Part shown: piece by piece, positions 1 to 64,000 of the stretch
Layout: every line of letters starts with the position of its first letter
Numbering within the stretch: position 1 is the first letter of the stretch
NCBI RefSeq assembly: GCF_900637665.1
Contig: NZ_LR134386.1
Location: 2,844,501-2,908,500 of the forward strand
From: Chryseobacterium nakagawai
GTDB lineage: Bacteria; Bacteroidota; Bacteroidia; Flavobacteriales; Weeksellaceae
Direction: 5' to 3'
DNA length: 64,000 bases
Position numbers and translations under genes: made by a program
Notes under the pieces: model-generated
What the model was told of the DNA's origin: nothing
Database searches by the model: none
Seen by the model: the letters and a program-made list of their open reading frames with translations, nothing else

Positions 1-1
1 G

Positions 2-1126
2 CATTCAGAAAGACCTGGTCACAGAATGTACGAACAGTACCATCCACTTGGGGTAGTAGGGATTATTACAGCATTCAACTTCCCGGTAGCAGTTTGGTCT
101 TGGAATACAGCATTAGCATGGATCTGTGGGAACGTTACGATCTGGAAACCATCAGAAAAAACTCCACTTTGTGCAATTGCATGTCAGAATATTATGAATG
201 AAGTTCTGAAAGAAAACAACCTTTCTGAAGGAATTTCAAGTGTATTGGTTGCAGACCACGAAATTGGACAGAAATTAGTTGATGACAAGAGAGTTGCTTT
301 GGTATCTTTTACAGGTTCTACAAGAGTAGGAAGAATGGTTTCTTCTAAAGTAGCAGAAAGATTCGGGAAATCAATTCTTGAATTAGGAGGTAACAATGCA
401 ATTATCATTACTAAAGAAGCCGATCTTAATATGTCTATCATCGGAGCGGTATTCGGAGCAGTAGGAACTGCAGGACAAAGATGTACTTCTACAAGAAGAC
501 TGATTATCCATGAAGATGTATATGATGAAGTAAAAACAAGATTGGTAAAAGCTTACGGTCAATTAAAAATTGGAAATCCATTGGATGAGAATAACCATGT
601 AGGTCCATTGATCGATGTTGATGCTGTAAATCAGTATGAAGATTCTATCAAGAAATGTAAAAAAGAAGGTGGTAAATTTGTTGTTGAAGGTGGCGTTTTA
701 TCAGGAAAGGATTACGAATCCGGATGTTATGTGAAGCCTTGTGTTGCTGAAGTAAAGAACTCTTATGAGATTGTTCAGCACGAAACATTTGCTCCAATTC
801 TATATTTAATCAAATACAAAACATTAGAAGAGGCGATTGCCATTCAGAATGATGTTCCACAAGGATTATCTTCTGCCATCATGACACAAAACCTTAGAGA
901 AGCAGAATTATTCCTTTCTCATGCAGGTTCAGATTGTGGTATTGCGAACGTTAATATTGGTACTTCAGGTGCTGAAATCGGAGGAGCTTTCGGAGGTGAA
1001 AAAGAAACAGGAGGAGGAAGAGAGTCAGGATCAGATGCTTGGAAATATTATATGAGAAGACAAACTAATACTATAAATTATACTGCACAACTTCCTTTAG
1101 CACAGGGAATTAAATTTGATTTATAA
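2..1126 (+). CDS. ALDH7-family aminoadipate-semialdehyde dehydrogenase (5' truncated by window)
   Basis: NAD(P)-dependent aldehyde dehydrogenase, most like the ALDH7 (antiquitin) group that oxidises L-2-aminoadipate 6-semialdehyde to L-2-aminoadipate in lysine breakdown. The reading frame is open back to base 2 (HSERPGHR before the first ATG at 26), so the gene starts before the window and about 130-140 N-terminal residues are missing. Visible family features: the NAD-binding part, the ELGGNN motif with the general-base Glu, and the catalytic Cys in GQRCTSTRR. The C-terminus is complete. The next gene on the same strand is lysine 6-transaminase, which makes its probable substrate; this pairing is the main support for the substrate. 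Family assignment is firm, substrate is inference. Confidence 0.88.
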
Positions 1127-1241
1127 AAGCTTTACTTAAAGCATTCAAAAAAAACAATAAAAACTTAATAACCTGAATGATTAGATGCTCTGCCTTTTGA
1201 TCGTTTTATCATTCACTTATTAAATCACACAACAATTTATT

Positions 1242-2567
1242 ATGGAACACACATTAGATATACAAGCAAATAAAGTAAAGGAAACAGTTGGAAAACACGT
1301 GTTGGCAGATGGTTTTGATTTCGTGATGGATATTGAAAAATCTCACGGATCATGGCTTTATGATAAACTTACAGATAGAGAATACCTGGATATGTTCTCT
1401 ATGTTTGCATCAGCTTCCATTGGGTACAATCACCCGTATCTTGTAGAAAGATCAGAATGGTTGGGAAGAATGGCTGTCAACAAACCAACTTTGGCAGACG
1501 TTTATTCAGAAGAATATGCTCACTTTTTAGAAGTGTTCGAAAGAGTTGTGATTCCCGAAGAATTGCAATATGCTTTCTTCATCGAAGGCGGAACTTTAGG
1601 CGTTGAAAATGCATTGAAGGCTTGCTTCGATTGGAAAACACGTAAAAACTTTGAAAAAGGTCTTGATGTTGAAGCAGGAATCTGTATTCATTTCAAACAG
1701 GCCTTCCATGGAAGAAGCGGGTATACTTTAAGTTTAACAAATACTTCAGATCCTAGAAAGTATCAATATTTCCCATTGTTTAACTGGCCAAGAATCTTAA
1801 ACCCCAAGTTATCATTCCCAATTACGGAAGAGAATTTAGCGGAAACGATCAAGAACGAGCAATTGGCTTTAGTTCAGATTGAAGAAGCCATTCTTATGAA
1901 TCCTGATAAAGTAGCTTGTATCATCATTGAGCCTATCCAGGCAGAAGGTGGTGACAATCATTTCAGAGATGAATTCTTATTAGGGTTAAGAAAAATCTGT
2001 GATGATAATGAAATCTTACTCATTTTTGACGAAGTTCAGACAGGTATTGCCATTACAGGGAAAATGTGGGCATTCCAGCATTTTACTGCAAAGCCGGACA
2101 TTATTTCTTTCGGTAAAAAAGCACAGGTTTGTGGAGTATTAGCCAACAAAGAAAAATTTGACGAAATCTCAAATAACGTTTTCAGAGAAAGCTCAAGAAT
2201 CAATTCTACATTTGGAGGTAACTTTATTGATATGCTTCGTTTCCAGTTGGTAATGGAAGTTATTGAAAAAGAAAACCTTGTTGAGAATGCAAGAGTAGTA
2301 GGTGATTTCCTCTTGGAAAGCTTAAAAGAAATGGCAAATAAGTATCCTGAAAAAATTTCCAATGCTAGAGGGAGAGGATTAATGTGTGCTATTGATCTTC
2401 CATCCGGGGCAGATAGAAATAAGATGATGACCGAATTATTCAATGACGGATTGATCATTCTTCCATGTGGAGATCAGTCTTTACGTTTCAGACCACACCT
2501 GAATGTGACCAAAGAAGAGATCCAATTGGCATTAGATAAAATTGAAAACAATATTAATAAAATTTAA
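1242..2567 (+). CDS. lat: L-lysine 6-transaminase (lysine epsilon-aminotransferase)
   Basis: PLP-dependent class III aminotransferase of 441 residues. It moves the epsilon-amino group of lysine to 2-oxoglutarate, giving 2-aminoadipate 6-semialdehyde. Seen in the sequence: the cofactor Asp in IFDEVQTG, the PLP-binding Lys in SFGKKAQVCG, and the long N-terminal half typical of lysine 6-transaminases (GSWLYD, ASIGYNHPYL) rather than ornithine transaminases. It lies 115 bases downstream of the ALDH7 gene on the same strand; together they form the first two steps of the transaminase route of lysine degradation. No clear promoter is visible in the gap, so the two may be co-transcribed. Confidence 0.9.
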   Translation: MEHTLDIQANKVKETVGKHVLADGFDFVMDIEKSHGSWLYDKLTDREYLDMFSMFASASIGYNHPYLVERSEWLGRMAVNKPTLADVYSEEYAHFLEVFERVVIPEELQYAFFIEGGTLGVENALKACFDWKTRKNFEKGLDVEAGICIHFKQAFHGRSGYTLSLTNTSDPRKYQYFPLFNWPRILNPKLSFPITEENLAETIKNEQLALVQIEEAILMNPDKVACIIIEPIQAEGGDNHFRDEFLLGLRKICDDNEILLIFDEVQTGIAITGKMWAFQHFTAKPDIISFGKKAQVCGVLANKEKFDEISNNVFRESSRINSTFGGNFIDMLRFQLVMEVIEKENLVENARVVGDFLLESLKEMANKYPEKISNARGRGLMCAIDLPSGADRNKMMTELFNDGLIILPCGDQSLRFRPHLNVTKEEIQLALDKIENNINKI

Positions 2568-2577
2568 AAACAAAGAT

Positions 2578-2608
2578 TTGTAATTTTCGAAAAAACATTG
2601 TACATTTA
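2578..2608 (+). promoter_or_regulatory. Putative flavobacterial promoter for the DUF2007 gene
   Basis: TTG at 2578-2580, a 20-base spacer and TACATTTA at 2601-2608. This differs from the Bacteroidetes consensus TTG-N(17-23)-TAnnTTTG at the last base only. It starts 10 bases after the transaminase stop and lies 20 bases before the next start codon. Confidence 0.45.
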
Positions 2609-2628
2609 GATACTCAAACAATTAGAAT

Positions 2629-2856
2629 ATGGAAAGAAGTACGAGAGTATCAGTTTACGAAAGTGATAACCCTTCAGAAATTCAGTTGGTTAAGTCTAAA
2701 TTGGATGATGCACAAATTACAAACACTGTTGAAAACAACTATCTGACATTTACGACAACACCTACAGCAACATCGCTAAAGGTAATGGTGGATCTGGAAG
2801 ACGAGAAGAAAGCATTTGAAATTATTGATGCTTATCTTCAACAAAGTGAAAATTAA
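2629..2856 (+). CDS. DUF2007-type small protein
   Basis: Acidic cytoplasmic protein of 75 residues. The pattern (VSVYESDNPSEIQLVKSKLDDAQI near the start, DLEDEKKAFEIIDAY near the end) resembles the DUF2007 / putative signal-transducing fold, a small PII-like alpha-beta domain common in Bacteroidetes. No catalytic residues, signal peptide or membrane segment are visible. It sits 61 bases after the lysine transaminase gene, has its own promoter candidate and is followed by a strong terminator. No link to lysine metabolism can be shown; function unknown. Confidence 0.7.
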   Translation: MERSTRVSVYESDNPSEIQLVKSKLDDAQITNTVENNYLTFTTTPTATSLKVMVDLEDEKKAFEIIDAYLQQSEN

Positions 2857-2891
2857 TAAAACAATTTCATAATTTTAAATTTTACTACTTC

Positions 2892-2932
2892 AAACCGAAA
2901 ATTAATTTTTTAATTAGTTTTCGGTTTTTTAA
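2892..2932 (+). terminator. Rho-independent terminator after the DUF2007 gene
   Basis: AAACCGAAAA... pairs with ...TTTTCGGTTT (stem about 2892-2905 with 2912-2928), AT-rich loop, then a T run. Confidence 0.75.
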
Positions 2933-3063
2933 TTAAATCAATCATTAAATTATTAAAAAAAATAAATGTTTAAAAGATGGTTTGAAGACTATTATTATAA
3001 GCCAAAATTCAAGATTGAATAATCAGGAACTTGTATTAATCTGATTTAAATTTGAAGCAAAAT

Positions 3064-3231
3064 TTTAGGTGATCAAAGATGAGAATTAATGAAATTGATT
3101 CTCATCAAGCGGTCAAAAAGCCACTCAGCTTCTTCAAAGAGGAAATCGCAATCTTTGCTCATTTAAAACCTTAAGCTTTATAAATAAAGCCTTTGCGTTA
3201 ATAAAATTAGAGCTTTAGTTTAGGTGATCAA
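3064..3231 (+). repeat. Intergenic segment bounded by 13-base direct repeats with an internal inverted repeat
   Basis: TTTAGGTGATCAA occurs at 3064-3076 and again at 3219-3231. Between them, GATGAGAAT (3078-3086) is an exact inverted partner of ATTCTCATC (3098-3106). The rest of the 436-base gap between the DUF2007 and GNAT genes shows nothing convincing except an 18-codon frame at 2966-3022 (ATG to TAA) that I do not call a gene. Confidence 0.4.
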
Positions 3232-3292
3232 CAGGTAAATAGTTCTAATTCTTAATCTTTAAACTTTATGTTTTTTTATCAAAATCAACAAC

Positions 3293-3805
3293 ATGAATCC
3301 AGAAATCAAACTAAGAAAATCGGAAATTGAAGACAGAGACATTATTTGGGGAATCATCCAGCAGTCCATTGAAAGAAGAAAGCAGGACGGAAGTACACAG
3401 TGGCAGAATGGGTATCCTAATCTTGGAACAGTAGAAAGTGATATTGCTAAAGGCTTCGGATATGTGCTTACAGTAGATGGGGAAATTGCAGTGTATGCAG
3501 CTTTGATCCTTAACGATGAACCTGCTTATAGCAAAATTGAAGGGGCGTGGTTAAGTAATGGAGAGTTTGTTGTTGTACACCGTATCGCAATTGATAAGAA
3601 GTTTGCAGGACAGGGAATGACTAAAAAACTTTTTGATCACATTGAAGATTTTACCAGAACCAGTGGAATTCAGAGTGTTAAGGTAGATACAAATTATGAT
3701 AATATTGCGATGCTCAAAATTCTGGAAAGTAAAGGATACTCGTATTGTGGAGAAGTGGTTTTGGCAGATGGAGTAAGGAAAGCTTATGAGAAGATTATAA
3801 TTTAG
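3293..3805 (+). CDS. GNAT-family N-acetyltransferase
   Basis: Protein of 170 residues with the GNAT fold. The acetyl-CoA-binding segment is visible around residues 96-112 (VVHRIAIDKKFAGQGMTKKLFDHI, where G-Q-G-M matches the R/Q-x-x-G-x-G/A loop), followed by the beta strand and helix typical of motif B (VDTNYDNIAMLKILESKGY). Substrate cannot be told from sequence. Single gene between a long non-coding stretch and the efflux operon, which has its own promoter 74 bases further on. Confidence 0.85.
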   Translation: MNPEIKLRKSEIEDRDIIWGIIQQSIERRKQDGSTQWQNGYPNLGTVESDIAKGFGYVLTVDGEIAVYAALILNDEPAYSKIEGAWLSNGEFVVVHRIAIDKKFAGQGMTKKLFDHIEDFTRTSGIQSVKVDTNYDNIAMLKILESKGYSYCGEVVLADGVRKAYEKIII

Positions 3806-3878
3806 ACCAAAAGTTAAATCTATTTTCATTGAATTTTTAAAACGCCCTGTATTTATAATGTCTATCAGCTTTGTTCGT

Positions 3879-3905
3879 TTGGTTCTGAACTAATTTTTAC
3901 TTTTG
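3879..3905 (+). promoter_or_regulatory. Putative promoter of the efflux operon
   Basis: TTG at 3879-3881, a 16-base spacer, and a full-match TACTTTTG at 3898-3905, ending 16 bases before the regulator start codon. The spacer is one base shorter than usual; another TTG at 3871 would give 24. Confidence 0.55.
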
Positions 3906-3921
3906 TTCAAATTTTTATATT

Positions 3922-4377
3922 ATGCACCAAAGTATAGGAATTGATGAAAAAATATTTCAGGATGCCGTAAAGTTTTATGGCACTGTGTTCAGCCTACCTC
4001 CCTTAGCTTCAAAAATCTATTCCTACCTTCTTTTTGATTATGAGAAAGTAGGAATTACTTTTGACGAGTTTGTTGAAGTGCTCTCTGCGAGCAAAAGTTC
4101 CGTTTCCACCAGTATTTCATTATTGTTAAATGCACAGCTTATTGTAGATCATAATAAGATGGATGAGAGGAAACGGTATTTTTTCATCAATGATGAATAC
4201 AAAAAGATCCGATTTGAGAAAATTGTCCAGAAAATGCAGGACGAATTAAAGCTATTAGATGATTTAAACAATTTTAAAAAAAGTAAAGACGATGGATACA
4301 ACGAAAGAATAGAAGTTTACAAAGCACTCTTAAACAAAAACATAGAAAATATTCAGGAATCTCTTAATAAACTATAA
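3922..4377 (+). CDS. GbsR/MarR-like winged-helix regulator of the efflux operon
   Basis: DNA-binding protein of 151 residues. A winged helix-turn-helix is visible around residues 20-95 (LASKIYSYLLFDY, then the recognition part SASKSSVSTSISLLLNAQLIV, then the basic wing MDERKRYFF), followed by a helical C-terminus that may dimerise. This is the GbsR-like group often placed first in RND efflux operons. It ends one base before the adaptor gene and is the first gene after the promoter candidate, so it probably controls its own operon. The ligand is unknown. Confidence 0.8.
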   Translation: MHQSIGIDEKIFQDAVKFYGTVFSLPPLASKIYSYLLFDYEKVGITFDEFVEVLSASKSSVSTSISLLLNAQLIVDHNKMDERKRYFFINDEYKKIRFEKIVQKMQDELKLLDDLNNFKKSKDDGYNERIEVYKALLNKNIENIQESLNKL

Positions 4378-4378
4378 A

Positions 4379-5566
4379 ATGAATAATAAGCTAGTTATAC
4401 TTTCCATTGCAGCGCTTTCTCTCACAGCCTGCAAAAAAGAAGCTCCGAAACAGGATGGTGCCAAACCGTACCCTGTTGTTTCTGTGGAGTCAAAAAATAT
4501 AGTAGGATATCAGACGTTTCCAGCTACCATCCAAGGTAGAGTAAACAATGATGTACGTGCTAAAATACAGGGATATATTACCCAGTTATTGGTAGATGAA
4601 GGACAATACGTTACCAAAGGACAGCCTTTGTTCCGTTTGGAGACCAATATCCTTACCGAAAATGCAGCTGCTTCTAAAGCAGGAATAGGAGCTGCTGAAT
4701 CCAGTATTGCCGCTGCACAGGCCTCTGTAAATGCTGCACAGGTTGAAGTCAACAAACTGAAACCTCTGGTTCAGAAAAATATTATCAGTAACGTACAGTT
4801 ACAGTCTGCTCAAGCTCAATTAGCTCAGGCTCAGGCTCAATTACAACAGGCATATGCTGCCAAAAGACAAGCTGAGGCCAACTACAAAGGAGTAGAAGCT
4901 AATATTGAATATTCCATTATTCGTGCACCAATTTCAGGAGTCGTAGGAAGACTTCCTTTAAAAGTAGGAAGTTTGGTAGGACCGTCTGATCAGACGCCTC
5001 TTACGACAATTTCTGATACTTCTGAGATCTTTGCTTACTTTGCCATGAATGAAAAAGAGTATTTTGACTTCCTTGAAAAATCTCCTGGCGCTTCTATGCC
5101 TGAGAAAATCAAAAACTTACCAATGGTTGAACTTCAGTTAGCTAATGGAAGTATTTATCCTGAAAAAGGAAGAATTGAAGCCATTACCGGACAAATAGAT
5201 CCTACTACGGGAACCATTCAGTTCAGAGTTGCCTTTACCAATGCTCAAAAATTATTAAGCAACGGTAACAGTGGAACAATCAGATTCCCACAAAGTTATG
5301 ATAATGTTCTTGTCGTTCCTGAAAGTGCTACTTATGAACAACAAGGTATTGTATACGTATATAAAGTAGAAAAAGGAGATACTGCGAGAAACGTTGTTGT
5401 AAATGTTATTGACAGAATTGACAATTTGGCTCTTATAAAATCAGGAGTTAATAAAGGTGAAGTAGTTGTTGCTGCAGGTATTGGAGGATTGAAACCGGGA
5501 ACAGCAGTAAAACCGAAGCCAATCAAAATGGATAGTCTTGTTCAATCAATAAAACCGAAATTCTAA
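4379..5566 (+). CDS. RND efflux periplasmic adaptor lipoprotein (AcrA/MexA type)
   Basis: Membrane fusion protein of 395 residues joining the inner-membrane pump to the outer-membrane channel. Lipobox LTAC with Cys18 gives an anchored lipoprotein. Order of domains: biotinyl-lipoyl half (about 45-90, VDEGQYVTKGQPLFRLE), a long Ala/Gln-rich coiled-coil hairpin (about 95-170, AQAQLAQAQAQ repeats), second lipoyl half with the family motif YSIIRAPISGVVGRL, beta-barrel and membrane-proximal domains. It starts one base after the regulator and its stop overlaps the start of the pump gene by one base. Confidence 0.93.
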   Translation: MNNKLVILSIAALSLTACKKEAPKQDGAKPYPVVSVESKNIVGYQTFPATIQGRVNNDVRAKIQGYITQLLVDEGQYVTKGQPLFRLETNILTENAAASKAGIGAAESSIAAAQASVNAAQVEVNKLKPLVQKNIISNVQLQSAQAQLAQAQAQLQQAYAAKRQAEANYKGVEANIEYSIIRAPISGVVGRLPLKVGSLVGPSDQTPLTTISDTSEIFAYFAMNEKEYFDFLEKSPGASMPEKIKNLPMVELQLANGSIYPEKGRIEAITGQIDPTTGTIQFRVAFTNAQKLLSNGNSGTIRFPQSYDNVLVVPESATYEQQGIVYVYKVEKGDTARNVVVNVIDRIDNLALIKSGVNKGEVVVAAGIGGLKPGTAVKPKPIKMDSLVQSIKPKF

Positions 5567-8500
5567 TGATAAAAAACTTTATTAACAGACCGGTTTTATC
5601 TACCGTTATCTCAATCTTGATTGTGATTCTCGGTGTGCTAGGACTGATCTCGTTACCAGTTACACAGTATCCTGATATTGCACCGCCTACAGTAAGTGTT
5701 TCTGCCAACTATACAGGAGCTAATGCGGAAACTGTAATGAAAAGTGTTGTAGTTCCCTTAGAAGAACAAATCAACGGGGTAGAAGGTATGGACTATATTA
5801 CTTCCTCTGCGGGAAATGATGGTTCTGCCCAGATTCAGGTTTTCTTTAAACAAGGAATAGATCCTGATATTGCAGCAGTAAACGTACAAAACCGTGTGGC
5901 CAGAGCTACACCTTTATTGCCGTCCGAAGTGACGCGTTCAGGGGTTGTAACTCAAAAGCAACAGACGAGTGCCCTGATGTATATGTCTTTCTATTCTGAA
6001 AATAAAGATCTTGATGATGTATACCTTCAGAACTTTTTGAATATTAATATTATTCCAAACCTGAAAAGGGTAAATGGTGTAGGGGATGCCAATGTTTTCG
6101 GAGGTAAAAACTATTCCATGAGAATCTGGCTGGATCCTGCAAAAATGGCTGCCTACAGTGTTACTCCTACGGATGTTACCAACGCGATCAACGAGCAGAG
6201 TAGAGAAGCTGCTGCGGGCTCTATTGGTCAGAACAGTGGAAGTTCTTTTGAATATATTATCAAATATGTAGGTAAATTCAATGATAAAGAACAATACGAT
6301 AATATCATCATTAAATCTCTTGCAAACGGACAAAATCTTATGCTTAAAGACGTTGCTAAAGTAGAATTGGCAGGTCAGTCTTATACAGGAATCGGGGAGA
6401 ACGGAAACAGTCCTTCCATCAGTATGGGGATCTTCCAGACACCGGGTTCCAATGCACAAGAGATTATTAAAAATATCAAAACGTATCTAAAATCTGCAGA
6501 AAGTACTTTCCCTAAAGGAATTAAATATACTTTTAACTTTGATACCAACGAATTCTTAGAAGCTTCTATTGAAAAAGTAGTACATACGCTGATTGAAGCT
6601 TTCATCCTGGTGTTTATTGTAGTATATATATTCCTTCAGGACTTCAGATCAACCTTGATTCCGGCCATTGCGGTTCCGGTATCTATTGTAGGGGCGTTCT
6701 TCTTCCTGAATTTATTCGGATACTCATTAAACCTGTTAACCCTTTTTGCATTGGTACTTGCCATTGGTATTGTGGTGGATGACGCCATTGTCGTCGTCGA
6801 GGCTGTTCATGCGAAGATGGAGCACGGTATTTCGGATGCTAAAAAAGCAACGGTGGAAGCGATGGATGAGATTACAGGAGCTATTATTTCTATTACTTTG
6901 GTAATGGCAGCGGTATTTATTCCAGTGACGTTTATTACAGGCCCTACAGGGGTATTCTATCAACAGTTTGGTATTACGTTAATCATCGCGATTATCATTT
7001 CTGCGATCAACGCATTAACGTTGAGCCCGGTGTTATGTTCATTATTCCTAAAGCCTCACGCAGAACATCATGCAGAGTATAAGAATTTAAATCTGCTACA
7101 GAAGTTTTTCTACAAATTTAATATTGCTTTTAAAACAACAACTGAGCGTTACGGAAGAGGGTTTGTATTTCTGTTAAGACATAAATGGGTAACCTTAGTA
7201 ATCTTTGCGGTTACAGGAGGTATTTTATATTGGGCAAGCGGAACCATGAAAAAAGGTTTTGTTCCTACAGAGGATAGAGGAATTATCTTTACTGATGTTC
7301 AGCTTCCTCCGGGTGCTTCTATGGAAAGAACGTATAATGCTTTGAAAACCCTTCAGGCTAAAGCATTGAAAGTTCCAGGAGTACAAAATGTAACGATTTC
7401 TACAGGTAGAGGATTCTTATCCGGAAACGGAAGTAATAATGGTCTTGCCTTTGTTAAACTGAAACCATTTGACGAAAGGAAAAAAGATGGTCAGACTTCT
7501 GAAGATATTACCAAAAAGCTATTTGGAATTGTAGGAGCTGTACCTGATGCTAAAGTAGTATTCTTTCAACCACCAAGTGTACCAGGATTTGGTAACAGTG
7601 CAGGTTTTGAAATGGTATTGCTGGACAAATCAGGGGGAGAATATGCTGACCTGGATAATAAAACCAATGAATTCATCGGTAAATTGATGCAGAGACCTGA
7701 AATTCAGTTTGCGCAGACTTCATTTAACACAAAATACCCTCAGTATCAGATGGAGATCAATGTTCCTCTGAGCAAGCAGCTTGGGGTTTCAGTAAATGAT
7801 ATTCTGGCGACCATGCAAGGGTATATCGGGGGTATTTATACTGCCGACTTTACAAAGTATGGAAAGCAGTTTAGGGTAATGGTTCAGGCACTTCCTGAAA
7901 ATAGAAAGAACATCGAAAATCTGAATCAGCTCTATGTCAGAACAGGATCAGGTATCATGTCTCCTATTTCGCAGTTTGTAACATTGAAAAAAGCATATGG
8001 ACCACAATCTGTAAGCCGTTATAACCTGTTTACCTCGGTAAAGGTGACAGGAGCAAACTCTGACGGATACAGTTCCGGGGATGCTATTGCTGCTGTACAA
8101 CAAGTGGCCGATGAAACCCTGAATCAAAATTATGCAGTAGAATTTACAGGGTTAACCAGAGAAGAATTAAATTCAGGATCTCAGACCCTTCTGATTTTCG
8201 GGCTAAGTTTGGTTTTTGTTTATTTTATCCTTTCTGCACAGTATGAAAGTTATATCCTTCCACTAATCGTTGTTATCTCTCTTCCTCTTGGGGTAATGGG
8301 AGCTTATTTCGGACAGAAGATTATGGGCTTGGAAAATAATATTTATTTCCAGATTGCCCTGATCATGCTCGTCGGATTGTTGGCGAAAAATGCAATCCTT
8401 ATTGTTGAATTTGCAGTCCAAAGAAGGCATCATGGTGAAACAATTGTAATGTCTGCTATTAATGCGGCCAAAGCGAGAGTAAGACCGATTTTGATGACCT

Positions 8501-8712
8501 CATTTGCCTTTATCTTTGGTTTATTACCGTTGGTGCTTGCAAGTGGAATTGGTGCTGTAGGTAACAGATCAATTGCAACAGGAGCAGCTATAGGATTGTT
8601 GATAGGTACTATTTTAGGACTTTTTGTAATTCCGGTATTGTATGTGATTTTTGAAAGCATACAGGAGAAAATTAAGCCTATCAAAAAAGAAGATATCAAT
8701 TTAGCAGAGTAA
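5566..8712 (+). CDS. RND multidrug efflux pump, inner-membrane subunit (AcrB/HAE1 type)
   Basis: Proton-driven drug exporter of 1,048 residues, the usual AcrB/MexB length. It has TM1 at the start (NRPVLSTVISILIVILG), the porter domain, and the proton-relay pair Asp-Asp in GIVVDDAIVVVEAV on TM4 with the partner Lys in GLLAKNAILIVEFA on TM10. The second half repeats the first (internal duplication), as in all RND pumps. Substrate range cannot be read from sequence. Translation is coupled to the adaptor gene (TAATG overlap). Confidence 0.95.
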   Translation: MIKNFINRPVLSTVISILIVILGVLGLISLPVTQYPDIAPPTVSVSANYTGANAETVMKSVVVPLEEQINGVEGMDYITSSAGNDGSAQIQVFFKQGIDPDIAAVNVQNRVARATPLLPSEVTRSGVVTQKQQTSALMYMSFYSENKDLDDVYLQNFLNINIIPNLKRVNGVGDANVFGGKNYSMRIWLDPAKMAAYSVTPTDVTNAINEQSREAAAGSIGQNSGSSFEYIIKYVGKFNDKEQYDNIIIKSLANGQNLMLKDVAKVELAGQSYTGIGENGNSPSISMGIFQTPGSNAQEIIKNIKTYLKSAESTFPKGIKYTFNFDTNEFLEASIEKVVHTLIEAFILVFIVVYIFLQDFRSTLIPAIAVPVSIVGAFFFLNLFGYSLNLLTLFALVLAIGIVVDDAIVVVEAVHAKMEHGISDAKKATVEAMDEITGAIISITLVMAAVFIPVTFITGPTGVFYQQFGITLIIAIIISAINALTLSPVLCSLFLKPHAEHHAEYKNLNLLQKFFYKFNIAFKTTTERYGRGFVFLLRHKWVTLVIFAVTGGILYWASGTMKKGFVPTEDRGIIFTDVQLPPGASMERTYNALKTLQAKALKVPGVQNVTISTGRGFLSGNGSNNGLAFVKLKPFDERKKDGQTSEDITKKLFGIVGAVPDAKVVFFQPPSVPGFGNSAGFEMVLLDKSGGEYADLDNKTNEFIGKLMQRPEIQFAQTSFNTKYPQYQMEINVPLSKQLGVSVNDILATMQGYIGGIYTADFTKYGKQFRVMVQALPENRKNIENLNQLYVRTGSGIMSPISQFVTLKKAYGPQSVSRYNLFTSVKVTGANSDGYSSGDAIAAVQQVADETLNQNYAVEFTGLTREELNSGSQTLLIFGLSLVFVYFILSAQYESYILPLIVVISLPLGVMGAYFGQKIMGLENNIYFQIALIMLVGLLAKNAILIVEFAVQRRHHGETIVMSAINAAKARVRPILMTSFAFIFGLLPLVLASGIGAVGNRSIATGAAIGLLIGTILGLFVIPVLYVIFESIQEKIKPIKKEDINLAE

Positions 8713-8788
8713 ATTAATTTAGTTTAAGGTTTTTTGGTAAAAGTTTAATGCTGAAAACCGGAAACCTTGAACTTTTAAATTTCAAATA

Positions 8789-10204
8789 ATGAAAAGTTTA
8801 ATAAACATCATAAAAGGAATAACTTTCTCAGCGATTATGCTGGGAGCAATCACGTCCTGTATGGCCAGAAAGGAATATGAAAGGCCGAAGAACGTTGTTG
8901 ACGAAAAGCTTTTCCGTACCGATATGCTTCCTTCAGACAGCGCTACCATTGCCAATGTTTCCTGGAAGGAAATCTTTACAGATCCCCTGCTTCAGGGGCA
9001 TATTTCAAAGGCTTTAGATAATAACCTGGATATCAGGATTGCTTTGCAAAGTATCACTTCTGCAGAAGCGTACCTTAAACAAAGCAAGGCAGCATACGCA
9101 CCAACCCTTTCGGTAGGACCTAATTATACTTTCCAGACCCAGTCTATCAATACTCAGTTTGGACAGATCATTGGAGAAAGAAGGTATGTTAATCAGTTTG
9201 ATATTACGGCAAGTCTGGGCTGGGAAGCAGATATTTGGGGAAAAATGAAAGCACAGGAAAAAGCCCAATTAGCAGCTTATTTAGGAACTGTTGCTGCTCA
9301 TAAAGCGGTAAAAAGCAGTCTTGTTTCTTCCATTGCTTCTGCATATTATCAGTTGCTGACATTTGATGCTCAGAAAAAGATCATCATAGAAACCATTGCG
9401 ATTCGTGAGAAGAATCTGGAAACAACAAAGGCACTGAAAGCTTCCGGAACCCTTACTGAGGTAGCGGTACAGCAGAGTGAAGCTCTTGTTTTCAATGCAA
9501 AGTCTTTATTGATTGATATCGATACACAAATTCAATTGCTGGAAAACACTATGAGCCTCTTAATGGGGGAACCATCACATACTATTGAAAGATCTACTTT
9601 GGAAGGACAAAATCTTCCAATCGATCTGAAGTTAGGGTATCCGGCTCAATTGTTGGCGAACCGTCCGGATGTCATGAGAGCAGAATACAATTTAATGAAT
9701 GCATTTGAATTAACTAATGCTGCAAAAGCTCAGTTTTATCCAACGTTGAAGCTTACAGGAACAGGAGGACTTCAGTCTGTAGATATTGACCATCTCTTCA
9801 ATGTAAACTCATTATTTGCAAATGTGGTGGCAGGATTGGCACAACCTATTTTGAATAAAAGAACCATCAAAACTAACTATGATGTGAGTCTTGCTAACCA
9901 AGAGACCGCGTATTTAAACTTCAGAAAGACAGTTCTTACTGCCGGAAAAGAAGTTTCTGATGCAATTAGGGTTTTCTCTGTTCAGGATTCATTTATTGAG
10001 TTAAAGCAAAAAGAATTGGATGCCTACAAAAAATCAGTAGACTATTCTCAGGAATTAGTCAACTACGGGATGGCCAATTATCTTGAGGTTTTAAATGCCA
10101 GTGTAAATTCATTGAATGCAGAGCTTAATATTTCTAATGCGAGATATAACAAAATGAAAGCTGCTGTTGAGCTGTATCAAGCTCTTGGTGGAGGATGGAA
10201 ATAA
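8789..10204 (+). CDS. Outer-membrane efflux lipoprotein (TolC/OprM/NodT type)
   Basis: Outer-membrane channel of 471 residues completing the tripartite pump. A lipoprotein signal ends at ITSC (Cys24). Two internally repeated outer membrane efflux protein domains follow (about 60-250 and 270-465), with family marks such as SWKEIFTDPLLQ, DNNLDIRIALQ, WEADIWGKMK and LANRPDVMRAEYNL. It is 76 bases downstream of the pump gene with no promoter or terminator in between and ends the operon before a strong hairpin. Confidence 0.93.
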   Translation: MKSLINIIKGITFSAIMLGAITSCMARKEYERPKNVVDEKLFRTDMLPSDSATIANVSWKEIFTDPLLQGHISKALDNNLDIRIALQSITSAEAYLKQSKAAYAPTLSVGPNYTFQTQSINTQFGQIIGERRYVNQFDITASLGWEADIWGKMKAQEKAQLAAYLGTVAAHKAVKSSLVSSIASAYYQLLTFDAQKKIIIETIAIREKNLETTKALKASGTLTEVAVQQSEALVFNAKSLLIDIDTQIQLLENTMSLLMGEPSHTIERSTLEGQNLPIDLKLGYPAQLLANRPDVMRAEYNLMNAFELTNAAKAQFYPTLKLTGTGGLQSVDIDHLFNVNSLFANVVAGLAQPILNKRTIKTNYDVSLANQETAYLNFRKTVLTAGKEVSDAIRVFSVQDSFIELKQKELDAYKKSVDYSQELVNYGMANYLEVLNASVNSLNAELNISNARYNKMKAAVELYQALGGGWK

Positions 10205-10226
10205 ACAATATTTTGTGATCAATTAT

Positions 10227-10256
10227 AAAACGTGTGTCAGTAATGACACACGTTTT
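10227..10256. terminator. Strong perfect hairpin closing the efflux operon
   Basis: AAAACGTGTGTCA pairs over all 13 bases with TGACACACGTTTT around a GTAA loop. A run and T run at the two ends make it usable in both directions, fitting a place between convergent genes. Confidence 0.8.
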
Positions 10257-10572
10257 GCATTTTAAAGTTTTCAACAAAAAGCTGTGTTGGTTGAATACTA
10301 AGCTTTTGTAAAGATTATCAAAAAAGTCAGGTAACGACTTGGTAACGGTACTTATTGCTTTACTTTTCAATGTATTTCCGTTCGCTCGTAGCAAAATACA
10401 AAATTATCTTTCTCAAATCCTTAGAAAAATTTCTATTACATCTAATTTGACAAGGTAATAAAAGTCTTGTTATTAAATAGCTTTATAAATCTTTGCCCAT
10501 ATATTCTGCCAGAGAAGATTTCAGTTGGTTTAAAAATGCAGTGCGGGAACAGCTTCGGGTTTTCATTATCTT
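10257..10572. other. Non-coding gap between convergent genes
   Basis: About 316 bases, AT-rich, between the efflux terminator and the 3' end of the P-loop gene. A minus-strand frame of 86 codons crosses 10134-10394 but overlaps the channel gene and the terminator hairpin and has no family features. I see no gene here. Confidence 0.5.
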
Positions 10573-11202
10573 TTATACTTCAATTATTAAATCAAAAGAA
10601 GTTTTTTGTCTTAATTTTTCAAAATAGTAAGCCTCTGTTGCATCCCAACGTTGATGCCATTTTTCCGAAAATTCTAAGTCGTCCCGTAGAGAAAGTCTAC
10701 GGTGTCGCTCTTCAATTGTTACGTCTATGAGGAGTGTAAGGTCTAATACGTCTTGTAAGAATTGACTTGATGAATAAGCTCCTTCGAGAAGAATAATGCT
10801 AGAAGAGTTGAGAACTGTTTCCTCTTTTTGTAATGGGTATGTGCCGTCTGGCTGCAATCCTGCAATAAAATCAAACGCAAACCATTTGGCTTGCTCTCCC
10901 TTACGAAGTGGTTCAATTGCAAGTCTTCTCACTTTTTCCCAATCAAAAACCTTTTCCATTTTTTCAGTTATGGAAAATTCATCCCATTTATGATCAGGAA
11001 TGTGTGCAGAAAAAAAGTCATCAAGAGGAATTATTACAGCTTGTAGTTTGATGCACAATTGTTTGGCAATTGTGGATTTTCCCGCTCCGCTTCCACCGTC
11101 TATTGATATAACTATAGGTCTTTGCAACTTGTTTGATAAATACAATATCTCATTTGCCGCTTTATTTATTTGTTCATCAATATGGTCTTTAGATTTGCTC
11201 AT
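10573..11202 (-). CDS. P-loop kinase-like protein (uridine kinase-like family)
   Basis: Nucleotide-binding protein of about 209 residues. A Walker A motif (DGGSGAGKSTIA) near residue 36 and the following PLDDFF resemble the uridine kinase/AAA small-molecule kinase group; DLTLLIDVTIEERHRRLSLRD looks like the lid region. Substrate is uncertain. The frame is open to 11250 (adding a basic leader of 16 residues), but I prefer the ATG at 11202 (MSKSKDHID), which gives a usual N-terminus for a cytosolic kinase. Single gene, convergent with the efflux operon. Confidence 0.72.
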   Translation of the reverse strand: MSKSKDHIDEQINKAANEILYLSNKLQRPIVISIDGGSGAGKSTIAKQLCIKLQAVIIPLDDFFSAHIPDHKWDEFSITEKMEKVFDWEKVRRLAIEPLRKGEQAKWFAFDFIAGLQPDGTYPLQKEETVLNSSSIILLEGAYSSSQFLQDVLDLTLLIDVTIEERHRRLSLRDDLEFSEKWHQRWDATEAYYFEKLRQKTSFDLIIEV

Positions 11203-11562
11203 TCTCTTATTTTTTTTGAATTTCCCATGGCGTAATATAAAACTTTTCACGACTCCCAGATTGGCTAAATTTATCTGTTTTTAATTAATTATGCATTGTT
11301 TTATCAAATACTAAATTACAAAAAGAGCCACCCTAAATTTTTTTAATCACTTTATTGTTTTAGAGCTGTGTCACAAAAAACCGTTCCAAACCTTTAAATT
11401 TATGTCACACCTTTGCGCTTTCTTTTTGATAATCATTTTGGGAATATCCAAAAGCATTACATTACACGATGTGGCTGTTTTTCTGCTGCGAACGATAATT
11501 CATTCTTTTAATTTCTGTTAAATTTCTTATAAAGATAAATTTCCATTTGTATATATGTATTT
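11203..11562. other. Non-coding gap between divergent genes
   Basis: About 360 bases, AT-rich, upstream of both the P-loop gene (minus) and the GNAT-MarR pair (plus). It should hold promoters for both, but no full TTG/TAnnTTTG match is visible. Nothing else recognised. Confidence 0.45.
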
Positions 11563-11574
11563 AACTACGTAGTT
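11563..11574. promoter_or_regulatory. 12-base perfect palindrome, candidate MarR operator
   Basis: AACTACGTAGTT is a perfect palindrome 23 bases before the start of the GNAT-MarR gene pair. The position (core promoter or just downstream of it) and symmetry fit a dimeric MarR-type repressor site; autoregulation by the second gene is inference. Confidence 0.5.
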
Positions 11575-11597
11575 TTATACTTTAAATATCAACCCCT

Positions 11598-12092
11598 ATG
11601 AAATTACAGATACAGCCTATAGGAAATGCTTACTCAGAGCAGGCTATTGACCTGATTTTGACAATTCAACAAAAAGAATTTAATATTCCAATTACGATAG
11701 ATGATCAACCAGATCTAAGGCAGATTGAAAGTTTTTATCAGGAAGCGGGTGGAAACTTCTGGGGAGCTTTTATAGAGGGCGAATTGGTAGGATCTATTGC
11801 TTTGGTAAAATTTGATGAAAGAGCCGGAGCGATTAGAAAAATGTTTGTAAAAAAAGAATTCAGAGGCAGAGAGTTGAATGTTGCACAAATCTTATTGGAC
11901 ATTTTAATTGCTTTCTGTCATGAAAATGAAATTGATGACATATACTTGGGGACAATCACGGTATTAAAAGCAGCTCAGCGTTTTTATGAAAGAAATTCTT
12001 TTGAAAAGATTAAAAAAGAAAACCTTCCGGATCGTTTCCCCTTAATGAGTGCTGACGATATTTTTTATCACCTACCTATTAACAGAATATGA
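11598..12092 (+). CDS. GNAT-family N-acetyltransferase paired with MarR regulator
   Basis: Protein of 164 residues with a GNAT core: VGSIALVKFDERAGAIRKMFVKKEFRGRELNVAQILLDIL contains the strand, the basic acetyl-CoA loop (KKEFRGRE, somewhat unlike the classic Q-x-x-G-x-G/A) and the following helix; YERNSFEKIKKENLP is the usual C-terminal part. Its last four bases overlap the MarR gene (ATGA), so both are translated together. GNAT-MarR pairs are common in Bacteroidetes; the small-molecule substrate is unknown. Confidence 0.83.
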   Translation: MKLQIQPIGNAYSEQAIDLILTIQQKEFNIPITIDDQPDLRQIESFYQEAGGNFWGAFIEGELVGSIALVKFDERAGAIRKMFVKKEFRGRELNVAQILLDILIAFCHENEIDDIYLGTITVLKAAQRFYERNSFEKIKKENLPDRFPLMSADDIFYHLPINRI

Positions 12093-12574
12093 ATGTTATT
12101 AACGAAGCAGGAATTCTTGCCATATCTACCAGGCTACACCGTCTCAGTGAACAGCTGAGAAAGGATGGTGCTCTAATTTATAAAGCGTTTGGAATTGATT
12201 TCGAGTTAAAATGGTTCCCTGTAATCTTTACCATCTATAAAAAAGAAATAGCAAGTGTAGTGGAAATTGCCAATGAAATAGGGTATACCCATCCATCCAC
12301 TATAACTTTACTTAAAGAATTGGAAAAACAGGAATTAATACAATGGGAAAAAGATAAGCAGGATGAACGTAAAAGATTATTTAGGCTTACTGCTAAAGGG
12401 CAAGAACTTATTGGAAAAATGAAACCGGTATGGGAACTGATGTCTCAGATATTAGGAGACATTTCTGATAATCAGAATAACCTTTTAGTTGCTATTGATG
12501 AAGCAGAACAGAAAATTGCGAATCAGTCTTTTTACCAGAGAGCATTGCAGCTTAAGAATTCAAATAAAACTTAA
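12089..12574 (+). CDS. MarR-family transcriptional regulator
   Basis: Winged-helix repressor-like protein of 161 residues. Visible parts: dimerisation helix at the start (ISTRLHRLSEQLRKDGALIYKAFGI), helix-turn-helix near residues 55-90 (SVVEIANEIGYTHPSTITLLKELEKQELI) and the wing with the typical DERKRLFRLTAKGQEL. It overlaps the preceding acetyltransferase gene by four bases and is followed by a terminator. It probably binds the palindrome upstream of the pair. Confidence 0.88.
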   Translation: MNVINEAGILAISTRLHRLSEQLRKDGALIYKAFGIDFELKWFPVIFTIYKKEIASVVEIANEIGYTHPSTITLLKELEKQELIQWEKDKQDERKRLFRLTAKGQELIGKMKPVWELMSQILGDISDNQNNLLVAIDEAEQKIANQSFYQRALQLKNSNKT

Positions 12575-12605
12575 TCTGTTTTCAATTTTTTAACTATAAC
12601 TTAAC

Positions 12606-12650
12606 AATCCATGTTGCTGATAATCTGAAGGTAACATGGATTTTTTTTTT
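12606..12650 (+). terminator. Rho-independent terminator after the GNAT-MarR pair
   Basis: AATCCATGTT (12606-12615) pairs with AACATGGATT (12633-12642), followed by a run of T to 12650. Confidence 0.85.
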
Positions 12651-13010
12651 CAATAATGAGAAAAAGCTTTACTGAAAGGACATTATAAAATTCATTGTCG
12701 TAGAACTACTACAATTTCTCAAATAATCGGTAATTCATTTTGATGTGAATATTTAAGATGATATATTGCATTACCAAAATCACTAAAAAAACTTATGAAA
12801 AAATACCGAAATCAACCCCTTTTTAAAGTAATACTAAGTACTTAAAGTGGAATTATTTTTCTAGAAATTCTAACTGCACCCATCTCAGATCAATCATCGA
12901 ATATCTTGTTCCAGAGGCCGTTGCAAGCTATAGATTGGTTCTTTGAGCTAAAGGGTCTCGCCTGTAAAGGTTGAATATCCAATTAAGTCATACACCAAAA
13001 AGAAAATGTC
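12651..13010. other. Non-coding gap before the T6SS island
   Basis: About 360 bases. It must carry the promoter of vgrG but I see no good TAnnTTTG element. The last 120 bases are richer in GC than the rest. No gene or repeat recognised. Confidence 0.45.
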
Positions 13011-15143
13011 ATGTTTCAGGAAAAGAATAATCTTCCCAAACCGGAAATAGATTCGGACAAGACAGGTTTTGTAAACAAAATCCAAGACAATAAGAAAATT
13101 AAAGAAGTAAAGAAAGTTGCTTCAAAAGTAAATAATGCAGTCAATGTGGTGAATACAGGTAAACAATTCCTGAATCAACCTTTGCTGCCCAACGAACCTG
13201 CAATTATCAAAGAAAAGCTTTGGGCAAAACAGCCTACTTCCAGAATATTCAACGCAGACAGTATCCCGGAGAGTGCGATAGCAGGAATCAACCGTGTTGT
13301 AAAGCTTGATATCCATGTGGAAGGTAAGCCTATAAAATATTTCAAACACTTTAAACTTACGCAAAGCGCTACTAAACATCATGAATTTGAACTTATTCTA
13401 GCCCATGATACGTTAGGAAGTGCAGAAAACCATAATCTTGAAGAAGTACAGAATTTTCTTGGAAAGAGGATTACTGTTGTTTTCAAATATAAAGATGTGG
13501 AAGGAGGTGCAGAAAGAAATTTTGTAGGAGTTATCACAGAAGTCGGATTCAGTCAGGAAAAAGGAAGTCTGGGCAATCTTGTTTTGTCAGGCTTCAGCCC
13601 AACAATCTTGCTAGATGCGGCACCTCATATTCAAAGCTTTGGAGGAGCGCAGCCTATCAGTTTGAACAGTATTGCCAATGAAGTGATTAAAGAAGGATTG
13701 GGACAGGGAAAATTTGATTTTAGGGTAGATGCCCGTCATGGAAATGTCTCATACAGCTCTCAATACGAAGAAACCCATTATAACTATCTGGCAAGAATTG
13801 CTGAAGCTTATGGGGAACAATTTTTCTACGATGGGGAAGTCTTACACTTCGGGCAGCTTCCACCACAGGAAAAACCTGTAATGCTGACCTATGGCAGTAA
13901 TCTGACCGATGTTAAAATTAAAATGAAAGCTCAGCATGTGAATCCTTCATTCTATGGATATAACAGTAGCAAAAATGAAAAATTTAAAGGTGGAAGTTCA
14001 AAAATAACCCATACCTCAGATATTGCTAAGCGCGCGTATGAAATTTCAGAAAAGACTTTTCAAACGCCATCTTTAAGAGTAGCTCCCATCAAAGCTTCTT
14101 CTTTTATGGATATTGATGCTTCTCAAAAAGGAACAGCAGGAAGCAATGCTTCACAGGTTTTTATCACTTCTGGAAATACAACGGTCCCATTTCTTTATCC
14201 TGGCTGTATTGCAGATATTCAAATGCGTAAAACAGACACCAACAATACTTCCTATTTTACAAAATTAATGCTCATAGAGGTCACTCATGAGGTAGATGCC
14301 CGTGGGTATTATGACGGATCTTTTCAGGCCATAGCTTCTGATACCGGATTTATTCCAAGACCGGAATTTACTGTTCCTGTGGCAGAACCCCAGTTTGGAA
14401 AGGTAATTTCCAATACCGATCCTGAAAATCAAGGCCGTGTACAGGTTCAACTTGACTGGCAGAGTGGGCAAGACACTACGGAATTTATCCGTGTAATGTC
14501 TCCCGATGCCGGAAGCAGTGAAAAGGTTGGCAAAAACAGGGGATTTATGTCTATTCCTGAAGTGGGAGATCAGGTGATTGTTAATTTTGTACATCTTCAT
14601 CCGGATCGTCCTTTTGTAATGGGCGGAATGTATCATGGTGGGATTGGAGCTGGTGGCGGTGCTGGTAATAATGTCATGAGTTTCAGTGGCCGAAGCGGTG
14701 CAGAGCTTAAATATGATAATGGAGCAGGATCTATGAATCTTAAAGATCAGGGTGGTGCCAATATGAATTTTGACGGAACCGGAAATGCAACCACCAATGC
14801 CAATAGCAACCATACTGTGAATGCAGGAAGTACGAATGTAATTAATGTAGGAGGTAAGAAAGATGCTCCACCACAATCCTTGTTAAAAATGGATGCCGGC
14901 GGAAATATTACCTTGGACGGAAAAACAAGTATTACATTACAGGTAGGAGATAATTCTATCACTATATCCGAAGCAGGAATTATGGCATCAGCAGGAAAAG
15001 GAACTATTGACATTACCGCGCTTACAGGAGCGTTAGGGCTCTCAAGTAAAGGAGGAGCGATGAATATTAGCACAGATTCACCACTTACCATTACCGGAGG
15101 GCCAAGTGCTGTAATGTCTTCGGGAGATACCAATATTATGTAA
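13011..15143 (+). CDS. vgrG: Type VI secretion spike protein VgrG (Bacteroidetes type)
   Basis: Tail-spike protein of 710 residues. After a charged N-terminal extension of about 85 residues it has the gp27-like part (VKLDIHVEGKPIKYFKHFKLTQ through YLARIAEAYGEQFFYDGEVLHFG), the gp5-like OB fold (near 465-540, FGKVISNTDPENQGRVQVQLDW, MSIPEVGDQVIVNFVHLHPDRPFVMGGMYHG), then a Gly/Asn-rich C-terminus expected to form the beta-helix needle. The next gene, 16 bases on, has a PAAR-like N-terminus and a toxin tip, the usual arrangement for loading an effector on the spike. The core T6SS genes are not in this window. Confidence 0.92.
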   Translation: MFQEKNNLPKPEIDSDKTGFVNKIQDNKKIKEVKKVASKVNNAVNVVNTGKQFLNQPLLPNEPAIIKEKLWAKQPTSRIFNADSIPESAIAGINRVVKLDIHVEGKPIKYFKHFKLTQSATKHHEFELILAHDTLGSAENHNLEEVQNFLGKRITVVFKYKDVEGGAERNFVGVITEVGFSQEKGSLGNLVLSGFSPTILLDAAPHIQSFGGAQPISLNSIANEVIKEGLGQGKFDFRVDARHGNVSYSSQYEETHYNYLARIAEAYGEQFFYDGEVLHFGQLPPQEKPVMLTYGSNLTDVKIKMKAQHVNPSFYGYNSSKNEKFKGGSSKITHTSDIAKRAYEISEKTFQTPSLRVAPIKASSFMDIDASQKGTAGSNASQVFITSGNTTVPFLYPGCIADIQMRKTDTNNTSYFTKLMLIEVTHEVDARGYYDGSFQAIASDTGFIPRPEFTVPVAEPQFGKVISNTDPENQGRVQVQLDWQSGQDTTEFIRVMSPDAGSSEKVGKNRGFMSIPEVGDQVIVNFVHLHPDRPFVMGGMYHGGIGAGGGAGNNVMSFSGRSGAELKYDNGAGSMNLKDQGGANMNFDGTGNATTNANSNHTVNAGSTNVINVGGKKDAPPQSLLKMDAGGNITLDGKTSITLQVGDNSITISEAGIMASAGKGTIDITALTGALGLSSKGGAMNISTDSPLTITGGPSAVMSSGDTNIM

Positions 15144-15159
15144 TGCTAAAACAGAAATC

Positions 15160-17187
15160 ATGGATGAGCTAGAATACATAACCCTCAATGCCCTGATGAT
15201 GTGTGACCAGGGAGCAGCTCCGGATTTCTTCAAACCTACGTTCAATACAAAGGTGAAGATCCACGGTTGTCTTGTAGCAACGAATCAAGATGCTACTCCT
15301 TTGGTTAACATACCTTCCTTCAAGGTATGTAAGATTAGTGGTGGCCCCTGTACCCCTGCCACAGTTCCTATGACCTGGCAAGATACCTGGCAGGTGAAAA
15401 TTAACGGAATCCGGTCTTTGATAGGAAAAAGTACGTGTCAATGTCCTGTTGGGGGGAAGGTTGAGTTTATGACCAGCGGACAGGTTCCTCTTCCGGAAGA
15501 TGCTGCCCAGGAGGTAAAAGATATGCAGGATCAGGCACAGCGTGAACTTGACGACAGTGGGAATGGTAATAGTGTAGGGGAAGCAGGTTTTGTGGAAGGG
15601 ATGATTCCTGTGTGGGGAAGCGGTCGTGACCTTATCAATGACATACAAACCGGAGATGTAGGCGGTAGCCTTATGAATGCCGGATTTTTAATATGGGATG
15701 TAGCCTCCATTGCGGTAGGTGTGGTTTCTTTTGGAACCGGAACGGTAGCCATGCAGGGAGCAAAAGCAGGATTGAAAGGCGCTATAAAAGCCGGTGCAAA
15801 AGCCATATCTAAAGAAGCGCTTCAGCAGATGGGAAAAGCAGCGATGAAAAAACTGAGCAAAGAAGCTTTAAAGAAAAGTGTGGATGATATCGCTAAAAAG
15901 TTGCTTAAAACCTGTGTTTTTGCCTGTTTTCCAGCCGGAACACCTGTTCATACCGAACACGGAATTAAAAATATTGAAGATATCCGAATCGGAGACCAGG
16001 TATGGGCTTATGATGAAGATACAGATACTGTAGCTCTTCAGCCGGTGATTGATCTTATCGTCAATGAAAGTGATCATACCATTAGTATTTATACAGAAGC
16101 AGAAGTAATTGAAACCACAGCTACCCATCCTTTTTATACGAATGGAGAATGGATTGATGCTTCGGAACTGAAAGAAGGAGATAAAATCCTTTTGCGTGAC
16201 CAGCAAGAAGGTGTTATACAAAAAACAGAATTTAATTATACGCCTCAGAAAGTCTATAATTTTGAGGTAGACCAATGGCATAATTACTTTGTAGGAGACT
16301 CAGGAGTTCTGGTTCATAACAGTGGAAAATGCTTAAGTAAAATGGCTGATGAAGCCGCTGAACTTGTTGCAAAAACCTGGGATGATCTGGCTAAGCTTAA
16401 ACACTGTTTCCCTGCCGGAACTTTAGTGAAAATTGATGAAAATAGCGGCTATGCAGCGATTGAAACAATTTCTGTAGGAGATTATGTTACAGCTTTTGAT
16501 CTGGATGAACATACGGAAGTCTTAAAACAGGTTACCGGAGTGTACGTGAATCATACGGAAAGTCTTTGCAGACTGTATATTGGAGATGAAATCATTGAAA
16601 GTACATCAGCCCACAGGTTCTGGTCATTAACCCATAATGACTGGATTAATGCAGAAGATATTGAGAGCGGAAATCTATTGATGGATGCTACCGGAAAATC
16701 TGTCATTGTAGAAAAGACCGAAAAAATTGCTGGAAATTTCAAAACTTATAATCTGGAAGTGGATGAAGTACATAATTATTTTGTGTCTTCACTTGATATT
16801 CTGGTACATAATGGAAAATCAAATCCATTTCCAAATTCTGTGTTTAATGATACGACAAAAAGATCGACGGAAATTTACAAATTCTTTGAAAAAGGGCCTC
16901 CACCCAAAGATATTTATGTGGGTAAAACAGTACAGGGCTTAGGGAAAAGAATTGACCAACATATAACAGAAAAAGGGTTGCAAAAGCTGGTAAGCGAGGG
17001 GAAATTGGGATATAAAGTTATAGATGGTGGTATGTGGACTCCTTTTCAAACAGCAGCCAGAGAACAGCATTATATTTCAAGCCTTGGAACAAAAGGGCGC
17101 AAGGGGGCTGCAGCTATATGGAATAAAATTAATGCAGTTTCAAAAAAGAAATTTGATTATTTTAGTAAAATTATACCATGTCCATAA
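15160..17187 (+). CDS. T6SS effector: PAAR-like DUF4280, two tandem Hint domains, GIY-YIG-like nuclease tip
   Basis: Polymorphic toxin of 675 residues. Order: DUF4280/PAAR-like cap (about 1-115, Cys-rich, should sit on VgrG); a Gly/Ala-rich hydrophobic stretch and Lys-rich helices (about 130-250); first Hint domain (about 256-388, CFPAGTPVHTEHG ... ATHPFYT ... WHNYFVGDSGVLVHNSG); second Hint domain (about 416-551, CFPAGTLVKI ... SAHRFWS ... VHNYFVSSLDILVHNGK); C-terminal toxin (about 552-675). The tip has EIYKFF followed by IYVGKT, then R-x-x-Q-H, E in AAREQHYI and N in NKINAV, spaced like a GIY-YIG nuclease. Two consecutive self-processing domains in one effector is unusual. The stop lies just before or within the start of the immunity candidate. 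Confidence 0.85.
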   Translation: MDELEYITLNALMMCDQGAAPDFFKPTFNTKVKIHGCLVATNQDATPLVNIPSFKVCKISGGPCTPATVPMTWQDTWQVKINGIRSLIGKSTCQCPVGGKVEFMTSGQVPLPEDAAQEVKDMQDQAQRELDDSGNGNSVGEAGFVEGMIPVWGSGRDLINDIQTGDVGGSLMNAGFLIWDVASIAVGVVSFGTGTVAMQGAKAGLKGAIKAGAKAISKEALQQMGKAAMKKLSKEALKKSVDDIAKKLLKTCVFACFPAGTPVHTEHGIKNIEDIRIGDQVWAYDEDTDTVALQPVIDLIVNESDHTISIYTEAEVIETTATHPFYTNGEWIDASELKEGDKILLRDQQEGVIQKTEFNYTPQKVYNFEVDQWHNYFVGDSGVLVHNSGKCLSKMADEAAELVAKTWDDLAKLKHCFPAGTLVKIDENSGYAAIETISVGDYVTAFDLDEHTEVLKQVTGVYVNHTESLCRLYIGDEIIESTSAHRFWSLTHNDWINAEDIESGNLLMDATGKSVIVEKTEKIAGNFKTYNLEVDEVHNYFVSSLDILVHNGKSNPFPNSVFNDTTKRSTEIYKFFEKGPPPKDIYVGKTVQGLGKRIDQHITEKGLQKLVSEGKLGYKVIDGGMWTPFQTAAREQHYISSLGTKGRKGAAAIWNKINAVSKKKFDYFSKIIPCP

Positions 17188-17189
17188 TT

Positions 17190-17864
17190 ATGAATAAAAA
17201 ATTAAAAGTAGGAGATATCTTTTTTTTGCAGCTAAACGATTCAAAGAAATATATTTTTGGAAGAATTTTGTTTGATGTCAAAAAACAATATCATAAAAAG
17301 ATTGATTCAAAAATTTTTTCCGAAAGTTATATGCCCTATTTAATGATGTTCTATAGAGAATGTCAATTGGTAGAGTTATATGACGGTTTGTATGACCAAT
17401 CGAATTCTTATGATAATACTTCCAAAATTATTATCCCAAGGGTTTTAACTCAAGCAATAGACTCAAAATGGAATATACTGAATTGGGGAATCATTAAAAA
17501 TGAGCCTGTTGATTATACTAAAGTTGAATTTCCAGAACACTTAAATATCATGTCAAACATAGTAAAACTGGACAGAGGTGAAATATCTATCAAAACCAAT
17601 CTGAACATTAAAGATAATATGATAGATAATTTTAATAGTGAGATGTATGTTCCTGCAACAATTGCTTACGCCAGCCTGGACTTCCAAAATAAAAGGGAGT
17701 TTATTCCTGAAGATGCTAGGTGGCCAGAGTATATAAAAAATGGGGATTTACTTTATCATCCTGAACTCAGAACAAAAATTTATACAGAGCTAAATATTGA
17801 TCCAAATAAAAGCTATTATGAATTATCTAAGGAAATGGGATTTGATTTAGAGAGATTTTATTAA
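17190..17864 (+). CDS. Imm26-like immunity protein candidate, copy 1
   Basis: Protein of 224 residues, no signal peptide, so cytoplasmic, as needed against an incoming nuclease. KKLKVGDIFFLQLNDSKKYIFGRILFDV at the start resembles the Imm26 family (KxGDIxxIxL...YxxGRVL). I choose the ATG at 17190 because the paralog next door starts in the same register (MNKKLKVGDIFF against MSKKIGTGDIFY); an upstream ATG at 17178 would overlap the toxin gene by 10 bases. It shares the ending DPNKSYYELSKEMGFDL with the next gene. Position directly after the toxin is the main evidence for an immunity role. Confidence 0.75.
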   Translation: MNKKLKVGDIFFLQLNDSKKYIFGRILFDVKKQYHKKIDSKIFSESYMPYLMMFYRECQLVELYDGLYDQSNSYDNTSKIIIPRVLTQAIDSKWNILNWGIIKNEPVDYTKVEFPEHLNIMSNIVKLDRGEISIKTNLNIKDNMIDNFNSEMYVPATIAYASLDFQNKREFIPEDARWPEYIKNGDLLYHPELRTKIYTELNIDPNKSYYELSKEMGFDLERFY

Positions 17865-18544
17865 TGAGTAAAAAAATAGGAACTGGAGATATTTTTTATC
17901 TAAAAATAGAAAATGAAAATCTATATGTATTTGGTAGGGTTTTATTTGATGTTAATTCTCAATTTAATAAGATTATAAAGAAAACGGAATTATCAGAGGA
18001 ATACTTTCCAATTCTAGCCGGATTTTATCAAGGATATCAGTTAATAGAAATGTATGATGGAATTTATGAAAATATAGATGATTTTACCGAATCAAAAGTT
18101 ATTATTCCAAGAGTTTTAGTAACATCATTGAATAACTCGAAATATAATTCATTGGAATTTGGAAAAATAAAAAATATTAATGCAGATTATACAAAAGTTG
18201 AATTTCCTGAAAATTCGACTTATGATATGGATGGAGCTATCCTTTCTTGTGGAGAATTAAATTTAAAAACCAGTTTATCAGAAAAACATTTTAAAGAGCA
18301 AGACTATCAGATTTCTTCATGTGTACCAAGAGTTCTATTACATGCTACTTTAGATTTTAAAAAAAGAAGAGATCTTATACCACAAGAAGTAATAAGACCT
18401 CATTATTTAATTAAAAATGATTTGCATTATAATAATGAATTAAGAGAAGTGGTTTATAATAATCTTAATTTAGATCCTAATAAAAGCTATTATGAATTAT
18501 CTAAGGAAATGGGATTTGATTTAGCCAGATTCTATGAACATTAA
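17864..18544 (+). CDS. Imm26-like immunity protein candidate, copy 2
   Basis: Protein of 226 residues, paralog of the preceding gene and overlapping its stop by one base. The two match along their whole length (GDIFYLKIEN, YVFGRVLFDV, QLIEMYDG, IIPRVLV, DYTKVEFPE, then the near-identical end), with N-terminal and middle parts diverged much more than the last 20 or so residues. Either a second protector for the same toxin or a retained immunity gene for a toxin lost by replacement. AT-rich like its neighbour. Confidence 0.73.
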   Translation: MSKKIGTGDIFYLKIENENLYVFGRVLFDVNSQFNKIIKKTELSEEYFPILAGFYQGYQLIEMYDGIYENIDDFTESKVIIPRVLVTSLNNSKYNSLEFGKIKNINADYTKVEFPENSTYDMDGAILSCGELNLKTSLSEKHFKEQDYQISSCVPRVLLHATLDFKKRRDLIPQEVIRPHYLIKNDLHYNNELREVVYNNLNLDPNKSYYELSKEMGFDLARFYEH

Positions 18545-18559
18545 TTTAAAAATATAATT

Positions 18560-19036
18560 ATGGGCGCTTGGGGATACAAGAATTTTGAAAATGATACTGC
18601 AACAGATTGGTTTGCAGAACTGGAGGGATCTCCGGATAAAGAATTGGTGATTCCTTATCTTACCAAAATTTTGGATGAAGATGATTTTATAGATGACGAA
18701 GAAAGTTTTATTACATTAGCAACCCTTGAAGCACTGAATGGTCGTCTGAAGCTGATCTCTACAGATTATATTCTGCCGCAGTTGGAATCTGTAGATACGA
18801 TTGTCCTGGCCCAAATGGTAATAAGGGCAGCTAAAAAGATCCTTTTCTTTAAAGAGCATTCAGAATTAAGGGAATTATGGCAGGAATCTGATGAATACCA
18901 TCAATGGTTTAATTATCAGGTTTCGTTAATTATAAAGCTTGATCATTTTTACAGTAACTATAATTTTGTTGAGAAAGAGAGTGATCCGGAAATTGAGGCG
19001 GAATGGTCGAAATATATAAAAACTAATTTTTCATAG
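18560..19036 (+). CDS. DUF4259 domain protein
   Basis: Acidic protein of 158 residues. The start MGAWGYKNFENDTATDWFAEL is the signature of DUF4259 proteins (MGAWG...F.ND.A.DW), which are often found in polymorphic-toxin loci, and is followed by helical, acid-rich sequence. No signal peptide. It is 15 bases downstream of the second immunity candidate on the same strand and so probably belongs to the effector island, perhaps as another protective gene. The biochemical role of the family is not known to me. Confidence 0.75.
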   Translation: MGAWGYKNFENDTATDWFAELEGSPDKELVIPYLTKILDEDDFIDDEESFITLATLEALNGRLKLISTDYILPQLESVDTIVLAQMVIRAAKKILFFKEHSELRELWQESDEYHQWFNYQVSLIIKLDHFYSNYNFVEKESDPEIEAEWSKYIKTNFS

Positions 19037-19070
19037 ATAAAAAGTATCCAGAGTACACCACTTTAATGAA

Positions 19071-19955
19071 ATGAGCATTTCAAATTTCTTTTTTGGGGAA
19101 AATATTCCTCTTCTTCAGCTTGAAAAATTCTCGCAGGAATATACCTTGAATGTGGAGAATACCTTTTTGATGGGTAAAGAAAACCCCGCAATCTCTTTAA
19201 AAACCTCATCGGATCTTGTTATTGCGCAGGAAAAAGGTGAAAAATATATTGAGAATACCATAAAACTAAGAGAAATCACGGGTGATACTGAAGATCATGT
19301 GATGAAACCCTTTCTGTTGCAAAGTCTTGCCCTTGCAGATATTTCCCGTAATATTCAACTGAAAAGAGATCTCAATGGGAAAATACTTTCCGTTGAAAAT
19401 AAGGCGGATCTTTGGAAGAACTGGGAAGAATGGAAAGAGAATAAGTTGGCAATGCTATTTCCTGAAGAGAAAGACCAGCTCAAGTTTATTTCCAATTATG
19501 AAAAAGGGCTGAAAAACTTTGAGGGAGAACTAAAGAAAAATCTGCAATACATTCTTTTATTGCCGGAACTTTACAGCCTGATCTTTCCCCCCAATGAATA
19601 TTATAGTTTTCTATTCAGCCCATCGAATATCCGATCCAGGTTGATTGATGGAGTAGAGTACATCTATCAGTTGAAACTGGTAAAGCTTGAAGAGGAAAAC
19701 AATATCCTTTTTGTTGAGTTTCATTCCGTACTGAATAATCGGGATGAATTGATGAAAAGTCATATCAAAAAGCTTTATGAGAAGGAGAAAGATTTCTCTA
19801 TTGACCAGTTTGAATTCAGTATCAAAACAAAATACAATTTCGAAAAAACAACGGCTAAAATTCTGAATGCTGAGCTTCATTTTGTGGAAAAAATGCACGA
19901 GCATTTAGCCTATCTGATTGATATGGATTTGAATAGTAAATCTGCTGAGTTTTAA
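19071..19955 (+). CDS. Uncharacterised protein at the end of the T6SS effector island
   Basis: Protein of 294 residues that I do not recognise. It is soluble by composition, rich in Lys/Glu and predicted helices, with no signal peptide, membrane span or metal motif. Visible marks: residues 95-135 (LKRDLNGKILSVENKADLWKNWEEW) and a long charged helix (EGELKKNLQYILLLPELYSLIFPPNEYY). It lies 34 bases after the DUF4259 gene and is the last gene before a bidirectional terminator. Possible roles are effector chaperone/adaptor or a structural T6SS accessory; neither is shown. Confidence 0.65.
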   Translation: MSISNFFFGENIPLLQLEKFSQEYTLNVENTFLMGKENPAISLKTSSDLVIAQEKGEKYIENTIKLREITGDTEDHVMKPFLLQSLALADISRNIQLKRDLNGKILSVENKADLWKNWEEWKENKLAMLFPEEKDQLKFISNYEKGLKNFEGELKKNLQYILLLPELYSLIFPPNEYYSFLFSPSNIRSRLIDGVEYIYQLKLVKLEEENNILFVEFHSVLNNRDELMKSHIKKLYEKEKDFSIDQFEFSIKTKYNFEKTTAKILNAELHFVEKMHEHLAYLIDMDLNSKSAEF

Positions 19956-19962
19956 CAATAAA

Positions 19963-19995
19963 AAAGAGTTGTAATGTTTAAAATTACAACTCTTT
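19963..19995. terminator. Bidirectional terminator between the T6SS island and the TonB receptor
   Basis: AAAGAGTTGTAAT (19963-19975) pairs fully with ATTACAACTCTTT (19983-19995); A-rich on the left, T-rich on the right, between convergent genes. Confidence 0.85.
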
Positions 19996-20019
19996 GATTT
20001 ATTTTTCAGATGGAACTAC

Positions 20020-22617
20020 TTAGAATCTGAAAGTCGCAGCCACAGACCACGTTCTTCCGAATCCTAAGAAACCTGTATTGGCATCAGCAACACCCTGATA
20101 TACTCTGCCTGCTTCCTGGTATGTTTTTCCAGCACCCGGGCCTGTAGCAATTTTATCAGTAGCATGAATATTAGAACTTAGCTCAGAAATATAATATTTG
20201 TTGAATAAGTTATAAACATTCGCTCTTAAGGTTAAAGATTTTTTCTGACCGATTTCGAATTTGTAGCTTGCTCCTACATCAAACAGATTATAGCTAGGTA
20301 ATTTTACAATTCCTCTTTCTCTGTCAGCTTCTGTAAGGAAGTTAATAGGGTTGAACTGAGCGTATAATTTGTCATAGTATTCCCAGTTAGCATCAATACT
20401 GAACGCTTTGGTAATGTTATAATCAACACCTAAACTTGCTGTAGTTTGTGCAGCATCTCCAACTTTTAGATCTTTGATATTGATCATCCCTGTTGCTCCG
20501 GCAACTTCTTGGTTGCTTTGAACATCAAGAATATTGAAGTTGGCGTTTCCTTTGTATTTCCAGTTTCCGAATGAAACCATCCCTCTCAATCTAAGGTTAG
20601 CAAAAGGTCTTGCTTTCGCTTCCAATTCAACACCCTGGTGAAGTTGTCCAACATTCAGTGCATTATAGAAATAAGCATTTCCAAGCTTTAATTGAGAGAA
20701 CTTAGCAACATCTGCTGCACCTGCGTTAAATGTTCTTGAAATGAATCTGTCATCCCACTGAGTTCTGTACGCATTGATATTAACATCGATATAACGGGAT
20801 TTGAAACCATATCCTAATTCTAAAGAGAAGATTCTTTCATTTTTCGCATCGTTGTAGATGTTTTGGTTAGAAGGGAACAGGGCATTGAATAAAGGCTGTC
20901 TTGAAATAGCTCCTGCATTAAAAAATACATTATGATGATCATCAATATTGTAGTTAGCTCCTCCTTTTACAATATAACCTGTTTTGTGATACCATTTGGT
21001 GTCTTGATTTCCAGGAGTATAAAGCATATAGTCTCTTCTCTTATAATACTGCTCAGAAACTGACCCCTGAACAGATGCACTTAGTTTTTCAGAACTATAT
21101 TCAACCATTCCATATACACCAGCCCATTTTACCAGCCCTTCGTTGTAGATAGATACTTTCTGAGTATTACCTGTTTTGGTAAGAGGTTCCGGCTTTACTG
21201 TACGGTCTACATAATAACCGTTAGGAGCGTTCACTGTATTTTTCACAAATAAAGCATCTGATCCTAACATATCAGTAACAATATCATAAAGAGCTCCTTT
21301 GTAAGTTTTAAGATCGATCCCTCCGTTAAAAGTCCAGTTATTTTTTTTGTAATTAAGGTCTGCGATTACTCCGTACCAGTCATGAGCATTAATACTTTGT
21401 TTTCTAACGATACCGGTAGTTCCGTTTAAAGTACTTACATATTGTCCGTTGTAATCAGTAGGAGAACCTGTAGGAGCTGTAAAAGTAGATTTCTGGAAGG
21501 TATTTCCATTATAATCTGTAACAGAACCTCCTCTGTTATAACGGTAAATCATATCCCAATTGATGGTACCATCATTACTATTCATGAAGTTCATGGTATT
21601 TTTACCTTGTACAATAGAACCGTTAAGTCCGGTACCACCACCACCACGTCCCCAAGAACCGTAAACCACTGTGGATAATTTCAGGTTGTCATTAATATTC
21701 CAATCCCAGTTCAATGAAGCAATGGGTTTGTGGTAGAAGTTAGGTGCTAAATTGAATTGAGATCCATTCAGCATTCCTGTTTGCGGATTGTATCTTCTTC
21801 CGTAAGTTTCGAACTGCTGTAGGGTTGCTACATTAGCTCCGGTTGCAGAAGATCTTCTTGTGTCGTGTACCTGTGGAGCCCCGGTTGCAATAAAATTGAA
21901 CGCATGTTTTTCATTTGGCTTAAATCCTGTTGAGAAAAACCATGAATAACCTTCACCTTTAGTTCCGTTGATGTAACCATCACCTTGCCAACGGGAAAGC
22001 AATACTGTGGTTCCCCATTTGTTTTTCAACCCGGAAGAATACATTGCTGAAAGTCTGGAGTAGTTGTCGTTACCAGCTTCCGCTTTAATCATTGCTTTTT
22101 GCTCAGAATCAGTAGCTTTGGTAACAATATTGATCGTTCCCCCTACAGATGGTACTACAAATTTAGAAGCTCCTAAACCTCTCTGAATCTGAATAGAGCT
22201 TGCAATATCTGCTAGTCCAGTCCAGTTAGACCAGTACACAGTACCTCCTTGCATGTCATTAACAGGCTGTCCGTTGATAATTACCGCAATATTGGCACCA
22301 TCAAAACCTCTCATGTTAATTCTGCTGTCTCCGAATCCACCACCTACTTTGGTAACATATACCGAAGGGGTAGACTTCATAATTTCAGGGAATTCTCTGT
22401 TTCCCAGTTTCTCCTGAATCTCAGCTGCCTTAATGTTGGAAACTGCAACAGGTGTTTTTCTCTCTTTGGCTGTTTGGGAAAGGTTTCTACCTACCAACAT
22501 CACCTCATCAATAGATTTAGATTTTTCTAAAGAATCCTTCGTACTCTGCCCATAATACAAGGCGGCCGTTGGTAATACAAGCGCTATAAGAAGTCGCTTT
22601 TTTAAAATAATGCTCAT
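20020..22617 (-). CDS. TonB-dependent outer-membrane receptor
   Basis: Outer-membrane importer of 865 residues. Signal peptide (KKRLLIALVLPTAALYYGQ), a TonB-box-like stretch (SIDEVMLVG), plug domain with INMRGFDGANIAVIINGQPVND and SVGGTINIVTK, then a long beta-barrel full of alternating aromatic strands, ending in the expected aromatic residue (AATFRF). There is no N-terminal carboxypeptidase-like repeat and no SusD partner beside it, so it looks like a siderophore/metal-type receptor rather than a glycan SusC. The true ligand cannot be told. It stands alone on the minus strand. Confidence 0.93.
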   Translation of the reverse strand: MSIILKKRLLIALVLPTAALYYGQSTKDSLEKSKSIDEVMLVGRNLSQTAKERKTPVAVSNIKAAEIQEKLGNREFPEIMKSTPSVYVTKVGGGFGDSRINMRGFDGANIAVIINGQPVNDMQGGTVYWSNWTGLADIASSIQIQRGLGASKFVVPSVGGTINIVTKATDSEQKAMIKAEAGNDNYSRLSAMYSSGLKNKWGTTVLLSRWQGDGYINGTKGEGYSWFFSTGFKPNEKHAFNFIATGAPQVHDTRRSSATGANVATLQQFETYGRRYNPQTGMLNGSQFNLAPNFYHKPIASLNWDWNINDNLKLSTVVYGSWGRGGGGTGLNGSIVQGKNTMNFMNSNDGTINWDMIYRYNRGGSVTDYNGNTFQKSTFTAPTGSPTDYNGQYVSTLNGTTGIVRKQSINAHDWYGVIADLNYKKNNWTFNGGIDLKTYKGALYDIVTDMLGSDALFVKNTVNAPNGYYVDRTVKPEPLTKTGNTQKVSIYNEGLVKWAGVYGMVEYSSEKLSASVQGSVSEQYYKRRDYMLYTPGNQDTKWYHKTGYIVKGGANYNIDDHHNVFFNAGAISRQPLFNALFPSNQNIYNDAKNERIFSLELGYGFKSRYIDVNINAYRTQWDDRFISRTFNAGAADVAKFSQLKLGNAYFYNALNVGQLHQGVELEAKARPFANLRLRGMVSFGNWKYKGNANFNILDVQSNQEVAGATGMINIKDLKVGDAAQTTASLGVDYNITKAFSIDANWEYYDKLYAQFNPINFLTEADRERGIVKLPSYNLFDVGASYKFEIGQKKSLTLRANVYNLFNKYYISELSSNIHATDKIATGPGAGKTYQEAGRVYQGVADANTGFLGFGRTWSVAATFRF

Positions 22618-23015
22618 GAAATAAACTAGCGTGTTTGATTTTAAGGCTGCAAAGATGAAAATTTATTTTTTAATTAAGTATTAAATATTTTTTACGGGAT
22701 TTTGTAAATGATAGAGAATGAGCATGATTGCTGATCGTTTTATGATATATTAACTTTATTTAACAGTTTAATTTGTAGCTGTTTATATGAATAAATTTAA
22801 TTAAAATGAGCTTATTTTGATGATAATATAAACATTTATTTTTTTTGAATTATTGAGAAATATCAGTTATTGTCCCTAAAAAAATAAAATAACTCTAAAA
22901 TTTAATATCTTTATTGCAAAGATCTGAATTATAGCTCAAAATGCTACTGGGAACCGATTCTTTAGTTTTTTAGAATATAAAACAATCTTATACTAGAGTT
23001 GTCAGAAGTATCAGA
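22618..23015. other. Non-coding gap upstream of the TonB receptor
   Basis: About 400 very AT-rich bases that should contain the receptor promoter (minus strand). A CATCTTTG-like element at about 22648-22655 on the minus strand comes within one base of TAnnTTTG but has no partner TTG at the right distance. No Fur-box palindrome found by eye. Confidence 0.4.
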
Positions 23016-23141
23016 ATGGGGAAATTAGAAAGAGCATTTAATAATTCAGAAGAAATTTCAGAATTAATTCATAAGCTATCTGAAACATTTGATGTTGACC
23101 TGATGATTGAGATTACTACTGAGTACATCAGCATCAGATAA
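23016..23141 (+). CDS. Possible small acidic protein of 41 residues
   Basis: ATG at 23016 to TAA at 23141. Reads MGKLERAFNNSEEISELIHK and then LSETFDVDLMIEITTEYISI-R; acidic and helix-forming, with no signal peptide or cysteines. A purine-rich AGAAG lies 9 bases upstream, and TATCTTTA near 22905 could serve as a -7 element. No family is recognised. Support is only a good amphipathic composition in an otherwise stop-rich region. Confidence 0.35.
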   Translation: MGKLERAFNNSEEISELIHKLSETFDVDLMIEITTEYISIR

Positions 23142-23162
23142 GTTCGTATGAAGTTACATTGG

Positions 23163-23993
23163 CTATTTTTCAAAGAGCAACATGAATTTTAATTTTAACC
23201 GATACAAAATACGAGTCTGATAATTTAATAATTGAAAAATAGCTTCCGGACTTGTAAATTGATCAGGTACTTTATGATGATTAATGTACTGGATATTTCT
23301 TCTTTTCATTGTATTGTAAATAACTAAAGCAAACGATTCCTTAGCCTCAGTTTTTCCCTTGTGTTGTGAAATCCCGTTGTCATGAAGTCTATATCTATAT
23401 AAAGCTTTTCTAATAAACTTTACTTTTCCATGTTCCAATATTTTTAAGTATAAATCCTGATCAATAGCAGTTTTTAAGGTAGGATTGATGCCTGATGTTT
23501 TCCAATAAATATCTTTTTTGAAAGTGAAGAAATGGGCAAATTGAATGGGACAATTGAAAAATAGACTATTATTATAAATTTGTTTAGTATTCGAAAATAC
23601 TCTCTGTGGATTTAAATTTTCATCACATAACATCATTTTGGAATAAGTACAAACAATATTATTTTGACCATATTGTTTCATTGATTCTTCTAATGCTGTA
23701 GCATAAAGGGCATCATCAGGATCTAGATAAGCGCAAACGTCACCAGTGGCATAATCCATACATTTTCGCTTAGTAAAACCACAACCTTTATTCTCAGAAT
23801 TCTCAATTAGTAGAAACTTATCATTATTTTTTATTAATTGCCTAATAATCTCTAGTGAATTATCCGTAGAACAATCATCAACAATAATCGCTTCCCAATG
23901 AGTATAGGTCTGTTTTATTAAAGAGTCATAGCATTCTTTAAAATATTTTCCATTATTATAATTAGCAATTAAAATTGAAATTTTTTTCGTCAT
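23163..23993 (-). CDS. Family 2 glycosyltransferase
   Basis: GT-A fold sugar transferase of 276 residues. The start KISILIANYNNGKYFKECYDSLIKQTY is typical of GT2, with the nucleotide-binding Asp-Asp in IIVDDCSTDNS and the metal-binding motif in CAYLDPDDALY. The C-terminus is short with no membrane span. It is a stand-alone gene with long non-coding stretches on both sides, AT-richer than the glycan operon at 37-41 kb, and could be an acquired single gene. Donor and acceptor sugars cannot be told. Confidence 0.88.
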   Translation of the reverse strand: MTKKISILIANYNNGKYFKECYDSLIKQTYTHWEAIIVDDCSTDNSLEIIRQLIKNNDKFLLIENSENKGCGFTKRKCMDYATGDVCAYLDPDDALYATALEESMKQYGQNNIVCTYSKMMLCDENLNPQRVFSNTKQIYNNSLFFNCPIQFAHFFTFKKDIYWKTSGINPTLKTAIDQDLYLKILEHGKVKFIRKALYRYRLHDNGISQHKGKTEAKESFALVIYNTMKRRNIQYINHHKVPDQFTSPEAIFQLLNYQTRILYRLKLKFMLLFEK

Positions 23994-24735
23994 TTATAAT
24001 TATTTGAGTTATTTACTTTGATATGTATATTTTGTATTAAGACTGAAATAATCTAAAGATACAACTTCTTTATTTCTTATTGAGAATGTATGGAATAGAA
24101 TTGACCGTATTGTTTACTTACATTTTCATTAATAAGTTCAGTACTTTAATCTTTGCAATTCATACCGATTAAAAATATCACGTATTAAGGAGATAAATGT
24201 TATAATATTTATTCCAAAATATATTCATTTTATAACGGGAATAAATTATTTTTGATAATGAGGAACACATCAGATGCTATACATTTCATAGTTTCAATTA
24301 ATTTTTTTTATTGGCGGCAGATAGTTTTGCATGAAAAACAGCTACCTTCAGTAGTATAGGCAGCTGTTAGAGGTACTAAAATCAGATATTCTAATTTGAT
24401 ACAAAAAAAGCTTTTATAATGGTTTATTTTGTTATTAATTTCATCTTGATTGTTGTTAATTTTATCAATTTCTGGGTATGTATTTATTTTGAGCCCAAAA
24501 ATTGAAGCTATTTTTACAATGGAATACTGTAATGAAAGAAATTAATGGATACAAAGGGAAAAATAATATCAGTTATTTATCAATAAAGGATTTCACAATA
24601 CCTCCATGCAACAGTTTGTGTATGCTAAGGTCAAAAAAAAGTTATTCAGACTATTGCAAAATATGAAAGTATTCTGTTTTTTGTTAGTTATTCATCCAGT
24701 AACTAATATTCAAACGCTTTAAAACAAATGAAATA
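23994..24735. other. Long non-coding stretch with a minus-strand hairpin
   Basis: About 740 AT-rich bases without a convincing gene. At 24338-24367, AACAGCT and AGCTGTT flank an 18-base centre; read on the minus strand it ends in TTTTT, like a terminator for something transcribed from the 24.4-24.7 kb side. A minus-strand frame of about 75 codons lies just upstream of that hairpin but has no start codon. Possibly a gene remnant or small RNA. Confidence 0.4.
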
Positions 24736-24765
24736 GAAAAAGACTGATCATAATCAGTCTTTTTC
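24736..24765. terminator. Terminator of the DUF885 gene
   Basis: GAAAAAGACTGAT (24736-24748) pairs fully with ATCAGTCTTTTTC (24753-24765) around CATA, 32 bases past the DUF885 stop; read on the minus strand it ends in a T run. Confidence 0.85.
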
Positions 24766-24797
24766 TAAGGGTATAGCAACTATAAAGTTCAATATTT

Positions 24798-26570
24798 TTA
24801 TTTGATACTTTTTGCCCAGTCGTCCATATAATTCTCAAAAACAGTGAGAGGCATTGCTCCTCCTTTCAAGATGGTATCATGAAAATCTTTGATACTAAAT
24901 TTAGAACCTAACTGTACTTTGTATTTGTCACGCAGTTCTCTTATTTTCAATTCTCCGATTTTATAAGAAAGTGCCTGCGCAGGGTTTGCCATATACCGTT
25001 CTATTTCAGCAGTGGCAAACTGTTCAGAAACAGGTTCGTTATCCATCATATATTTAATAGCATCTTCACGGGTCATTTTTCCTGTGTGTAAACCAGAATC
25101 TACTACCAAACGGATCGCACGGTGCATCTCTGTACCTAATGCACCAAGCTGATGATACGGATTGGTATAAACTCCTAGATCTTTTCCCAGAGATTCCGTA
25201 TATAATGCCCAGCCTTCTACAAATGCTCCATTCATATATTTTTGCCGAAATTCCGGAACAGAAGTATTTTCATACTGAATGCTTATCTGATAATGATGAC
25301 CTGGAATGGCTTCGTGTAAAAATACACTTTCCATATCCATATTGGTAATATTGATTTTTGTTGGGTCTAAAATAGGAGCATAAAAAATACCGGGACGATG
25401 GGTTTGAAGATTTCCCGGAAAATATTGCGGGGATGCTGAAGCAGCTCTAAACTCTTCTGTTTTACGAATTTCAAAAGGTGTTTTAGGGGTAATTCCAAAA
25501 TACTTCGATAAGTTAGGCTTTATCTTGTCGTAAACATCCTGATAAGCTTCTAATACTTCTTTATCTGTTTTGAAAGGCATGAACTGCTTATCGGTTTTCA
25601 TAAATTCAAATAATTCAGGAAGTGAACCCTTAAAGCCGATAGACTTCTTAATTTTTTCCATTTCTTCAGTGATTCTGGACACTTCAGATAGGCCTAATCT
25701 ATATACTTCTTCCGGGTCTTTATCAACCGTTACCATAGAAAAAATATAGTCTTTATACATTTCTTTTCCATTCGGAAAAACATTGATTCCTGAGGATGAA
25801 CGGGCTTTTGGAAGATATTCATTCTGGAAAAAATCTGCAAGTTTCTGTAGCGATGAGAAAATATTTTTTGCCAGAACATCTTTAAAGTTTTTACTTAAAC
25901 GATCTTGTTCTTCTTTTGAAAAATCTTTGGGAAAATTCTTTATCGGTTCATAAAAGGAAGACTGATCATCATTTTTTGCCAGTTTCTGTAATTGCGGAAT
26001 GATTTTCATCACTAAAGATTTTGGCAAAACAACTCCTGCTTTGATACCTTTTTGCATATTTTGTATAGAGACATCTGTCCATCTTGAAAAAGCCTGACAG
26101 CGCTTCAGCCAATTCTCATAGTCTTTGACCGTTTTGAAAGGCTGTGCTGAACTACCGGAGCCTAATAAGGCCATATAGGTAGGAATTCCTCCCATCTGAT
26201 TGATAGGCATATATTCTTCATGGTATTTTTCTGTTTTCAACGCAATTTGTAGATCATTCTCCAAAATTGCCAGTGAAATACGGTCTTCTTTATTCAAATC
26301 CTCATTTTCAAAAGGTTTCAGAAGGTTGGTATATTTTATATAAAAGTCATGAATTTTTTTGAGCTGATTTTCATCATAAGCAGGAAGCTGATCGTTATAG
26401 CCATCAATCCCATTAAAGGTTGCACTCAAAGGACTTAGTACATTTGACTCTTTATAATATTGGTCAAAAATCTGGTGTAATTTGATATTCTTTTGCTGCG
26501 CACTCATACAGGAAACAATAACAGTGCTGAGTAAAGCTAGTTTATTCTTCATCATATTTTGATTAGTCAT
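24798..26570 (-). CDS. DUF885 family secreted metallopeptidase-like protein
   Basis: Protein of 590 residues with a signal peptide (KNKLALLSTVIVSCMSAQ). It belongs to the DUF885 family, which is related to thermolysin-fold (M32/M3-like) zinc peptidases; the motif FLHEAIPGHHYQ near residue 415 is its presumed zinc site (HEAxPGHH), with a downstream Glu in VEGWALYTESLG. It is mostly helical and of normal family length. Two starts are possible: ATG at 26570 or the ATG/ATG at 26555/26552, the latter giving a tidier signal peptide. Likely periplasmic or secreted; natural substrates are not known. The following minus-strand gene is separated by 88 bases. Confidence 0.87.
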   Translation of the reverse strand: MTNQNMMKNKLALLSTVIVSCMSAQQKNIKLHQIFDQYYKESNVLSPLSATFNGIDGYNDQLPAYDENQLKKIHDFYIKYTNLLKPFENEDLNKEDRISLAILENDLQIALKTEKYHEEYMPINQMGGIPTYMALLGSGSSAQPFKTVKDYENWLKRCQAFSRWTDVSIQNMQKGIKAGVVLPKSLVMKIIPQLQKLAKNDDQSSFYEPIKNFPKDFSKEEQDRLSKNFKDVLAKNIFSSLQKLADFFQNEYLPKARSSSGINVFPNGKEMYKDYIFSMVTVDKDPEEVYRLGLSEVSRITEEMEKIKKSIGFKGSLPELFEFMKTDKQFMPFKTDKEVLEAYQDVYDKIKPNLSKYFGITPKTPFEIRKTEEFRAASASPQYFPGNLQTHRPGIFYAPILDPTKINITNMDMESVFLHEAIPGHHYQISIQYENTSVPEFRQKYMNGAFVEGWALYTESLGKDLGVYTNPYHQLGALGTEMHRAIRLVVDSGLHTGKMTREDAIKYMMDNEPVSEQFATAEIERYMANPAQALSYKIGELKIRELRDKYKVQLGSKFSIKDFHDTILKGGAMPLTVFENYMDDWAKSIK

Positions 26571-26658
26571 TTATCAGAACAATAAAAATACATTAATTAT
26601 TCTATTATCTTAATAATAAATAAGCGAATTAGCAATCTGATATTGAAGAGAAATATTA

Positions 26659-27555
26659 TTACTTATTTTTTCGTTCTCTGGTTGCCTGCCAGCAAAGTAC
26701 AGAACCTATACAAACCATTACTGCTCCTTGCCAGAAGGACACTCCCAATGTTGTAAAGAGAAGGATTGAAGATAGCGCTGATGACAAAACGGGAATAAAA
26801 TAGGAGGCTCCGGTTAATACAGTAACATTTCCATGTAAAATTCCGATGTTCCAGGCTGCATAACCAAATCCCATGGCACATGACGCAAGCAAAAGATATA
26901 TAGCGGAAGAAAGAGTAATCTGCATACTGCTTGAGTCACCAATGATTAGATATTTTATCCATAAAGCAACGGCAACCATTATAAAAAACAATGTTATCCC
27001 ATTTACGCCATTGGCTATACGAACGGTCACTACACAATAAGCAGCCCATAACAGAGCTCCGATAAAGGCTAATCCATAACTTAATGGATTGGTTTTAATG
27101 TTAGCAATCATTTGAGAAATATCTAATCCTTGCTCTCCACCCAATACCCAGACAATACCCAACATGGAAAGAATAATTCCCGGAGCAATCAACCAGTTTG
27201 CCTTTTTATTGTTGAAAAGAATGGTTGCCACCATTGTGAATGTAGGCCAAAGATAATTGACCATTCCCACCTCAATGGCCTGTCTGCTATTGGTTGAATA
27301 TCCTATAGAAAGGGCCAAACAAAGCTCATAGGAAACCATAAGTACCCCTCCATAGATTAAATATTTTTTTGGAAATTTTGATAAGGGAACCCATTTCATA
27401 GTAAAAAGCAAAAACATCGAAGCAACTGTATATATTAATGCAGCTCCTGCAGTGGCACCAAAGGAATGGCTCACTTCTTTGATAAGTCCTACAATAGAAG
27501 ACCATAGGATAATTGCGCAAAATCCGATGGCGGTGGCCTTGGTTTGTCGGGTCAT
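26659..27555 (-). CDS. yddG: Aromatic amino acid exporter of the DMT superfamily, YddG type
   Basis: Inner-membrane exporter of 298 residues with ten hydrophobic segments in two EamA halves. It matches the E. coli YddG sequence, as I remember it, unusually closely: the start MTRQTKATAIG, then SYELCLALSIGY, QAIEVGMVNYLWPTF, WLIAPGIILSMLGIVWVLGG, NPLSYGLAFIGALLWAAYC, AAWNIGILHGNVTV and SFWQGAVMVCIGSVLCWQATRE. YddG releases aromatic amino acids and some drugs. The closeness to a proteobacterial protein suggests a conserved orthologue or transfer. No partner gene beside it. Confidence 0.9.
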   Translation of the reverse strand: MTRQTKATAIGFCAIILWSSIVGLIKEVSHSFGATAGAALIYTVASMFLLFTMKWVPLSKFPKKYLIYGGVLMVSYELCLALSIGYSTNSRQAIEVGMVNYLWPTFTMVATILFNNKKANWLIAPGIILSMLGIVWVLGGEQGLDISQMIANIKTNPLSYGLAFIGALLWAAYCVVTVRIANGVNGITLFFIMVAVALWIKYLIIGDSSSMQITLSSAIYLLLASCAMGFGYAAWNIGILHGNVTVLTGASYFIPVLSSALSSILLFTTLGVSFWQGAVMVCIGSVLCWQATRERKNK

Positions 27556-27589
27556 GGAAAGATTTTCAGTTTTTATATGGTATCGAAAA

Positions 27590-27597
27590 CAAAAATA
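27590..27597 (-). promoter_or_regulatory. Possible -7 element of the yddG promoter
   Basis: On the minus strand TATTTTTG matches TAnnTTTG, 34 bases before the start codon. No TTG at the usual distance. Confidence 0.35.
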
Positions 27598-27667
27598 AGG
27601 AAAAATGAATGATTAATAATACTTATCTATTACCATATATAACCCCTCCCAATTAAGGGAAAAAAGT

Positions 27668-27675
27668 TATCTTTG
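27668..27675 (+). promoter_or_regulatory. Possible -7 element for the 75-residue gene
   Basis: TATCTTTG matches TAnnTTTG and ends 19 bases before the start codon at 27695. The -33 TTG is missing. Confidence 0.4.
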
Positions 27676-27694
27676 AAAGAATTAAATTTTTATC

Positions 27695-27922
27695 ATGAAA
27701 GAAAAAATTGTTCAGATTACCCATTCTACGGGAAAATATACATTGAATATACTTCCTGGAAGACTTAATGAAATGCAGGAACAAATTGACAGATGTTTAA
27801 ACAATGAGCAAGCAGCTATTGTTGTTAAAAACGATAATGGAGAACAATTCATCTATCCATCAGACCTTTTAAAAAATAGTTTTATTGCAATCGTAGATAG
27901 AATTACAACTGAAGTATTCTAA
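27695..27922 (+). CDS. Small conserved-looking protein, 75 residues, unknown function
   Basis: Soluble, alpha-beta protein (KEKIVQITHSTGKYTLNILPG; a helix with MQEQIDRCLNNEQAAIVV; VKNDNGEQFIYPSDLLKNSFIAI). No signal peptide, Cys or metal motif. A -7 promoter element sits just upstream, divergent from yddG. I do not recognise the family; coding is supported by the promoter element and balanced composition in an AT-rich setting. Confidence 0.6.
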   Translation: MKEKIVQITHSTGKYTLNILPGRLNEMQEQIDRCLNNEQAAIVVKNDNGEQFIYPSDLLKNSFIAIVDRITTEVF

Positions 27923-28011
27923 TAAAACCCCCAATTAATACAATATTTTATAGTCTTAAGCATTAAAAACGCTATTAAGCTTTCAAATTTCAAAAATATT
28001 CATACAAATAG

Positions 28012-28041
28012 TTGCTCATATCATTTAAATACTTACTTTTG
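28012..28041 (+). promoter_or_regulatory. Consensus flavobacterial promoter of tRNA-Ala
   Basis: TTG at 28012-28014, exactly 19 bases, then TACTTTTG at 28034-28041: a full match to TTG-N19-TAnnTTTG. The tRNA starts 15 bases later. Confidence 0.8.
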
Positions 28042-28056
28042 TACCGCTTCAAAAAT

Positions 28057-28130
28057 GGGGGATTGGCGCAGTTGGCTAGCGCGTTTGACTGGCAGTCAAA
28101 AGGTCACGGGTTCGAATCCCGTATTCTCCA
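28057..28130 (+). tRNA. tRNA-Ala (anticodon GGC)
   Basis: Full cloverleaf of 74 bases. Acceptor stem GGGGGAT/ATTCTCC with G3:U70, the alanine identity pair, plus a second G:U at 5:68; D stem GCGC/GCGC; anticodon stem TTTGA/TCAAA with loop CTGGCAG, anticodon at 28091-28093; T arm ACGGG-TTCGAAT-CCCGT; discriminator A. The CCA end is not encoded. It decodes GCC and GCU. Not in a tRNA cluster; it has its own promoter and terminator. Confidence 0.96.
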
Positions 28131-28175
28131 CTGAGTGTATTTGAAAAAGTTTTCAAAATACTCTAAAAATTGATT

Positions 28176-28212
28176 AATCCTGCAAAATTTATTTTTTTGT
28201 AGGATTTTTTTA
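28176..28212 (+). terminator. Terminator downstream of tRNA-Ala
   Basis: AATCCTGCAAAA pairs with TTTTGTAGGATT (one G:U), followed by a T run. Confidence 0.7.
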
Positions 28213-28846
28213 TAAAAAAATCACAAATAGGTTGAATAAATCGGTTCTATCTTAGTAAATAGTTACCTACTATTTTTTACATTCTATTTTCTTGGATATA
28301 GGTAGGTTTTGCAAGGCTGCAGCGGAAATATCCATAAGAATTCTTATTCTTCAAACTGTTGTAAATTAAGTTTGACCCTGTCAATTGGCAATAATTTACA
28401 GTAGTGGACGAGAGTTTTATTGATCAGTAATTTGTTGAAAACTTCGCTTCTTATTGCATGCTTTTGCTATTCCTTAAAAAAACAAAATCTCCGGGAGAGC
28501 CGGAGATAAAAACACAAATGATGAAAAAAAATTATTTCGAGCCACAAAATTAGATTAATTACTGATATACATTATGATAGAAAAGCGTAAAAAAATGATA
28601 AAAACTCACCTCATAAGTTTTCTTTAAAACTTGGGCAAGGTTTACAGTTGTTCGAACGTAAAAATCTAGCAAATCACCTTCATAAGTTTCAGGAAGTTTT
28701 ATGTGTCTTATTTCTATTGCTTAGTTTTACAATTAAATTAAATGCTAAATAATAGCTAAATGATTTATTCCCTCAGTATTCAATTTCTCATACTTTTCAT
28801 TTGTATAGCGAAATAAGTAACCAGATTCAGGTTCATTTAATAAAAA
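28213..28846. other. Non-coding stretch with a GC-rich hairpin
   Basis: About 630 bases between the tRNA and the AraC gene. A strong hairpin at 28487-28507 (ATCTCCGG, loop GAGAG, CCGGAGAT) has A runs on its left, so on the minus strand it reads as a terminator, yet no minus-strand gene lies upstream of it. A 10-codon frame (MMKKNYFEPQ-N) follows at 28519. No larger gene is seen. Confidence 0.45.
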
Positions 28847-29716
28847 CTATTTTTGTATTGATTTCCTAAATTGCGTTGGAGTTAACCCTGTTTTTGACTT
28901 AAAAAATTTAGTAAAATTAGTAAGTTCCTTAAACCCCAAATTGTGAGAAATCTCACTAACATTTAATTTATTATACATCAGATTTCTTTTAATCTCTAGT
29001 ATCATCCTATTAATTAACCACTGTTTTGGGGTTTCCTTCTCCACTTTAAGAAACGCTTTCTGAAGTGTACGAATAGTTATATTCAATTCTTCACAATAAT
29101 AATCAAGATTTAAATGCCCATTTAGATTTTTATTTACCAAAGATTTAAACTTAGCCACTAAAAGTTTATCCCCACAAAAGTCCAGGTTAATTTTAGAATT
29201 CATGGATATTTCCTCCGCAATCAGAAGTATGTTAAACAAATAGTTATTTAATATAGTACTCTGTACATCCCTGTACGGTCTAGCCAATTCACTTTTTATG
29301 TAATCGAATAAAGTTAATACTTCTTCAAACCGATCTTCTAAATTCAAATATCGTATATTCAAAGGGTCATTAAATAAACTGGTCTCGCTATAGAATTGAG
29401 TTTGAGTACTGTTCTGGCAAAGAAAACCTTCAGTAAAAATCATGATCTTACTTTTATAATTAACTGGAGTATTAAATTGGCAGATCTGGTTTGGGGAAGC
29501 AAATAAAATGTGTTTCTCCTTAATATCTATTGTTTTAAAATCAATATTAATTGTTCCTTCACCTTCACAAAAAAGATGAATACAGTTAAATAATATTTTG
29601 TGAGGTTGAAAAAGTTGAGTAGGTCTGGTCAACATAAGATCTGATATTCCTTTTGTTGTGATATAATGAACACTATTCTCACTATGCAAAAAAGGCTCAA
29701 TTTTAAAATCCTCCAT
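28847..29716 (-). CDS. AraC-family transcriptional regulator
   Basis: Protein of 289 residues. The N-terminal two thirds look like an AraC_binding cupin (HLFCEGEGTINIDFKTIDI, LFASPNQICQF). The C-terminal about 100 residues carry the double helix-turn-helix: first half LNLDYYCEELNITIRTLQKAFLKVEKETP, second half LNVSEISHNLGFKELTNFTKFFKSKTGLTPTQFRKS, the last being the standard AraC signature. It stands alone, so neither target nor inducer can be guessed. Confidence 0.9.
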   Translation of the reverse strand: MEDFKIEPFLHSENSVHYITTKGISDLMLTRPTQLFQPHKILFNCIHLFCEGEGTINIDFKTIDIKEKHILFASPNQICQFNTPVNYKSKIMIFTEGFLCQNSTQTQFYSETSLFNDPLNIRYLNLEDRFEEVLTLFDYIKSELARPYRDVQSTILNNYLFNILLIAEEISMNSKINLDFCGDKLLVAKFKSLVNKNLNGHLNLDYYCEELNITIRTLQKAFLKVEKETPKQWLINRMILEIKRNLMYNKLNVSEISHNLGFKELTNFTKFFKSKTGLTPTQFRKSIQK

Positions 29717-29940
29717 AAAGTTTTTTTTTCTATAATTAAATATATGAAAAAGACTAAACTATCCAGCGATTCGAATGCTTCAACTCTTACAATAAAGTAT
29801 CTACATTGAAAATTAATAAAAAGAATAATAAATGGAATAATTTATATAGCTCACAACCAATAAAAGATTTTTAGATTTGATTACTCGAAATTCGTTTCCA
29901 ATATTATTTAGCAGTATAGTATTGTTGGTCTCAAATTATT

Positions 29941-30014
29941 ATTTTTTAATTTGGTAGTGGGCGAAGTAACTTGAATAATTTATTTTCTATTTCGCCAAAC
30001 TACCATTTTTTAAT
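29941..30014. repeat. MITE-like inverted repeat flanked by 10-base direct repeats
   Basis: ATTTTTTAAT is present at 29941-29950 and again at 30005-30014 in the same orientation. The 54 bases between start with TTGGTAGTGGGCGAA and end with TTCGCCAAACTACC, an imperfect inverted repeat (GGTAGT and GGCGAA both pair). The layout, direct repeat outside and inverted repeat inside, is that of a tiny transposed element. The rest of the 513-base gap holds nothing else recognisable. Confidence 0.4.
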
Positions 30015-30171
30015 AGTATCTCGTTTTCTATATGCTACAGTGTGCTCCCTTCTTAATTACAATTCCCATTGCAGAAGGAAAAACAGTTAAATAATCCCAG
30101 AATAAGGGTTGATATTTTTGAGAAATCTCTGGACTCAATAAACCCAGCCGATTAATTTAAACAGAAATTAA

Positions 30172-30202
30172 AAACCCAGAGAAGCAATATTTCACTGGGT
30201 TT
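30172..30202 (-). terminator. Terminator of the 227-residue secreted protein gene
   Basis: AAACCCAG (30172-30179) pairs with CTGGGTTT (30195-30202); on the minus strand it is followed by TTTTTAATTT. It lies 27 bases after the gene's stop. Confidence 0.65.
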
Positions 30203-30229
30203 ATTTATTAATTTATATTGAATGTCTTA

Positions 30230-30913
30230 TTATAAGCTTCTAGAACGTGCTACCGAAAGAAGATATACCAGATGGGCATACATACTTCTCTTTACAGATT
30301 CTATTTTTATATCTCCAGTGGTTTGGTTAATAGTTGTCACCAGATCCGTATTGCACTGCCCGTTAAAATTTCCACTTCCTAAATAATTTACAGAATTAGC
30401 ACTCGGATAAGAAATTCTGGGATAATCCGGTGCTGTTTGGTTGGCAACAGCAGCAGTATTTGAAAATCCTTTGTTATCAATATATCGGGCTGTCCATGAA
30501 CCTAAGAATTGCCCGTTAGCTGTATTAATACTTTGTCCCACCACTACTTGTGTATCTACGGGATTGCTAAACCCTGCACAGGAAGTATAATGATTTAAAG
30601 AAACAGTACAGGAAGAAGCATTGTCTGTAGGTTGAAAACATTTTCCTTCATATACTGTGAATCTTTGCTCAGTGGAAGCCATGGAAGTATTTAATAAAGC
30701 TTTAGGAGCAAAAATCTCTTCAGGAGAGATGAGCATTAGAACTCCCTGTGCATTAGCAGCAACGATTTTATTGTCAGGATTTGAAAGCCCTCTTACTCTC
30801 ACCGATCCATTAACATCCAACGTGTTTGTTGGGGTTGATGTGTTAATTCCAACTTGTGCACTTGCGAAACTACACAAAGCAAGTGCTGTCAAAAAAAAAG
30901 TCTTTGTTTTCAT
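30230..30913 (-). CDS. Secreted protein with fibre-like N-terminus
   Basis: Protein of 227 residues with a signal peptide (MKTKTFFLTALALCSFASAQ). Mature start VGINTSTPTNTLDVNGSVRVRGL is the motif seen at the head of many Bacteroidetes surface proteins of tail-fibre or adhesin type. The rest contains four or more Cys (GKCFQPTDNASSC, YTSCAGF, GQCNTD) likely paired outside the cytoplasm. It has no T9SS sorting domain and no lipobox. Function unknown; surface or periplasmic location is inferred. Confidence 0.75.
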   Translation of the reverse strand: MKTKTFFLTALALCSFASAQVGINTSTPTNTLDVNGSVRVRGLSNPDNKIVAANAQGVLMLISPEEIFAPKALLNTSMASTEQRFTVYEGKCFQPTDNASSCTVSLNHYTSCAGFSNPVDTQVVVGQSINTANGQFLGSWTARYIDNKGFSNTAAVANQTAPDYPRISYPSANSVNYLGSGNFNGQCNTDLVTTINQTTGDIKIESVKRSMYAHLVYLLSVARSRSL

Positions 30914-31227
30914 GGTATTTTTTAGATACGTTTATAATTTTTCACTAAGGTAAGAAATATGTATTAATGAAGAATAAAAAACTAATTAAAAATATGTTAC
31001 ATCTAAAATTATATCGAAAAATTTGATTATTGATTAATATTTTAAATAATAAGTTTTAAACATTAATTCAAAATTCTATGTTATTAAATTTTGTTTGAAA
31101 AATATTTGTATTTTAGCCGAAATGTGTTGCTTTTTAACAAAAATATTGTCTACTCATTAAAATTCAGATAATTTGAATAAAAAATTAGTAGATTTGCACG
31201 AAATAAAAAATAATAAATATTAAGCTC

Positions 31228-31277
31228 ATTCTCTATAACAGGATATTCTGAATATAATGCATAGAGAATAACAGGAT
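31228..31277 (+). promoter_or_regulatory. Inverted repeat in the leader of the lipoprotein gene
   Basis: ATTCTCTAT (31228-31236) pairs exactly with ATAGAGAAT (31261-31269), and AACAGGAT follows each arm (31237-31244 and 31270-31277), then TTTTTTT. TAGATTTG at 31189-31196 is a -7 promoter match, so the repeat would lie in the transcript leader, 28 bases before the start codon. It could be an attenuator or a protein site. Confidence 0.4.
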
Positions 31278-31304
31278 TTTTTTGGTTATAAAACTACTGA
31301 AACT

Positions 31305-31673
31305 ATGAAGAAACTTTTTTTACTTTTACTAACGGCATTTTTATTTATCGGCTGCAGTTCAGATGATGATACCATTTATGATTATGTAGGAACATGGTCT
31401 GGAACTTATGAAGGAGGTGATAAAGGAGTGTGGAATTTTGTGGTTGATAAAACAGGGAAAGTATCAGGAACGATGCATTCTGACGTAAGTAGTGAGAATT
31501 ATAATATTTCCGGTAATTTGAGTAATAGTGGAGATCTGGTAGGAACGGTAGGTCTTCCGTCAAAAGGAGAATTCAAAGGAAAACTTAATCCGGATAAAAA
31601 AGGAAATGGAAGCTGGTCAAACACCCTCCCAACTCCGGCACAATACGGAACCTGGAGCGGAGAAAAGAAATAA
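31305..31673 (+). CDS. Small surface-type lipoprotein
   Basis: Protein of 122 residues with signal and lipobox FIGC (Cys17). The bases after Cys code for SSDDD, an acidic stretch like the lipoprotein export signal that sends Bacteroidetes lipoproteins to the cell surface. The mature part is beta-rich with repeated GTWSGTYEGG, GNLSNSGDLVGT and YGTWSGEK units, suggesting a small beta-barrel of a lipocalin-like kind. Followed directly by a terminator. Function unknown. Confidence 0.78.
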   Translation: MKKLFLLLLTAFLFIGCSSDDDTIYDYVGTWSGTYEGGDKGVWNFVVDKTGKVSGTMHSDVSSENYNISGNLSNSGDLVGTVGLPSKGEFKGKLNPDKKGNGSWSNTLPTPAQYGTWSGEKK

Positions 31674-31680
31674 CAATCAG

Positions 31681-31708
31681 AAAGCCTGCACAATTGCAGG
31701 CTTTTTTT
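31681..31708. terminator. Strong terminator between convergent genes
   Basis: AAAGCCTGCA (31681-31690) and TGCAGGCTTT (31695-31704) pair fully around CAAT, with a T run after. Confidence 0.9.
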
Positions 31709-31710
31709 AT

Positions 31711-32343
31711 TTATATAAATCCCATGTGGGAAATTTCATTATTCTCATTTCTCATTATCATAAAATAAAGTACAAAATCATCATCTGAAAAATATTTTTT
31801 GAAAGAGATAGGAGATTCGTTCAAAAACAGATCTTCTTCAGCTTTTTCAACAGTATAATGTTCTGAATCCAGCTTTAAGGTAATAAGCGTTCCTCTATCC
31901 ATTTTATTTCTTTTTAGATGAAGGGTGTGATCCTGACGTTCTGCTTCCAGCCATACATTCTTTATTTCTCCAAATTGAAAAGCTTTCAAAAGTTTTTTTC
32001 CGTTCTCAGTCTTTACACCGTTCTCAACTGTCCGTTTTCCTCTTTCAGAAACGGGATCCAAATTCTTAATTTCAGTCATTAGCTTGGCAAAACTCTGGTA
32101 GAGTAGGGTATCTCCTGTTTCTTTAAGATAAAGATCAAGGCTGTTTCTAATGATTTTTCCGGTTTTTGAACAATGCCCAAATTCAGAACTGTTCTGCCTT
32201 ACCTTTTCATAAGACGGATCCTTTTTAAAAGCCGTTTTATTGAACCCGCTTTTCTTCCGAACTACATTTTTTCCATTCAGAGTATAAAAAACAAGGTCAC
32301 CTACGGAACCTTTAATCTTGATGAGACTTTCATATGTTGCCAT
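31711..32343 (-). CDS. Conserved-looking Bacteroidetes protein of unknown function
   Basis: Protein of 210 residues from the ATG at 32343 (MATYESLIKIKGSVGDLVFY). The frame is open to 32373, but the shorter start matches the MAxYES-xxIKGSVGDLxFY beginning that I associate with uncharacterised Bacteroidetes proteins. Basic N-terminal half (NVVRKKSGFNKTAFKKDPSYEKVRQNSSEFG), acidic C-terminus. It has no signal peptide. The first 90 residues resemble DNA- or phage-related small proteins but I cannot name a family. Confidence 0.65.
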   Translation of the reverse strand: MATYESLIKIKGSVGDLVFYTLNGKNVVRKKSGFNKTAFKKDPSYEKVRQNSSEFGHCSKTGKIIRNSLDLYLKETGDTLLYQSFAKLMTEIKNLDPVSERGKRTVENGVKTENGKKLLKAFQFGEIKNVWLEAERQDHTLHLKRNKMDRGTLITLKLDSEHYTVEKAEEDLFLNESPISFKKYFSDDDFVLYFMIMRNENNEISHMGFI

Positions 32344-32453
32344 ATCGCCAAAATTGAATTTCAAATATAGCAATAAATAACTGAAATCAAAATTTTAACA
32401 TATATTTATCATATAGTTGTAGTATAGTTATATTATAATTAAAATATAAAATG

Positions 32454-32461
32454 TATATTTG
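32454..32461 (+). promoter_or_regulatory. -7 promoter element of the NlpC/P60 gene
   Basis: TATATTTG matches TAnnTTTG 36 bases before the start codon. The -33 TTG at the standard distance is not present. Confidence 0.45.
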
Positions 32462-32497
32462 TGCATCAATCGTTAATCAAGTAAAAATCAGACGAGT

Positions 32498-33070
32498 ATG
32501 GGATCAGGATTATTTGAAAAAAAATTGAATATAAAGCAGCTTTCTGTATTACTGATTGCATCTGCTTTTGTAGTGTCTTGTGGATCTTCAAAAAATGTTT
32601 CTTCTAATAGGAAATCAGGTTCCAAAACAGTAGTGAAATCCGAAAATCTAAGAAAACTGGATTCCAAATTCGATGGGAAGGTTTCAAGATCCATCAATGA
32701 TGTCTTAAAAGATGCCGAAAAATACATAGGCACTCCATACAGATTTGGAGGAAATACATCTTCAGGCTTCGATTGTTCCGGATTTACGGTAAAGGTTTTT
32801 GAAGAAAATGATTTTAACCTTCCAAGAAGATCATCCGATCAGGCTGCAGCAGGAAAGAATATTGATATCAGGGATGTAAAACCCGGTGATCTGTTATTTT
32901 TTGCTACCGCTGGAGGAAGTAGAGTATCTCATGTCGGGATTGTTCATGATATTGGCCCAGATGGGGAAGTGAAATTCATCCATGCTTCTACTTCAAAAGG
33001 AGTTATTATCTCATCCCTGAACGAAAAGTACTGGAATAAAGCTTACCTTCATGCTCAAAGGGTTTTATAA
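32498..33070 (+). CDS. NlpC/P60 cell-wall hydrolase lipoprotein
   Basis: Peptidoglycan D,L-endopeptidase-type lipoprotein of 190 residues. Lipobox VVSC with Cys28 and Ser-rich linker; NlpC/P60 domain about 65-190. Catalytic residues can be seen: Cys in FDCSGFTV, His in VSHVGIV and the third polar His in FIHAS. GTPYRFGGNTSSGFDCSG is the normal entry to the fold. It is followed eight bases later by the LytTR gene, and the two may be one transcript. Confidence 0.92.
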   Translation: MGSGLFEKKLNIKQLSVLLIASAFVVSCGSSKNVSSNRKSGSKTVVKSENLRKLDSKFDGKVSRSINDVLKDAEKYIGTPYRFGGNTSSGFDCSGFTVKVFEENDFNLPRRSSDQAAAGKNIDIRDVKPGDLLFFATAGGSRVSHVGIVHDIGPDGEVKFIHASTSKGVIISSLNEKYWNKAYLHAQRVL

Positions 33071-33078
33071 TAATTCTA

Positions 33079-33405
33079 ATGGAGAACAGAACATTTGCTT
33101 TTATTAAGACAGATAAAAAGCTGGTAAAGCTTTTTTTTAAGGATATCAATATCATCAAAGGTTTAGGTAATTATGTGGAAGTGCATACTATAGACCAAAA
33201 CAGATACATCTATTACAGAACACTCAAAGATCTTATCGAAAATCTGCCGGAAGAATTCATGCGGGTTCATAACTCTTATATTGTTAACTTAACCAATATT
33301 GAATCTTTTGAAGATAATCAATTGTTATGCGGACATCTAAAAATTACCGTTGCTAAAAGTTATAAAGACTGTCTTCTTGATGCTATCAACAAAATGATGC
33401 TCTAA
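33079..33405 (+). CDS. Stand-alone LytTR DNA-binding protein
   Basis: Protein of 108 residues made of little more than one LytTR domain (FIKTDKKLVKLFFKDINIIKGLGNYVEVHT; YYRTLKDLIENLPEEFMRVHNSYIVNLTNIESF). There is no receiver domain, so the usual two-component phosphorylation site is absent. It is 8 bases from the NlpC/P60 gene. The family binds DNA through beta strands; the target is unknown. Confidence 0.85.
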   Translation: MENRTFAFIKTDKKLVKLFFKDINIIKGLGNYVEVHTIDQNRYIYYRTLKDLIENLPEEFMRVHNSYIVNLTNIESFEDNQLLCGHLKITVAKSYKDCLLDAINKMML

Positions 33406-33546
33406 AAATCGATGCTAAAAAAGCTGTGATCCTTGAATAATATCAAATTTTCAAAGTAAAATTTAGTGTTATTTTATCGTAAATGAGATCAAGTGTAAAT
33501 GTACTATTCAATGTATCACCATTTCGAATATCAATTCAATAGAACT

Positions 33547-33596
33547 GGGCTTTAGCCCGTTTAATGTTAAAAATTAATTCCATTGGCTTTAGCCAA
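33547..33596. repeat. Double hairpin element in an intergenic gap
   Basis: Two similar hairpins: GGGCTttAGCCC (33547-33558) and TTGGCTttAGCCAA (33583-33596), each with centre GGCTTTAGCC. Such paired short palindromes look like a dispersed REP-type repeat of this genus; I cannot confirm copy number. Confidence 0.45.
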
Positions 33597-33607
33597 AACC
33601 TAATAAA

Positions 33608-33638
33608 AAAGCAACCCCATTGAAAAAAGGGTTGCTTT
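33608..33638 (-). terminator. Terminator of the MFS transporter gene
   Basis: AAAGCAACCC pairs with GGGTTGCTTT; on the minus strand it ends in TTTTTTATT. 18 bases past the transporter stop. Confidence 0.8.
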
Positions 33639-33656
33639 CTAAATATATAAAATGAA

Positions 33657-34844
33657 TTAAATATGTTCACAAACAGGTGTCATAAGCTGCTTTTCTTCAT
33701 CATTTTCATCTGCTGTAATGTCTTTAGGAAAAGAAAAGAAGCTCAGTAAAAATGTAGCGGAAAGAAGCAAAACACTTACAAAAAGAACATGTTGAACGCC
33801 ATAATAGGAACTTACTATCCCTCCAAGAAATGCACCTAATGAAATTCCAATATTAAAAGAGGATGTAAGTAGGCTGTTAACAAATTCCAGGGCATGATGA
33901 GGAATGTTTTGTGTAGTTCTGATATTGGAAACCAAAAAACCACCTGTGTGAATCATTCCCCAAAAAGACACAATGATGACCATCGAAATAAAAATTCCAC
34001 CCATAAAGTAAGCCAGAACTTGTACTGAAATAAGAAGTAGTAAAAATAGCCTTGTTGTAAGCTTTACATTCCTGCTTAAAGCTAATCCCATAAGCCAGTT
34101 GCCAATAGTTCCCATTCCTCCGAAAAGAAGCAGCATAATACTGATCTGTGCACCATTCATTTTGGTAATTTCTTCAAGATAAGCAGTAAGATAAGTATAA
34201 CTAGAGAACATGGCAGCCAATGTACCAATGGTAGATATCAGGTTGATCCATAAAAAAGGATTTTTCAATATGGTTAGCTGATTTTGTTGAGATTTTTCCT
34301 TTTCCGCAGGCATGGTGGGGATGAAAATTAATAATCCAATAAATGCAATTAAACTAATGGCACTGCTCAGAAAAAATGAAGCCTTCCAGTCATGGAAAAG
34401 ATCTGCTGCATAAGTCGTCATCGGAATGCCAAGGACGGTAGCAAGACTTAATCCAAGCATTACTGTAGATACTCCTTTTGCACCTTTTTCTTTGAATGCA
34501 ATAGCAATGGAAATATTCCAAAAAAGCGGGTGCAGTATTGCAGGCAATATACGGGCAAACATAAGCATGGTAAAATTGGTAGAAAAAGCAGAGATAAGAT
34601 TTGAAATTACAAATATGCTCATCACAAGACATAGAAGAAATTTACGGTTTATTTTGGTAGTGATTGAAGTAATAAATGGCGAAGAAACAGCAACGGTGAT
34701 GGCAAAAGCACTCAGTAGCCATCCTGCTGTATCTATAGATACTCCGAATTGTCTGCTGATTGTAGGAAGAATACCCACAACCCCGAACTCAGTGGTAATA
34801 ATGCCGAAAGCTCCCAACGCCAGGACATAGATTGATCTTTTCAT
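33657..34844 (-). CDS. MFS transporter, DHA1 type
   Basis: Inner-membrane transporter of 395 residues with 12 hydrophobic segments. The start YVLALGAFGIITTEFGVVGILPTISRQFGV is the AraJ/YdhP/sugar-efflux-like DHA1 signature (TTEF...GxLP...). The loop KINRKFLLC stands for the usual motif A between TM2 and TM3 in weakened form. It is divergent from an AraC regulator gene over 88 bases, a common arrangement of a transporter with its activator. The substrate is unknown. Confidence 0.87.
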   Translation of the reverse strand: MKRSIYVLALGAFGIITTEFGVVGILPTISRQFGVSIDTAGWLLSAFAITVAVSSPFITSITTKINRKFLLCLVMSIFVISNLISAFSTNFTMLMFARILPAILHPLFWNISIAIAFKEKGAKGVSTVMLGLSLATVLGIPMTTYAADLFHDWKASFFLSSAISLIAFIGLLIFIPTMPAEKEKSQQNQLTILKNPFLWINLISTIGTLAAMFSSYTYLTAYLEEITKMNGAQISIMLLLFGGMGTIGNWLMGLALSRNVKLTTRLFLLLLISVQVLAYFMGGIFISMVIIVSFWGMIHTGGFLVSNIRTTQNIPHHALEFVNSLLTSSFNIGISLGAFLGGIVSSYYGVQHVLFVSVLLLSATFLLSFFSFPKDITADENDEEKQLMTPVCEHI

Positions 34845-34932
34845 TGATTTTAAAAATTTTGATATGGCAAATTTGGACAGAAAAATTGTAAAAAATCAGT
34901 ATATTTTAATGATAATTAAGTAATTTTGTCCT

Positions 34933-35781
34933 ATGAAAAGAGAAAATATAGATCAATTGGTAAAGGTGGAATATCATCAAACAGAAAGCTGCCCCTTAAA
35001 AGGAGTTCAATTTTCTTTTTTTCAGATTGTATATGTTATTTCCGGAAAAGGTTCCTTTACCATCAACAATAATATTGCTTCGTATAGTAAAGGCAGTTTG
35101 ATATTACTAACACCAGATGATCTACATCATTTGGAAATTGAAGAGAAAACAGAGCTTTTGCTTGTAAAGTTCAGTGAGCGTTATGTAAAGGATTACAAAT
35201 GGAATAATATTAATTCAATAGGATGCTTATTGTATGGAGCTTCTTATCTTTCCGGCTGTATTTTACAAAATAAATCTGATGTTGTTTTGGTAGAGTCAAT
35301 TATAGCTTCACTCCTTCATGGCATTCATCACCCTGATCTTTATCAAGAGGAACTTACGCTGCATTATGTGAATGCACTCATTGTGATTGCGGCAAGAAAT
35401 ATTTCAAAAATGCGGGTGGAGCATGTGGCGTCCAATACAGATAAAAGAATAATGGATATTATTAACCATATCCAAGGGAATATCCACGATCCGGCACTTT
35501 TAAAAGTCTCTGTGATTGCCAGGGAATTTGGTCTTTCTGAAACCTATCTTGGTAGCTATTTTAAAAATCAATGTGGAGAAACCATTACCCATTATATTCT
35601 GAATTATAAATTGAGATTAATTGAACATAGGCTCCTTTTCAGTGATATGAGGATCAATGAAATTGTTACTGAATTTGGCTTTTCAGACGAAAGTCATTTG
35701 AATAAGTTCTTTAAAAAGAAGCATCAAATGAGTCTGACTGAGTTTAAAAAAAGAAAAGAAGCTGTTAAATCTATAGTTTAG
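34933..35781 (+). CDS. AraC-family transcriptional regulator, divergent from MFS gene
   Basis: Protein of 282 residues with an N-terminal cupin sensing domain (IVYVISGKGSFTINNNIAS, LILLTPDDLHHLEIEEKTELLLVKF) and a C-terminal double helix-turn-helix (LKVSVIAREFGLSETYLGSYFKNQCGE; MRINEIVTEFGFSDESHLNKFFKKKHQMSLTEFKKRK). TAATTTTG at 34921-34928 resembles a -7 element but lies only four bases before the ATG, which would make the message nearly leaderless. It most likely controls the MFS transporter across the 88-base gap. Confidence 0.9.
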   Translation: MKRENIDQLVKVEYHQTESCPLKGVQFSFFQIVYVISGKGSFTINNNIASYSKGSLILLTPDDLHHLEIEEKTELLLVKFSERYVKDYKWNNINSIGCLLYGASYLSGCILQNKSDVVLVESIIASLLHGIHHPDLYQEELTLHYVNALIVIAARNISKMRVEHVASNTDKRIMDIINHIQGNIHDPALLKVSVIAREFGLSETYLGSYFKNQCGETITHYILNYKLRLIEHRLLFSDMRINEIVTEFGFSDESHLNKFFKKKHQMSLTEFKKRKEAVKSIV

Positions 35782-36078
35782 ATAAATTATGTATTGTGTT
35801 GTAAAGTAGATTATACTTTATTTTAATTTAGCTGAAACTTAAGAAATATCCTTGGAAACCCACCCATTAAGAATTCAGAGAATTTTTTGAAATCCTTCTG
35901 GCAGAGAGGTTATGTATGCCTTCAATTATTATACTGAATGTAAATGGAATTTTTAGGAATGATTACATTACCTGCTATTTTGTAAAATCTACTTGTTGGT
36001 AATGGGAATTATTTGGAAAAAATATTGCAATAGTATTGCATGGTGAAATCCTTGAAATTTGCCATAAATAAATTAACC

Positions 36079-36687
36079 ATGACAGATTTTATCAGATTCT
36101 TTATCCCTACTTATTTTATTCTATTTTTTTTAGTTTCATTTCTTGGAATTAGCATTGCTGTCGCTAAGAAGATAGGAAAGAGCCCTAATGTTCTACCAAA
36201 CGATGATTCAGCTTACGCATTGGTTGGCTTGTATTTCAAACTCATTTTAGCCGTATTATGGATCTATACAATATGGCCTTTATTATTTCCAAGCGTAGTC
36301 ATGGATTTTAAAATAGAAATATTAGATTCTGATCTGTTTCAATACGTTGGAATAGGATTGATGGTTTTTGCCTTTATCTGGGTAGTAATTGCTCAGCTTC
36401 AAATGAAAGATTCATGGCGGATTGGTATAGACGAGCGCATGAAGACAGAACTTATTACGAACGGATTATTTCAATTCTCAAGAAATCCAATATTTTTAGG
36501 AATGACGGTGAGTCTTATTGGGTTTTTCTTTGCTTCTCCCACTGTGATTGCTTTCTCTTTAGCAATAATAGGAAGTATTTTAATGCAGATTCAGATCCGT
36601 CTTGAAGAAGAACATCTGCTAAGCCAGCATGGTTCCACTTATCTTACTTATAAAAAGAGGGTTGGACGCATGCTAAGCCTCTCTTAA
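36079..36687 (+). CDS. Membrane methyltransferase of the ICMT/PEMT type
   Basis: Integral membrane protein of about 202 residues, with a run of hydrophobic segments and a C-terminal region like isoprenylcysteine carboxyl methyltransferase and phospholipid methyltransferase: LITNGLFQFSRNPIFLGM, then RLEEEHLLSQHGSTYLTYKKRVGR. The R-N-P and E-E motifs mark the S-adenosylmethionine site. Start at 36079 (MTDFIRFF) preferred; an upstream in-frame ATG at 36040 adds 13 basic residues. The substrate is unknown. The 258-base gap upstream shows no clear promoter. Confidence 0.78.
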   Translation: MTDFIRFFIPTYFILFFLVSFLGISIAVAKKIGKSPNVLPNDDSAYALVGLYFKLILAVLWIYTIWPLLFPSVVMDFKIEILDSDLFQYVGIGLMVFAFIWVVIAQLQMKDSWRIGIDERMKTELITNGLFQFSRNPIFLGMTVSLIGFFFASPTVIAFSLAIIGSILMQIQIRLEEEHLLSQHGSTYLTYKKRVGRMLSLS

Positions 36688-36725
36688 AAGCAGAAACTTA
36701 AAAATCGTTTTGCTGAACTTTTTTG

Positions 36726-36733
36726 TATCTTTG
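36726..36733 (+). promoter_or_regulatory. -7 promoter element of dapD
   Basis: TATCTTTG matches TAnnTTTG and is 37 bases before the start codon. The nearest TTG (36710-36712) gives only a 13-base spacer. Confidence 0.45.
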
Positions 36734-36770
36734 GCGCGTATAATTTTTCAAACTAATTTAAATAAGAAAC

Positions 36771-37583
36771 ATGTCGTTACAACAAACTATTGAAAACATT
36801 TGGGATAATAGAGACTTATTACAAAATGAAGACAGCCAGAAAGCGATCAGAGAGGTTATTTCTTTATTAGATTCCGGAGAACTTCGTGTAGCTGAGCCTA
36901 CGGAGAACGGTTGGCAGGTAAATGAGTGGGTGAAGAAAGCAGTAGTAATGTATTTCCCGATCCAAAAAATGGTAACTATTGAGGTAGGTCCATTTGAATT
37001 TCATGACAAAATTCCTTTAAAGAAAAATTATGCGGAAAAAGGAGTAAGAGTAGTTCCTCATGCTATCGCTAGAGAAGGTTCTTTCGTTGCTTCAGGAGTA
37101 ATTATGATGCCATCTTACGTAAATATTGGTGCTTATGTAGATTCAGGAACAATGGTGGATACTTGGGCAACAGTAGGAAGTTGTGCACAGATCGGTAAAA
37201 ACGTTCACTTGAGTGGTGGTGTTGGGATCGGTGGTGTATTAGAACCATTACAGGCCGCTCCGGTAATCATTGAAGATGATTGTTTCATCGGTTCAAGATG
37301 TATCGTTGTAGAAGGAGTTCATGTAGAAAGAGAAGCGGTATTGGGAGCTAATGTTGTATTAACAGCATCTACAAAAATCATTGATGTAACAGGAAGTGAG
37401 CCTATCGAAATTAAAGGAAGAGTTCCTGCCCGTTCTGTAGTAATCCCTGGAAGCTATACAAAACAATATCCAGCAGGAGAATATCAGGTTCCTTGTGCAT
37501 TAATTATTGGCCAGAGAAAAGAGTCTACAGATAAAAAGACTTCTCTTAATGATGCATTGAGAGACAATAATGTAGCTGTTTAA
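36771..37583 (+). CDS. dapD: Tetrahydrodipicolinate N-succinyltransferase
   Basis: Enzyme of the succinyl branch of the lysine and diaminopimelate pathway: succinyl-CoA plus tetrahydrodipicolinate gives N-succinyl-2-amino-6-ketopimelate. Length of 270 residues is standard. The N-terminal helical domain (IENIWDNRDLL) is followed by the left-handed beta-helix of hexapeptide repeats (VNIGAYVDSGTMVDTWATVGSCAQIGKNVHLSGG, IGGVLEPLQAAPVIIEDDCFIGS), which hold the active site between subunits. It sits at the head of a cluster of glycan genes, unrelated in function, 30 bases before the next gene. Confidence 0.95.
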   Translation: MSLQQTIENIWDNRDLLQNEDSQKAIREVISLLDSGELRVAEPTENGWQVNEWVKKAVVMYFPIQKMVTIEVGPFEFHDKIPLKKNYAEKGVRVVPHAIAREGSFVASGVIMMPSYVNIGAYVDSGTMVDTWATVGSCAQIGKNVHLSGGVGIGGVLEPLQAAPVIIEDDCFIGSRCIVVEGVHVEREAVLGANVVLTASTKIIDVTGSEPIEIKGRVPARSVVIPGSYTKQYPAGEYQVPCALIIGQRKESTDKKTSLNDALRDNNVAV

Positions 37584-37613
37584 GATTAAGTTTTTAAACT
37601 AATACCACTTATT

Positions 37614-38783
37614 TTGAAAGAAAAATTTCTTAAAATATTATTAAACCCTAAATATATATTTGGGGTTTATATTATTGTAGCCATAGCTACTGCGCTTTCT
37701 AAATTCTCCAGAGGGCCTCAGGCGATTAATAACTATTTGATTTTCAAAGGTGTATTTTTCAATACTATCGATGAAAAAAATCTGTATTTACGATATCCTG
37801 AGCTTTATTCAGACATGAACCATTACGGGATCTTTTTCAGTTTACTGATCGCACCTTTTGCAGTAATGCCGGACTGGATGGGAATTGCCCTATGGAATGT
37901 TGCCAATACTGCGATCTTTCTATATGCCATTCATAAACTTCCGTTTTCGGATGCTAAAAAAGCACTTTTTGCTTTGTTATGTCTGCAGGAATTTATCACG
38001 GCTGCTGTAAGTTTGCAGTTCAATGTAGCATTGGTAGGGCTTTTAATGCTGTCCGCAACGTTCATTTATGAAAGAAAAGAAGTACAGTCGGCTACTGCTA
38101 TTGTAGTAGGGATTTTTGTAAAGCTTTATGGAATTGTAGGATTATCACAGTTTTTCTTTATTAAAAATAAGGTAAAGTTTATTCTTTCAGGAATTGTTAT
38201 TGCTGTATTGTGTTTGTGCATTCCGATGATTTACTCCAGTCCACAGTTTGTAATTCAGAGTTATTCAGACTGGGCAACCTCATTGATTTCAAAAAACAAT
38301 GATAATCAGATATTGGGAAATATGCAGGATATATCATTAATGGGATTTGTAAGAAGAATTTTGGGTGATGCATCCATTTCCAATCTTACTTTTTTAGCTT
38401 TTGGTGTTCCATTATTTGCATTGCCATATATCAGAATCAAGCAATACAAGAACTATGCATTTCAATTGATGATTCTAGCTTCTACATTACTGTTTTTAGT
38501 ACTGTTCAGTTCAGGCTCAGAATCACCAACGTATATTATTGCAGTAGCAGGAGTAATGATCTGGTTTACCCTTCAGAAAGAAAAAACGCCTTTTATTATT
38601 GGGTTATTGGTATTTGTTATTATTCTTACTTGTTTTTCACCATCAGATTTATTTCCGAAATTTATCAAACAAAATTATATCATTAAATATTCTTTGAAAG
38701 CCGTACCTTGTATTGTAGTTTGGTTGAGGGTTATTTACGAATTGATGACCAAAGATTTTGAAAAGGACTACACTTTAAATTAA
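37614..38783 (+). CDS. Polytopic membrane glycosyltransferase (GT87/DUF2029 type)
   Basis: Integral membrane protein of 389 residues with about ten hydrophobic segments. Features of the DUF2029/GT87 group (polyprenyl-phosphate-dependent mannosyltransferases): an early loop with NYLIFKGVFFNTIDEKNLYLRYPELYSD and SDMNHYGIFFSLLIAPFAVMPDW. It uses TTG as start; no in-frame ATG lies near, and the first Met of the body is 70 residues in. Its gene is 30 bases after dapD and 3 before the next glycosyltransferase; product probably adds a sugar outside the membrane. Confidence 0.75.
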   Translation: MKEKFLKILLNPKYIFGVYIIVAIATALSKFSRGPQAINNYLIFKGVFFNTIDEKNLYLRYPELYSDMNHYGIFFSLLIAPFAVMPDWMGIALWNVANTAIFLYAIHKLPFSDAKKALFALLCLQEFITAAVSLQFNVALVGLLMLSATFIYERKEVQSATAIVVGIFVKLYGIVGLSQFFFIKNKVKFILSGIVIAVLCLCIPMIYSSPQFVIQSYSDWATSLISKNNDNQILGNMQDISLMGFVRRILGDASISNLTFLAFGVPLFALPYIRIKQYKNYAFQLMILASTLLFLVLFSSGSESPTYIIAVAGVMIWFTLQKEKTPFIIGLLVFVIILTCFSPSDLFPKFIKQNYIIKYSLKAVPCIVVWLRVIYELMTKDFEKDYTLN

Positions 38784-38786
38784 TGT

Positions 38787-39716
38787 ATGAAGAAAATTTC
38801 TATTGTTATTCCTGCCCACAACGAAGAAGGGAATGTTGCTTTAGTTCATGAAAAAATAAAAGAAGTTTTTTCGGAACTGAAGAATTATACCTTTGAAATC
38901 ATTTTTGTGAATGACGGAAGCAGAGATAACACACAGAAGAAGTTAGAGGAACTGTCACAAAAGTATGAAGAAGTAAAATTTATTGAGTTTTCCCGAAACT
39001 TTGGACACCAGCCGGCAGTAAAAGCCGGAATGGATTATGCAGATGGAAATGCGGTAATTTCAATGGATGGAGATCTTCAGCATCCCCCTGAATTGATTCC
39101 TGAAATGATTAAGAAATGGGAAGAAGGATATGATATTGTGTATACGGTAAGAACTTACCCTAAACAGATTTCTTATTTTAAAAGGAAAACTTCAGATGTG
39201 TTCTATAAACTTTTATCCAGTCTTTCAGATGTCAATCTTACCAAAGGAGGTGGGTCTGATTTCAGATTGATGGATGCCAATGCCGTAGAAGCTATGAGAA
39301 GCTTCAAAGAAGATGATCTGTTTTTAAGAGGACTAACCAGCTGGATGGGCTACAAACAAATCGGAATAGACTTTACAGCGGGAGAAAGATTAGCAGGAGA
39401 GAGCAGCTATAACCTGAAAAAAATGCTCAAATTTGCCTTTACAGGAATTACTGCTTTTAGTGTTAAACCTCTTTACTTAGCGGCTTATCTGGGGTTCTTA
39501 TTTTCACTGCTTTCAGTGATTGGATATGTTGCTTATGTTATCCATTCATTTGTGGTGCATACTGAAATCTCAGGTTGGGCATCGTTAATTATGACCATTG
39601 TATTCTTTGGAGGGCTGCAACTGATTATCCTGGGAATCATTGGCATTTATTTAGGTAAGATCTTTAAACAGGTTAAAGAAAGACCTAATTATATTATAAA
39701 AAACAAAAATTTTTAA
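38787..39716 (+). CDS. Family 2 glycosyltransferase (GtrB/DPM1-like, membrane-anchored)
   Basis: Protein of 309 residues. GT2 domain at residues 1-220 (KISIVIPAHNEEGNVALVHEK, FVNDGSRDNTQKKL, MDGDLQHPPELIPEM with the DxD-like motif) and two C-terminal TM segments (about 232-258, 265-292). This design is that of polyprenyl-phosphate sugar transferases, which charge the lipid carrier used by the preceding GT87-type enzyme. Four bases after that gene and one base before the deacetylase. Confidence 0.88.
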   Translation: MKKISIVIPAHNEEGNVALVHEKIKEVFSELKNYTFEIIFVNDGSRDNTQKKLEELSQKYEEVKFIEFSRNFGHQPAVKAGMDYADGNAVISMDGDLQHPPELIPEMIKKWEEGYDIVYTVRTYPKQISYFKRKTSDVFYKLLSSLSDVNLTKGGGSDFRLMDANAVEAMRSFKEDDLFLRGLTSWMGYKQIGIDFTAGERLAGESSYNLKKMLKFAFTGITAFSVKPLYLAAYLGFLFSLLSVIGYVAYVIHSFVVHTEISGWASLIMTIVFFGGLQLIILGIIGIYLGKIFKQVKERPNYIIKNKNF

Positions 39717-40493
39717 ATGGTTTTATTAAGTTTTGATATCGAGGAGTTTGACATGCCTTTAGAATATAAAGGAGAGATCTCTTTTGATAAACAAATCTCT
39801 ATATCTCAGCACGGACTTGAAAATATTTTAAATATTCTTAAAAAACACGGAGTAAAAGCAACCTTTTTTTCTACCGTAGTCTTTGCAGAAAACAGCAAAC
39901 ATCTTATTGAAAGATTATTAAACGAAGGACATGAATTGGCTTCTCATACTTGGTTTCATTCAGAATTTGAAGACAAACACCTGAAAGAATCCAGAGAAAG
40001 ACTGGAAGAGTTATTCTCCACAAAAGTGACCGGATTAAGAATGCCGAGAATGATGCAGGTAGATGAAAAAGAAGTGGAAAAAGCAGGATATTTATACAAT
40101 TCATCCATTAATCCTACGTTTTTACCGGGAAGATATAACAACCTTAAAGTTTCAAGAACTTACTTTAATGAAGGAAATGTCATGCAGGTTCCGGCTTCTG
40201 TTTCACCGAATTTCAGAATTCCCTTATTCTGGTTAAGCTTTCACAATTTCCCTTTAGCTTTCTATAAAAAGCTGGCAGCTGATGTATTGAAAAAAGATAA
40301 GTATCTGAATATTTATTTTCATCCCTGGGAATTCTCATCCATTAAGGATGAAGCATTCAAATTGCCTGGTTTTACGGTGAAAAATTCCGGGAAAGATATG
40401 GTGGCAAGGTTTGATGCCTTTGTAGAATGGCTTAAAGAAAAAGGTCATACCTTTGGTACCTTTCAAGAATTTCAAAAACAGGTACACGCATGA
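39717..40493 (+). CDS. Polysaccharide deacetylase (NodB type)
   Basis: Carbohydrate esterase family 4-like protein of 258 residues. Start MVLLSFDIEEFDMP contains the NodB motif Asp (SFDIEEFD), with SHTWFHSEFED as the metal His motif (H-T-x-x-H) and LRMPRMMQVDE as the third motif. No signal peptide, so cytoplasmic removal of acetyl groups from a sugar or glycan precursor is likely. The start codon follows the previous stop with no gap, and it ends inside the next gene (four-base overlap). Confidence 0.85.
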   Translation: MVLLSFDIEEFDMPLEYKGEISFDKQISISQHGLENILNILKKHGVKATFFSTVVFAENSKHLIERLLNEGHELASHTWFHSEFEDKHLKESRERLEELFSTKVTGLRMPRMMQVDEKEVEKAGYLYNSSINPTFLPGRYNNLKVSRTYFNEGNVMQVPASVSPNFRIPLFWLSFHNFPLAFYKKLAADVLKKDKYLNIYFHPWEFSSIKDEAFKLPGFTVKNSGKDMVARFDAFVEWLKEKGHTFGTFQEFQKQVHA

Positions 40494-41587
40494 AAATTGC
40501 TTTTGACGCAAAACGTTTTTTCCATAACACCTCAGGGTTAGGTAATTATTCAAGAGATCTGGTAAGAATACTTTCTCAATATGAACCGGACAATGAATAT
40601 CTGCTGCTCAACAAGAACAAGTCTGAGCGTGGAAAAGACATTCTTGAACGCTCCAATGTTAAGTTTATAGAAACCTCAAAAGGAAAGTTTTCACGCCAGT
40701 TGAAAATGGGAAAAGATGCCCAAAAGGTAGGGGCAGATATTTTCCATGGCTTATCTGGTGAATTGCCTTTGAAATGGGATCAGAAACCGATTAAAAAGAT
40801 CGTTACCATTCATGATCTGATCTTTGTACGATATCCTCAATATTATTCTTTTTTTGATCGTAAAATCCACTTTTGGAAGTTTAAAAAAGCGGCTGATATG
40901 GCAGATAAGATCATTGCGATTTCAGAACAGACGAAAAGAGACATTATCGAGTTCTTAAAAGTCCCTGAAAGTAAAATTGAAGTTATTTATCAAGGCTGTC
41001 ATAAAGCATTTAAAGAACAACAGTCTGCGGAACAGATTCAGGGGGCTAAAGACAAATTCAAACTTCCTGAAAGATTCATTCTGAATGTAGGAACCATTGA
41101 AGATCGTAAGAACCTTCTGAATATAGTAAAAGCGATCAAAGACACCGGAATTCCGTTGGTTGTAGTAGGAAAAAAAACCAAATATTATCAAAAAATAGAA
41201 AGCTTCCTGAAAAAAAATAAAATGGAAACACAGGTGCAGTTTCTGGAGGGAGTTTCTATGGATGAACTTGCTATGATTTATAAGCTGGCAGATATTTTTG
41301 TCTATCCAAGTTTCTTTGAAGGCTTTGGAATTCCTATCATAGAAGCACTTTTCTCCAAAACAGTAGTGGTAACCAGCAATACAAGTTGTTTGCCGGAAGC
41401 AGGAGGAAAAGATTCGGTATATATTGATCCAAACAATGAGTTTGACATCAAAGCCAAAATCAAATTTTTGTGGGAAAATGAATCCGAAAGAAAACGCCGT
41501 GAGGAAAGGGGTTTTGAGTTTGTCCAACAGTTCAATGATGAACCCATTGCCAAGAATCTGATGGAACTTTATCAAAAAATTATTTAA
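40490..41587 (+). CDS. Family 4 (GT-B) glycosyltransferase
   Basis: GT-B glycosyltransferase of 365 residues. N-terminal Rossmann domain (KIAFDAKRFFHNTSGLGNYSRDLVRIL, HDLIFVRYPQYY), C-terminal donor domain with FILNVGTIEDRKNLLNIVKA and the family motif FVYPSFFEGFGIPIIEALFSKTVVV (E-x7-E). It is the last gene of the four-gene operon. No membrane segment. Role in making a cell-surface or storage glycan is inferred from neighbours. Confidence 0.9.
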   Translation: MKIAFDAKRFFHNTSGLGNYSRDLVRILSQYEPDNEYLLLNKNKSERGKDILERSNVKFIETSKGKFSRQLKMGKDAQKVGADIFHGLSGELPLKWDQKPIKKIVTIHDLIFVRYPQYYSFFDRKIHFWKFKKAADMADKIIAISEQTKRDIIEFLKVPESKIEVIYQGCHKAFKEQQSAEQIQGAKDKFKLPERFILNVGTIEDRKNLLNIVKAIKDTGIPLVVVGKKTKYYQKIESFLKKNKMETQVQFLEGVSMDELAMIYKLADIFVYPSFFEGFGIPIIEALFSKTVVVTSNTSCLPEAGGKDSVYIDPNNEFDIKAKIKFLWENESERKRREERGFEFVQQFNDEPIAKNLMELYQKII

Positions 41588-41594
41588 AAAAACT

Positions 41595-41623
41595 TTGGAT
41601 TTTAAAAATAAATCCTACATTTG
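41595..41623 (+). promoter_or_regulatory. Promoter of the histidine operon
   Basis: TTG at 41595-41597, 18 bases, then TACATTTG at 41616-41623, a full match to the flavobacterial consensus, 17 bases before the leader-peptide ATG. Confidence 0.8.
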
Positions 41624-41640
41624 CATCATAATTCAATACA

Positions 41641-41691
41641 ATGAAACCAATATTTTTAGCATTACATCATTATTATCATCATCTCTGTTAG
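41641..41691 (+). CDS. Histidine operon leader peptide (attenuator peptide)
   Basis: Seventeen codons including the stop: MKPIFLALHHYYHHLC. Four of the last eight residues are His, in two His-His pairs around Tyr-Tyr. Such a run directly upstream of a terminator and hisG is the classic design of transcription attenuation: when charged tRNA-His is scarce the ribosome stalls at these codons and the hairpin fails. The name hisL would follow enteric usage. The stop codon lies 45 bases before the hairpin. Confidence 0.88.
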   Translation: MKPIFLALHHYYHHLC

Positions 41692-41735
41692 GCGGAATTG
41701 ATTGATATATGTTTGTGCTAAAATCAAAAATATTT

Positions 41736-41768
41736 AAAAACCGTCTGAGTAAATAGACGGTTTTTTTT
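41736..41768 (+). terminator. Attenuator hairpin of the histidine operon
   Basis: AAAACCGTCT pairs with AGACGGTTTT (left arm up to 41746, right arm from 41755), followed by a run of T up to 41768. It sits between the leader peptide and hisG, 68 bases before the hisG start. Confidence 0.85.
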
Positions 41769-41835
41769 GTTTCCTGAATTCTCTTCAGAAATTTCAACAG
41801 ATCAGTTTTTATTTGCTCGGACTCAAAAAGACGAA

Positions 41836-42693
41836 ATGAGTAAATTAAAAATTGCGATTCAGAAAAGTGGACGGCTGTACGAAGAATCCCTGCAGCTTCT
41901 TAAAGACTGTGGAATCTTTGTCAACAATGGAAAAGATCAGCTAAAAGTTTCGGTAGATAACTTCCCGATGGAAATCATGTACCTTCGGAATTCAGACATT
42001 CCTCAATATCTGGAAGATGGAGTGGTGGATGTTGCTATTGTAGGTGAAAATCTTTTGATTGAGAAACAAAAGCAGTTTCAAATTGTTGAGAAACTGGGGT
42101 TTTCAAAATGCCGTGTTTCCATTGCTGTCCCAAAAGAAGTTGAAACCGATGATCTTGGCTACTTCCAAGGCCGAAAAATTGCCACTTCTTACCCTAACAC
42201 TCTTAAGAATTTTTTAGAAGCAAAAGGAATCATTTCAGATATCCACGTGATTTCCGGTTCCGTAGAAATTGCTCCCAATATCGGGCTTGCAGAAGGAATT
42301 TGCGATATCGTAAGTTCCGGAAGTACCTTATTCAAAAACGGATTGAGGGAAACGGTAACGCTTTTGAAATCAGAAGCAGTTCTGGCTCAAACGCCACAAT
42401 TATCATCCGACAAAGCAGCTATTCTGGATAAATTCCTTTTCAGAATCAAAGCCGTTTTAAAGGCAAAAAATTCAAAATACATCCTGATGAATGTTCCCAA
42501 TGATAAAATCCAAAAAGTTGCAGATGTACTTCCTGTACTGAAAAGCCCTACGGTGATTCCATTGGCAGAAAAAGGCTGGAGTAGTATTCATTCTGTGATT
42601 GATGAAGAGCGTTTCTGGGAAGTTATCGATGAGCTGAAGGAGAATGGAGCTCAAGATATACTCATTATTCCCATTGACAAAATGGTGATTTAA
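41836..42693 (+). CDS. hisG: ATP phosphoribosyltransferase, long form
   Basis: First enzyme of histidine synthesis: ATP plus PRPP to phosphoribosyl-ATP. 285 residues from the ATG at 41836 (MSKLKIAIQKSGRL); the frame is open to 41767 but that upstream part overlaps the attenuator. PRPP-loop motif GICDIVSSGSTL is present. The length and the extra C-terminal part (about 215-285, MNVPNDKIQKVADVLPVL) show the long form with a histidine-feedback domain, so no HisZ partner is needed. First structural gene of the operon. Confidence 0.95.
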   Translation: MSKLKIAIQKSGRLYEESLQLLKDCGIFVNNGKDQLKVSVDNFPMEIMYLRNSDIPQYLEDGVVDVAIVGENLLIEKQKQFQIVEKLGFSKCRVSIAVPKEVETDDLGYFQGRKIATSYPNTLKNFLEAKGIISDIHVISGSVEIAPNIGLAEGICDIVSSGSTLFKNGLRETVTLLKSEAVLAQTPQLSSDKAAILDKFLFRIKAVLKAKNSKYILMNVPNDKIQKVADVLPVLKSPTVIPLAEKGWSSIHSVIDEERFWEVIDELKENGAQDILIIPIDKMVI

Positions 42694-42845
42694 AGAAGAA
42701 TAATACTGTTAAGAAAAGTAACGAACAGTAAAGAAAAATTAAGATAAGTTAAGTTTAATAAATTCAACAATGATCTAGATGATTCTTAGCGGCTTAAATA
42801 AACTTAATGATTCAAAAAATGAGAGATCAATAAAAAATAATACAA

Positions 42846-44123
42846 ATGAAAATATATCGATATCCAACAAAAGATTCATGGATAAAGCTGGTACAGAGAC
42901 CTGTTTTTGAACGGGAAGAGATTTCCGGACTGATTGCTGAAATATTTGCTGAAGTTGAAAATAAAGGAGATAAAGCTTTAATAGCATTCAATAAAAAATT
43001 TGATAAAGCCGAAACCAAAAACATTGCTGTTACAGAAGAGGAAATAAATAATGCGGAAAATCAACTTAGTAATGATTTAAAGCAGGCTATCCAACAAGCA
43101 AAAGAAAACATTTTTAAATTTCACGATTCACAAAATCCGGAGATTCAGAAAATTGAAACAACAAAAGGAGTGGTTTGCTGGAGAGAAAACCGAGCGATAG
43201 AAAAGGTAGGAATTTATATTCCGGGGGGAACAGCTCCTTTATTCTCAACAGTTTTGATGCTTGCAGTCCCTGCTAATATTGCCGGATGTGAGGAAATCAT
43301 TCTGTGTACACCACCAGATAAAAATGGAGATGTTAATCCTGCCATTTTATATACGGCAAAGCTCTGCGGGGTTTCAAAAATTTTCAAAACCGGAGGCGCT
43401 CAGGCCATTGCAGCTATGGCTTTAGGAACTGAAAGTATTCCACAAGTATATAAAATTTTTGGCCCTGGAAATCAATTCGTAGTAGCAGCAAAAGAGTATA
43501 CCCAACGGTATGGAGTCGCTATTGATATGCCGGCAGGACCTAGTGAAGTTCTCGTGATTGCTGATGAGCAAGCTATTCCGGAATTCTGTGCTGCCGATTT
43601 GCTTTCACAGGCAGAACACGGCAGTGACAGCCAGGTGGTTTTTCTAACCACAGACTTTAAAGTTTTTAATGAGGTTATTAGGTGTGTTGAACATCAAATC
43701 AAACGCTTACCGAGAAATGAAATGGCAGGAAAAGCACTTGAAAATAGTTGTTTTATCTTGTTAAATAGTCTTGAGGAAGCTGTTGAGTTCAGCAATTTAT
43801 ATGCTCCGGAACACCTTATTCTTGCGCTTGATGAGTTTGAAAAATATATCCCTATGATCCAGAATGCAGGCTCTGTATTCCTTGGGAATTATTCCTGTGA
43901 AAGTGCCGGAGATTATGCAAGCGGAACCAATCACACCCTTCCTACGAATGCTTATGCAAAGAATTACAGTGGTGTATCCCTGGACAGTTTTGTGAAGAAA
44001 ATTACCTTCCAGCATTTATCGAAGAAAGGACTTCAGAGTTTAGGAAAAACAATAGAAATAATGGCAGAGGCAGAAGGGCTTCTTGCCCACAAAAATGCAG
44101 TATCAATAAGATTAAAACGATAA
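42846..44123 (+). CDS. hisD: Histidinol dehydrogenase
   Basis: NAD-dependent enzyme for the last two oxidations, histidinol to histidine. 425 residues, normal length. Zinc and catalytic region visible in LSQAEHGSDSQVVFLT and in YAPEHLILALDEFE; the glycine-rich nucleotide region IGIYIPGGTAPLFSTVLMLAVPANIAGC (here VGIYIPGG) and GGAQAIAAMALG are standard. Separated from hisG by 152 bases of A-rich sequence without a terminator, the only sizeable gap inside the operon. Confidence 0.96.
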   Translation: MKIYRYPTKDSWIKLVQRPVFEREEISGLIAEIFAEVENKGDKALIAFNKKFDKAETKNIAVTEEEINNAENQLSNDLKQAIQQAKENIFKFHDSQNPEIQKIETTKGVVCWRENRAIEKVGIYIPGGTAPLFSTVLMLAVPANIAGCEEIILCTPPDKNGDVNPAILYTAKLCGVSKIFKTGGAQAIAAMALGTESIPQVYKIFGPGNQFVVAAKEYTQRYGVAIDMPAGPSEVLVIADEQAIPEFCAADLLSQAEHGSDSQVVFLTTDFKVFNEVIRCVEHQIKRLPRNEMAGKALENSCFILLNSLEEAVEFSNLYAPEHLILALDEFEKYIPMIQNAGSVFLGNYSCESAGDYASGTNHTLPTNAYAKNYSGVSLDSFVKKITFQHLSKKGLQSLGKTIEIMAEAEGLLAHKNAVSIRLKR

Positions 44124-44124
44124 T

Positions 44125-45150
44125 ATGAATACAATCAGTATCAATACATTAGTAAGAGAAAATATTTTAAAATTAAAACCTTATATAAGCTTCAGAGATC
44201 ATAATGAGTTTAATGATCCTACTTTTTTAGATGCTAATGAAAGCCCTTTTGGAAAATGGAACCGTTACCCGGACTCTACCCAAAGAAAACTTAAAACCAG
44301 ATTATCTGAGCTTAAAAATCTTTCTCCCGGGCAAATAGCGATAGGAAACGGAAGTGATGAACTGATCGATTTAATCATTAAGATTTTCTGTGAACCTAAA
44401 AAAGACTCTATCCTAATGATGAACCCGTCGTTTGCAATGTATGGTTTTTATGCCACGATCAATGAAAACAGGGTTTTACAGTTGAATTTGGATGAGAACT
44501 TTGATATTGTGAAAGATGACTTTTTAAAAATAGTACAGAAAGAATCTATCAAGGTTTTCTTTCTATGTTCTCCCAACAATCCAACCGGAAATAGTACTGA
44601 AGATATTGAATTTTACCTTCAAAACTTCAATGGAATTGTTGTAGTGGATGAAGCTTATATAGAATTTTCCGGGAAAAAATCAAGTCTTGAGCTGTTGGCA
44701 AAGTATCCCAATTTAATTGTTCTTCAGACCTTCTCGAAGGCTTGGGGGATTGCAGGAGCCAGAGTAGGTGTTGCCTATGCTTCGGAAGAGATTATTCAGT
44801 TGATTAATACCGTGAAAGCACCTTACAATGTTAATGCATTGAGCCAGGAGCTAATTCTGAATGCTCTTGAAGATGAAAATAAGCTGAAAGAGAATGTACG
44901 TGATATTGTAGCAGAGCGTGAATGGCTGAGGGATCAGTTTAAAGGAATTGCATGTATTGGTAAAATATTTCCAACAGATGCTAATTTCTTTTTAATCAGG
45001 CTAAAGGATGTTGACAATGTATATGTACAAATGCTGGAACAGGAAATTTTGACAAGCAGAAGAGATCCGGCTATTCCGGGATGCATCAGAATAAATATAG
45101 GAAACCGCCAGGAGAATGAGAAGCTGGTAACCCTTTTAAAAAACATATAA
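44125..45150 (+). CDS. hisC: Histidinol-phosphate aminotransferase
   Basis: PLP enzyme of the class I/II fold, 341 residues, converting imidazole-acetol phosphate to histidinol phosphate. Cofactor Asp in [12 protein letters not shown], Schiff-base Lys in [13 protein letters not shown], and substrate-binding SPNNPTGN. Starts one base after hisD stop and ends two bases before hisB. Confidence 0.95.
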
Positions 45151-45152
45151 GT

Positions 45153-46247
45153 ATGAAAAAAGTATTGTTTATCGATCGGGACGGAACCTTGATTATTGAA
45201 CCTCCTACTGATTTTCAGGTGGATTCGCTGGAAAAACTGGAGTTTTATCCTGGAGTTTTGCAAAATCTTTCAAAAATTGCCAATGAACTGGATTTTGAAT
45301 TGGTCATGGTGACCAATCAGGATGGATTAGGAACAGAGAGTTTTCCTCTGGAAACCTTTACGGTCCCTCATGAAAAAATGCTCAGAACCTTTGAAAATGA
45401 AGGCATCATTTTCAGTGATATTTTAATTGATAGAAGTTTTGAACATGAGAATCTGCCCACCCGAAAACCTGGAACAGGAATGTTGGCGAAATATATATAT
45501 GGTGATTATAATCTCGAAAATTCTTATGTAATTGGTGATCGAAGTACGGATGTGCAACTTGCTAAAAACTTGGGTTCTAAATCTATTTTTCTTAACCAAA
45601 GCTTTAATAGTGAATCTGATCTGACAACAACGCAATGGGTTGAGATTTACCAGTTCTTAAAATCCGGAATGAGAAGAGCAAAAGTCTACAGAAAGACCAA
45701 TGAAACGGAAATAGAAATTGAGATAAATATCGATGGAAAAGGCAAATCTGAAATTTCTACAGGGCTTCATTTTTTTGATCACATGCTGGAACAGATTGCC
45801 AGACACGGAAATATGGATCTTAAGATCAAAGTTAATGGGGATCTTCAGGTAGATGAACACCACACGGTTGAAGATACGGGCATTGTTTTGGGGGAAGCCA
45901 TTTTAAAGGCATTAGGAAAGAAAAAAGGGATTGAAAGATATGGTTTTCTGCTTCCTATGGATGATTGCCTTTCGCAGGTAGCCATTGATTTTGGGGGCAG
46001 ACCCTGGTTGGTTTGGGATGCTGAATTTAAAAGAGAAAAGATAGGAGATGTACCCACGGAAATGTTCTTTCACTTCTTTAAGTCGTTTACAGATTCTTCG
46101 AGAACCAATGTAAATATTAAAGCAGAAGGAGAGAATGAACATCACAAGATTGAATCTATTTTCAAAGCCTTTGCCAAAGCGGTGAAAATGGCGGTTAATC
46201 AATCTGATATCAACTATAATTTACCTTCCACTAAAGGAAGTTTATAA
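45153..46247 (+). CDS. hisB: Bifunctional histidinol-phosphatase / imidazoleglycerol-phosphate dehydratase
   Basis: Fusion protein of 364 residues. N-terminal HAD-type phosphatase (about 1-165) with DRDGTL nucleophile motif, TNQDGLG and GDRSTD; C-terminal dehydratase (about 170-364) with the metal His motifs [13 protein letters not shown] and [11 protein letters not shown]. It is of the fused HisB type known in enterics, also seen in Bacteroidetes. Two steps of the pathway, steps 6 and 8, in one chain. Confidence 0.96.
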
Positions 46248-46248
46248 T

Positions 46249-46830
46249 ATGATTGCAATAATAAAATATAACGGAGGTAATGTAAGCTCTGTACAGAATG
46301 CTTTAAACAGGTTAAATATCAGCTCAGTCATTACAGATGACCCTGAACTTATCCTGAAAGCAGATAAGGTGATTTTTCCTGGTGTAGGTGAGGCCTCGTC
46401 TACCATGAAGTTGTTGAAAGAAAAAGGACTTGATCGACTTATTCCAACATTGAAGCAACCTGTTTTGGGAATATGTCTGGGAATGCAACTCATGTGCAAA
46501 GGAAACGAAGAAGGAAATACGGAGGGAATGGGGATTTTCAATATCGATGTCAAAAGATTCCCGCCTTTGGAGCTTGTTCCCCATATGGGTTGGAACACGG
46601 TTTCAGGACAAATCTCTCCGTTATTTTCAGGAATTGAACCCGAAAATGGTGTATATTTTGTGCATAGCTATTATTGTGAGCTATCGGAATTTACCACATC
46701 CGTTTGTGATTACATCCTTCCATTTAGTGCTTCTATGCAGAAAGATAATTTTTATGCGGTGCAGTTTCACCCTGAAAAATCGGGAGGTGTAGGAAGCCAG
46801 ATACTTAACAACTTTATAAACTTATCATGA
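46249..46830 (+). CDS. hisH: Imidazole glycerol phosphate synthase, glutaminase subunit
   Basis: Class I glutamine amidotransferase of 193 residues which passes ammonia to HisF. Catalytic Cys in [10 protein letters not shown] and the His/Glu pair in [10 protein letters not shown]. It begins one base after hisB and overlaps hisA by four. Confidence 0.96.
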
Positions 46831-47552
46831 TGAAGATTATTCCGGCTATCGATATTATTGAAGGAAAATGTGTGCGTTTATCCAAAGGGGATTACAACAC
46901 AAAGAAAATATACAATGAAGATCCTGTAGAAGTGGCCAGGCAGTTTGAAGACTTTGGTATTCAGTTTCTTCACCTGGTGGATCTTGATGGTGCAAAATCA
47001 AAGCATATTGTGAATCAGAAAGTGCTTGAAAATATTGCAAAATCTACTTCGCTACAAATTGATTTTGGGGGTGGATTAAAAACCTCGCAGGATATTGAAA
47101 CAGTCTTTAATTCAGGAGCAAAGCAGATCACTCTAGGAAGTATTGCAGTACAGGATCCTGTATTTTGTCTTCAGATCATTGAAAAATATGGTCCGGATAA
47201 GATTATTCTGGGAGCTGATTGTGAGAATAGAAAAATAAAAACTTCCGGCTGGCAGGAAGAAAGTGATAAAGACATTATTGATTTTATTCTGGAATATCAG
47301 AAAAAGGGAATTAAAACTACCATATGCACGGATATTTCGAAGGATGGAATGCTGGAAGGACCTTCAACAGGTCTTTATACTGAAATTTTATATAAAACGT
47401 CGTTACACCTGGTGGCCAGTGGTGGAATTTCAGGGATTAAAGATGTTTATAAAATGAAAGATATAGGATGTACAGGAACAATTATCGGAAAGGCTATTTA
47501 TGAAGGAAAAATAAGTCTGAAACAACTTCAAAATTTTATTGAAAATGCTTAA
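46827..47552 (+). CDS. hisA: ProFAR isomerase
   Basis: (Beta-alpha)8 barrel of 241 residues that opens the ribose ring of ProFAR to PRFAR. Catalytic Asp in [14 protein letters not shown] and the second Asp in [24 protein letters not shown] forms the phosphate site. Related to hisF by ancient duplication. Four-base overlap with hisH; eight-base overlap with hisF. Confidence 0.96.
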
Positions 47553-48297
47553 AAAAAGAATTATTCCATGTCTGGATATTAAAGATGGAGATACAGTGAA
47601 AGGAATCAATTTTGAGGATCTGAAAAATGCCGGAGATCCTGTAGAACTGGCTAAAAAATATGAATTGGAGGGCGCAGATGAACTTGTTTTTCTTGATATT
47701 ACAGCCACCATTGAAAACAGGAAAACCTTTGTGGAGTTGGTACGGAAGATCGCCCAGGAGTTGAGTATCCCGTTTACTGTTGGGGGTGGAATAGCCTCTG
47801 TGGAAGATGTGAGCAAGCTTTTGGAAGCGGGAGCGGATAAAATAAGTATTAATTCTTCAGCTGTAAAAAATCCGAAGTTAATCTCTGAGTTAGCCCATGA
47901 ATTCGGAAGCCAATGTGTGGTAGTTGCTATAGATACCAAAAAAGTAGGCTCAACTGATGTTGTTCACATCAAAGGAGGAAGAGAGGCCACAGAGCTTGAT
48001 ACGGTAGAATGGGCAAGGAGAGTGGAAGCTTTGGGGGCTGGGGAAATCCTGTTAACTTCTATGGATGGTGACGGAACTAAAAACGGTTTTGATCTCAATA
48101 TTACCAAGCAGGTTTCAGAGCGGGTAGCCATTCCTGTGATTGCTTCAGGTGGGGCCGGAGCTGTAGATGACTTTGTTAAAGTATTTAATGAAACCAAGGC
48201 TACAGGAGCTTTGGCAGCCAGTATATTCCATTTTAATGAAATAGGAATTCAGGATTTAAAACAACAATTAAAAACTCAAAAAATACAAGTACGATGA
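47545..48297 (+). CDS. hisF: Imidazole glycerol phosphate synthase, cyclase subunit
   Basis: (Beta-alpha)8 barrel of 250 residues. The ATG at 47545 is chosen over 47539 because it gives the family N-terminus [11 protein letters not shown] with the catalytic Asp at position 11; the second Asp is in [10 protein letters not shown]. It works with HisH to make imidazole glycerol phosphate and AICAR. Start overlaps the hisA end by eight bases, which suggests coupling. Confidence 0.96.
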
Positions 48298-48881
48298 ATA
48301 TTGATTTTAATAAAGATAACGGATTGGTTCCGGTAGTGATTCAGGATAACCGAACGCTGCAAGTTCTGATGCTGGGCTATATGAATAAGGAAGCTTTTGA
48401 AAAAACAAAAAAACAAAAAATAGTTACCTTTTTCAGCCGTTCCAAAAACAGACTCTGGACAAAAGGAGAAGCATCGGGTAACTTTTTAACCGTAAAAAGT
48501 ATTGATATAGATTGTGACCAGGATACGATACTGATTAAGGTCATTCCTACAAATACAGTATGCCATACCGGGAGCTTCAGCTGTTTTGGCGAAAAGACTT
48601 CAAAAGGCTTTTTATACGAGCTGGAAGAAAAAATATCCCAAAGAATTGATGACAAAGTTGATGAATCCTATACCTATTCACTGTATCAGAGAGGAATGAA
48701 CAAAATGGCTCAAAAAGTAGGAGAAGAAGCTGTAGAATTAGTTATTGAAGCTAAAGATCATAATGAAACTCTCTTTAAAAATGAAGCAGCTGATCTCTTA
48801 TATCATTTACTCATTTTATTAAAAGCAAAAGGATTTTCGCTGGAAGAGATAGAAGAAGTTCTCCAAGGCAGAAATCAATAA
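48294..48881 (+). CDS. hisIE: Bifunctional phosphoribosyl-AMP cyclohydrolase / phosphoribosyl-ATP pyrophosphatase
   Basis: Fusion of 195 residues for steps 2 and 3. HisI part (about 1-105): [27 protein letters not shown] and the Cys in [12 protein letters not shown] that bind zinc and magnesium. HisE part (about 107-195): [27 protein letters not shown] and [17 protein letters not shown], an MazG-like helical fold. Last gene of the operon; overlaps hisF by four bases. Confidence 0.96.
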
Positions 48882-48912
48882 AACCTTTGAAATTTTTTCA
48901 AAGGTTTTTTTA
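48881..48912 (+). terminator. Terminator of the histidine operon
   Basis: AAACCTTTGAAA (48881-48892) pairs with TTTCAAAGGTTT (48896-48907) around TTT, then more T. It begins at the last base of hisIE. Confidence 0.88.
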
Positions 48913-49041
48913 TGGAAAAAATACGTCGTGTTCTGTCGTTGTGATGTGATAGCTTTGGATAAGATCGTGTAAGATCATGAAAGTGTAATGAAATTCGATA
49001 ATTCATTACAAATATTTCATGTTAAATCACATGGATATGAT

Positions 49042-49069
49042 TTGTGCTAACGAAAAAAAGTTAAATTTG
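49042..49069 (+). promoter_or_regulatory. Promoter of the secreted Rhs locus
   Basis: TTG at 49042-49044, 17 bases, TAAATTTG at 49062-49069, a full consensus match. It is 46 bases before the ATG at 49115 and lies after the longer possible start at 49019, which supports the shorter protein. It is the only strong promoter seen in the 49-64 kb block. Confidence 0.7.
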
Positions 49070-49114
49070 TTCGAATTTAAAAACCTAATCATTAAACTCA
49101 AAAACAACACGGGA

Positions 49115-50731
49115 ATGAAAAAAATTTATCTCGGTGCATGTACTGTATGCACGGTTCTGGGTATGTCTGCTCAGGAAGTACTCTGGCAGAAAGACATCCA
49201 ATCCACTACCCAAGATTTTCTAAGTCAGGTGACTACGACCATCGATCAACAGTATCTTATTACAGGCAGCTCTATACAGAGCGACAAATTCCAACAAGGC
49301 AATAAACAGAACAACGGCTATGATTTCCATCTGGTGAAGCTGAACCAACAGGGAGAGCAGGCCTGGGAAAAGTATTTTTCAGGGCAAAATCACGACTATT
49401 TATCTGCAACAGTAAGCACTCAGGATGGCGGATTTCTCTTAGCCGGAACTTCGTATTCAGGAAAAGGACTCGATAAGAAAGATGATTCCAAAGGTGGTTC
49501 CGATATATGGCTCATCCGAATCAATGAATTCGGGGATGAATTATGGCAGAAAACATTGGGCACTTCTTCTGATGAGGAAGCTAAATCTGTTATTCAAACG
49601 ACAGACTTGGGCTTTTTTGTCGCCGGAAATGTTCAAAACTCATCAAAGGGCTATGGTTCCAAAGATGTTTGGATAACCAGACTCGACAAAGAGGGAAAAG
49701 AACTTTCCCAATTAATATTAGGCGGAAAAGGTCTAGATGAAGTGGAAAAAATGATTCCAACCAAAGACGGCGGGGCATTATTGGGTATTTATTCAAGAAG
49801 TTCCGAGGTTAAGGATTCTGGGATAAGAAATACTGAAGTAAAATCTTCAGATGAAAGATTAGTGAGTTCAACAGCCATAAGCCAGATGCCAAAAGCCAGC
49901 AGCAACTTCGGTGAAGGGGATTACTGGATCATCAAACTGGATAAAAATGGAAAAGTAGAGTGGGAAAAGAACTTTGGAGGTAAGGGAGACGACCATATCA
50001 GAACCCTGGCTTTAATTGCAAACGGATTTATCATCGGTGGAGAATCCCGATCAGAACGATCAGGAAACAAAACAGTAGGCACCCAAGAAGGAACAGACCT
50101 TTGGCTGATTGCCCTTAATGAAAGAGGCGAGGAGCAGTGGCAAAAGTCCTACAATTTCAAAAATCGTGATATTCTGATGGGAATGAGTGTGATTCATTCC
50201 GCAGATGACAACTCTTCAAAAGGAATTTTACTTGGAGGTTACACTCAAGCCGAAGGAAGAATACAAAAAGATGATGAGACCTTCTGGATGTTATATTTAG
50301 ATGGCAACGGAAATGAACAGTGGAGAAAACATATAACAGGAGAATCCCGACAAAAAGAGGAAAGACTTTCAGATTTAAAGCTGAATAGAGATGGTTCTAT
50401 TGTGTTAGCGGGAACCAGTGCCAAAGAATTAGGGAAAGAAAACTGGAAGATCGTAAAGCTTGGCGACAAGCAGGTAAGTGATCTGATTGCCAAATATGAA
50501 ATGAAGATCTACCCGAATCCGGTATCAGACTATGCCTACGTAGAAATCGGTTTTGATTTTAAAGAAGCAGATATTATGCTGTATGATATGAGTGGAAGAC
50601 AGCTTCAGAATTTCAAAACCAAGAACAGAGTGACTAAGATCAATACCCAGGCTTTGGTACAAGGCGCTTATTTGGTAACTATAAAAACTGATAATAATAA
50701 AACAGCGAATGCAAAGCTGATTAAGAAATAA
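49115..50731 (+). CDS. Secreted beta-propeller-like protein with T9SS sorting domain
   Basis: Protein of 538 residues from the ATG at 49115 (MKKIYLGACTVCTVLGMSAQ, a good Sec signal peptide); an in-frame ATG at 49019 would place 32 non-signal residues ahead. The body has about six or seven repeats of the kind DGGFLLAGTSYSGKG ... GSDIWLIRINEFGDELWQK, typical of blade-like repeats. The last about 75 residues (KIYPNPVSDYAYVEI ... GAYLVTIKT) form a type A T9SS sorting domain, so it should be exported to the surface. It stands five bases before the first SpvB-like gene, so probably is first in a toxin operon. Confidence 0.87.
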   Translation: MKKIYLGACTVCTVLGMSAQEVLWQKDIQSTTQDFLSQVTTTIDQQYLITGSSIQSDKFQQGNKQNNGYDFHLVKLNQQGEQAWEKYFSGQNHDYLSATVSTQDGGFLLAGTSYSGKGLDKKDDSKGGSDIWLIRINEFGDELWQKTLGTSSDEEAKSVIQTTDLGFFVAGNVQNSSKGYGSKDVWITRLDKEGKELSQLILGGKGLDEVEKMIPTKDGGALLGIYSRSSEVKDSGIRNTEVKSSDERLVSSTAISQMPKASSNFGEGDYWIIKLDKNGKVEWEKNFGGKGDDHIRTLALIANGFIIGGESRSERSGNKTVGTQEGTDLWLIALNERGEEQWQKSYNFKNRDILMGMSVIHSADDNSSKGILLGGYTQAEGRIQKDDETFWMLYLDGNGNEQWRKHITGESRQKEERLSDLKLNRDGSIVLAGTSAKELGKENWKIVKLGDKQVSDLIAKYEMKIYPNPVSDYAYVEIGFDFKEADIMLYDMSGRQLQNFKTKNRVTKINTQALVQGAYLVTIKTDNNKTANAKLIKK

Positions 50732-50886
50732 AACAGATGAAAAGAAAAATTATAAATTTTATATTATTATTTTGTTTTGGCTGGACGTTTTCTCAATTAT
50801 CAATAGGAAATGATAAGGAAACCCAACATACTAATATTGTTCCTTTTCCTACAACAGCAAATGCCTACAGTCTTGATAAGGTAGGG

Positions 50887-50896
50887 AAATTAAATT
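50887..50896 (+). repeat. AAATT tandem duplication causing the frameshift
   Basis: Two AAATT units in direct contact; a single copy would leave the reading frame of the SpvB-like gene whole. Confidence 0.8.
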
Positions 50897-53580
50897 GCCC
50901 ATGGATATGTTTAGAGGGAGAGCTAACATATCTATTCCTTTTTATACCATCAGTGTAGACGGAATTAATATTCCTATAGGATTATCATATAATACAGGAG
51001 GAATAAAACTTAATGAAGTTGCAAGTGCAGTTGGTTTAGGGTGGAGTCTCTCCATTCCTGGAAGTATTTCCAAAAATATAATGGGAAAGGATGATGATAA
51101 TTATTCTATACGGTTTAAAAATTTTAATGAATCTTCACAGTATCTAAATAGTATTATAGATTATAGTACAAATGATCCCAGAATATCTACTATAGAACAA
51201 TTATATAATGGTTCTTCATATGATACAATGCCGGATATATTTCATTATAACTTACCTACAATTAATGGTGGATTTATAGTTAATAATAATGCCGGATATA
51301 CCATTCCGCATGTAGATATAAAAATAAATAAAGTTAATACTGATCTTTTTAAAATAATAGATGAGCAGGGTAATCAGTTTTGGATTTCAGGTAAGAATTT
51401 TATAAATGGAGGAACTCCAGGGGTAGCACCGTATGTTAATTCATACGGAATAGACAGTCTTCAAACTGCTCAAGGAAAAATGATAAAATTTTATTATGCA
51501 AAAAATCAATCTTATATTGAAAAAACAGTTAATGAAAATGCATATATCAATTTAACAACACAAACAGGAGGCTCTTATAATCCTAATGGATTGTCAAAAT
51601 ATGATATTACACGGTCAAGAATTGATTATGCAGAAAAATTACTTACTAAAATTGTATTCCCTGAAGGAGAGATTATTTTCGAATATTCTGACGACCTAGA
51701 ATTAGCCATTGAAAATAACGATAAGTATAGAAAAGATATTGGTACTACTATTGGCACTTCAACAATAAAAAATGGGTTGGCTCTTAGAAGAATAAAAGTA
51801 ATGAATAAAACCTCTGAAACTACAAAAGATTTTATTCTCAATTATTCATATTTCAATCCTCAGGCCTCTTCAGATATTCCTCAGGATTATCGTCTGAAAT
51901 TAAATAGTGTTTATGATAATTTACAGAAATCGTTTTATCATTTTACATATGATGAAAGTATTCCGCTACCAAGAAGATCGACAGCAAATGATGATTACTG
52001 GGGATATATTAACAGAATTGGGAATTTAAATGATGATCATAATATCCCACGAGAAACTTTTAATCCTTTAGTCAAAATATACCAAAATGGAAGAGATCGA
52101 GAAGTAAATACTCTTTATTCACAATTGGGTATTCTTAAAAAAATAACTTATCCTACTGGCGGATATAGAAATTTGTATTATGAAAATAATCAAACAAAAA
52201 CAAAGCAATATTCTACAACAATAAAAAGAGATGAATATGAAATTTTAGAAAATATTTATCAAGATGGAGTATATGGAGATAATGCTTCTGAAAAAACGTT
52301 TTCAGTCCCTTCCACTTTACTTAACAGTTTAATTGAACCAAAATTTGAATTTCAATTTGTTAACTGGTGTGATAATAATAATGACAATACAGGTACAATA
52401 CACCCTACCAGTTGTCTTGGATCTGCTAAAGTTATTACAAGTAATGGCAGCAATGTATATACATCTAATGGAAAACCATTTCTTAATGTACAATCAGCCA
52501 CAACACTTCCAATAACTTTAAAGCTGTATAGAGTTGATGAGTGCGGCTGTAATATTAATATGAATATCCTTCATGAGATACGTAATGAGAGTACAGAAAT
52601 AAAGAATATCGGGGGACTTAGAATATTAAAAGTAGAAGATTATGACGGAAAAAACATACAAAATATTTATAATTACCAATATAATGGAGGTGTTATCAAT
52701 CAACCTTTTGCATATGCCAAAACTGTATATAGGGAAGTCCCACACTCAGATGGGCATTCTGCTCCGGCTTATTTTCAGTTTTTAAAACTGAGTAATTCAT
52801 CATCTGCAAACAGTTCATATTCAAGTTCGGATTTAATCACTTATTCCACAGTCACTGAATATAATGGTAAAGGTGAAATTATTTATAATTTTTCTCAAAG
52901 TAATGAAAGCAAATCTGCTTCTGAAATAACAATATCCGATTATGACAGTTGGAAAAGTGGCTTATTACTTTCTCAATATTATAAGAAAAACAATGATACT
53001 TTGCGTAAAGAAATATATACTTATTCTTTCAAACCATTGAAGAACTCTCTTTCTGGTTACAGTCCTATTACTAATAAAGAAATAAGCTTTGCAATTAATT
53101 TAGATATTACAAAAATAAAAAAAGAACAAGGTGTATCCGGAAATTTTGTAGATGCTTTTAATGTTCAATATAAATATATTAATATCGAGTCAGGAAAAAT
53201 AGAAAATGATACTACAGAGGTTATAGATTATTTAAATGGTAAAAAAATAATTACTACCTCTAGAAATAATTATTATGATACAGATATCACTAAACCAATC
53301 AATCTCCAGAGCACAGAAAATATATTGCCAAGTGGAGAGAAAATAAAAACGTCCTATCAATATGCTTATGAGAAAGGGAATCAGCTTATGATAGACAAAA
53401 ATATGATTACCATTCCATTAGAAACAGAAACGAAACAAACTGCTAATGGATCCACAAAAACACTCTCAAAATCGGAAATCATTTATCCTAAGACTCTTCC
53501 TTCTTCTCAAACAGGGAATTTGGTACTTCCTACATCTGTTTTATCATATAATCTTGAGAATTCCTCTTCAGGATTAACAG

Positions 53581-54014
53581 AATTGAGCTATGATCAATAT
53601 GATTCCAAAGGGAATATTGTGCAGTATACTAACAGAGTGGGAGTATCAACAGTCATTATCTGGGGATATAACGGGACTCAGCCTATTGTCAAGATTGAAA
53701 ATGCAAAACTGGAAGGAATTGGACAATCATTCATAGACAATATTGTGAATGCTTCTAATCTGGATGCTGCCGCTGAAAGGAATAATGATGAAACCAATCT
53801 GCACAATGCCTTTAAGGACTTTAGGAATAATTTGTCCAGTTATCAGATCACAACCTACAGTTATGATCCATTAATTGGAGTAAGAAGTATTACCCCTCCC
53901 TCCGGAATCCGGGAAGTTTACCTTTATGATGCTGCCGGCAGGCTTAAAGAAGTCAGAGAGCATAATAATACCGGAAAACTATTAAAAGAATTCAATTACC
54001 ATTATAAAAACTAA
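53581..54014 (+). repeat. 434-base direct repeat, copy 1 (3' end of the broken SpvB-like gene)
   Basis: Aligns without indels at constant offset 3,269 with 56850-57283. Long stretches are the same (for example the GCTTCTAATCTGGATGCTGC block), far more alike than the rest of the two genes. It codes for the C-terminal YD-repeat part. Confidence 0.85.
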
Positions 54015-54019
54015 AATCG

Positions 54020-57000
54020 ATGAAGAAAATAATATTATTATTACTAATTGGGGCGCTTTGTAAAGCACAGCTTACAATTGGTGACGAACAAACCAAGCAG
54101 GTTGTTCCTTTACCAGCCAGCGCAGAGTCTTACAGCCTTTCCAAAGTGGAGGCTATACCTATGGATTACTTCAGAGGAAAAGCCAATATTAATATCCCAA
54201 TTTATACAATAAACGTTAACGGAATTAGCATTCCTATTTCTCTTGCGTATAATACAGGAGGAATCAAATTAAACGAGGTAGCGACTACGGTAGGATTAGG
54301 CTGGTCGTTGAGTATTCCCGGAACGATTTCTCATAATGTAGTAGGTCTCGATGATCTGGATGTCCCTTTTTTTAAGAAAAACATTTCAGAATATGGAGCT
54401 TATAATGGGATCATTACTGAATCTTATATGAACAATCAGATACGGGCTGATCTTGAAAGTATATACAGTGGTACTTACGATACCCAAAAAGATATTTTTG
54501 ATTACAACCTGCCTACTGCATCAGGTTCTTTCCTGCTGAAAGAGAATAATCAGACGTTCTTGATTCCCAATGATGATATTGTGATCACAAGAAATGATGG
54601 TAAATTTTATATAAAAGATACGCAGGGGACAGAATACTGGATGTCTCCAAGAAATTCGGTTATGCCCTGGAGTATAGGGGGACCTACAGTCTTGCATAAA
54701 ACATTATATAATCTAGATGAACTTAAAATTAATAACAAATCAGTTTTGTTTTATTATAATAAAACCCATGGTTATGGAGAAAGGAATATCAACCAGGTTG
54801 CCAATTTTAAACTAACCCCAAATTTAGGTGGAGGGTATGAACAACTGATTCGTCTTCCCAGATATGAAAAAACAGAGACCTCTACTTCTTTTTCAGAATC
54901 TCTGATCAGTAAAATAAGTTTTGATAATGGGGAAGTTAATTTTTTGTATTCCAATGATACTAATGCGGCATTTTCAGATGGTTCATCGTACAGAAAAGAC
55001 TTGAGCGGAGGGCAGGGAATTGCACTTCGTAGAATTATAGTAACCAATAAAGCTGGGGTTATTGTAAAAGATATTAGTCTTAATTATAGTTATTTTGAAA
55101 CGGATAATGCGAATAAAACCTATGAAGATTACAGGCTTAAACTCCTGGGTGTTCGTGATAATTTGCAAAACACGGAATATTCATTTGAGTACAATGAGAA
55201 GTATAAGCTTCCTAAACGCAGCAGTAGTAATGATGATTACTGGGGATATATTAATAGCATCCATAACAGAGAAATACCCAATATTCCGAATTTGGTTTAC
55301 GATTACGAAATTCCTTTAACAGAATTAAGTGCTGTTGCTAAAAGAGATAGGGAACCGAATGAAGAGTATGCTGTTTTGGGGGCGCTGGCATCTATAAAAT
55401 ATCCCACAGGAGCCAAGAAAAATTTTTACTATGAACTTCCCTACAATTCAGGAAAAAGATCTACAGGATATGCTTGGGATTATTTACCAATAGGGGGAAT
55501 GCAAACGGATCCATCGGAAGAAGATTTTTATGAAAAAAAGACTTTAACAATTACATCAGCACATATGCAGCAAATAATAAATCTGGGAATTAATGCAGAG
55601 CCTGAAAAACTTGAAGTAAACTTTAGTAATGCTTGTTTAAATGCCAGTAATCCGGGTGATAATCAAACGATAGCAGAAACCCAATGTACGGGAACTGCAA
55701 TATATTCCCCTCAACAGTTCTCTGAATGGCGCTCAAAAACCGTAGATTGGAATATATCACCTGGTAAAAATTTGGTATTGCAGTTGCAGAAAATAGGAAA
55801 ATGTACATGTGCGATTGCTGGTGCAATTCGATATAAATACCCAACTTATATTGATGAAACGAAAAAATATGGTAGCCCTCGTATCCGGAAAATAGAAGAT
55901 ATTGATGCCAATAATGTTTCAAACGTTTATGAGTATGCCTACGGAAAATATGAAAATGGAGTTTTTATTCCTGATTTTCAGTTGAAACAAAAATATAATT
56001 TTTCATCTATTATTAAAAGACAGGTAAAAGAATATTTTGAAGGTAAGGAGACTGGATATGCTTTTGAAAAATATTACCGTCTTCACAATTCCAGTCAGGG
56101 GAACACCAGCTATGGAAGCTCGGATGTCATTAATTATCCTTCTGTAGTAGAAATTACAGATAAAGGAAAAATTATAAGAGAATATGAAATTTCCAGCAGT
56201 TCAAATTATGTATACAATAAATGGAAAGGCGGGAGGTTAAAGAAAGAAATTTATCTGAATAAGGCCAACGATACCTTAAAAGTAATTACAAACAGATATC
56301 AGCTAAATACCTTAAAAAACAGTTTGTCAGAATTTACCACCAGTGTTCCCCAAATAGCTGCCTTTTCTACAGATTTTGACATTACAAGAGGAACCGCCCT
56401 TGTATTAGATGTTCCGGTGGAGATCTATGCTGTTGAGAATAAAATGTATATGATTGAATCTGCAAAAATAGAACATGTGGAAACTACAACAAAGGAGTTT
56501 TTTGGAAATAAATCTATTCTAACAAAGACATTAAATGCCTATTGGGATACTGATGTTAACAAACCTTTCAATGTGAAAAGTACTGAAAATATTTTACCAT
56601 CCGGGGAGAATATAAAAACAGAATATCAATATGCTCACCAAGCCGGAAATCAGCTGTTAATTGATAGAAATATGATTGCTATTCCCTTAGAAACAGCGAC
56701 CACCAAAACCGCTAATGGAGTTAGCAATATAGTATCAAAAAGCAAAACAATTTTCCCTACGAGCCTTCCAATTTCTCAAACAGGATTTTTGGTACTCCCG
56801 ACCTCAATATTGTCTTACGATCTCCAGAATCCTAGTCAGGGATCAACAGAATTGAGTTATGATAAGTATGATTCTAAAGGGAATATTGTGCAGTATACTA
56901 ACAGAGCGGGAGTATCAACAGTCATTATCTGGGGGTACAACCAAACTCAGCCTATTGCCAAGATTGACAATACAAAACTGGAAGGAATTGGGCAACCTTT

Positions 57001-57283
57001 TATAGATAGCATTGTGAATGCTTCTAATCTGGATGCTGCCGCTGAAAGGAATAATGATGAAACCAATCTGCACAATGCCTTTAAGAACTTTAGAGATAAC
57101 TTGTCAGCTTATCAGATTACAACCTACAGTTATGATCCATTAATTGGAGTAAGAAGCATTACCCCTCCCTCCGGAATCCGAGAAGTTTACCTTTATGATG
57201 CTGCCGGCAGGCTTAAAGAAGTCAGAGAGCACAACAATACTGGAAAGCTATTAAAAGAATTCAATTACCATTACAAAAACTAA
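54020..57283 (+). CDS. Secreted SpvB/TcB-like protein with C-terminal YD repeats
   Basis: Intact paralog of the preceding gene, 1,087 residues. Signal peptide ([16 protein letters not shown]). Residues about 45-110 contain [33 protein letters not shown], close in shape to the SpvB N-terminus (YNSGxGNGxFGLGWSLSLP) of ABC toxin B components. The middle is tyrosine- and asparagine-rich beta sequence with a few Cys. The end ([37 protein letters not shown]) is a YD-type repeat that could dock to the Rhs protein. No sorting domain. Gap of 4 bases to the DUF6443 Rhs gene, so probably a two-part shell as in TcB/TcC; that is inference. Confidence 0.78.
56850..57283 (+). repeat. 434-base direct repeat, copy 2 (3' end of the intact SpvB-like gene)
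   Basis: Partner of 53581-54014, no indels; see that entry. Confidence 0.85.
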
Positions 57284-57287
57284 GACG

Positions 57288-60200
57288 ATGAAAAAACTTA
57301 TAATTCCCATAGGCATGCTGTTGATAAGCTATTCAGTCCATGCCCAGCTTACCCCGGGAGAAAACTATATCCAATCCAGGACCTATCTTGATTATAATGG
57401 AACGAACCCTTCAAAAACCTCAGAAACCGTCCAGTATTTTGATGGTTTGGGAAGACCTAAGCAGGTAGTGAATGTAAAAGCCTCTCCCTTGGGAAAAGAT
57501 GTGGTTACTCACATTGAATATGACCAGTTCGGAAGACAGGTGAAAGACTATCTTCCTGTACCTCAATCAGGAACTTTGAATGGAGGGATTATTCCCAATC
57601 CTTTATCCAATGCCAGCAGTTCTCCTTATGGCTCAGAAAAGATCTATTCTGAGAAAATATTGGAAAACTCTCCTTTGAACAGGCTTCAGCAGCAGATCCA
57701 GGTGGGGAATGACTGGAGTACAAAGCCTGTGAAGTTTGGGTATGAAACCAATATAGGCAATGAAGTGTACCAGCATATTACCACCACCACCTGGGAAAAC
57801 GGGGCCACTAAAAGTGGGATAAGTTTATCTCCGGCAGTTTTATATGCACCTGGTACCTTGTATAAAAATACGGTGACAGATGAAGATGGAAACCCAACGG
57901 TAGAGTTCAAAAACGGAAAAGGGCAAACCTTGCTGGTAAGAAAGCTGATGGGCTCCACCGAGCAGGCAGATACTTACTATGTGTATAACGAATACGATCA
58001 GCTGGCCTTTGTGATTCCTCCCAATGCGGTTCAAAAACCTATTAGCGAAGCTCTGCTCAATGATCTCTGTTACCAGTACCGTTACGACGGAAGAGGAAGA
58101 CTGGTAGAAAAGAAACTTCCCGGAAAGGGCTGGGAATATATGGTGTATGATAAGGCTGACCGATTAGTTTTTACCCAGGATGCTAATATGAGTCTAACGA
58201 ATAAATGGTTATTTACAAAATACGATGCATTAGGGAGAGTAATCATAACAGGTATTGTGAGTGGGAGCAGCAGAGCTTATATGCAGACAATGATTGGAGA
58301 TACAGTGATGACTGAGAATGGATCTGCCACCGGCTTTACAAAAAACGGAATGCAGATATTTTATACTAACACCAATTTCCCTTATCTTGAAACAGTCTTT
58401 TCGGTTAACTATTATGATACTTATCCGGGGTATAACTTTAATCCTACATTTCCTTCCACCATCCAGGAAGTAGAAACATTAAAAGAAACGGTATCCCCGG
58501 AAGGAAAAAGCACCAAAGGACTTGCTGTAATGAGGCTGGTAAAAAATATTGAAGATGACAACTGGACCAAGAATTATACGTATTATGACACCAAAGGACG
58601 AGTGATAGGCACCCATTCCATCAATCATTTGGGAGGCTATACCAAAACAGAATCCAAGCTGGATTTTGCAGGACTAGCCCAAACGGTGATCACCAAACAT
58701 AAGAGGTTAGAAACCGATACAGAAAGAGTCATCACCGAAACCTTTGACTATGACCACCAGAACAGACTTTTGGTTCACAAACATCAGGTAGATGCTAATC
58801 CTGTGGAAATCCTTACCCAGAATACGTACAATGAACTTTCGCAGCTGGAATCTAAAAAAGTGGGTGGAATTGCTGCAGGATCTGCGCTTCAGCAGATAGA
58901 TTATAAGTACAATATCCGTGGTTGGATGACTAAGATCAATGATCCTTTGAATCTAAATGGAAGATTGTTTGGCTATGAAATAAAATATCATAATCCTATA
59001 TCTTCAGCAAAATCACCCGGGAAGTTTAACGGAAATATTGCAGAGATCGACTGGAAGAATTCTTCAGAAGACATTCTGAAAAGATACAACTATGAATATG
59101 ATCCTTTGAACCGTTTAAAAAATGGATTCTACTCAGAACCTAATGCCACTAATCCTGGCAATGGTAATTTTGATGAATATCTTACTTATGACCTGAATGG
59201 AAACATTAATACCCTGCAACGAAAAGCCACTCCAATATCAGGTCAAACTCCTGCATTGGTAGATAACCTTGAATATAAATATACCGGAAACCGCCTGAAT
59301 CAGGTGATAGAATCTGCAATGAACGATACCGGGTATGAAGGCGGAAATAATATAATAGATTATGATGTGAATGGAAATATGATTAATATGAAAGATAAGG
59401 GAATCAACACTATTGGTTATAATCATCTCAGCCTTCCCAATACATTTGCAATGAGCCATCCGGATCCTATTATTGTTGGTCAGCAAACAAGTGCTAATCT
59501 TGGATATTTATACCGTGCAGATGGAACCAAACTAAGAAAAACGTATTCAACCCGGCCTCCGAGAGGATCGGTTAGTACCAGTATGACCGATTATCTGGAT
59601 GGCTTCCAATACTCATACCGGGAAGGTGGGGGACTCTGTCTAACCTGTCGTACCGAGTCTGCTTTTGAAGAACAGGCTTACGGAAATCTCGGAAAAACCT
59701 TTCCTAATATAGGAGATCCACCAGCATGGAAGCTGGATTTTGTGCCCACTTCAGAAGGCTTTTACAGTTTCACAGAAAACCGTTATATTTACCAGTATAA
59801 AGATCACTTAGGCAACACCCGAGTAAGTTTTGCCAAAGACAGCGCAGGTGTTCTGGAAATTACCGATACTAACAACTATTATCCTTTTGGTCTCAACCAT
59901 ATCTCAGGAATGTTTGGGACTTCTAATTTTGGAGGGTTATATAGTTATAAGTACAATGGAAAGGAGCTGCAAGAAACAGGTATGTATGATTATGGGGCGA
60001 GGATGTATATGCCGGATCTCGGAAGATGGGGTGTAGTGGATCCGTTGGCGGAGAAAATGAGAAGATATTCTCCTTATAACTATGCTTTTAACAATCCGCT
60101 AAGATTTGTTGATCCGGATGGGAAACAAGCAAAAGATGTTATTATTACAGGAGACAAGCAAAAGGAAGCCTTTAAACAACTACAACAATCAACATCTTTA

Positions 60201-60731
60201 GAATTAAAAATGGATGATAAGGGTAAAGTTACTGCCTCTGGCACTGCAAAAACAAATGCAGATAAAAAATTATTATCTGCTACAACTGACTCTAATGTAA
60301 TAGTAAATGTAAATGCAACGTCATCTAATTATAGCAATGTTGGTCGTTGGTATATAGGTGGTGCATATGGAGGGAGTGAAATAAAATCAGATGGGAAAAC
60401 ATATACAAAACAAACCATAAATCCTGAACAAACTAAAAAAATAGATAATTTTTATAACGTTCAAAAAGGAGTTTCTGTTCTTCATGAAGTTCTAGAATCT
60501 TATATTGGAGGTGTTAATTCTCCCGGCATAGGTGCTCCTACATTAGATCAAACAACTCCTGAATTTATAGCATATAAAAATGCACACGATAGTACAGAAA
60601 AAATAGATCCAAGACATATTGCTTCTGATGTATCTCAAGATCCTACCGATGGGAAATTATATATAAATAAACCTGATCCTAAAAGCCCACAGAGCTACAT
60701 AGAATTACTTATTAACGATTTATCTAAATAA
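57288..60731 (+). CDS. DUF6443/Rhs secreted polymorphic toxin with variable C-terminal tip
   Basis: Protein of 1,147 residues. Signal peptide ([17 protein letters not shown]); DUF6443-type N-terminus ([13 protein letters not shown] ... [14 protein letters not shown]); many YD/RHS repeats ([49 protein letters not shown]); Rhs core about 830-944 ([58 protein letters not shown]), ending at DPDG. The last about 203 residues are the tip: [11 protein letters not shown]..., with [11 protein letters not shown] and AYKNAHD that look like a zinc-metallopeptidase-type HExxE...AH pattern. The tip enzyme is only a guess. The following lipoprotein gene is the expected immunity gene. Confidence 0.88.
59778..60122 (+). 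repeat. Rhs core segment copied in the two downstream orphan cassettes
   Basis: This segment, up to the DPDG codons, aligns with no indels to 61304-61648 (offset 1,526), and its last part, 59949-60122, to 63023-63196 (offset 3,074). Just past DPDG all three sequences stop matching. These are the homology arms of the toxin-swap model. Confidence 0.88.
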
Positions 60732-60734
60732 AAA

Positions 60735-61163
60735 ATGAAAAATTTAATTTGCATTATTTTTATTATTTTTATGGGTTGTGTCTCTACAAAAAATAAAATA
60801 AGTTATAATACTTTTCATTATAAAGTTGTAGGGATACAAGAGTATCAGTATGCTTTTGCTTTTAAAGTATTAAATGATAGAAAAGACACTTTATTAGTAA
60901 TATCATTAAAAGATAATTTTTATGATAAATACAATCATAAAAAGCCGAAGTTAAAATTGGTTGGAAAAATTACCATAGATAAATCCTATGATTTTATTCT
61001 ATCTGAAAAAAAACCAACTGTATCAACAATGGAACAACTAGGAGCTTTTATTATTATTGAAAATGATACTGTATGTAAAGCTAAATCGTATAAAGAACTG
61101 CCTTTAATATTTATTTCACATAATACAATAGGAAAATTTTATGATAGCTCCTCAGTAGAATAA
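60735..61163 (+). CDS. Lipoprotein immunity candidate for the Rhs tip
   Basis: Protein of 142 residues with signal and lipobox FMGC (Cys15), so exported and anchored in a membrane facing the periplasm; that location suits protection from a toxin acting in the envelope. Very AT-rich (Lys, Asn, Ile, Tyr), unlike the conserved genes before it, a usual sign of swapped cassettes. It starts three bases after the Rhs toxin gene. No known family recognised. Confidence 0.7.
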   Translation: MKNLICIIFIIFMGCVSTKNKISYNTFHYKVVGIQEYQYAFAFKVLNDRKDTLLVISLKDNFYDKYNHKKPKLKLVGKITIDKSYDFILSEKKPTVSTMEQLGAFIIIENDTVCKAKSYKELPLIFISHNTIGKFYDSSSVE

Positions 61164-61303
61164 ATTTAATAATACTTCAAAAAGATGTTAGTTTTATTTA
61201 TTAGTAAATAACCCCTTGCTGACGCTAGCTTGTAGCTCGTGTCTCATAAATAAAAAAAAGGCTATTGTATTTACAATGGTCTTTTTTCCTTTTAGTGTAA
61301 TGA
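61164..61303 (+). other. Cassette junction 1
   Basis: 140 bases between the first immunity gene and the first orphan core. It includes ACCCCTTGCTGACGCTAGC near 61211 with the small palindrome AGCTtgtAGCT (61227-61237), more GC-rich than its surroundings, which may be a dispersed short repeat, and the terminator listed next. Confidence 0.45.
61257..61285 (+). terminator. Terminator between Rhs toxin operon and orphan cassette 1
   Basis: AAAGGCTATTGT (61257-61268) pairs with ACAATGGTCTTT (61273-61284) with two G:U pairs, then TTTT. It should stop read-through into the orphan cassette. Confidence 0.75.
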
Positions 61304-61648
61304 AACCATTATATTTACCAGTATAAAGATCACTTAGGAAATACGAGGGTGAGTTTTGCAAAAGACAGCGCAGGTGCTCTAGAAGTTACGGATACCAATA
61401 ACTATTATCCTTTTGGTCTCAACCATATCTCAGGAATGTTTGGAACTTCTAATTTTGGAGGGTTATATAGTTACAAGTACAACGGAAAGGAGCTCCAGGA
61501 GACTGGGATGTATGATTATGGGGCGAGATTTTATATGCCAGATTTAGGAAGATGGGGTGTGGTGGATCCGTTGGCGGAAAAGATGACTCGTCATAGTCCT
61601 TATAATTATGCTTTTAATAATCCAATCAGATTTATTGATCCGGATGGA
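61304..61648 (+). repeat. Copied Rhs core segment in orphan cassette 1
   Basis: 345 bases matching 59778-60122 without gaps. In-frame stops just upstream (TAA TGA at about 61298-61303) show it is a cut-off copy and not a full Rhs gene. Confidence 0.88.
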
Positions 61649-62341
61649 ATGCAAGCAGAAGATAAGATCAAGATTTTTAATAATGGTAAAATAGAACGTA
61701 CTGCCGATACAAATACATACGATACTGTTACGAATGAAGATGAATCTAAATCAATACAAATTGCACGGACTAATGTTACAGAAAAGAATCCAACAGGAGA
61801 ATCTCAGATAGGAGAGTTGAAGAATGAAAAAGTTTCAATTGCAGGGGTAGGTCCTGATTTTGGTTATTTTCAAATTAATAATTATGATACAGCAACACAA
61901 GTATTTGAGTTTATAGCTGATAATACTTCTGTAGAATTTGGACAAGATAAATTTGATTTTTCAGATGGGTTTTCTACAAATGTGATAAGTACAAATTACA
62001 ATGAAACTAAACATGCAAGTGCTGCCGATGTTCTAGCGAATAATAATCTGAGTATGGGGTCTACGACAATGCACATAACCAAAGATGGTGTATATTCCGA
62101 AGCTGTTCATTCACATCCCGGATTTGAATACAATCCCTCAGGATTCAGTGAAGGAAATTGGAATAAGGGAAATCCAACATTTGGTATAGCGTACAAGGAT
62201 GCTGGGGATAAAGGACGTTCAAAAAGTAATAGCGCAATATCTAAATATGTATATAGTACATGGCTGAAAAATAATGGAGCAAATGGAGGGTATGTAAAAT
62301 ATGATTACAATGCAGCAGTCTATACAGGTAAGAAAAAATAA
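61349..62341 (+). CDS. Orphan Rhs core-tip cassette 1 with JAB-like toxin domain
   Basis: 330 residues from a GTG inside the copied core; natural translation is doubtful because there is no promoter, no good start and no signal peptide. Residues 1-100 are the Rhs core ending in FIDPDG. The tip (about 101-330) carries MHITKDGVYSEAVHSHPGFEYN with H-S-H-P and a following Ser, then Asp-rich end, as in JAB/MPN-type metal isopeptidases (the JAB-like toxin 1 group, named from memory). It is likely silent until recombined onto the full Rhs gene through the shared core. Next to it lies its immunity candidate. Confidence 0.75.
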   Translation: MSFAKDSAGALEVTDTNNYYPFGLNHISGMFGTSNFGGLYSYKYNGKELQETGMYDYGARFYMPDLGRWGVVDPLAEKMTRHSPYNYAFNNPIRFIDPDGMQAEDKIKIFNNGKIERTADTNTYDTVTNEDESKSIQIARTNVTEKNPTGESQIGELKNEKVSIAGVGPDFGYFQINNYDTATQVFEFIADNTSVEFGQDKFDFSDGFSTNVISTNYNETKHASAADVLANNNLSMGSTTMHITKDGVYSEAVHSHPGFEYNPSGFSEGNWNKGNPTFGIAYKDAGDKGRSKSNSAISKYVYSTWLKNNGANGGYVKYDYNAAVYTGKKK

Positions 62342-62357
62342 TTTAATTAGAAAATCA

Positions 62358-62912
62358 ATGAAAAAAATAATTTTAATAACTCTTATTTTCTTTTTTACTT
62401 TTAATAAAAGTGCTATTAGAAAACAAGATTTACATAATATTATTAAGGGATATATAGAATATATTTCTAAAAAAAGAAAGGTCAACCCTAAGAACGGGAT
62501 ATTGGTATTAGCTTTTCATGATGAAACAAAAGAGAAAGGTGAATATTCGGTAGATATTGCATTTTTTGATCCTAAAGTGATGAAAAACATGAAATATAAC
62601 CATGTTTATACATTTGAAGGATATAAGCTTATATTACCTGATAATGAATGCAAAGCAATACAGAAAATGTTTAAGAAAATTTCATATGAAAATTTTAATC
62701 AGGCTGAAATAGAAGTAGATTACGAAGTTGAAAGTTGGCATATTGTCTTTAATAAAATAGATGAGATCAATTTTTTATCACCTAGTGTAATCTCAGGATG
62801 TATGAAATCAATTTTAAAGAGTAAAAATTTAAAATTTTCAGATACATATAAAGATGTTTCATATTCCTCCCCTGATTGTTCAAAATTTACTCCAGCTAAA
62901 CAAAGTCCATGA
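62358..62912 (+). CDS. Immunity candidate of orphan cassette 1
   Basis: Protein of 184 residues from the ATG at 62358 (MKKIILITLIFFFTFN, a signal peptide or anchor); a longer frame from 62301 overlaps the toxin gene and lacks a plausible N-terminus. The mature part is basic, with LAFHDETKEKGEYSVDIAFFDP and WHIVFNKIDEINFLSPS. No family recognised. Starts 16 bases after the toxin stop. AT-rich like the other tip cargo. Confidence 0.68.
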   Translation: MKKIILITLIFFFTFNKSAIRKQDLHNIIKGYIEYISKKRKVNPKNGILVLAFHDETKEKGEYSVDIAFFDPKVMKNMKYNHVYTFEGYKLILPDNECKAIQKMFKKISYENFNQAEIEVDYEVESWHIVFNKIDEINFLSPSVISGCMKSILKSKNLKFSDTYKDVSYSSPDCSKFTPAKQSP

Positions 62913-62934
62913 CTTTGAGTTAATAATAAAACAA

Positions 62935-62963
62935 AACCCGCTCATTGAGTGGGTTCTTGTTTA
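62935..62963 (+). terminator. Terminator between orphan cassettes 1 and 2
   Basis: AACCCGCTC (62935-62943) pairs with GAGTGGGTT (62947-62955) with one G:U around ATT, then CTTGTTTAT; the T run is weak. Confidence 0.55.
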
Positions 62964-62998
62964 TCTAAAAGCCTGTTTAGTTTTAAAATTTTGGATAT

Positions 62999-63028
62999 AA
63001 GTACAAGTACAAGTACAAGTACAAGTAC
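62999..63028 (+). repeat. (AAGTAC)5 hexanucleotide repeat at the start of orphan cassette 2
   Basis: Five perfect AAGTAC units where the parent gene has one (59949-59954). Read in core frame they code for Lys-Tyr repeated. They mark the point where the cut-off core begins, with a stop codon in frame 15 bases before. Confidence 0.9.
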
Positions 63029-63196
63029 AACGGCAAGGAGCTGCAGGAGACGGGAATGTATGATTACGGAGCGAGATTCTACATGCCGGATCTGGGAAGA
63101 TGGGGTGTAGTAGATCCGTTGGCTGAAAAGATGACAAGGCATAGCCCGTATAATTATGCTTATAACAATCCGACTAGGTTTATTGATCCTGATGGT
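63023..63196 (+). repeat. Copied Rhs core segment in orphan cassette 2
   Basis: Matches 59949-60122 (offset 3,074) without gaps, shorter than the copy in cassette 1, and ends at the same DPDG codons. Confidence 0.88.
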
Positions 63197-63838
63197 AGAG
63201 CCCCTAAAAATGATATTACGGTTAATAATTCAGGCAAAGTTCAATATGTAAAACAAAATAATCAACCCAATAGATTTTTTAACATGAAAGGAAATGAACT
63301 TAAATTCAATGACCCAAAAGGTGTTGATAAGAAATTCTTAAATTCTGAATTTAAAAAAGGAGATAGGGTTTATTATGCTATAAGCTCAGGGCAAGTAGAT
63401 AAAGCTGTAAATAGTGTAGGGTTAAATGATGAAATAAAAAAAGCTAGAGGAGCAGTTGTAGCATTGCCAAGTAATGAAATGAAAGCGGCGGCTTATGGAA
63501 TTGCAAATGCAATGATTGCCTTTGAATCTCATAATGATGCTGATTTTACACATAGTTTTTTAACAAATCAAGTTGAAAGAGGAAAGAATGGTTTAACAGA
63601 AGATGGAGGAGTTTTTAGAACACACTATGTAGAAGATGAAGCATTCTTTAAATTTGAAGGGGCAAATGATGTTTACAATCTTTATGATGCAGGGAATTTT
63701 ATGTGGGGAAATTGGACAAAAGAAATTGGTTTAACAGATATAGAAGTTTCGACAGGTTCACAAGCAAATGAGTTGAGAAAAGGCAGCTTGGATTCTGGAG
63801 CAGATCAAAATGCAATAAAAAAAGGAAGGAAATATTAA
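63056..63838 (+). CDS. Orphan Rhs core-tip cassette 2, toxin-44-like tip
   Basis: 260 residues from the ATG at [14 protein letters not shown], inside the copied core. Core to about residue 47 (FIDPDGR), then a variable tip of about 213 residues. The end ([20 protein letters not shown] ... [28 protein letters not shown]) has the D-x-G-N-F-x-W/Y-G and D-S-x-A-D-Q-x-A-I pattern that I associate with the polymorphic toxin type 44 group. No promoter, signal or upstream Rhs part, so probably silent. A partner gene follows at once. Confidence 0.72.
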
Positions 63839-63839
63839 C

Positions 63840-64000
63840 ATGCTAAAAAAGATTCAATACCCTAAAAATTTAATACTGATATTTTTAGTATTTTCTTTGT
63901 TTTTCTATCTAATTAGAAATATTGGAGATGGAAGATCTTTTATTGATTTGATATTAAACTGGATTATTTTTATACCAGGAATAGTTACGTTTTTTATTTT
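63840..64000 (+). CDS. Immunity candidate of orphan cassette 2 (3' truncated by window)
   Basis: Starts with ATG at 63840, one base after the toxin stop, and runs out of the window after 53 codons. Two hydrophobic segments are visible (LILIFLVFSLFFYLI and LILNWIIFIPGIVTFF), so an inner-membrane protein, which hints that the matching toxin acts at or near the envelope. No family recognised. Confidence 0.6.
   Translation, partial: MLKKIQYPKNLILIFLVFSLFFYLIRNIGDGRSFIDLILNWIIFIPGIVTFFI

Follow-up and report, generated by a model that had tools for sequence, protein, structure and literature searches.

An Rhs toxin locus of Chryseobacterium nakagawai with displaced core–tip–immunity cassettes downstream of a T9SS-sorted protein gene

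Arrays in which core fragments bearing unrelated tips lie downstream of a full rhs gene were described in enterobacteria as C-terminal displacement arrays (Jackson et al. 2009, PMC2935791), where the histories of core and tip are reported as decoupled and homologous recombination is proposed. The orphan cdiA-CT/cdiI and rhs-CT modules of Poole et al. 2011 (PMC3150448) are described as mostly devoid of translation start signals and as carrying their own immunity gene, and conservation in one pair from E. coli is given as extending from a VENN motif to the next VENN. In passaged Salmonella cultures, an orphan rhs tip became fused to the main rhs gene, an activation that the report ascribes to recombination through the common core (Koskiniemi et al. 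2014, PMC3967940). Toxin cassettes across phyla are also in print (PMC3482391). The first-pass annotation of the locus studied here referred to displaced cassettes of proteobacteria; such cassettes have also been published outside that group, e.g., the RHS arrays of Ornithobacterium hominis (PMC6421346, PMC13183296), a member of Flavobacteriia, for which a tip common to Bergeyella cardium on another Rhs protein is reported. The TANFOR polymorphic toxins of Bacteroidetes, which possess signal peptides, are described as encoded near CTD proteins and adjoining T9SS substrates, their export by T9SS being hypothesised (PMC7073777).

The locus is situated in a 64,000-nucleotide stretch of the C. nakagawai genome (the window). 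In contrast to the Jackson arrays, it belongs to another phylum, its Sec-exported DUF6443 Rhs protein has SpvB-like and T9SS-sorted partners and its orphan cores are often closer to a foreign head than to the local one. The boundary given by Poole et al. for CdiA is VENN, whereas here it is DPDG, and the delivery differs. Recombination was experimentally supported in the Salmonella report, whereas we infer it here. The O. hominis accounts concern one species, whose large rhs is a single SpvB/TcdB-type gene exceeding 9 kb, and no T9SS partner is mentioned in the portions available. The TANFOR toxins, as described, are not Rhs proteins and their neighbours are SprB-type, unlike the protein family encoded at 49019–50731. 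The proposed mechanism is that of the known orphan rhs/cdiA modules, and the apparent novelty looks to be the setting, with a T9SS-sorted protein gene upstream of the Rhs genes.

Organisation of the locus and its delivery context

The features of the locus are collected in Table 1. The Rhs gene alone had been taken as the working unit; the unit was found to start further upstream, with the T9SS-sorted protein gene and two partner genes (49019–57283) named SpvB-like in this analysis. A homologue of Rhs partner 2 was located immediately 5' of 51 of the 54 heads.

Table 1. Features of the C. nakagawai Rhs locus, in window positions
Feature	Position	Strand	Remarks
T9SS-sorted protein gene, propeller-like (T9prop)	49019..50731	+	first of unit; signal-peptide start probably 49115
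SpvB-like Rhs partner 1	50737..54014	+	signal-peptide start not in frame with remainder (frameshift or assembly error)
SpvB-like Rhs partner 2	54020..57283	+	RHS_repeat above cutoff
Full-length Rhs head	57288..60731	+	signal peptide, DUF6443, Rhs repeat, core
Core copy 1 (site 1 to DPDG)	59778..60122	+	breakpoint relative to L013 head near 59957
Tip 1	60123..60728	+	possibly zinc-hydrolase-like toxin; invariant H121, E122, E125, H155
Putative immunity gene 1	60735..61163	+	lipoprotein-like start; 3 nt after tip 1
Terminator-like hairpin	61254..61287	+	directly 5' of orphan core 2
Orphan core 2	61303..61648	+	start = site 1
Orphan tip 2, JAB-like toxin 1	61649..62341	+	PF15659 above cutoff
Putative immunity gene 2	62358..62912	+	N-terminus hydrophobic
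Terminator-like hairpin	62935..62955	+	5' of orphan core 3
Orphan core 3	62987..63196	+	start = site 2, with TACAAG repeats
Orphan tip 3	63197..63838	+	weak Ntox44 resemblance, below cutoff
Putative immunity gene 3	63840..64000	+	end at 64094 in genome; small, hydrophobic

The repeat alignment bore out three ungapped core copies at offsets of 1,526 and 3,074: the copies were found at 59946–60144, 61472–61670 and 63020–63218 (spacings of 1526 and 1548), copies 2 and 3 being 81% and 79% identical to copy 1. A longer core repeat linked 59777–60076 with 61303–61602 (87% identity), and TIGR03696 Rhs_assc_core scored above cutoff in 3/3 core copies. The third copy resembled the others in its ungapped alignment; it was, however, short and began with a run of TACAAG units. 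As had been read at first, each core ran through DPDG into its own tip, the three tips being unrelated and each followed by its own small ORF, terminator-like hairpins stood between the units, and the two downstream cassettes carried neither an export signal nor a full Rhs body. In total, 11 terminator-like hairpins were detected on both strands of 55500–64000 vs. 5.2 in shuffled sequences. The array had been expected to continue past the window with more cassettes; it continued for 94 more bases, which complete the last immunity gene, but no further cassettes followed, M28 peptidase genes on the opposite strand being next. A genome-wide search placed the next Rhs core on that side at 3080648, about 170 kb away.

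Only tip 2 of the three tips had a toxin domain above cutoff in Pfam. Tip 1 is possibly a zinc-hydrolase-like toxin, as suggested by an alignment of 8 sequences, a structural model and fold comparison, in which a YbeY-like or other zinc hydrolase fold was considered. The immunity genes were assigned by position, as the gene next after the tip. No match was obtained from Rfam at the gathering threshold in 50000–64000 or from PADLOC, and plasmid records held no near match to the locus.

The T9SS-sorted partner matched PF18962 and TIGR04183 above cutoff, with propeller families only below it. In 16 chosen genomes, all 77 homologues of this partner preceded an Rhs gene, and the partner was found 5' of 53/55 Rhs heads (900–1350 aa) among those listed. 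The genome encodes SprA, the T9SS component searched for, while VipB/TssC (PF05943), the T6SS part searched for, gave no match. The Rhs head itself had no C-terminal T9SS sorting domain in Pfam or NCBIfam and no PAAR or VgrG-type N-terminus, Pfam finding DUF6443 and RHS_repeat only. With SpvB/Rhs (B–C) encapsulating pairs in view, the head was compared with solved structures: its residues about 822–951 (core region) matched YenC2, TccC and other Rhs chains; the SpvB-like partner gene had no match among solved chains. The loaded Rhs protein would be exported by Sec and may reach the surface assisted by the unit's own T9SS-sorted protein. A stronger version, held tentatively and as rather doubtful, is that the propeller-like protein is an obligate adaptor carrying an SpvB–Rhs shell to the surface, with replacement tips supplied by silent cassettes, many of which are bordered by a terminator and begin at a recurrent point of the core, the whole being a distinct secretion-linked system.

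Tips in loaded and orphan state among related species

The Rhs core-and-tip query matched 93 of the 98 Chryseobacterium genomes searched (own included). The sample is not random, since loci were picked by similarity to the core or the Rhs protein of the window. A total of 282 cassettes was used (3/285, cut by a contig edge, were dropped), with matches whose core alignment ended before column 114 excluded; tip families were built from 247 of them (tips below 100 aa or cut were omitted), 266 entered the core comparison and orphan starts were scored for 136/167. The 84 genomes are labels, 12 handles having been merged with named records on common cassettes, and a few more may coincide; with one genome per species, comparisons are between species or within the own genome. 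One genome (G063, locus L051), 75% complete and with repeated frame breaks, may be a poor assembly and was retained. Protein P0001, on a 5595345-base contig, was identical to head residues 221–1147 and is uninformative on swaps.

Among 43 tip families present in several genomes, 28 had a head in one genome and an orphan in another. Label shuffles gave 30.9 ± 2.6 such families, so whether a tip is loaded or orphan is no more fixed than expected at random. The proposed replacement of tips through the core gained support, as all three tip families of the window contained both heads and orphans (9 and 6 for tip 1, 1 and 9 for tip 2, 5 and 3 for tip 3, own cassette counted). Rhs bodies at least 90% identical carried tips of different families in 17/19 pairs. 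Of these 17, ten combine five cassettes from G000 and G007; another (L009/L027_12488H) becomes a single family under a looser rule. Two heads of the own genome, L009 (window) and L013, were compared in 150-nt bins, which were 97–100% identical between 58872 and 59921; with bins of 15 nt, the drop of identity was placed at ~59957, inside the predicted breakpoint interval of 59778–60122.

Tip-plus-immunity DNA was 97–99% identical across species next to adjoining core of 79–87%; for the own-genome head L010_5332H and its counterpart in G025, the values were 99% for the tip and 82–87% for the core. Eight between-genome pairs had tip DNA at least 90% identical, 7 of them with core of at most 90%; four pairs were head–head, four orphan–orphan and none head–orphan, the best head–orphan pair reaching 89%. 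The most recent transfers seen are head–head or orphan–orphan. The orphans L027_14147o (G007) and L042_12956o (G010) were ~97% identical from -75 to +1200 relative to DPDG, the next core beginning at +1190. In six of 12 profiled pairs, the common stretch extended to the next core or ended inside it; these ends were read by eye from identity profiles because the changepoint fit was unreliable where sequence ends (right-hand values near 1700–1900, zero identity beyond). In three of the six (G007/G010, G007/NZ_MAYF01 and G054/NZ_WXVU01), the identity also rose at or shortly before DPDG. The tip was no more than 3 points above the core in 12 of the 21 pairs compared, and L080/L129 showed the reverse (core 99%, tip 84%). 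The exchange of tips between species is supported.

The nearest core was located in the same genome for 54/238 cores (1.5% in shuffles), and in only 28/142 orphans was the match to the own head equal to or better than that to any foreign head. Strong homogenisation of cores within an array was not seen, which leaves frequent local recombination of head with orphan unsupported. Genome-specific core homogenisation, suggested by a few arrays (G048, G094), was ruled out as a general rule by the core comparison. No orphan was present within the stretch read in 60 of the 115 head arrays. A signal-like start was found by a crude rule in 2/167 orphans vs. 102/106 heads.

Origin and possible use of the orphan cassettes

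We consider it likely that this is a unit for an exported Rhs toxin, backed by a stock of displaced tips that are exchanged by recombination in the core. The head tip would be replaced from a cassette newly arrived or already nearby, by homologous recombination in the core. If one crossover brought in an additional cassette, the former tip would shift down by one position; if the crossover joined the cores of head and orphan, the head tip would be lost and the orphan loaded. The orphan toxins are taken as silent; for their immunity genes, expression and silence are both conceivable. Because relatives of these tips occur in related species, sometimes loaded and sometimes spare, the spare cassettes resemble a reserve for exchange more than junk.

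Cassettes that are neutral relics of earlier tip replacement with no further use would fit the greater decay of orphans: tip ORFs shorter than 150 aa were found in 36/164 orphans vs. 1/115 heads, and more often in the last orphan of an array (13/42 vs. 12/91 for the others, p = 0.019). Such a graveyard is nevertheless unlikely, as tip families are distributed freely over loaded and orphan state and orphan tips appear constrained like head tips: the median tip dN/dS was 0.16 for orphan–orphan (18), 0.165 for mixed (22) and 0.17 for head–head (15) pairs, which share members, although part of this constraint could predate displacement. Retention mainly of the immunity genes, directed against toxins of relatives, with the spare tips as by-products, is a serious alternative that we nonetheless rate below an even chance. 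Both genes could be matched to a relative for 88 orphans; tip ORFs were below 150 aa in 13 of them, nine of which kept an unbroken immunity frame ("broken" frames include plain low coverage, and only the 13 short-ORF orphans were used); for E. coli EC93, production of the orphan immunity protein is reported, apparently without that of the orphan toxin (PMC3150448). Protection alone would, however, require neither the 128/164 orphan tips of at least 150 aa nor their low dN/dS. Against it also stand the hairpins preceding many orphan cores and the promoter scan, which found the pattern 5' of 6/167 orphan immunity genes vs. 4.6 in shuffles, i.e., no excess for this one simple pattern of Bacteroidetes type. 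For immunity genes of heads, the same pattern was counted in 7/115 vs. 2.7 in shuffles.

Orphan pairs expressed inside the cell from internal promoters as growth-regulating toxin–antitoxin modules, a role reported for Salmonella rhs pairs (PMC7043789), would fit the slight excess of the promoter pattern before orphan frames (9/167 vs. 4.0 in shuffles). This is quite improbable here, since 158/167 orphans had no such pattern (one type scanned) and putative immunity proteins 1–3, judged by eye, start hydrophobic or lipoprotein-like, which is more in keeping with a target in the envelope than with an antitoxin of the cytoplasm.

The orphan core starts bear on whether a dedicated, possibly site-specific process moves cassettes as defined units by recognising that start. 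Of the 136 scored, 82 began at one of two recurrent points, 46 (28 genomes) within -25..+6 of one codon (site 1) and a further 36, from 23 genomes, close to another point (site 2), the remaining 54 spanning ~1370 nt. A hairpin was present 5' of the core in 31/46 site-1 orphans and in only 3/36 site-2 orphans. One hairpin type, preceding the L010 and L011 orphans, occurred at two places in the own genome, both in those arrays (up to 2 mismatches); another had 7/8 distinct sites within the array stretch in G048, lay in G071 on the array contig and also on C1, C6 and C28, and in G094 the pattern matched two places outside the array and missed the slightly different hairpins of the array. Hairpins as genome-wide dispersed repeats were unsupported where tested. 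The recurrent starts and the clustering in G048 would suit a dedicated process, which we nevertheless regard as very improbable: the hairpin types next to site 1 differ, so the recurrence of core starts may partly be common descent of few junctions, and site 2 marks where the most conserved stretch of the core begins, a position at which homology by itself could set breaks or terminate the alignment.

The exchangeable reserve remains the preferred reading. With it, tip-switching Rhs arrays, most thoroughly studied in proteobacteria, extend to Chryseobacterium, where many species are available for tracing exchange, and the pairing with a T9SS-sorted protein makes the exit route of PAAR-less Bacteroidota Rhs toxins testable by deletion.

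Rhs locus of the window

The Rhs head of the window (locus L009), a full-length gene with a loaded tip, belongs to a unit in which successive genes are separated by gaps of 3–5 nt. Behind it lie two orphans, in each of which part of the core leads into an unrelated tip and then a small gene; this agrees with the first-pass annotation of Rhs cores leading into unrelated tips with small genes of their own. More cassettes had been expected beyond the window end, but the array closes 94 bases past it, and the next genes, on the opposite strand, encode M28 peptidases (a family assignment made by inspecting the translated sequences). Tip 2 was identified as a JAB-like toxin (PF15659 match above the cutoff), and tip 3 resembled Ntox44 below the cutoff only.

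Features of the Rhs locus, numbered within the window
Positions	Feature	Remarks
49019-61163	gene unit	T9SS-sorted protein, two SpvB-like genes, Rhs head, immunity gene
49019-50731	T9SS-sorted protein, first gene of the unit	propeller families match below cutoff only
50737-54014	first SpvB-like partner	reading frame of the start and signal peptide differs from that of the rest
57288-60731	Rhs head	signal peptide, DUF6443, Rhs core
58122-58571	segment of the head	mosaic patch within the Rhs body
60122	DPDG end of the head core	
62987-63032	start of orphan core 3	run of TACAAG units encoding a YK repeat
64094	array end	94 bases past the window end

The genome itself (5.6 Mb, a single contig, of which the window covers 64 kb) contains 18 Rhs_assc_core matches, read by us from the open frames as 8 heads and 10 orphans. 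The mosaic patch of the window head showed 73–88% identity to L013, another locus of this genome, and to the head L027_6087H of genome G007, with 91–97% in the neighbouring bins.

T9SS-sorted partner and its proposed role in export

The association of Rhs heads with the T9SS-sorted gene was surveyed in 16 genomes chosen for few contigs. Among the matches listed, a same-strand homologue no more than 13 kb away accompanied 53 of the 55 heads of 900–1350 aa and none of the 19 Rhs frames above 1350 aa. One of the two heads without a partner had a remnant, and for the other none was present in the stretch read. Conversely, all 77 homologues in these genomes preceded a same-strand Rhs core (split matches merged by hand; 61 from the matches listed and the remaining 16, all 16 of them, from fetched sequence). 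Of 54 heads with at least 7.5 kb of upstream sequence, 52 had the homologue at a median of 3.3 kb ahead of the Rhs frame, a distance that would accommodate one SpvB-like gene; at the window locus this partner is doubled. SprA is present in the genome, and no match to VipB/TssC was detected in it. The T9SS-sorted protein may help Rhs across the outer membrane. No T9SS-sorted Rhs partner appeared in titles and abstract openings of literature on Rhs with T9SS, on DUF6443 or on T9SS with polymorphic toxins, nor were papers found with DUF6443 as their topic, subscription literature being mostly outside the scope of these searches.

Cassettes and core start points across the genus

The query 59578-60731 was matched in 93 of 98 genomes of the genus, Chryseobacterium, its own included. 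From these matches, 46 stretches of 41 genomes were fetched, together with 80 named loci similar to the head, and the removal of duplicates and three cut cassettes left 282 cassettes (115 heads and 167 orphans under 84 genome labels). At least one orphan was located within the stretch in 55 of the 115 head arrays, with a maximum of seven. Short tips (<150 aa) were found in 1 of 115 heads versus 36 of 164 uncut orphans, and in arrays with at least two orphans the last one was short in 13 of 42 cases, compared with 12 of 91 for the others (p = 0.019). A single genome (G082) had 81 Rhs_assc_core matches. In one array (L051, G063), seven of eight cores led into much the same 18 residues and then a stop codon, which may reflect poor assembly. 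In four arrays (L011, L038, L040 and L041), the cassettes had a common extra linker past DPDG and the tips parted only afterwards.

The core start was scored for 136 orphans. At site 1 (46 orphans, 28 genomes), the start lay between -25 and +6 nt from the codon of the first Y in an 11-residue motif; at site 2 (36 orphans, 23 genomes), it lay near YKYNGKEL, and the other 54 starts were spread across about 1370 nt. A terminator-like hairpin was present within 90 nt upstream of 31 of the 46 site-1 starts (0.8 expected) but of only 3 of the 36 site-2 starts, one of the three being that of window orphan 3; window orphan 2 is of the site-1 type. Some of these recurrent starts go back to a few junctions inherited by common descent, and independent recurrence may also have contributed. 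Site-2 orphans of L029, L033, L060 and L064, from four genomes, had alike sequence immediately 5' of the core, perhaps another repeated element.

Exchange, constraint and loading of tips

Bodies at least 90% identical were shared by 19 pairs, and in 17 of them the tips were from different families. Ten of these 17 pairs arise from combining five cassettes of this genome and G007, and in one (L009/L027_12488H) the tips fall into a single family under a looser clustering rule. The clearest such pair for the window locus is L009 and L013, both of the same genome, whose heads carried unrelated tips; binned at 150 nt, they were 97–100% identical between 58872 and 59921. In 15-nt bins, identity was 80–100% through 59956 and about 57–80% from 59957 to DPDG.

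Conversely, tip and immunity segments at 97–99% identity adjoined cores at 82–87% (L010, also of this genome, versus G025) or 79–87% (G007 versus G010). Tips were at least 78% identical in 21 pairs from different genomes; in nine of these, identity of the tip DNA was more than 3 points above that of the core, and in one the reverse was observed (core 99%, tip 84%). Eight pairs had tip DNA of at least 90%, seven of them with a core of 90% or less; none of the eight joined a head with an orphan, so the most recent exchanges seen were head–head or orphan–orphan. By our reading of 12 identity profiles, the shared stretch stopped at or inside the next core in six, three of which also climbed in identity only at or just before DPDG.

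The layout and logic of the array match those described for C-terminal displacement (PMC2935791), for orphan modules of cdiA and rhs (PMC3150448) and for the activation of orphans in Salmonella (PMC3967940). Other papers report cassettes across phyla (PMC3482391), cassettes in bee gut bacteria (PMC8125069) and Rhs arrays in Ornithobacterium hominis (PMC6421346, PMC13183296).

Median tip dN/dS was 0.16 for orphan–orphan (n=18), 0.165 for mixed (n=22) and 0.17 for head–head (n=15) pairs, all between genomes at ≥60% identity and with members common to several pairs. It follows that orphan tips do not drift freely, though part of the constraint may date from earlier time as heads. Thirteen orphans had a decayed tip, and 9 of them kept an intact immunity frame, consistent with immunity genes staying in use over the long term.

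Tips of 100 aa or longer (n=247) fell into 117 families, 43 of them in more than one genome: 28 head/orphan mixed between genomes, 9 with heads only and 6 with orphans only. All three window tips belong to mixed families (heads/orphans 9/6, 1/9 and 5/3 for tips 1, 2 and 3), and 2 of 11 matches to tip 1 were relatives in Pedobacter and Chitinophaga proteins. Label shuffles gave 30.9 ± 2.6 mixed families versus the 28 observed, indicating that whether a tip is loaded or spare is not tied to its family.
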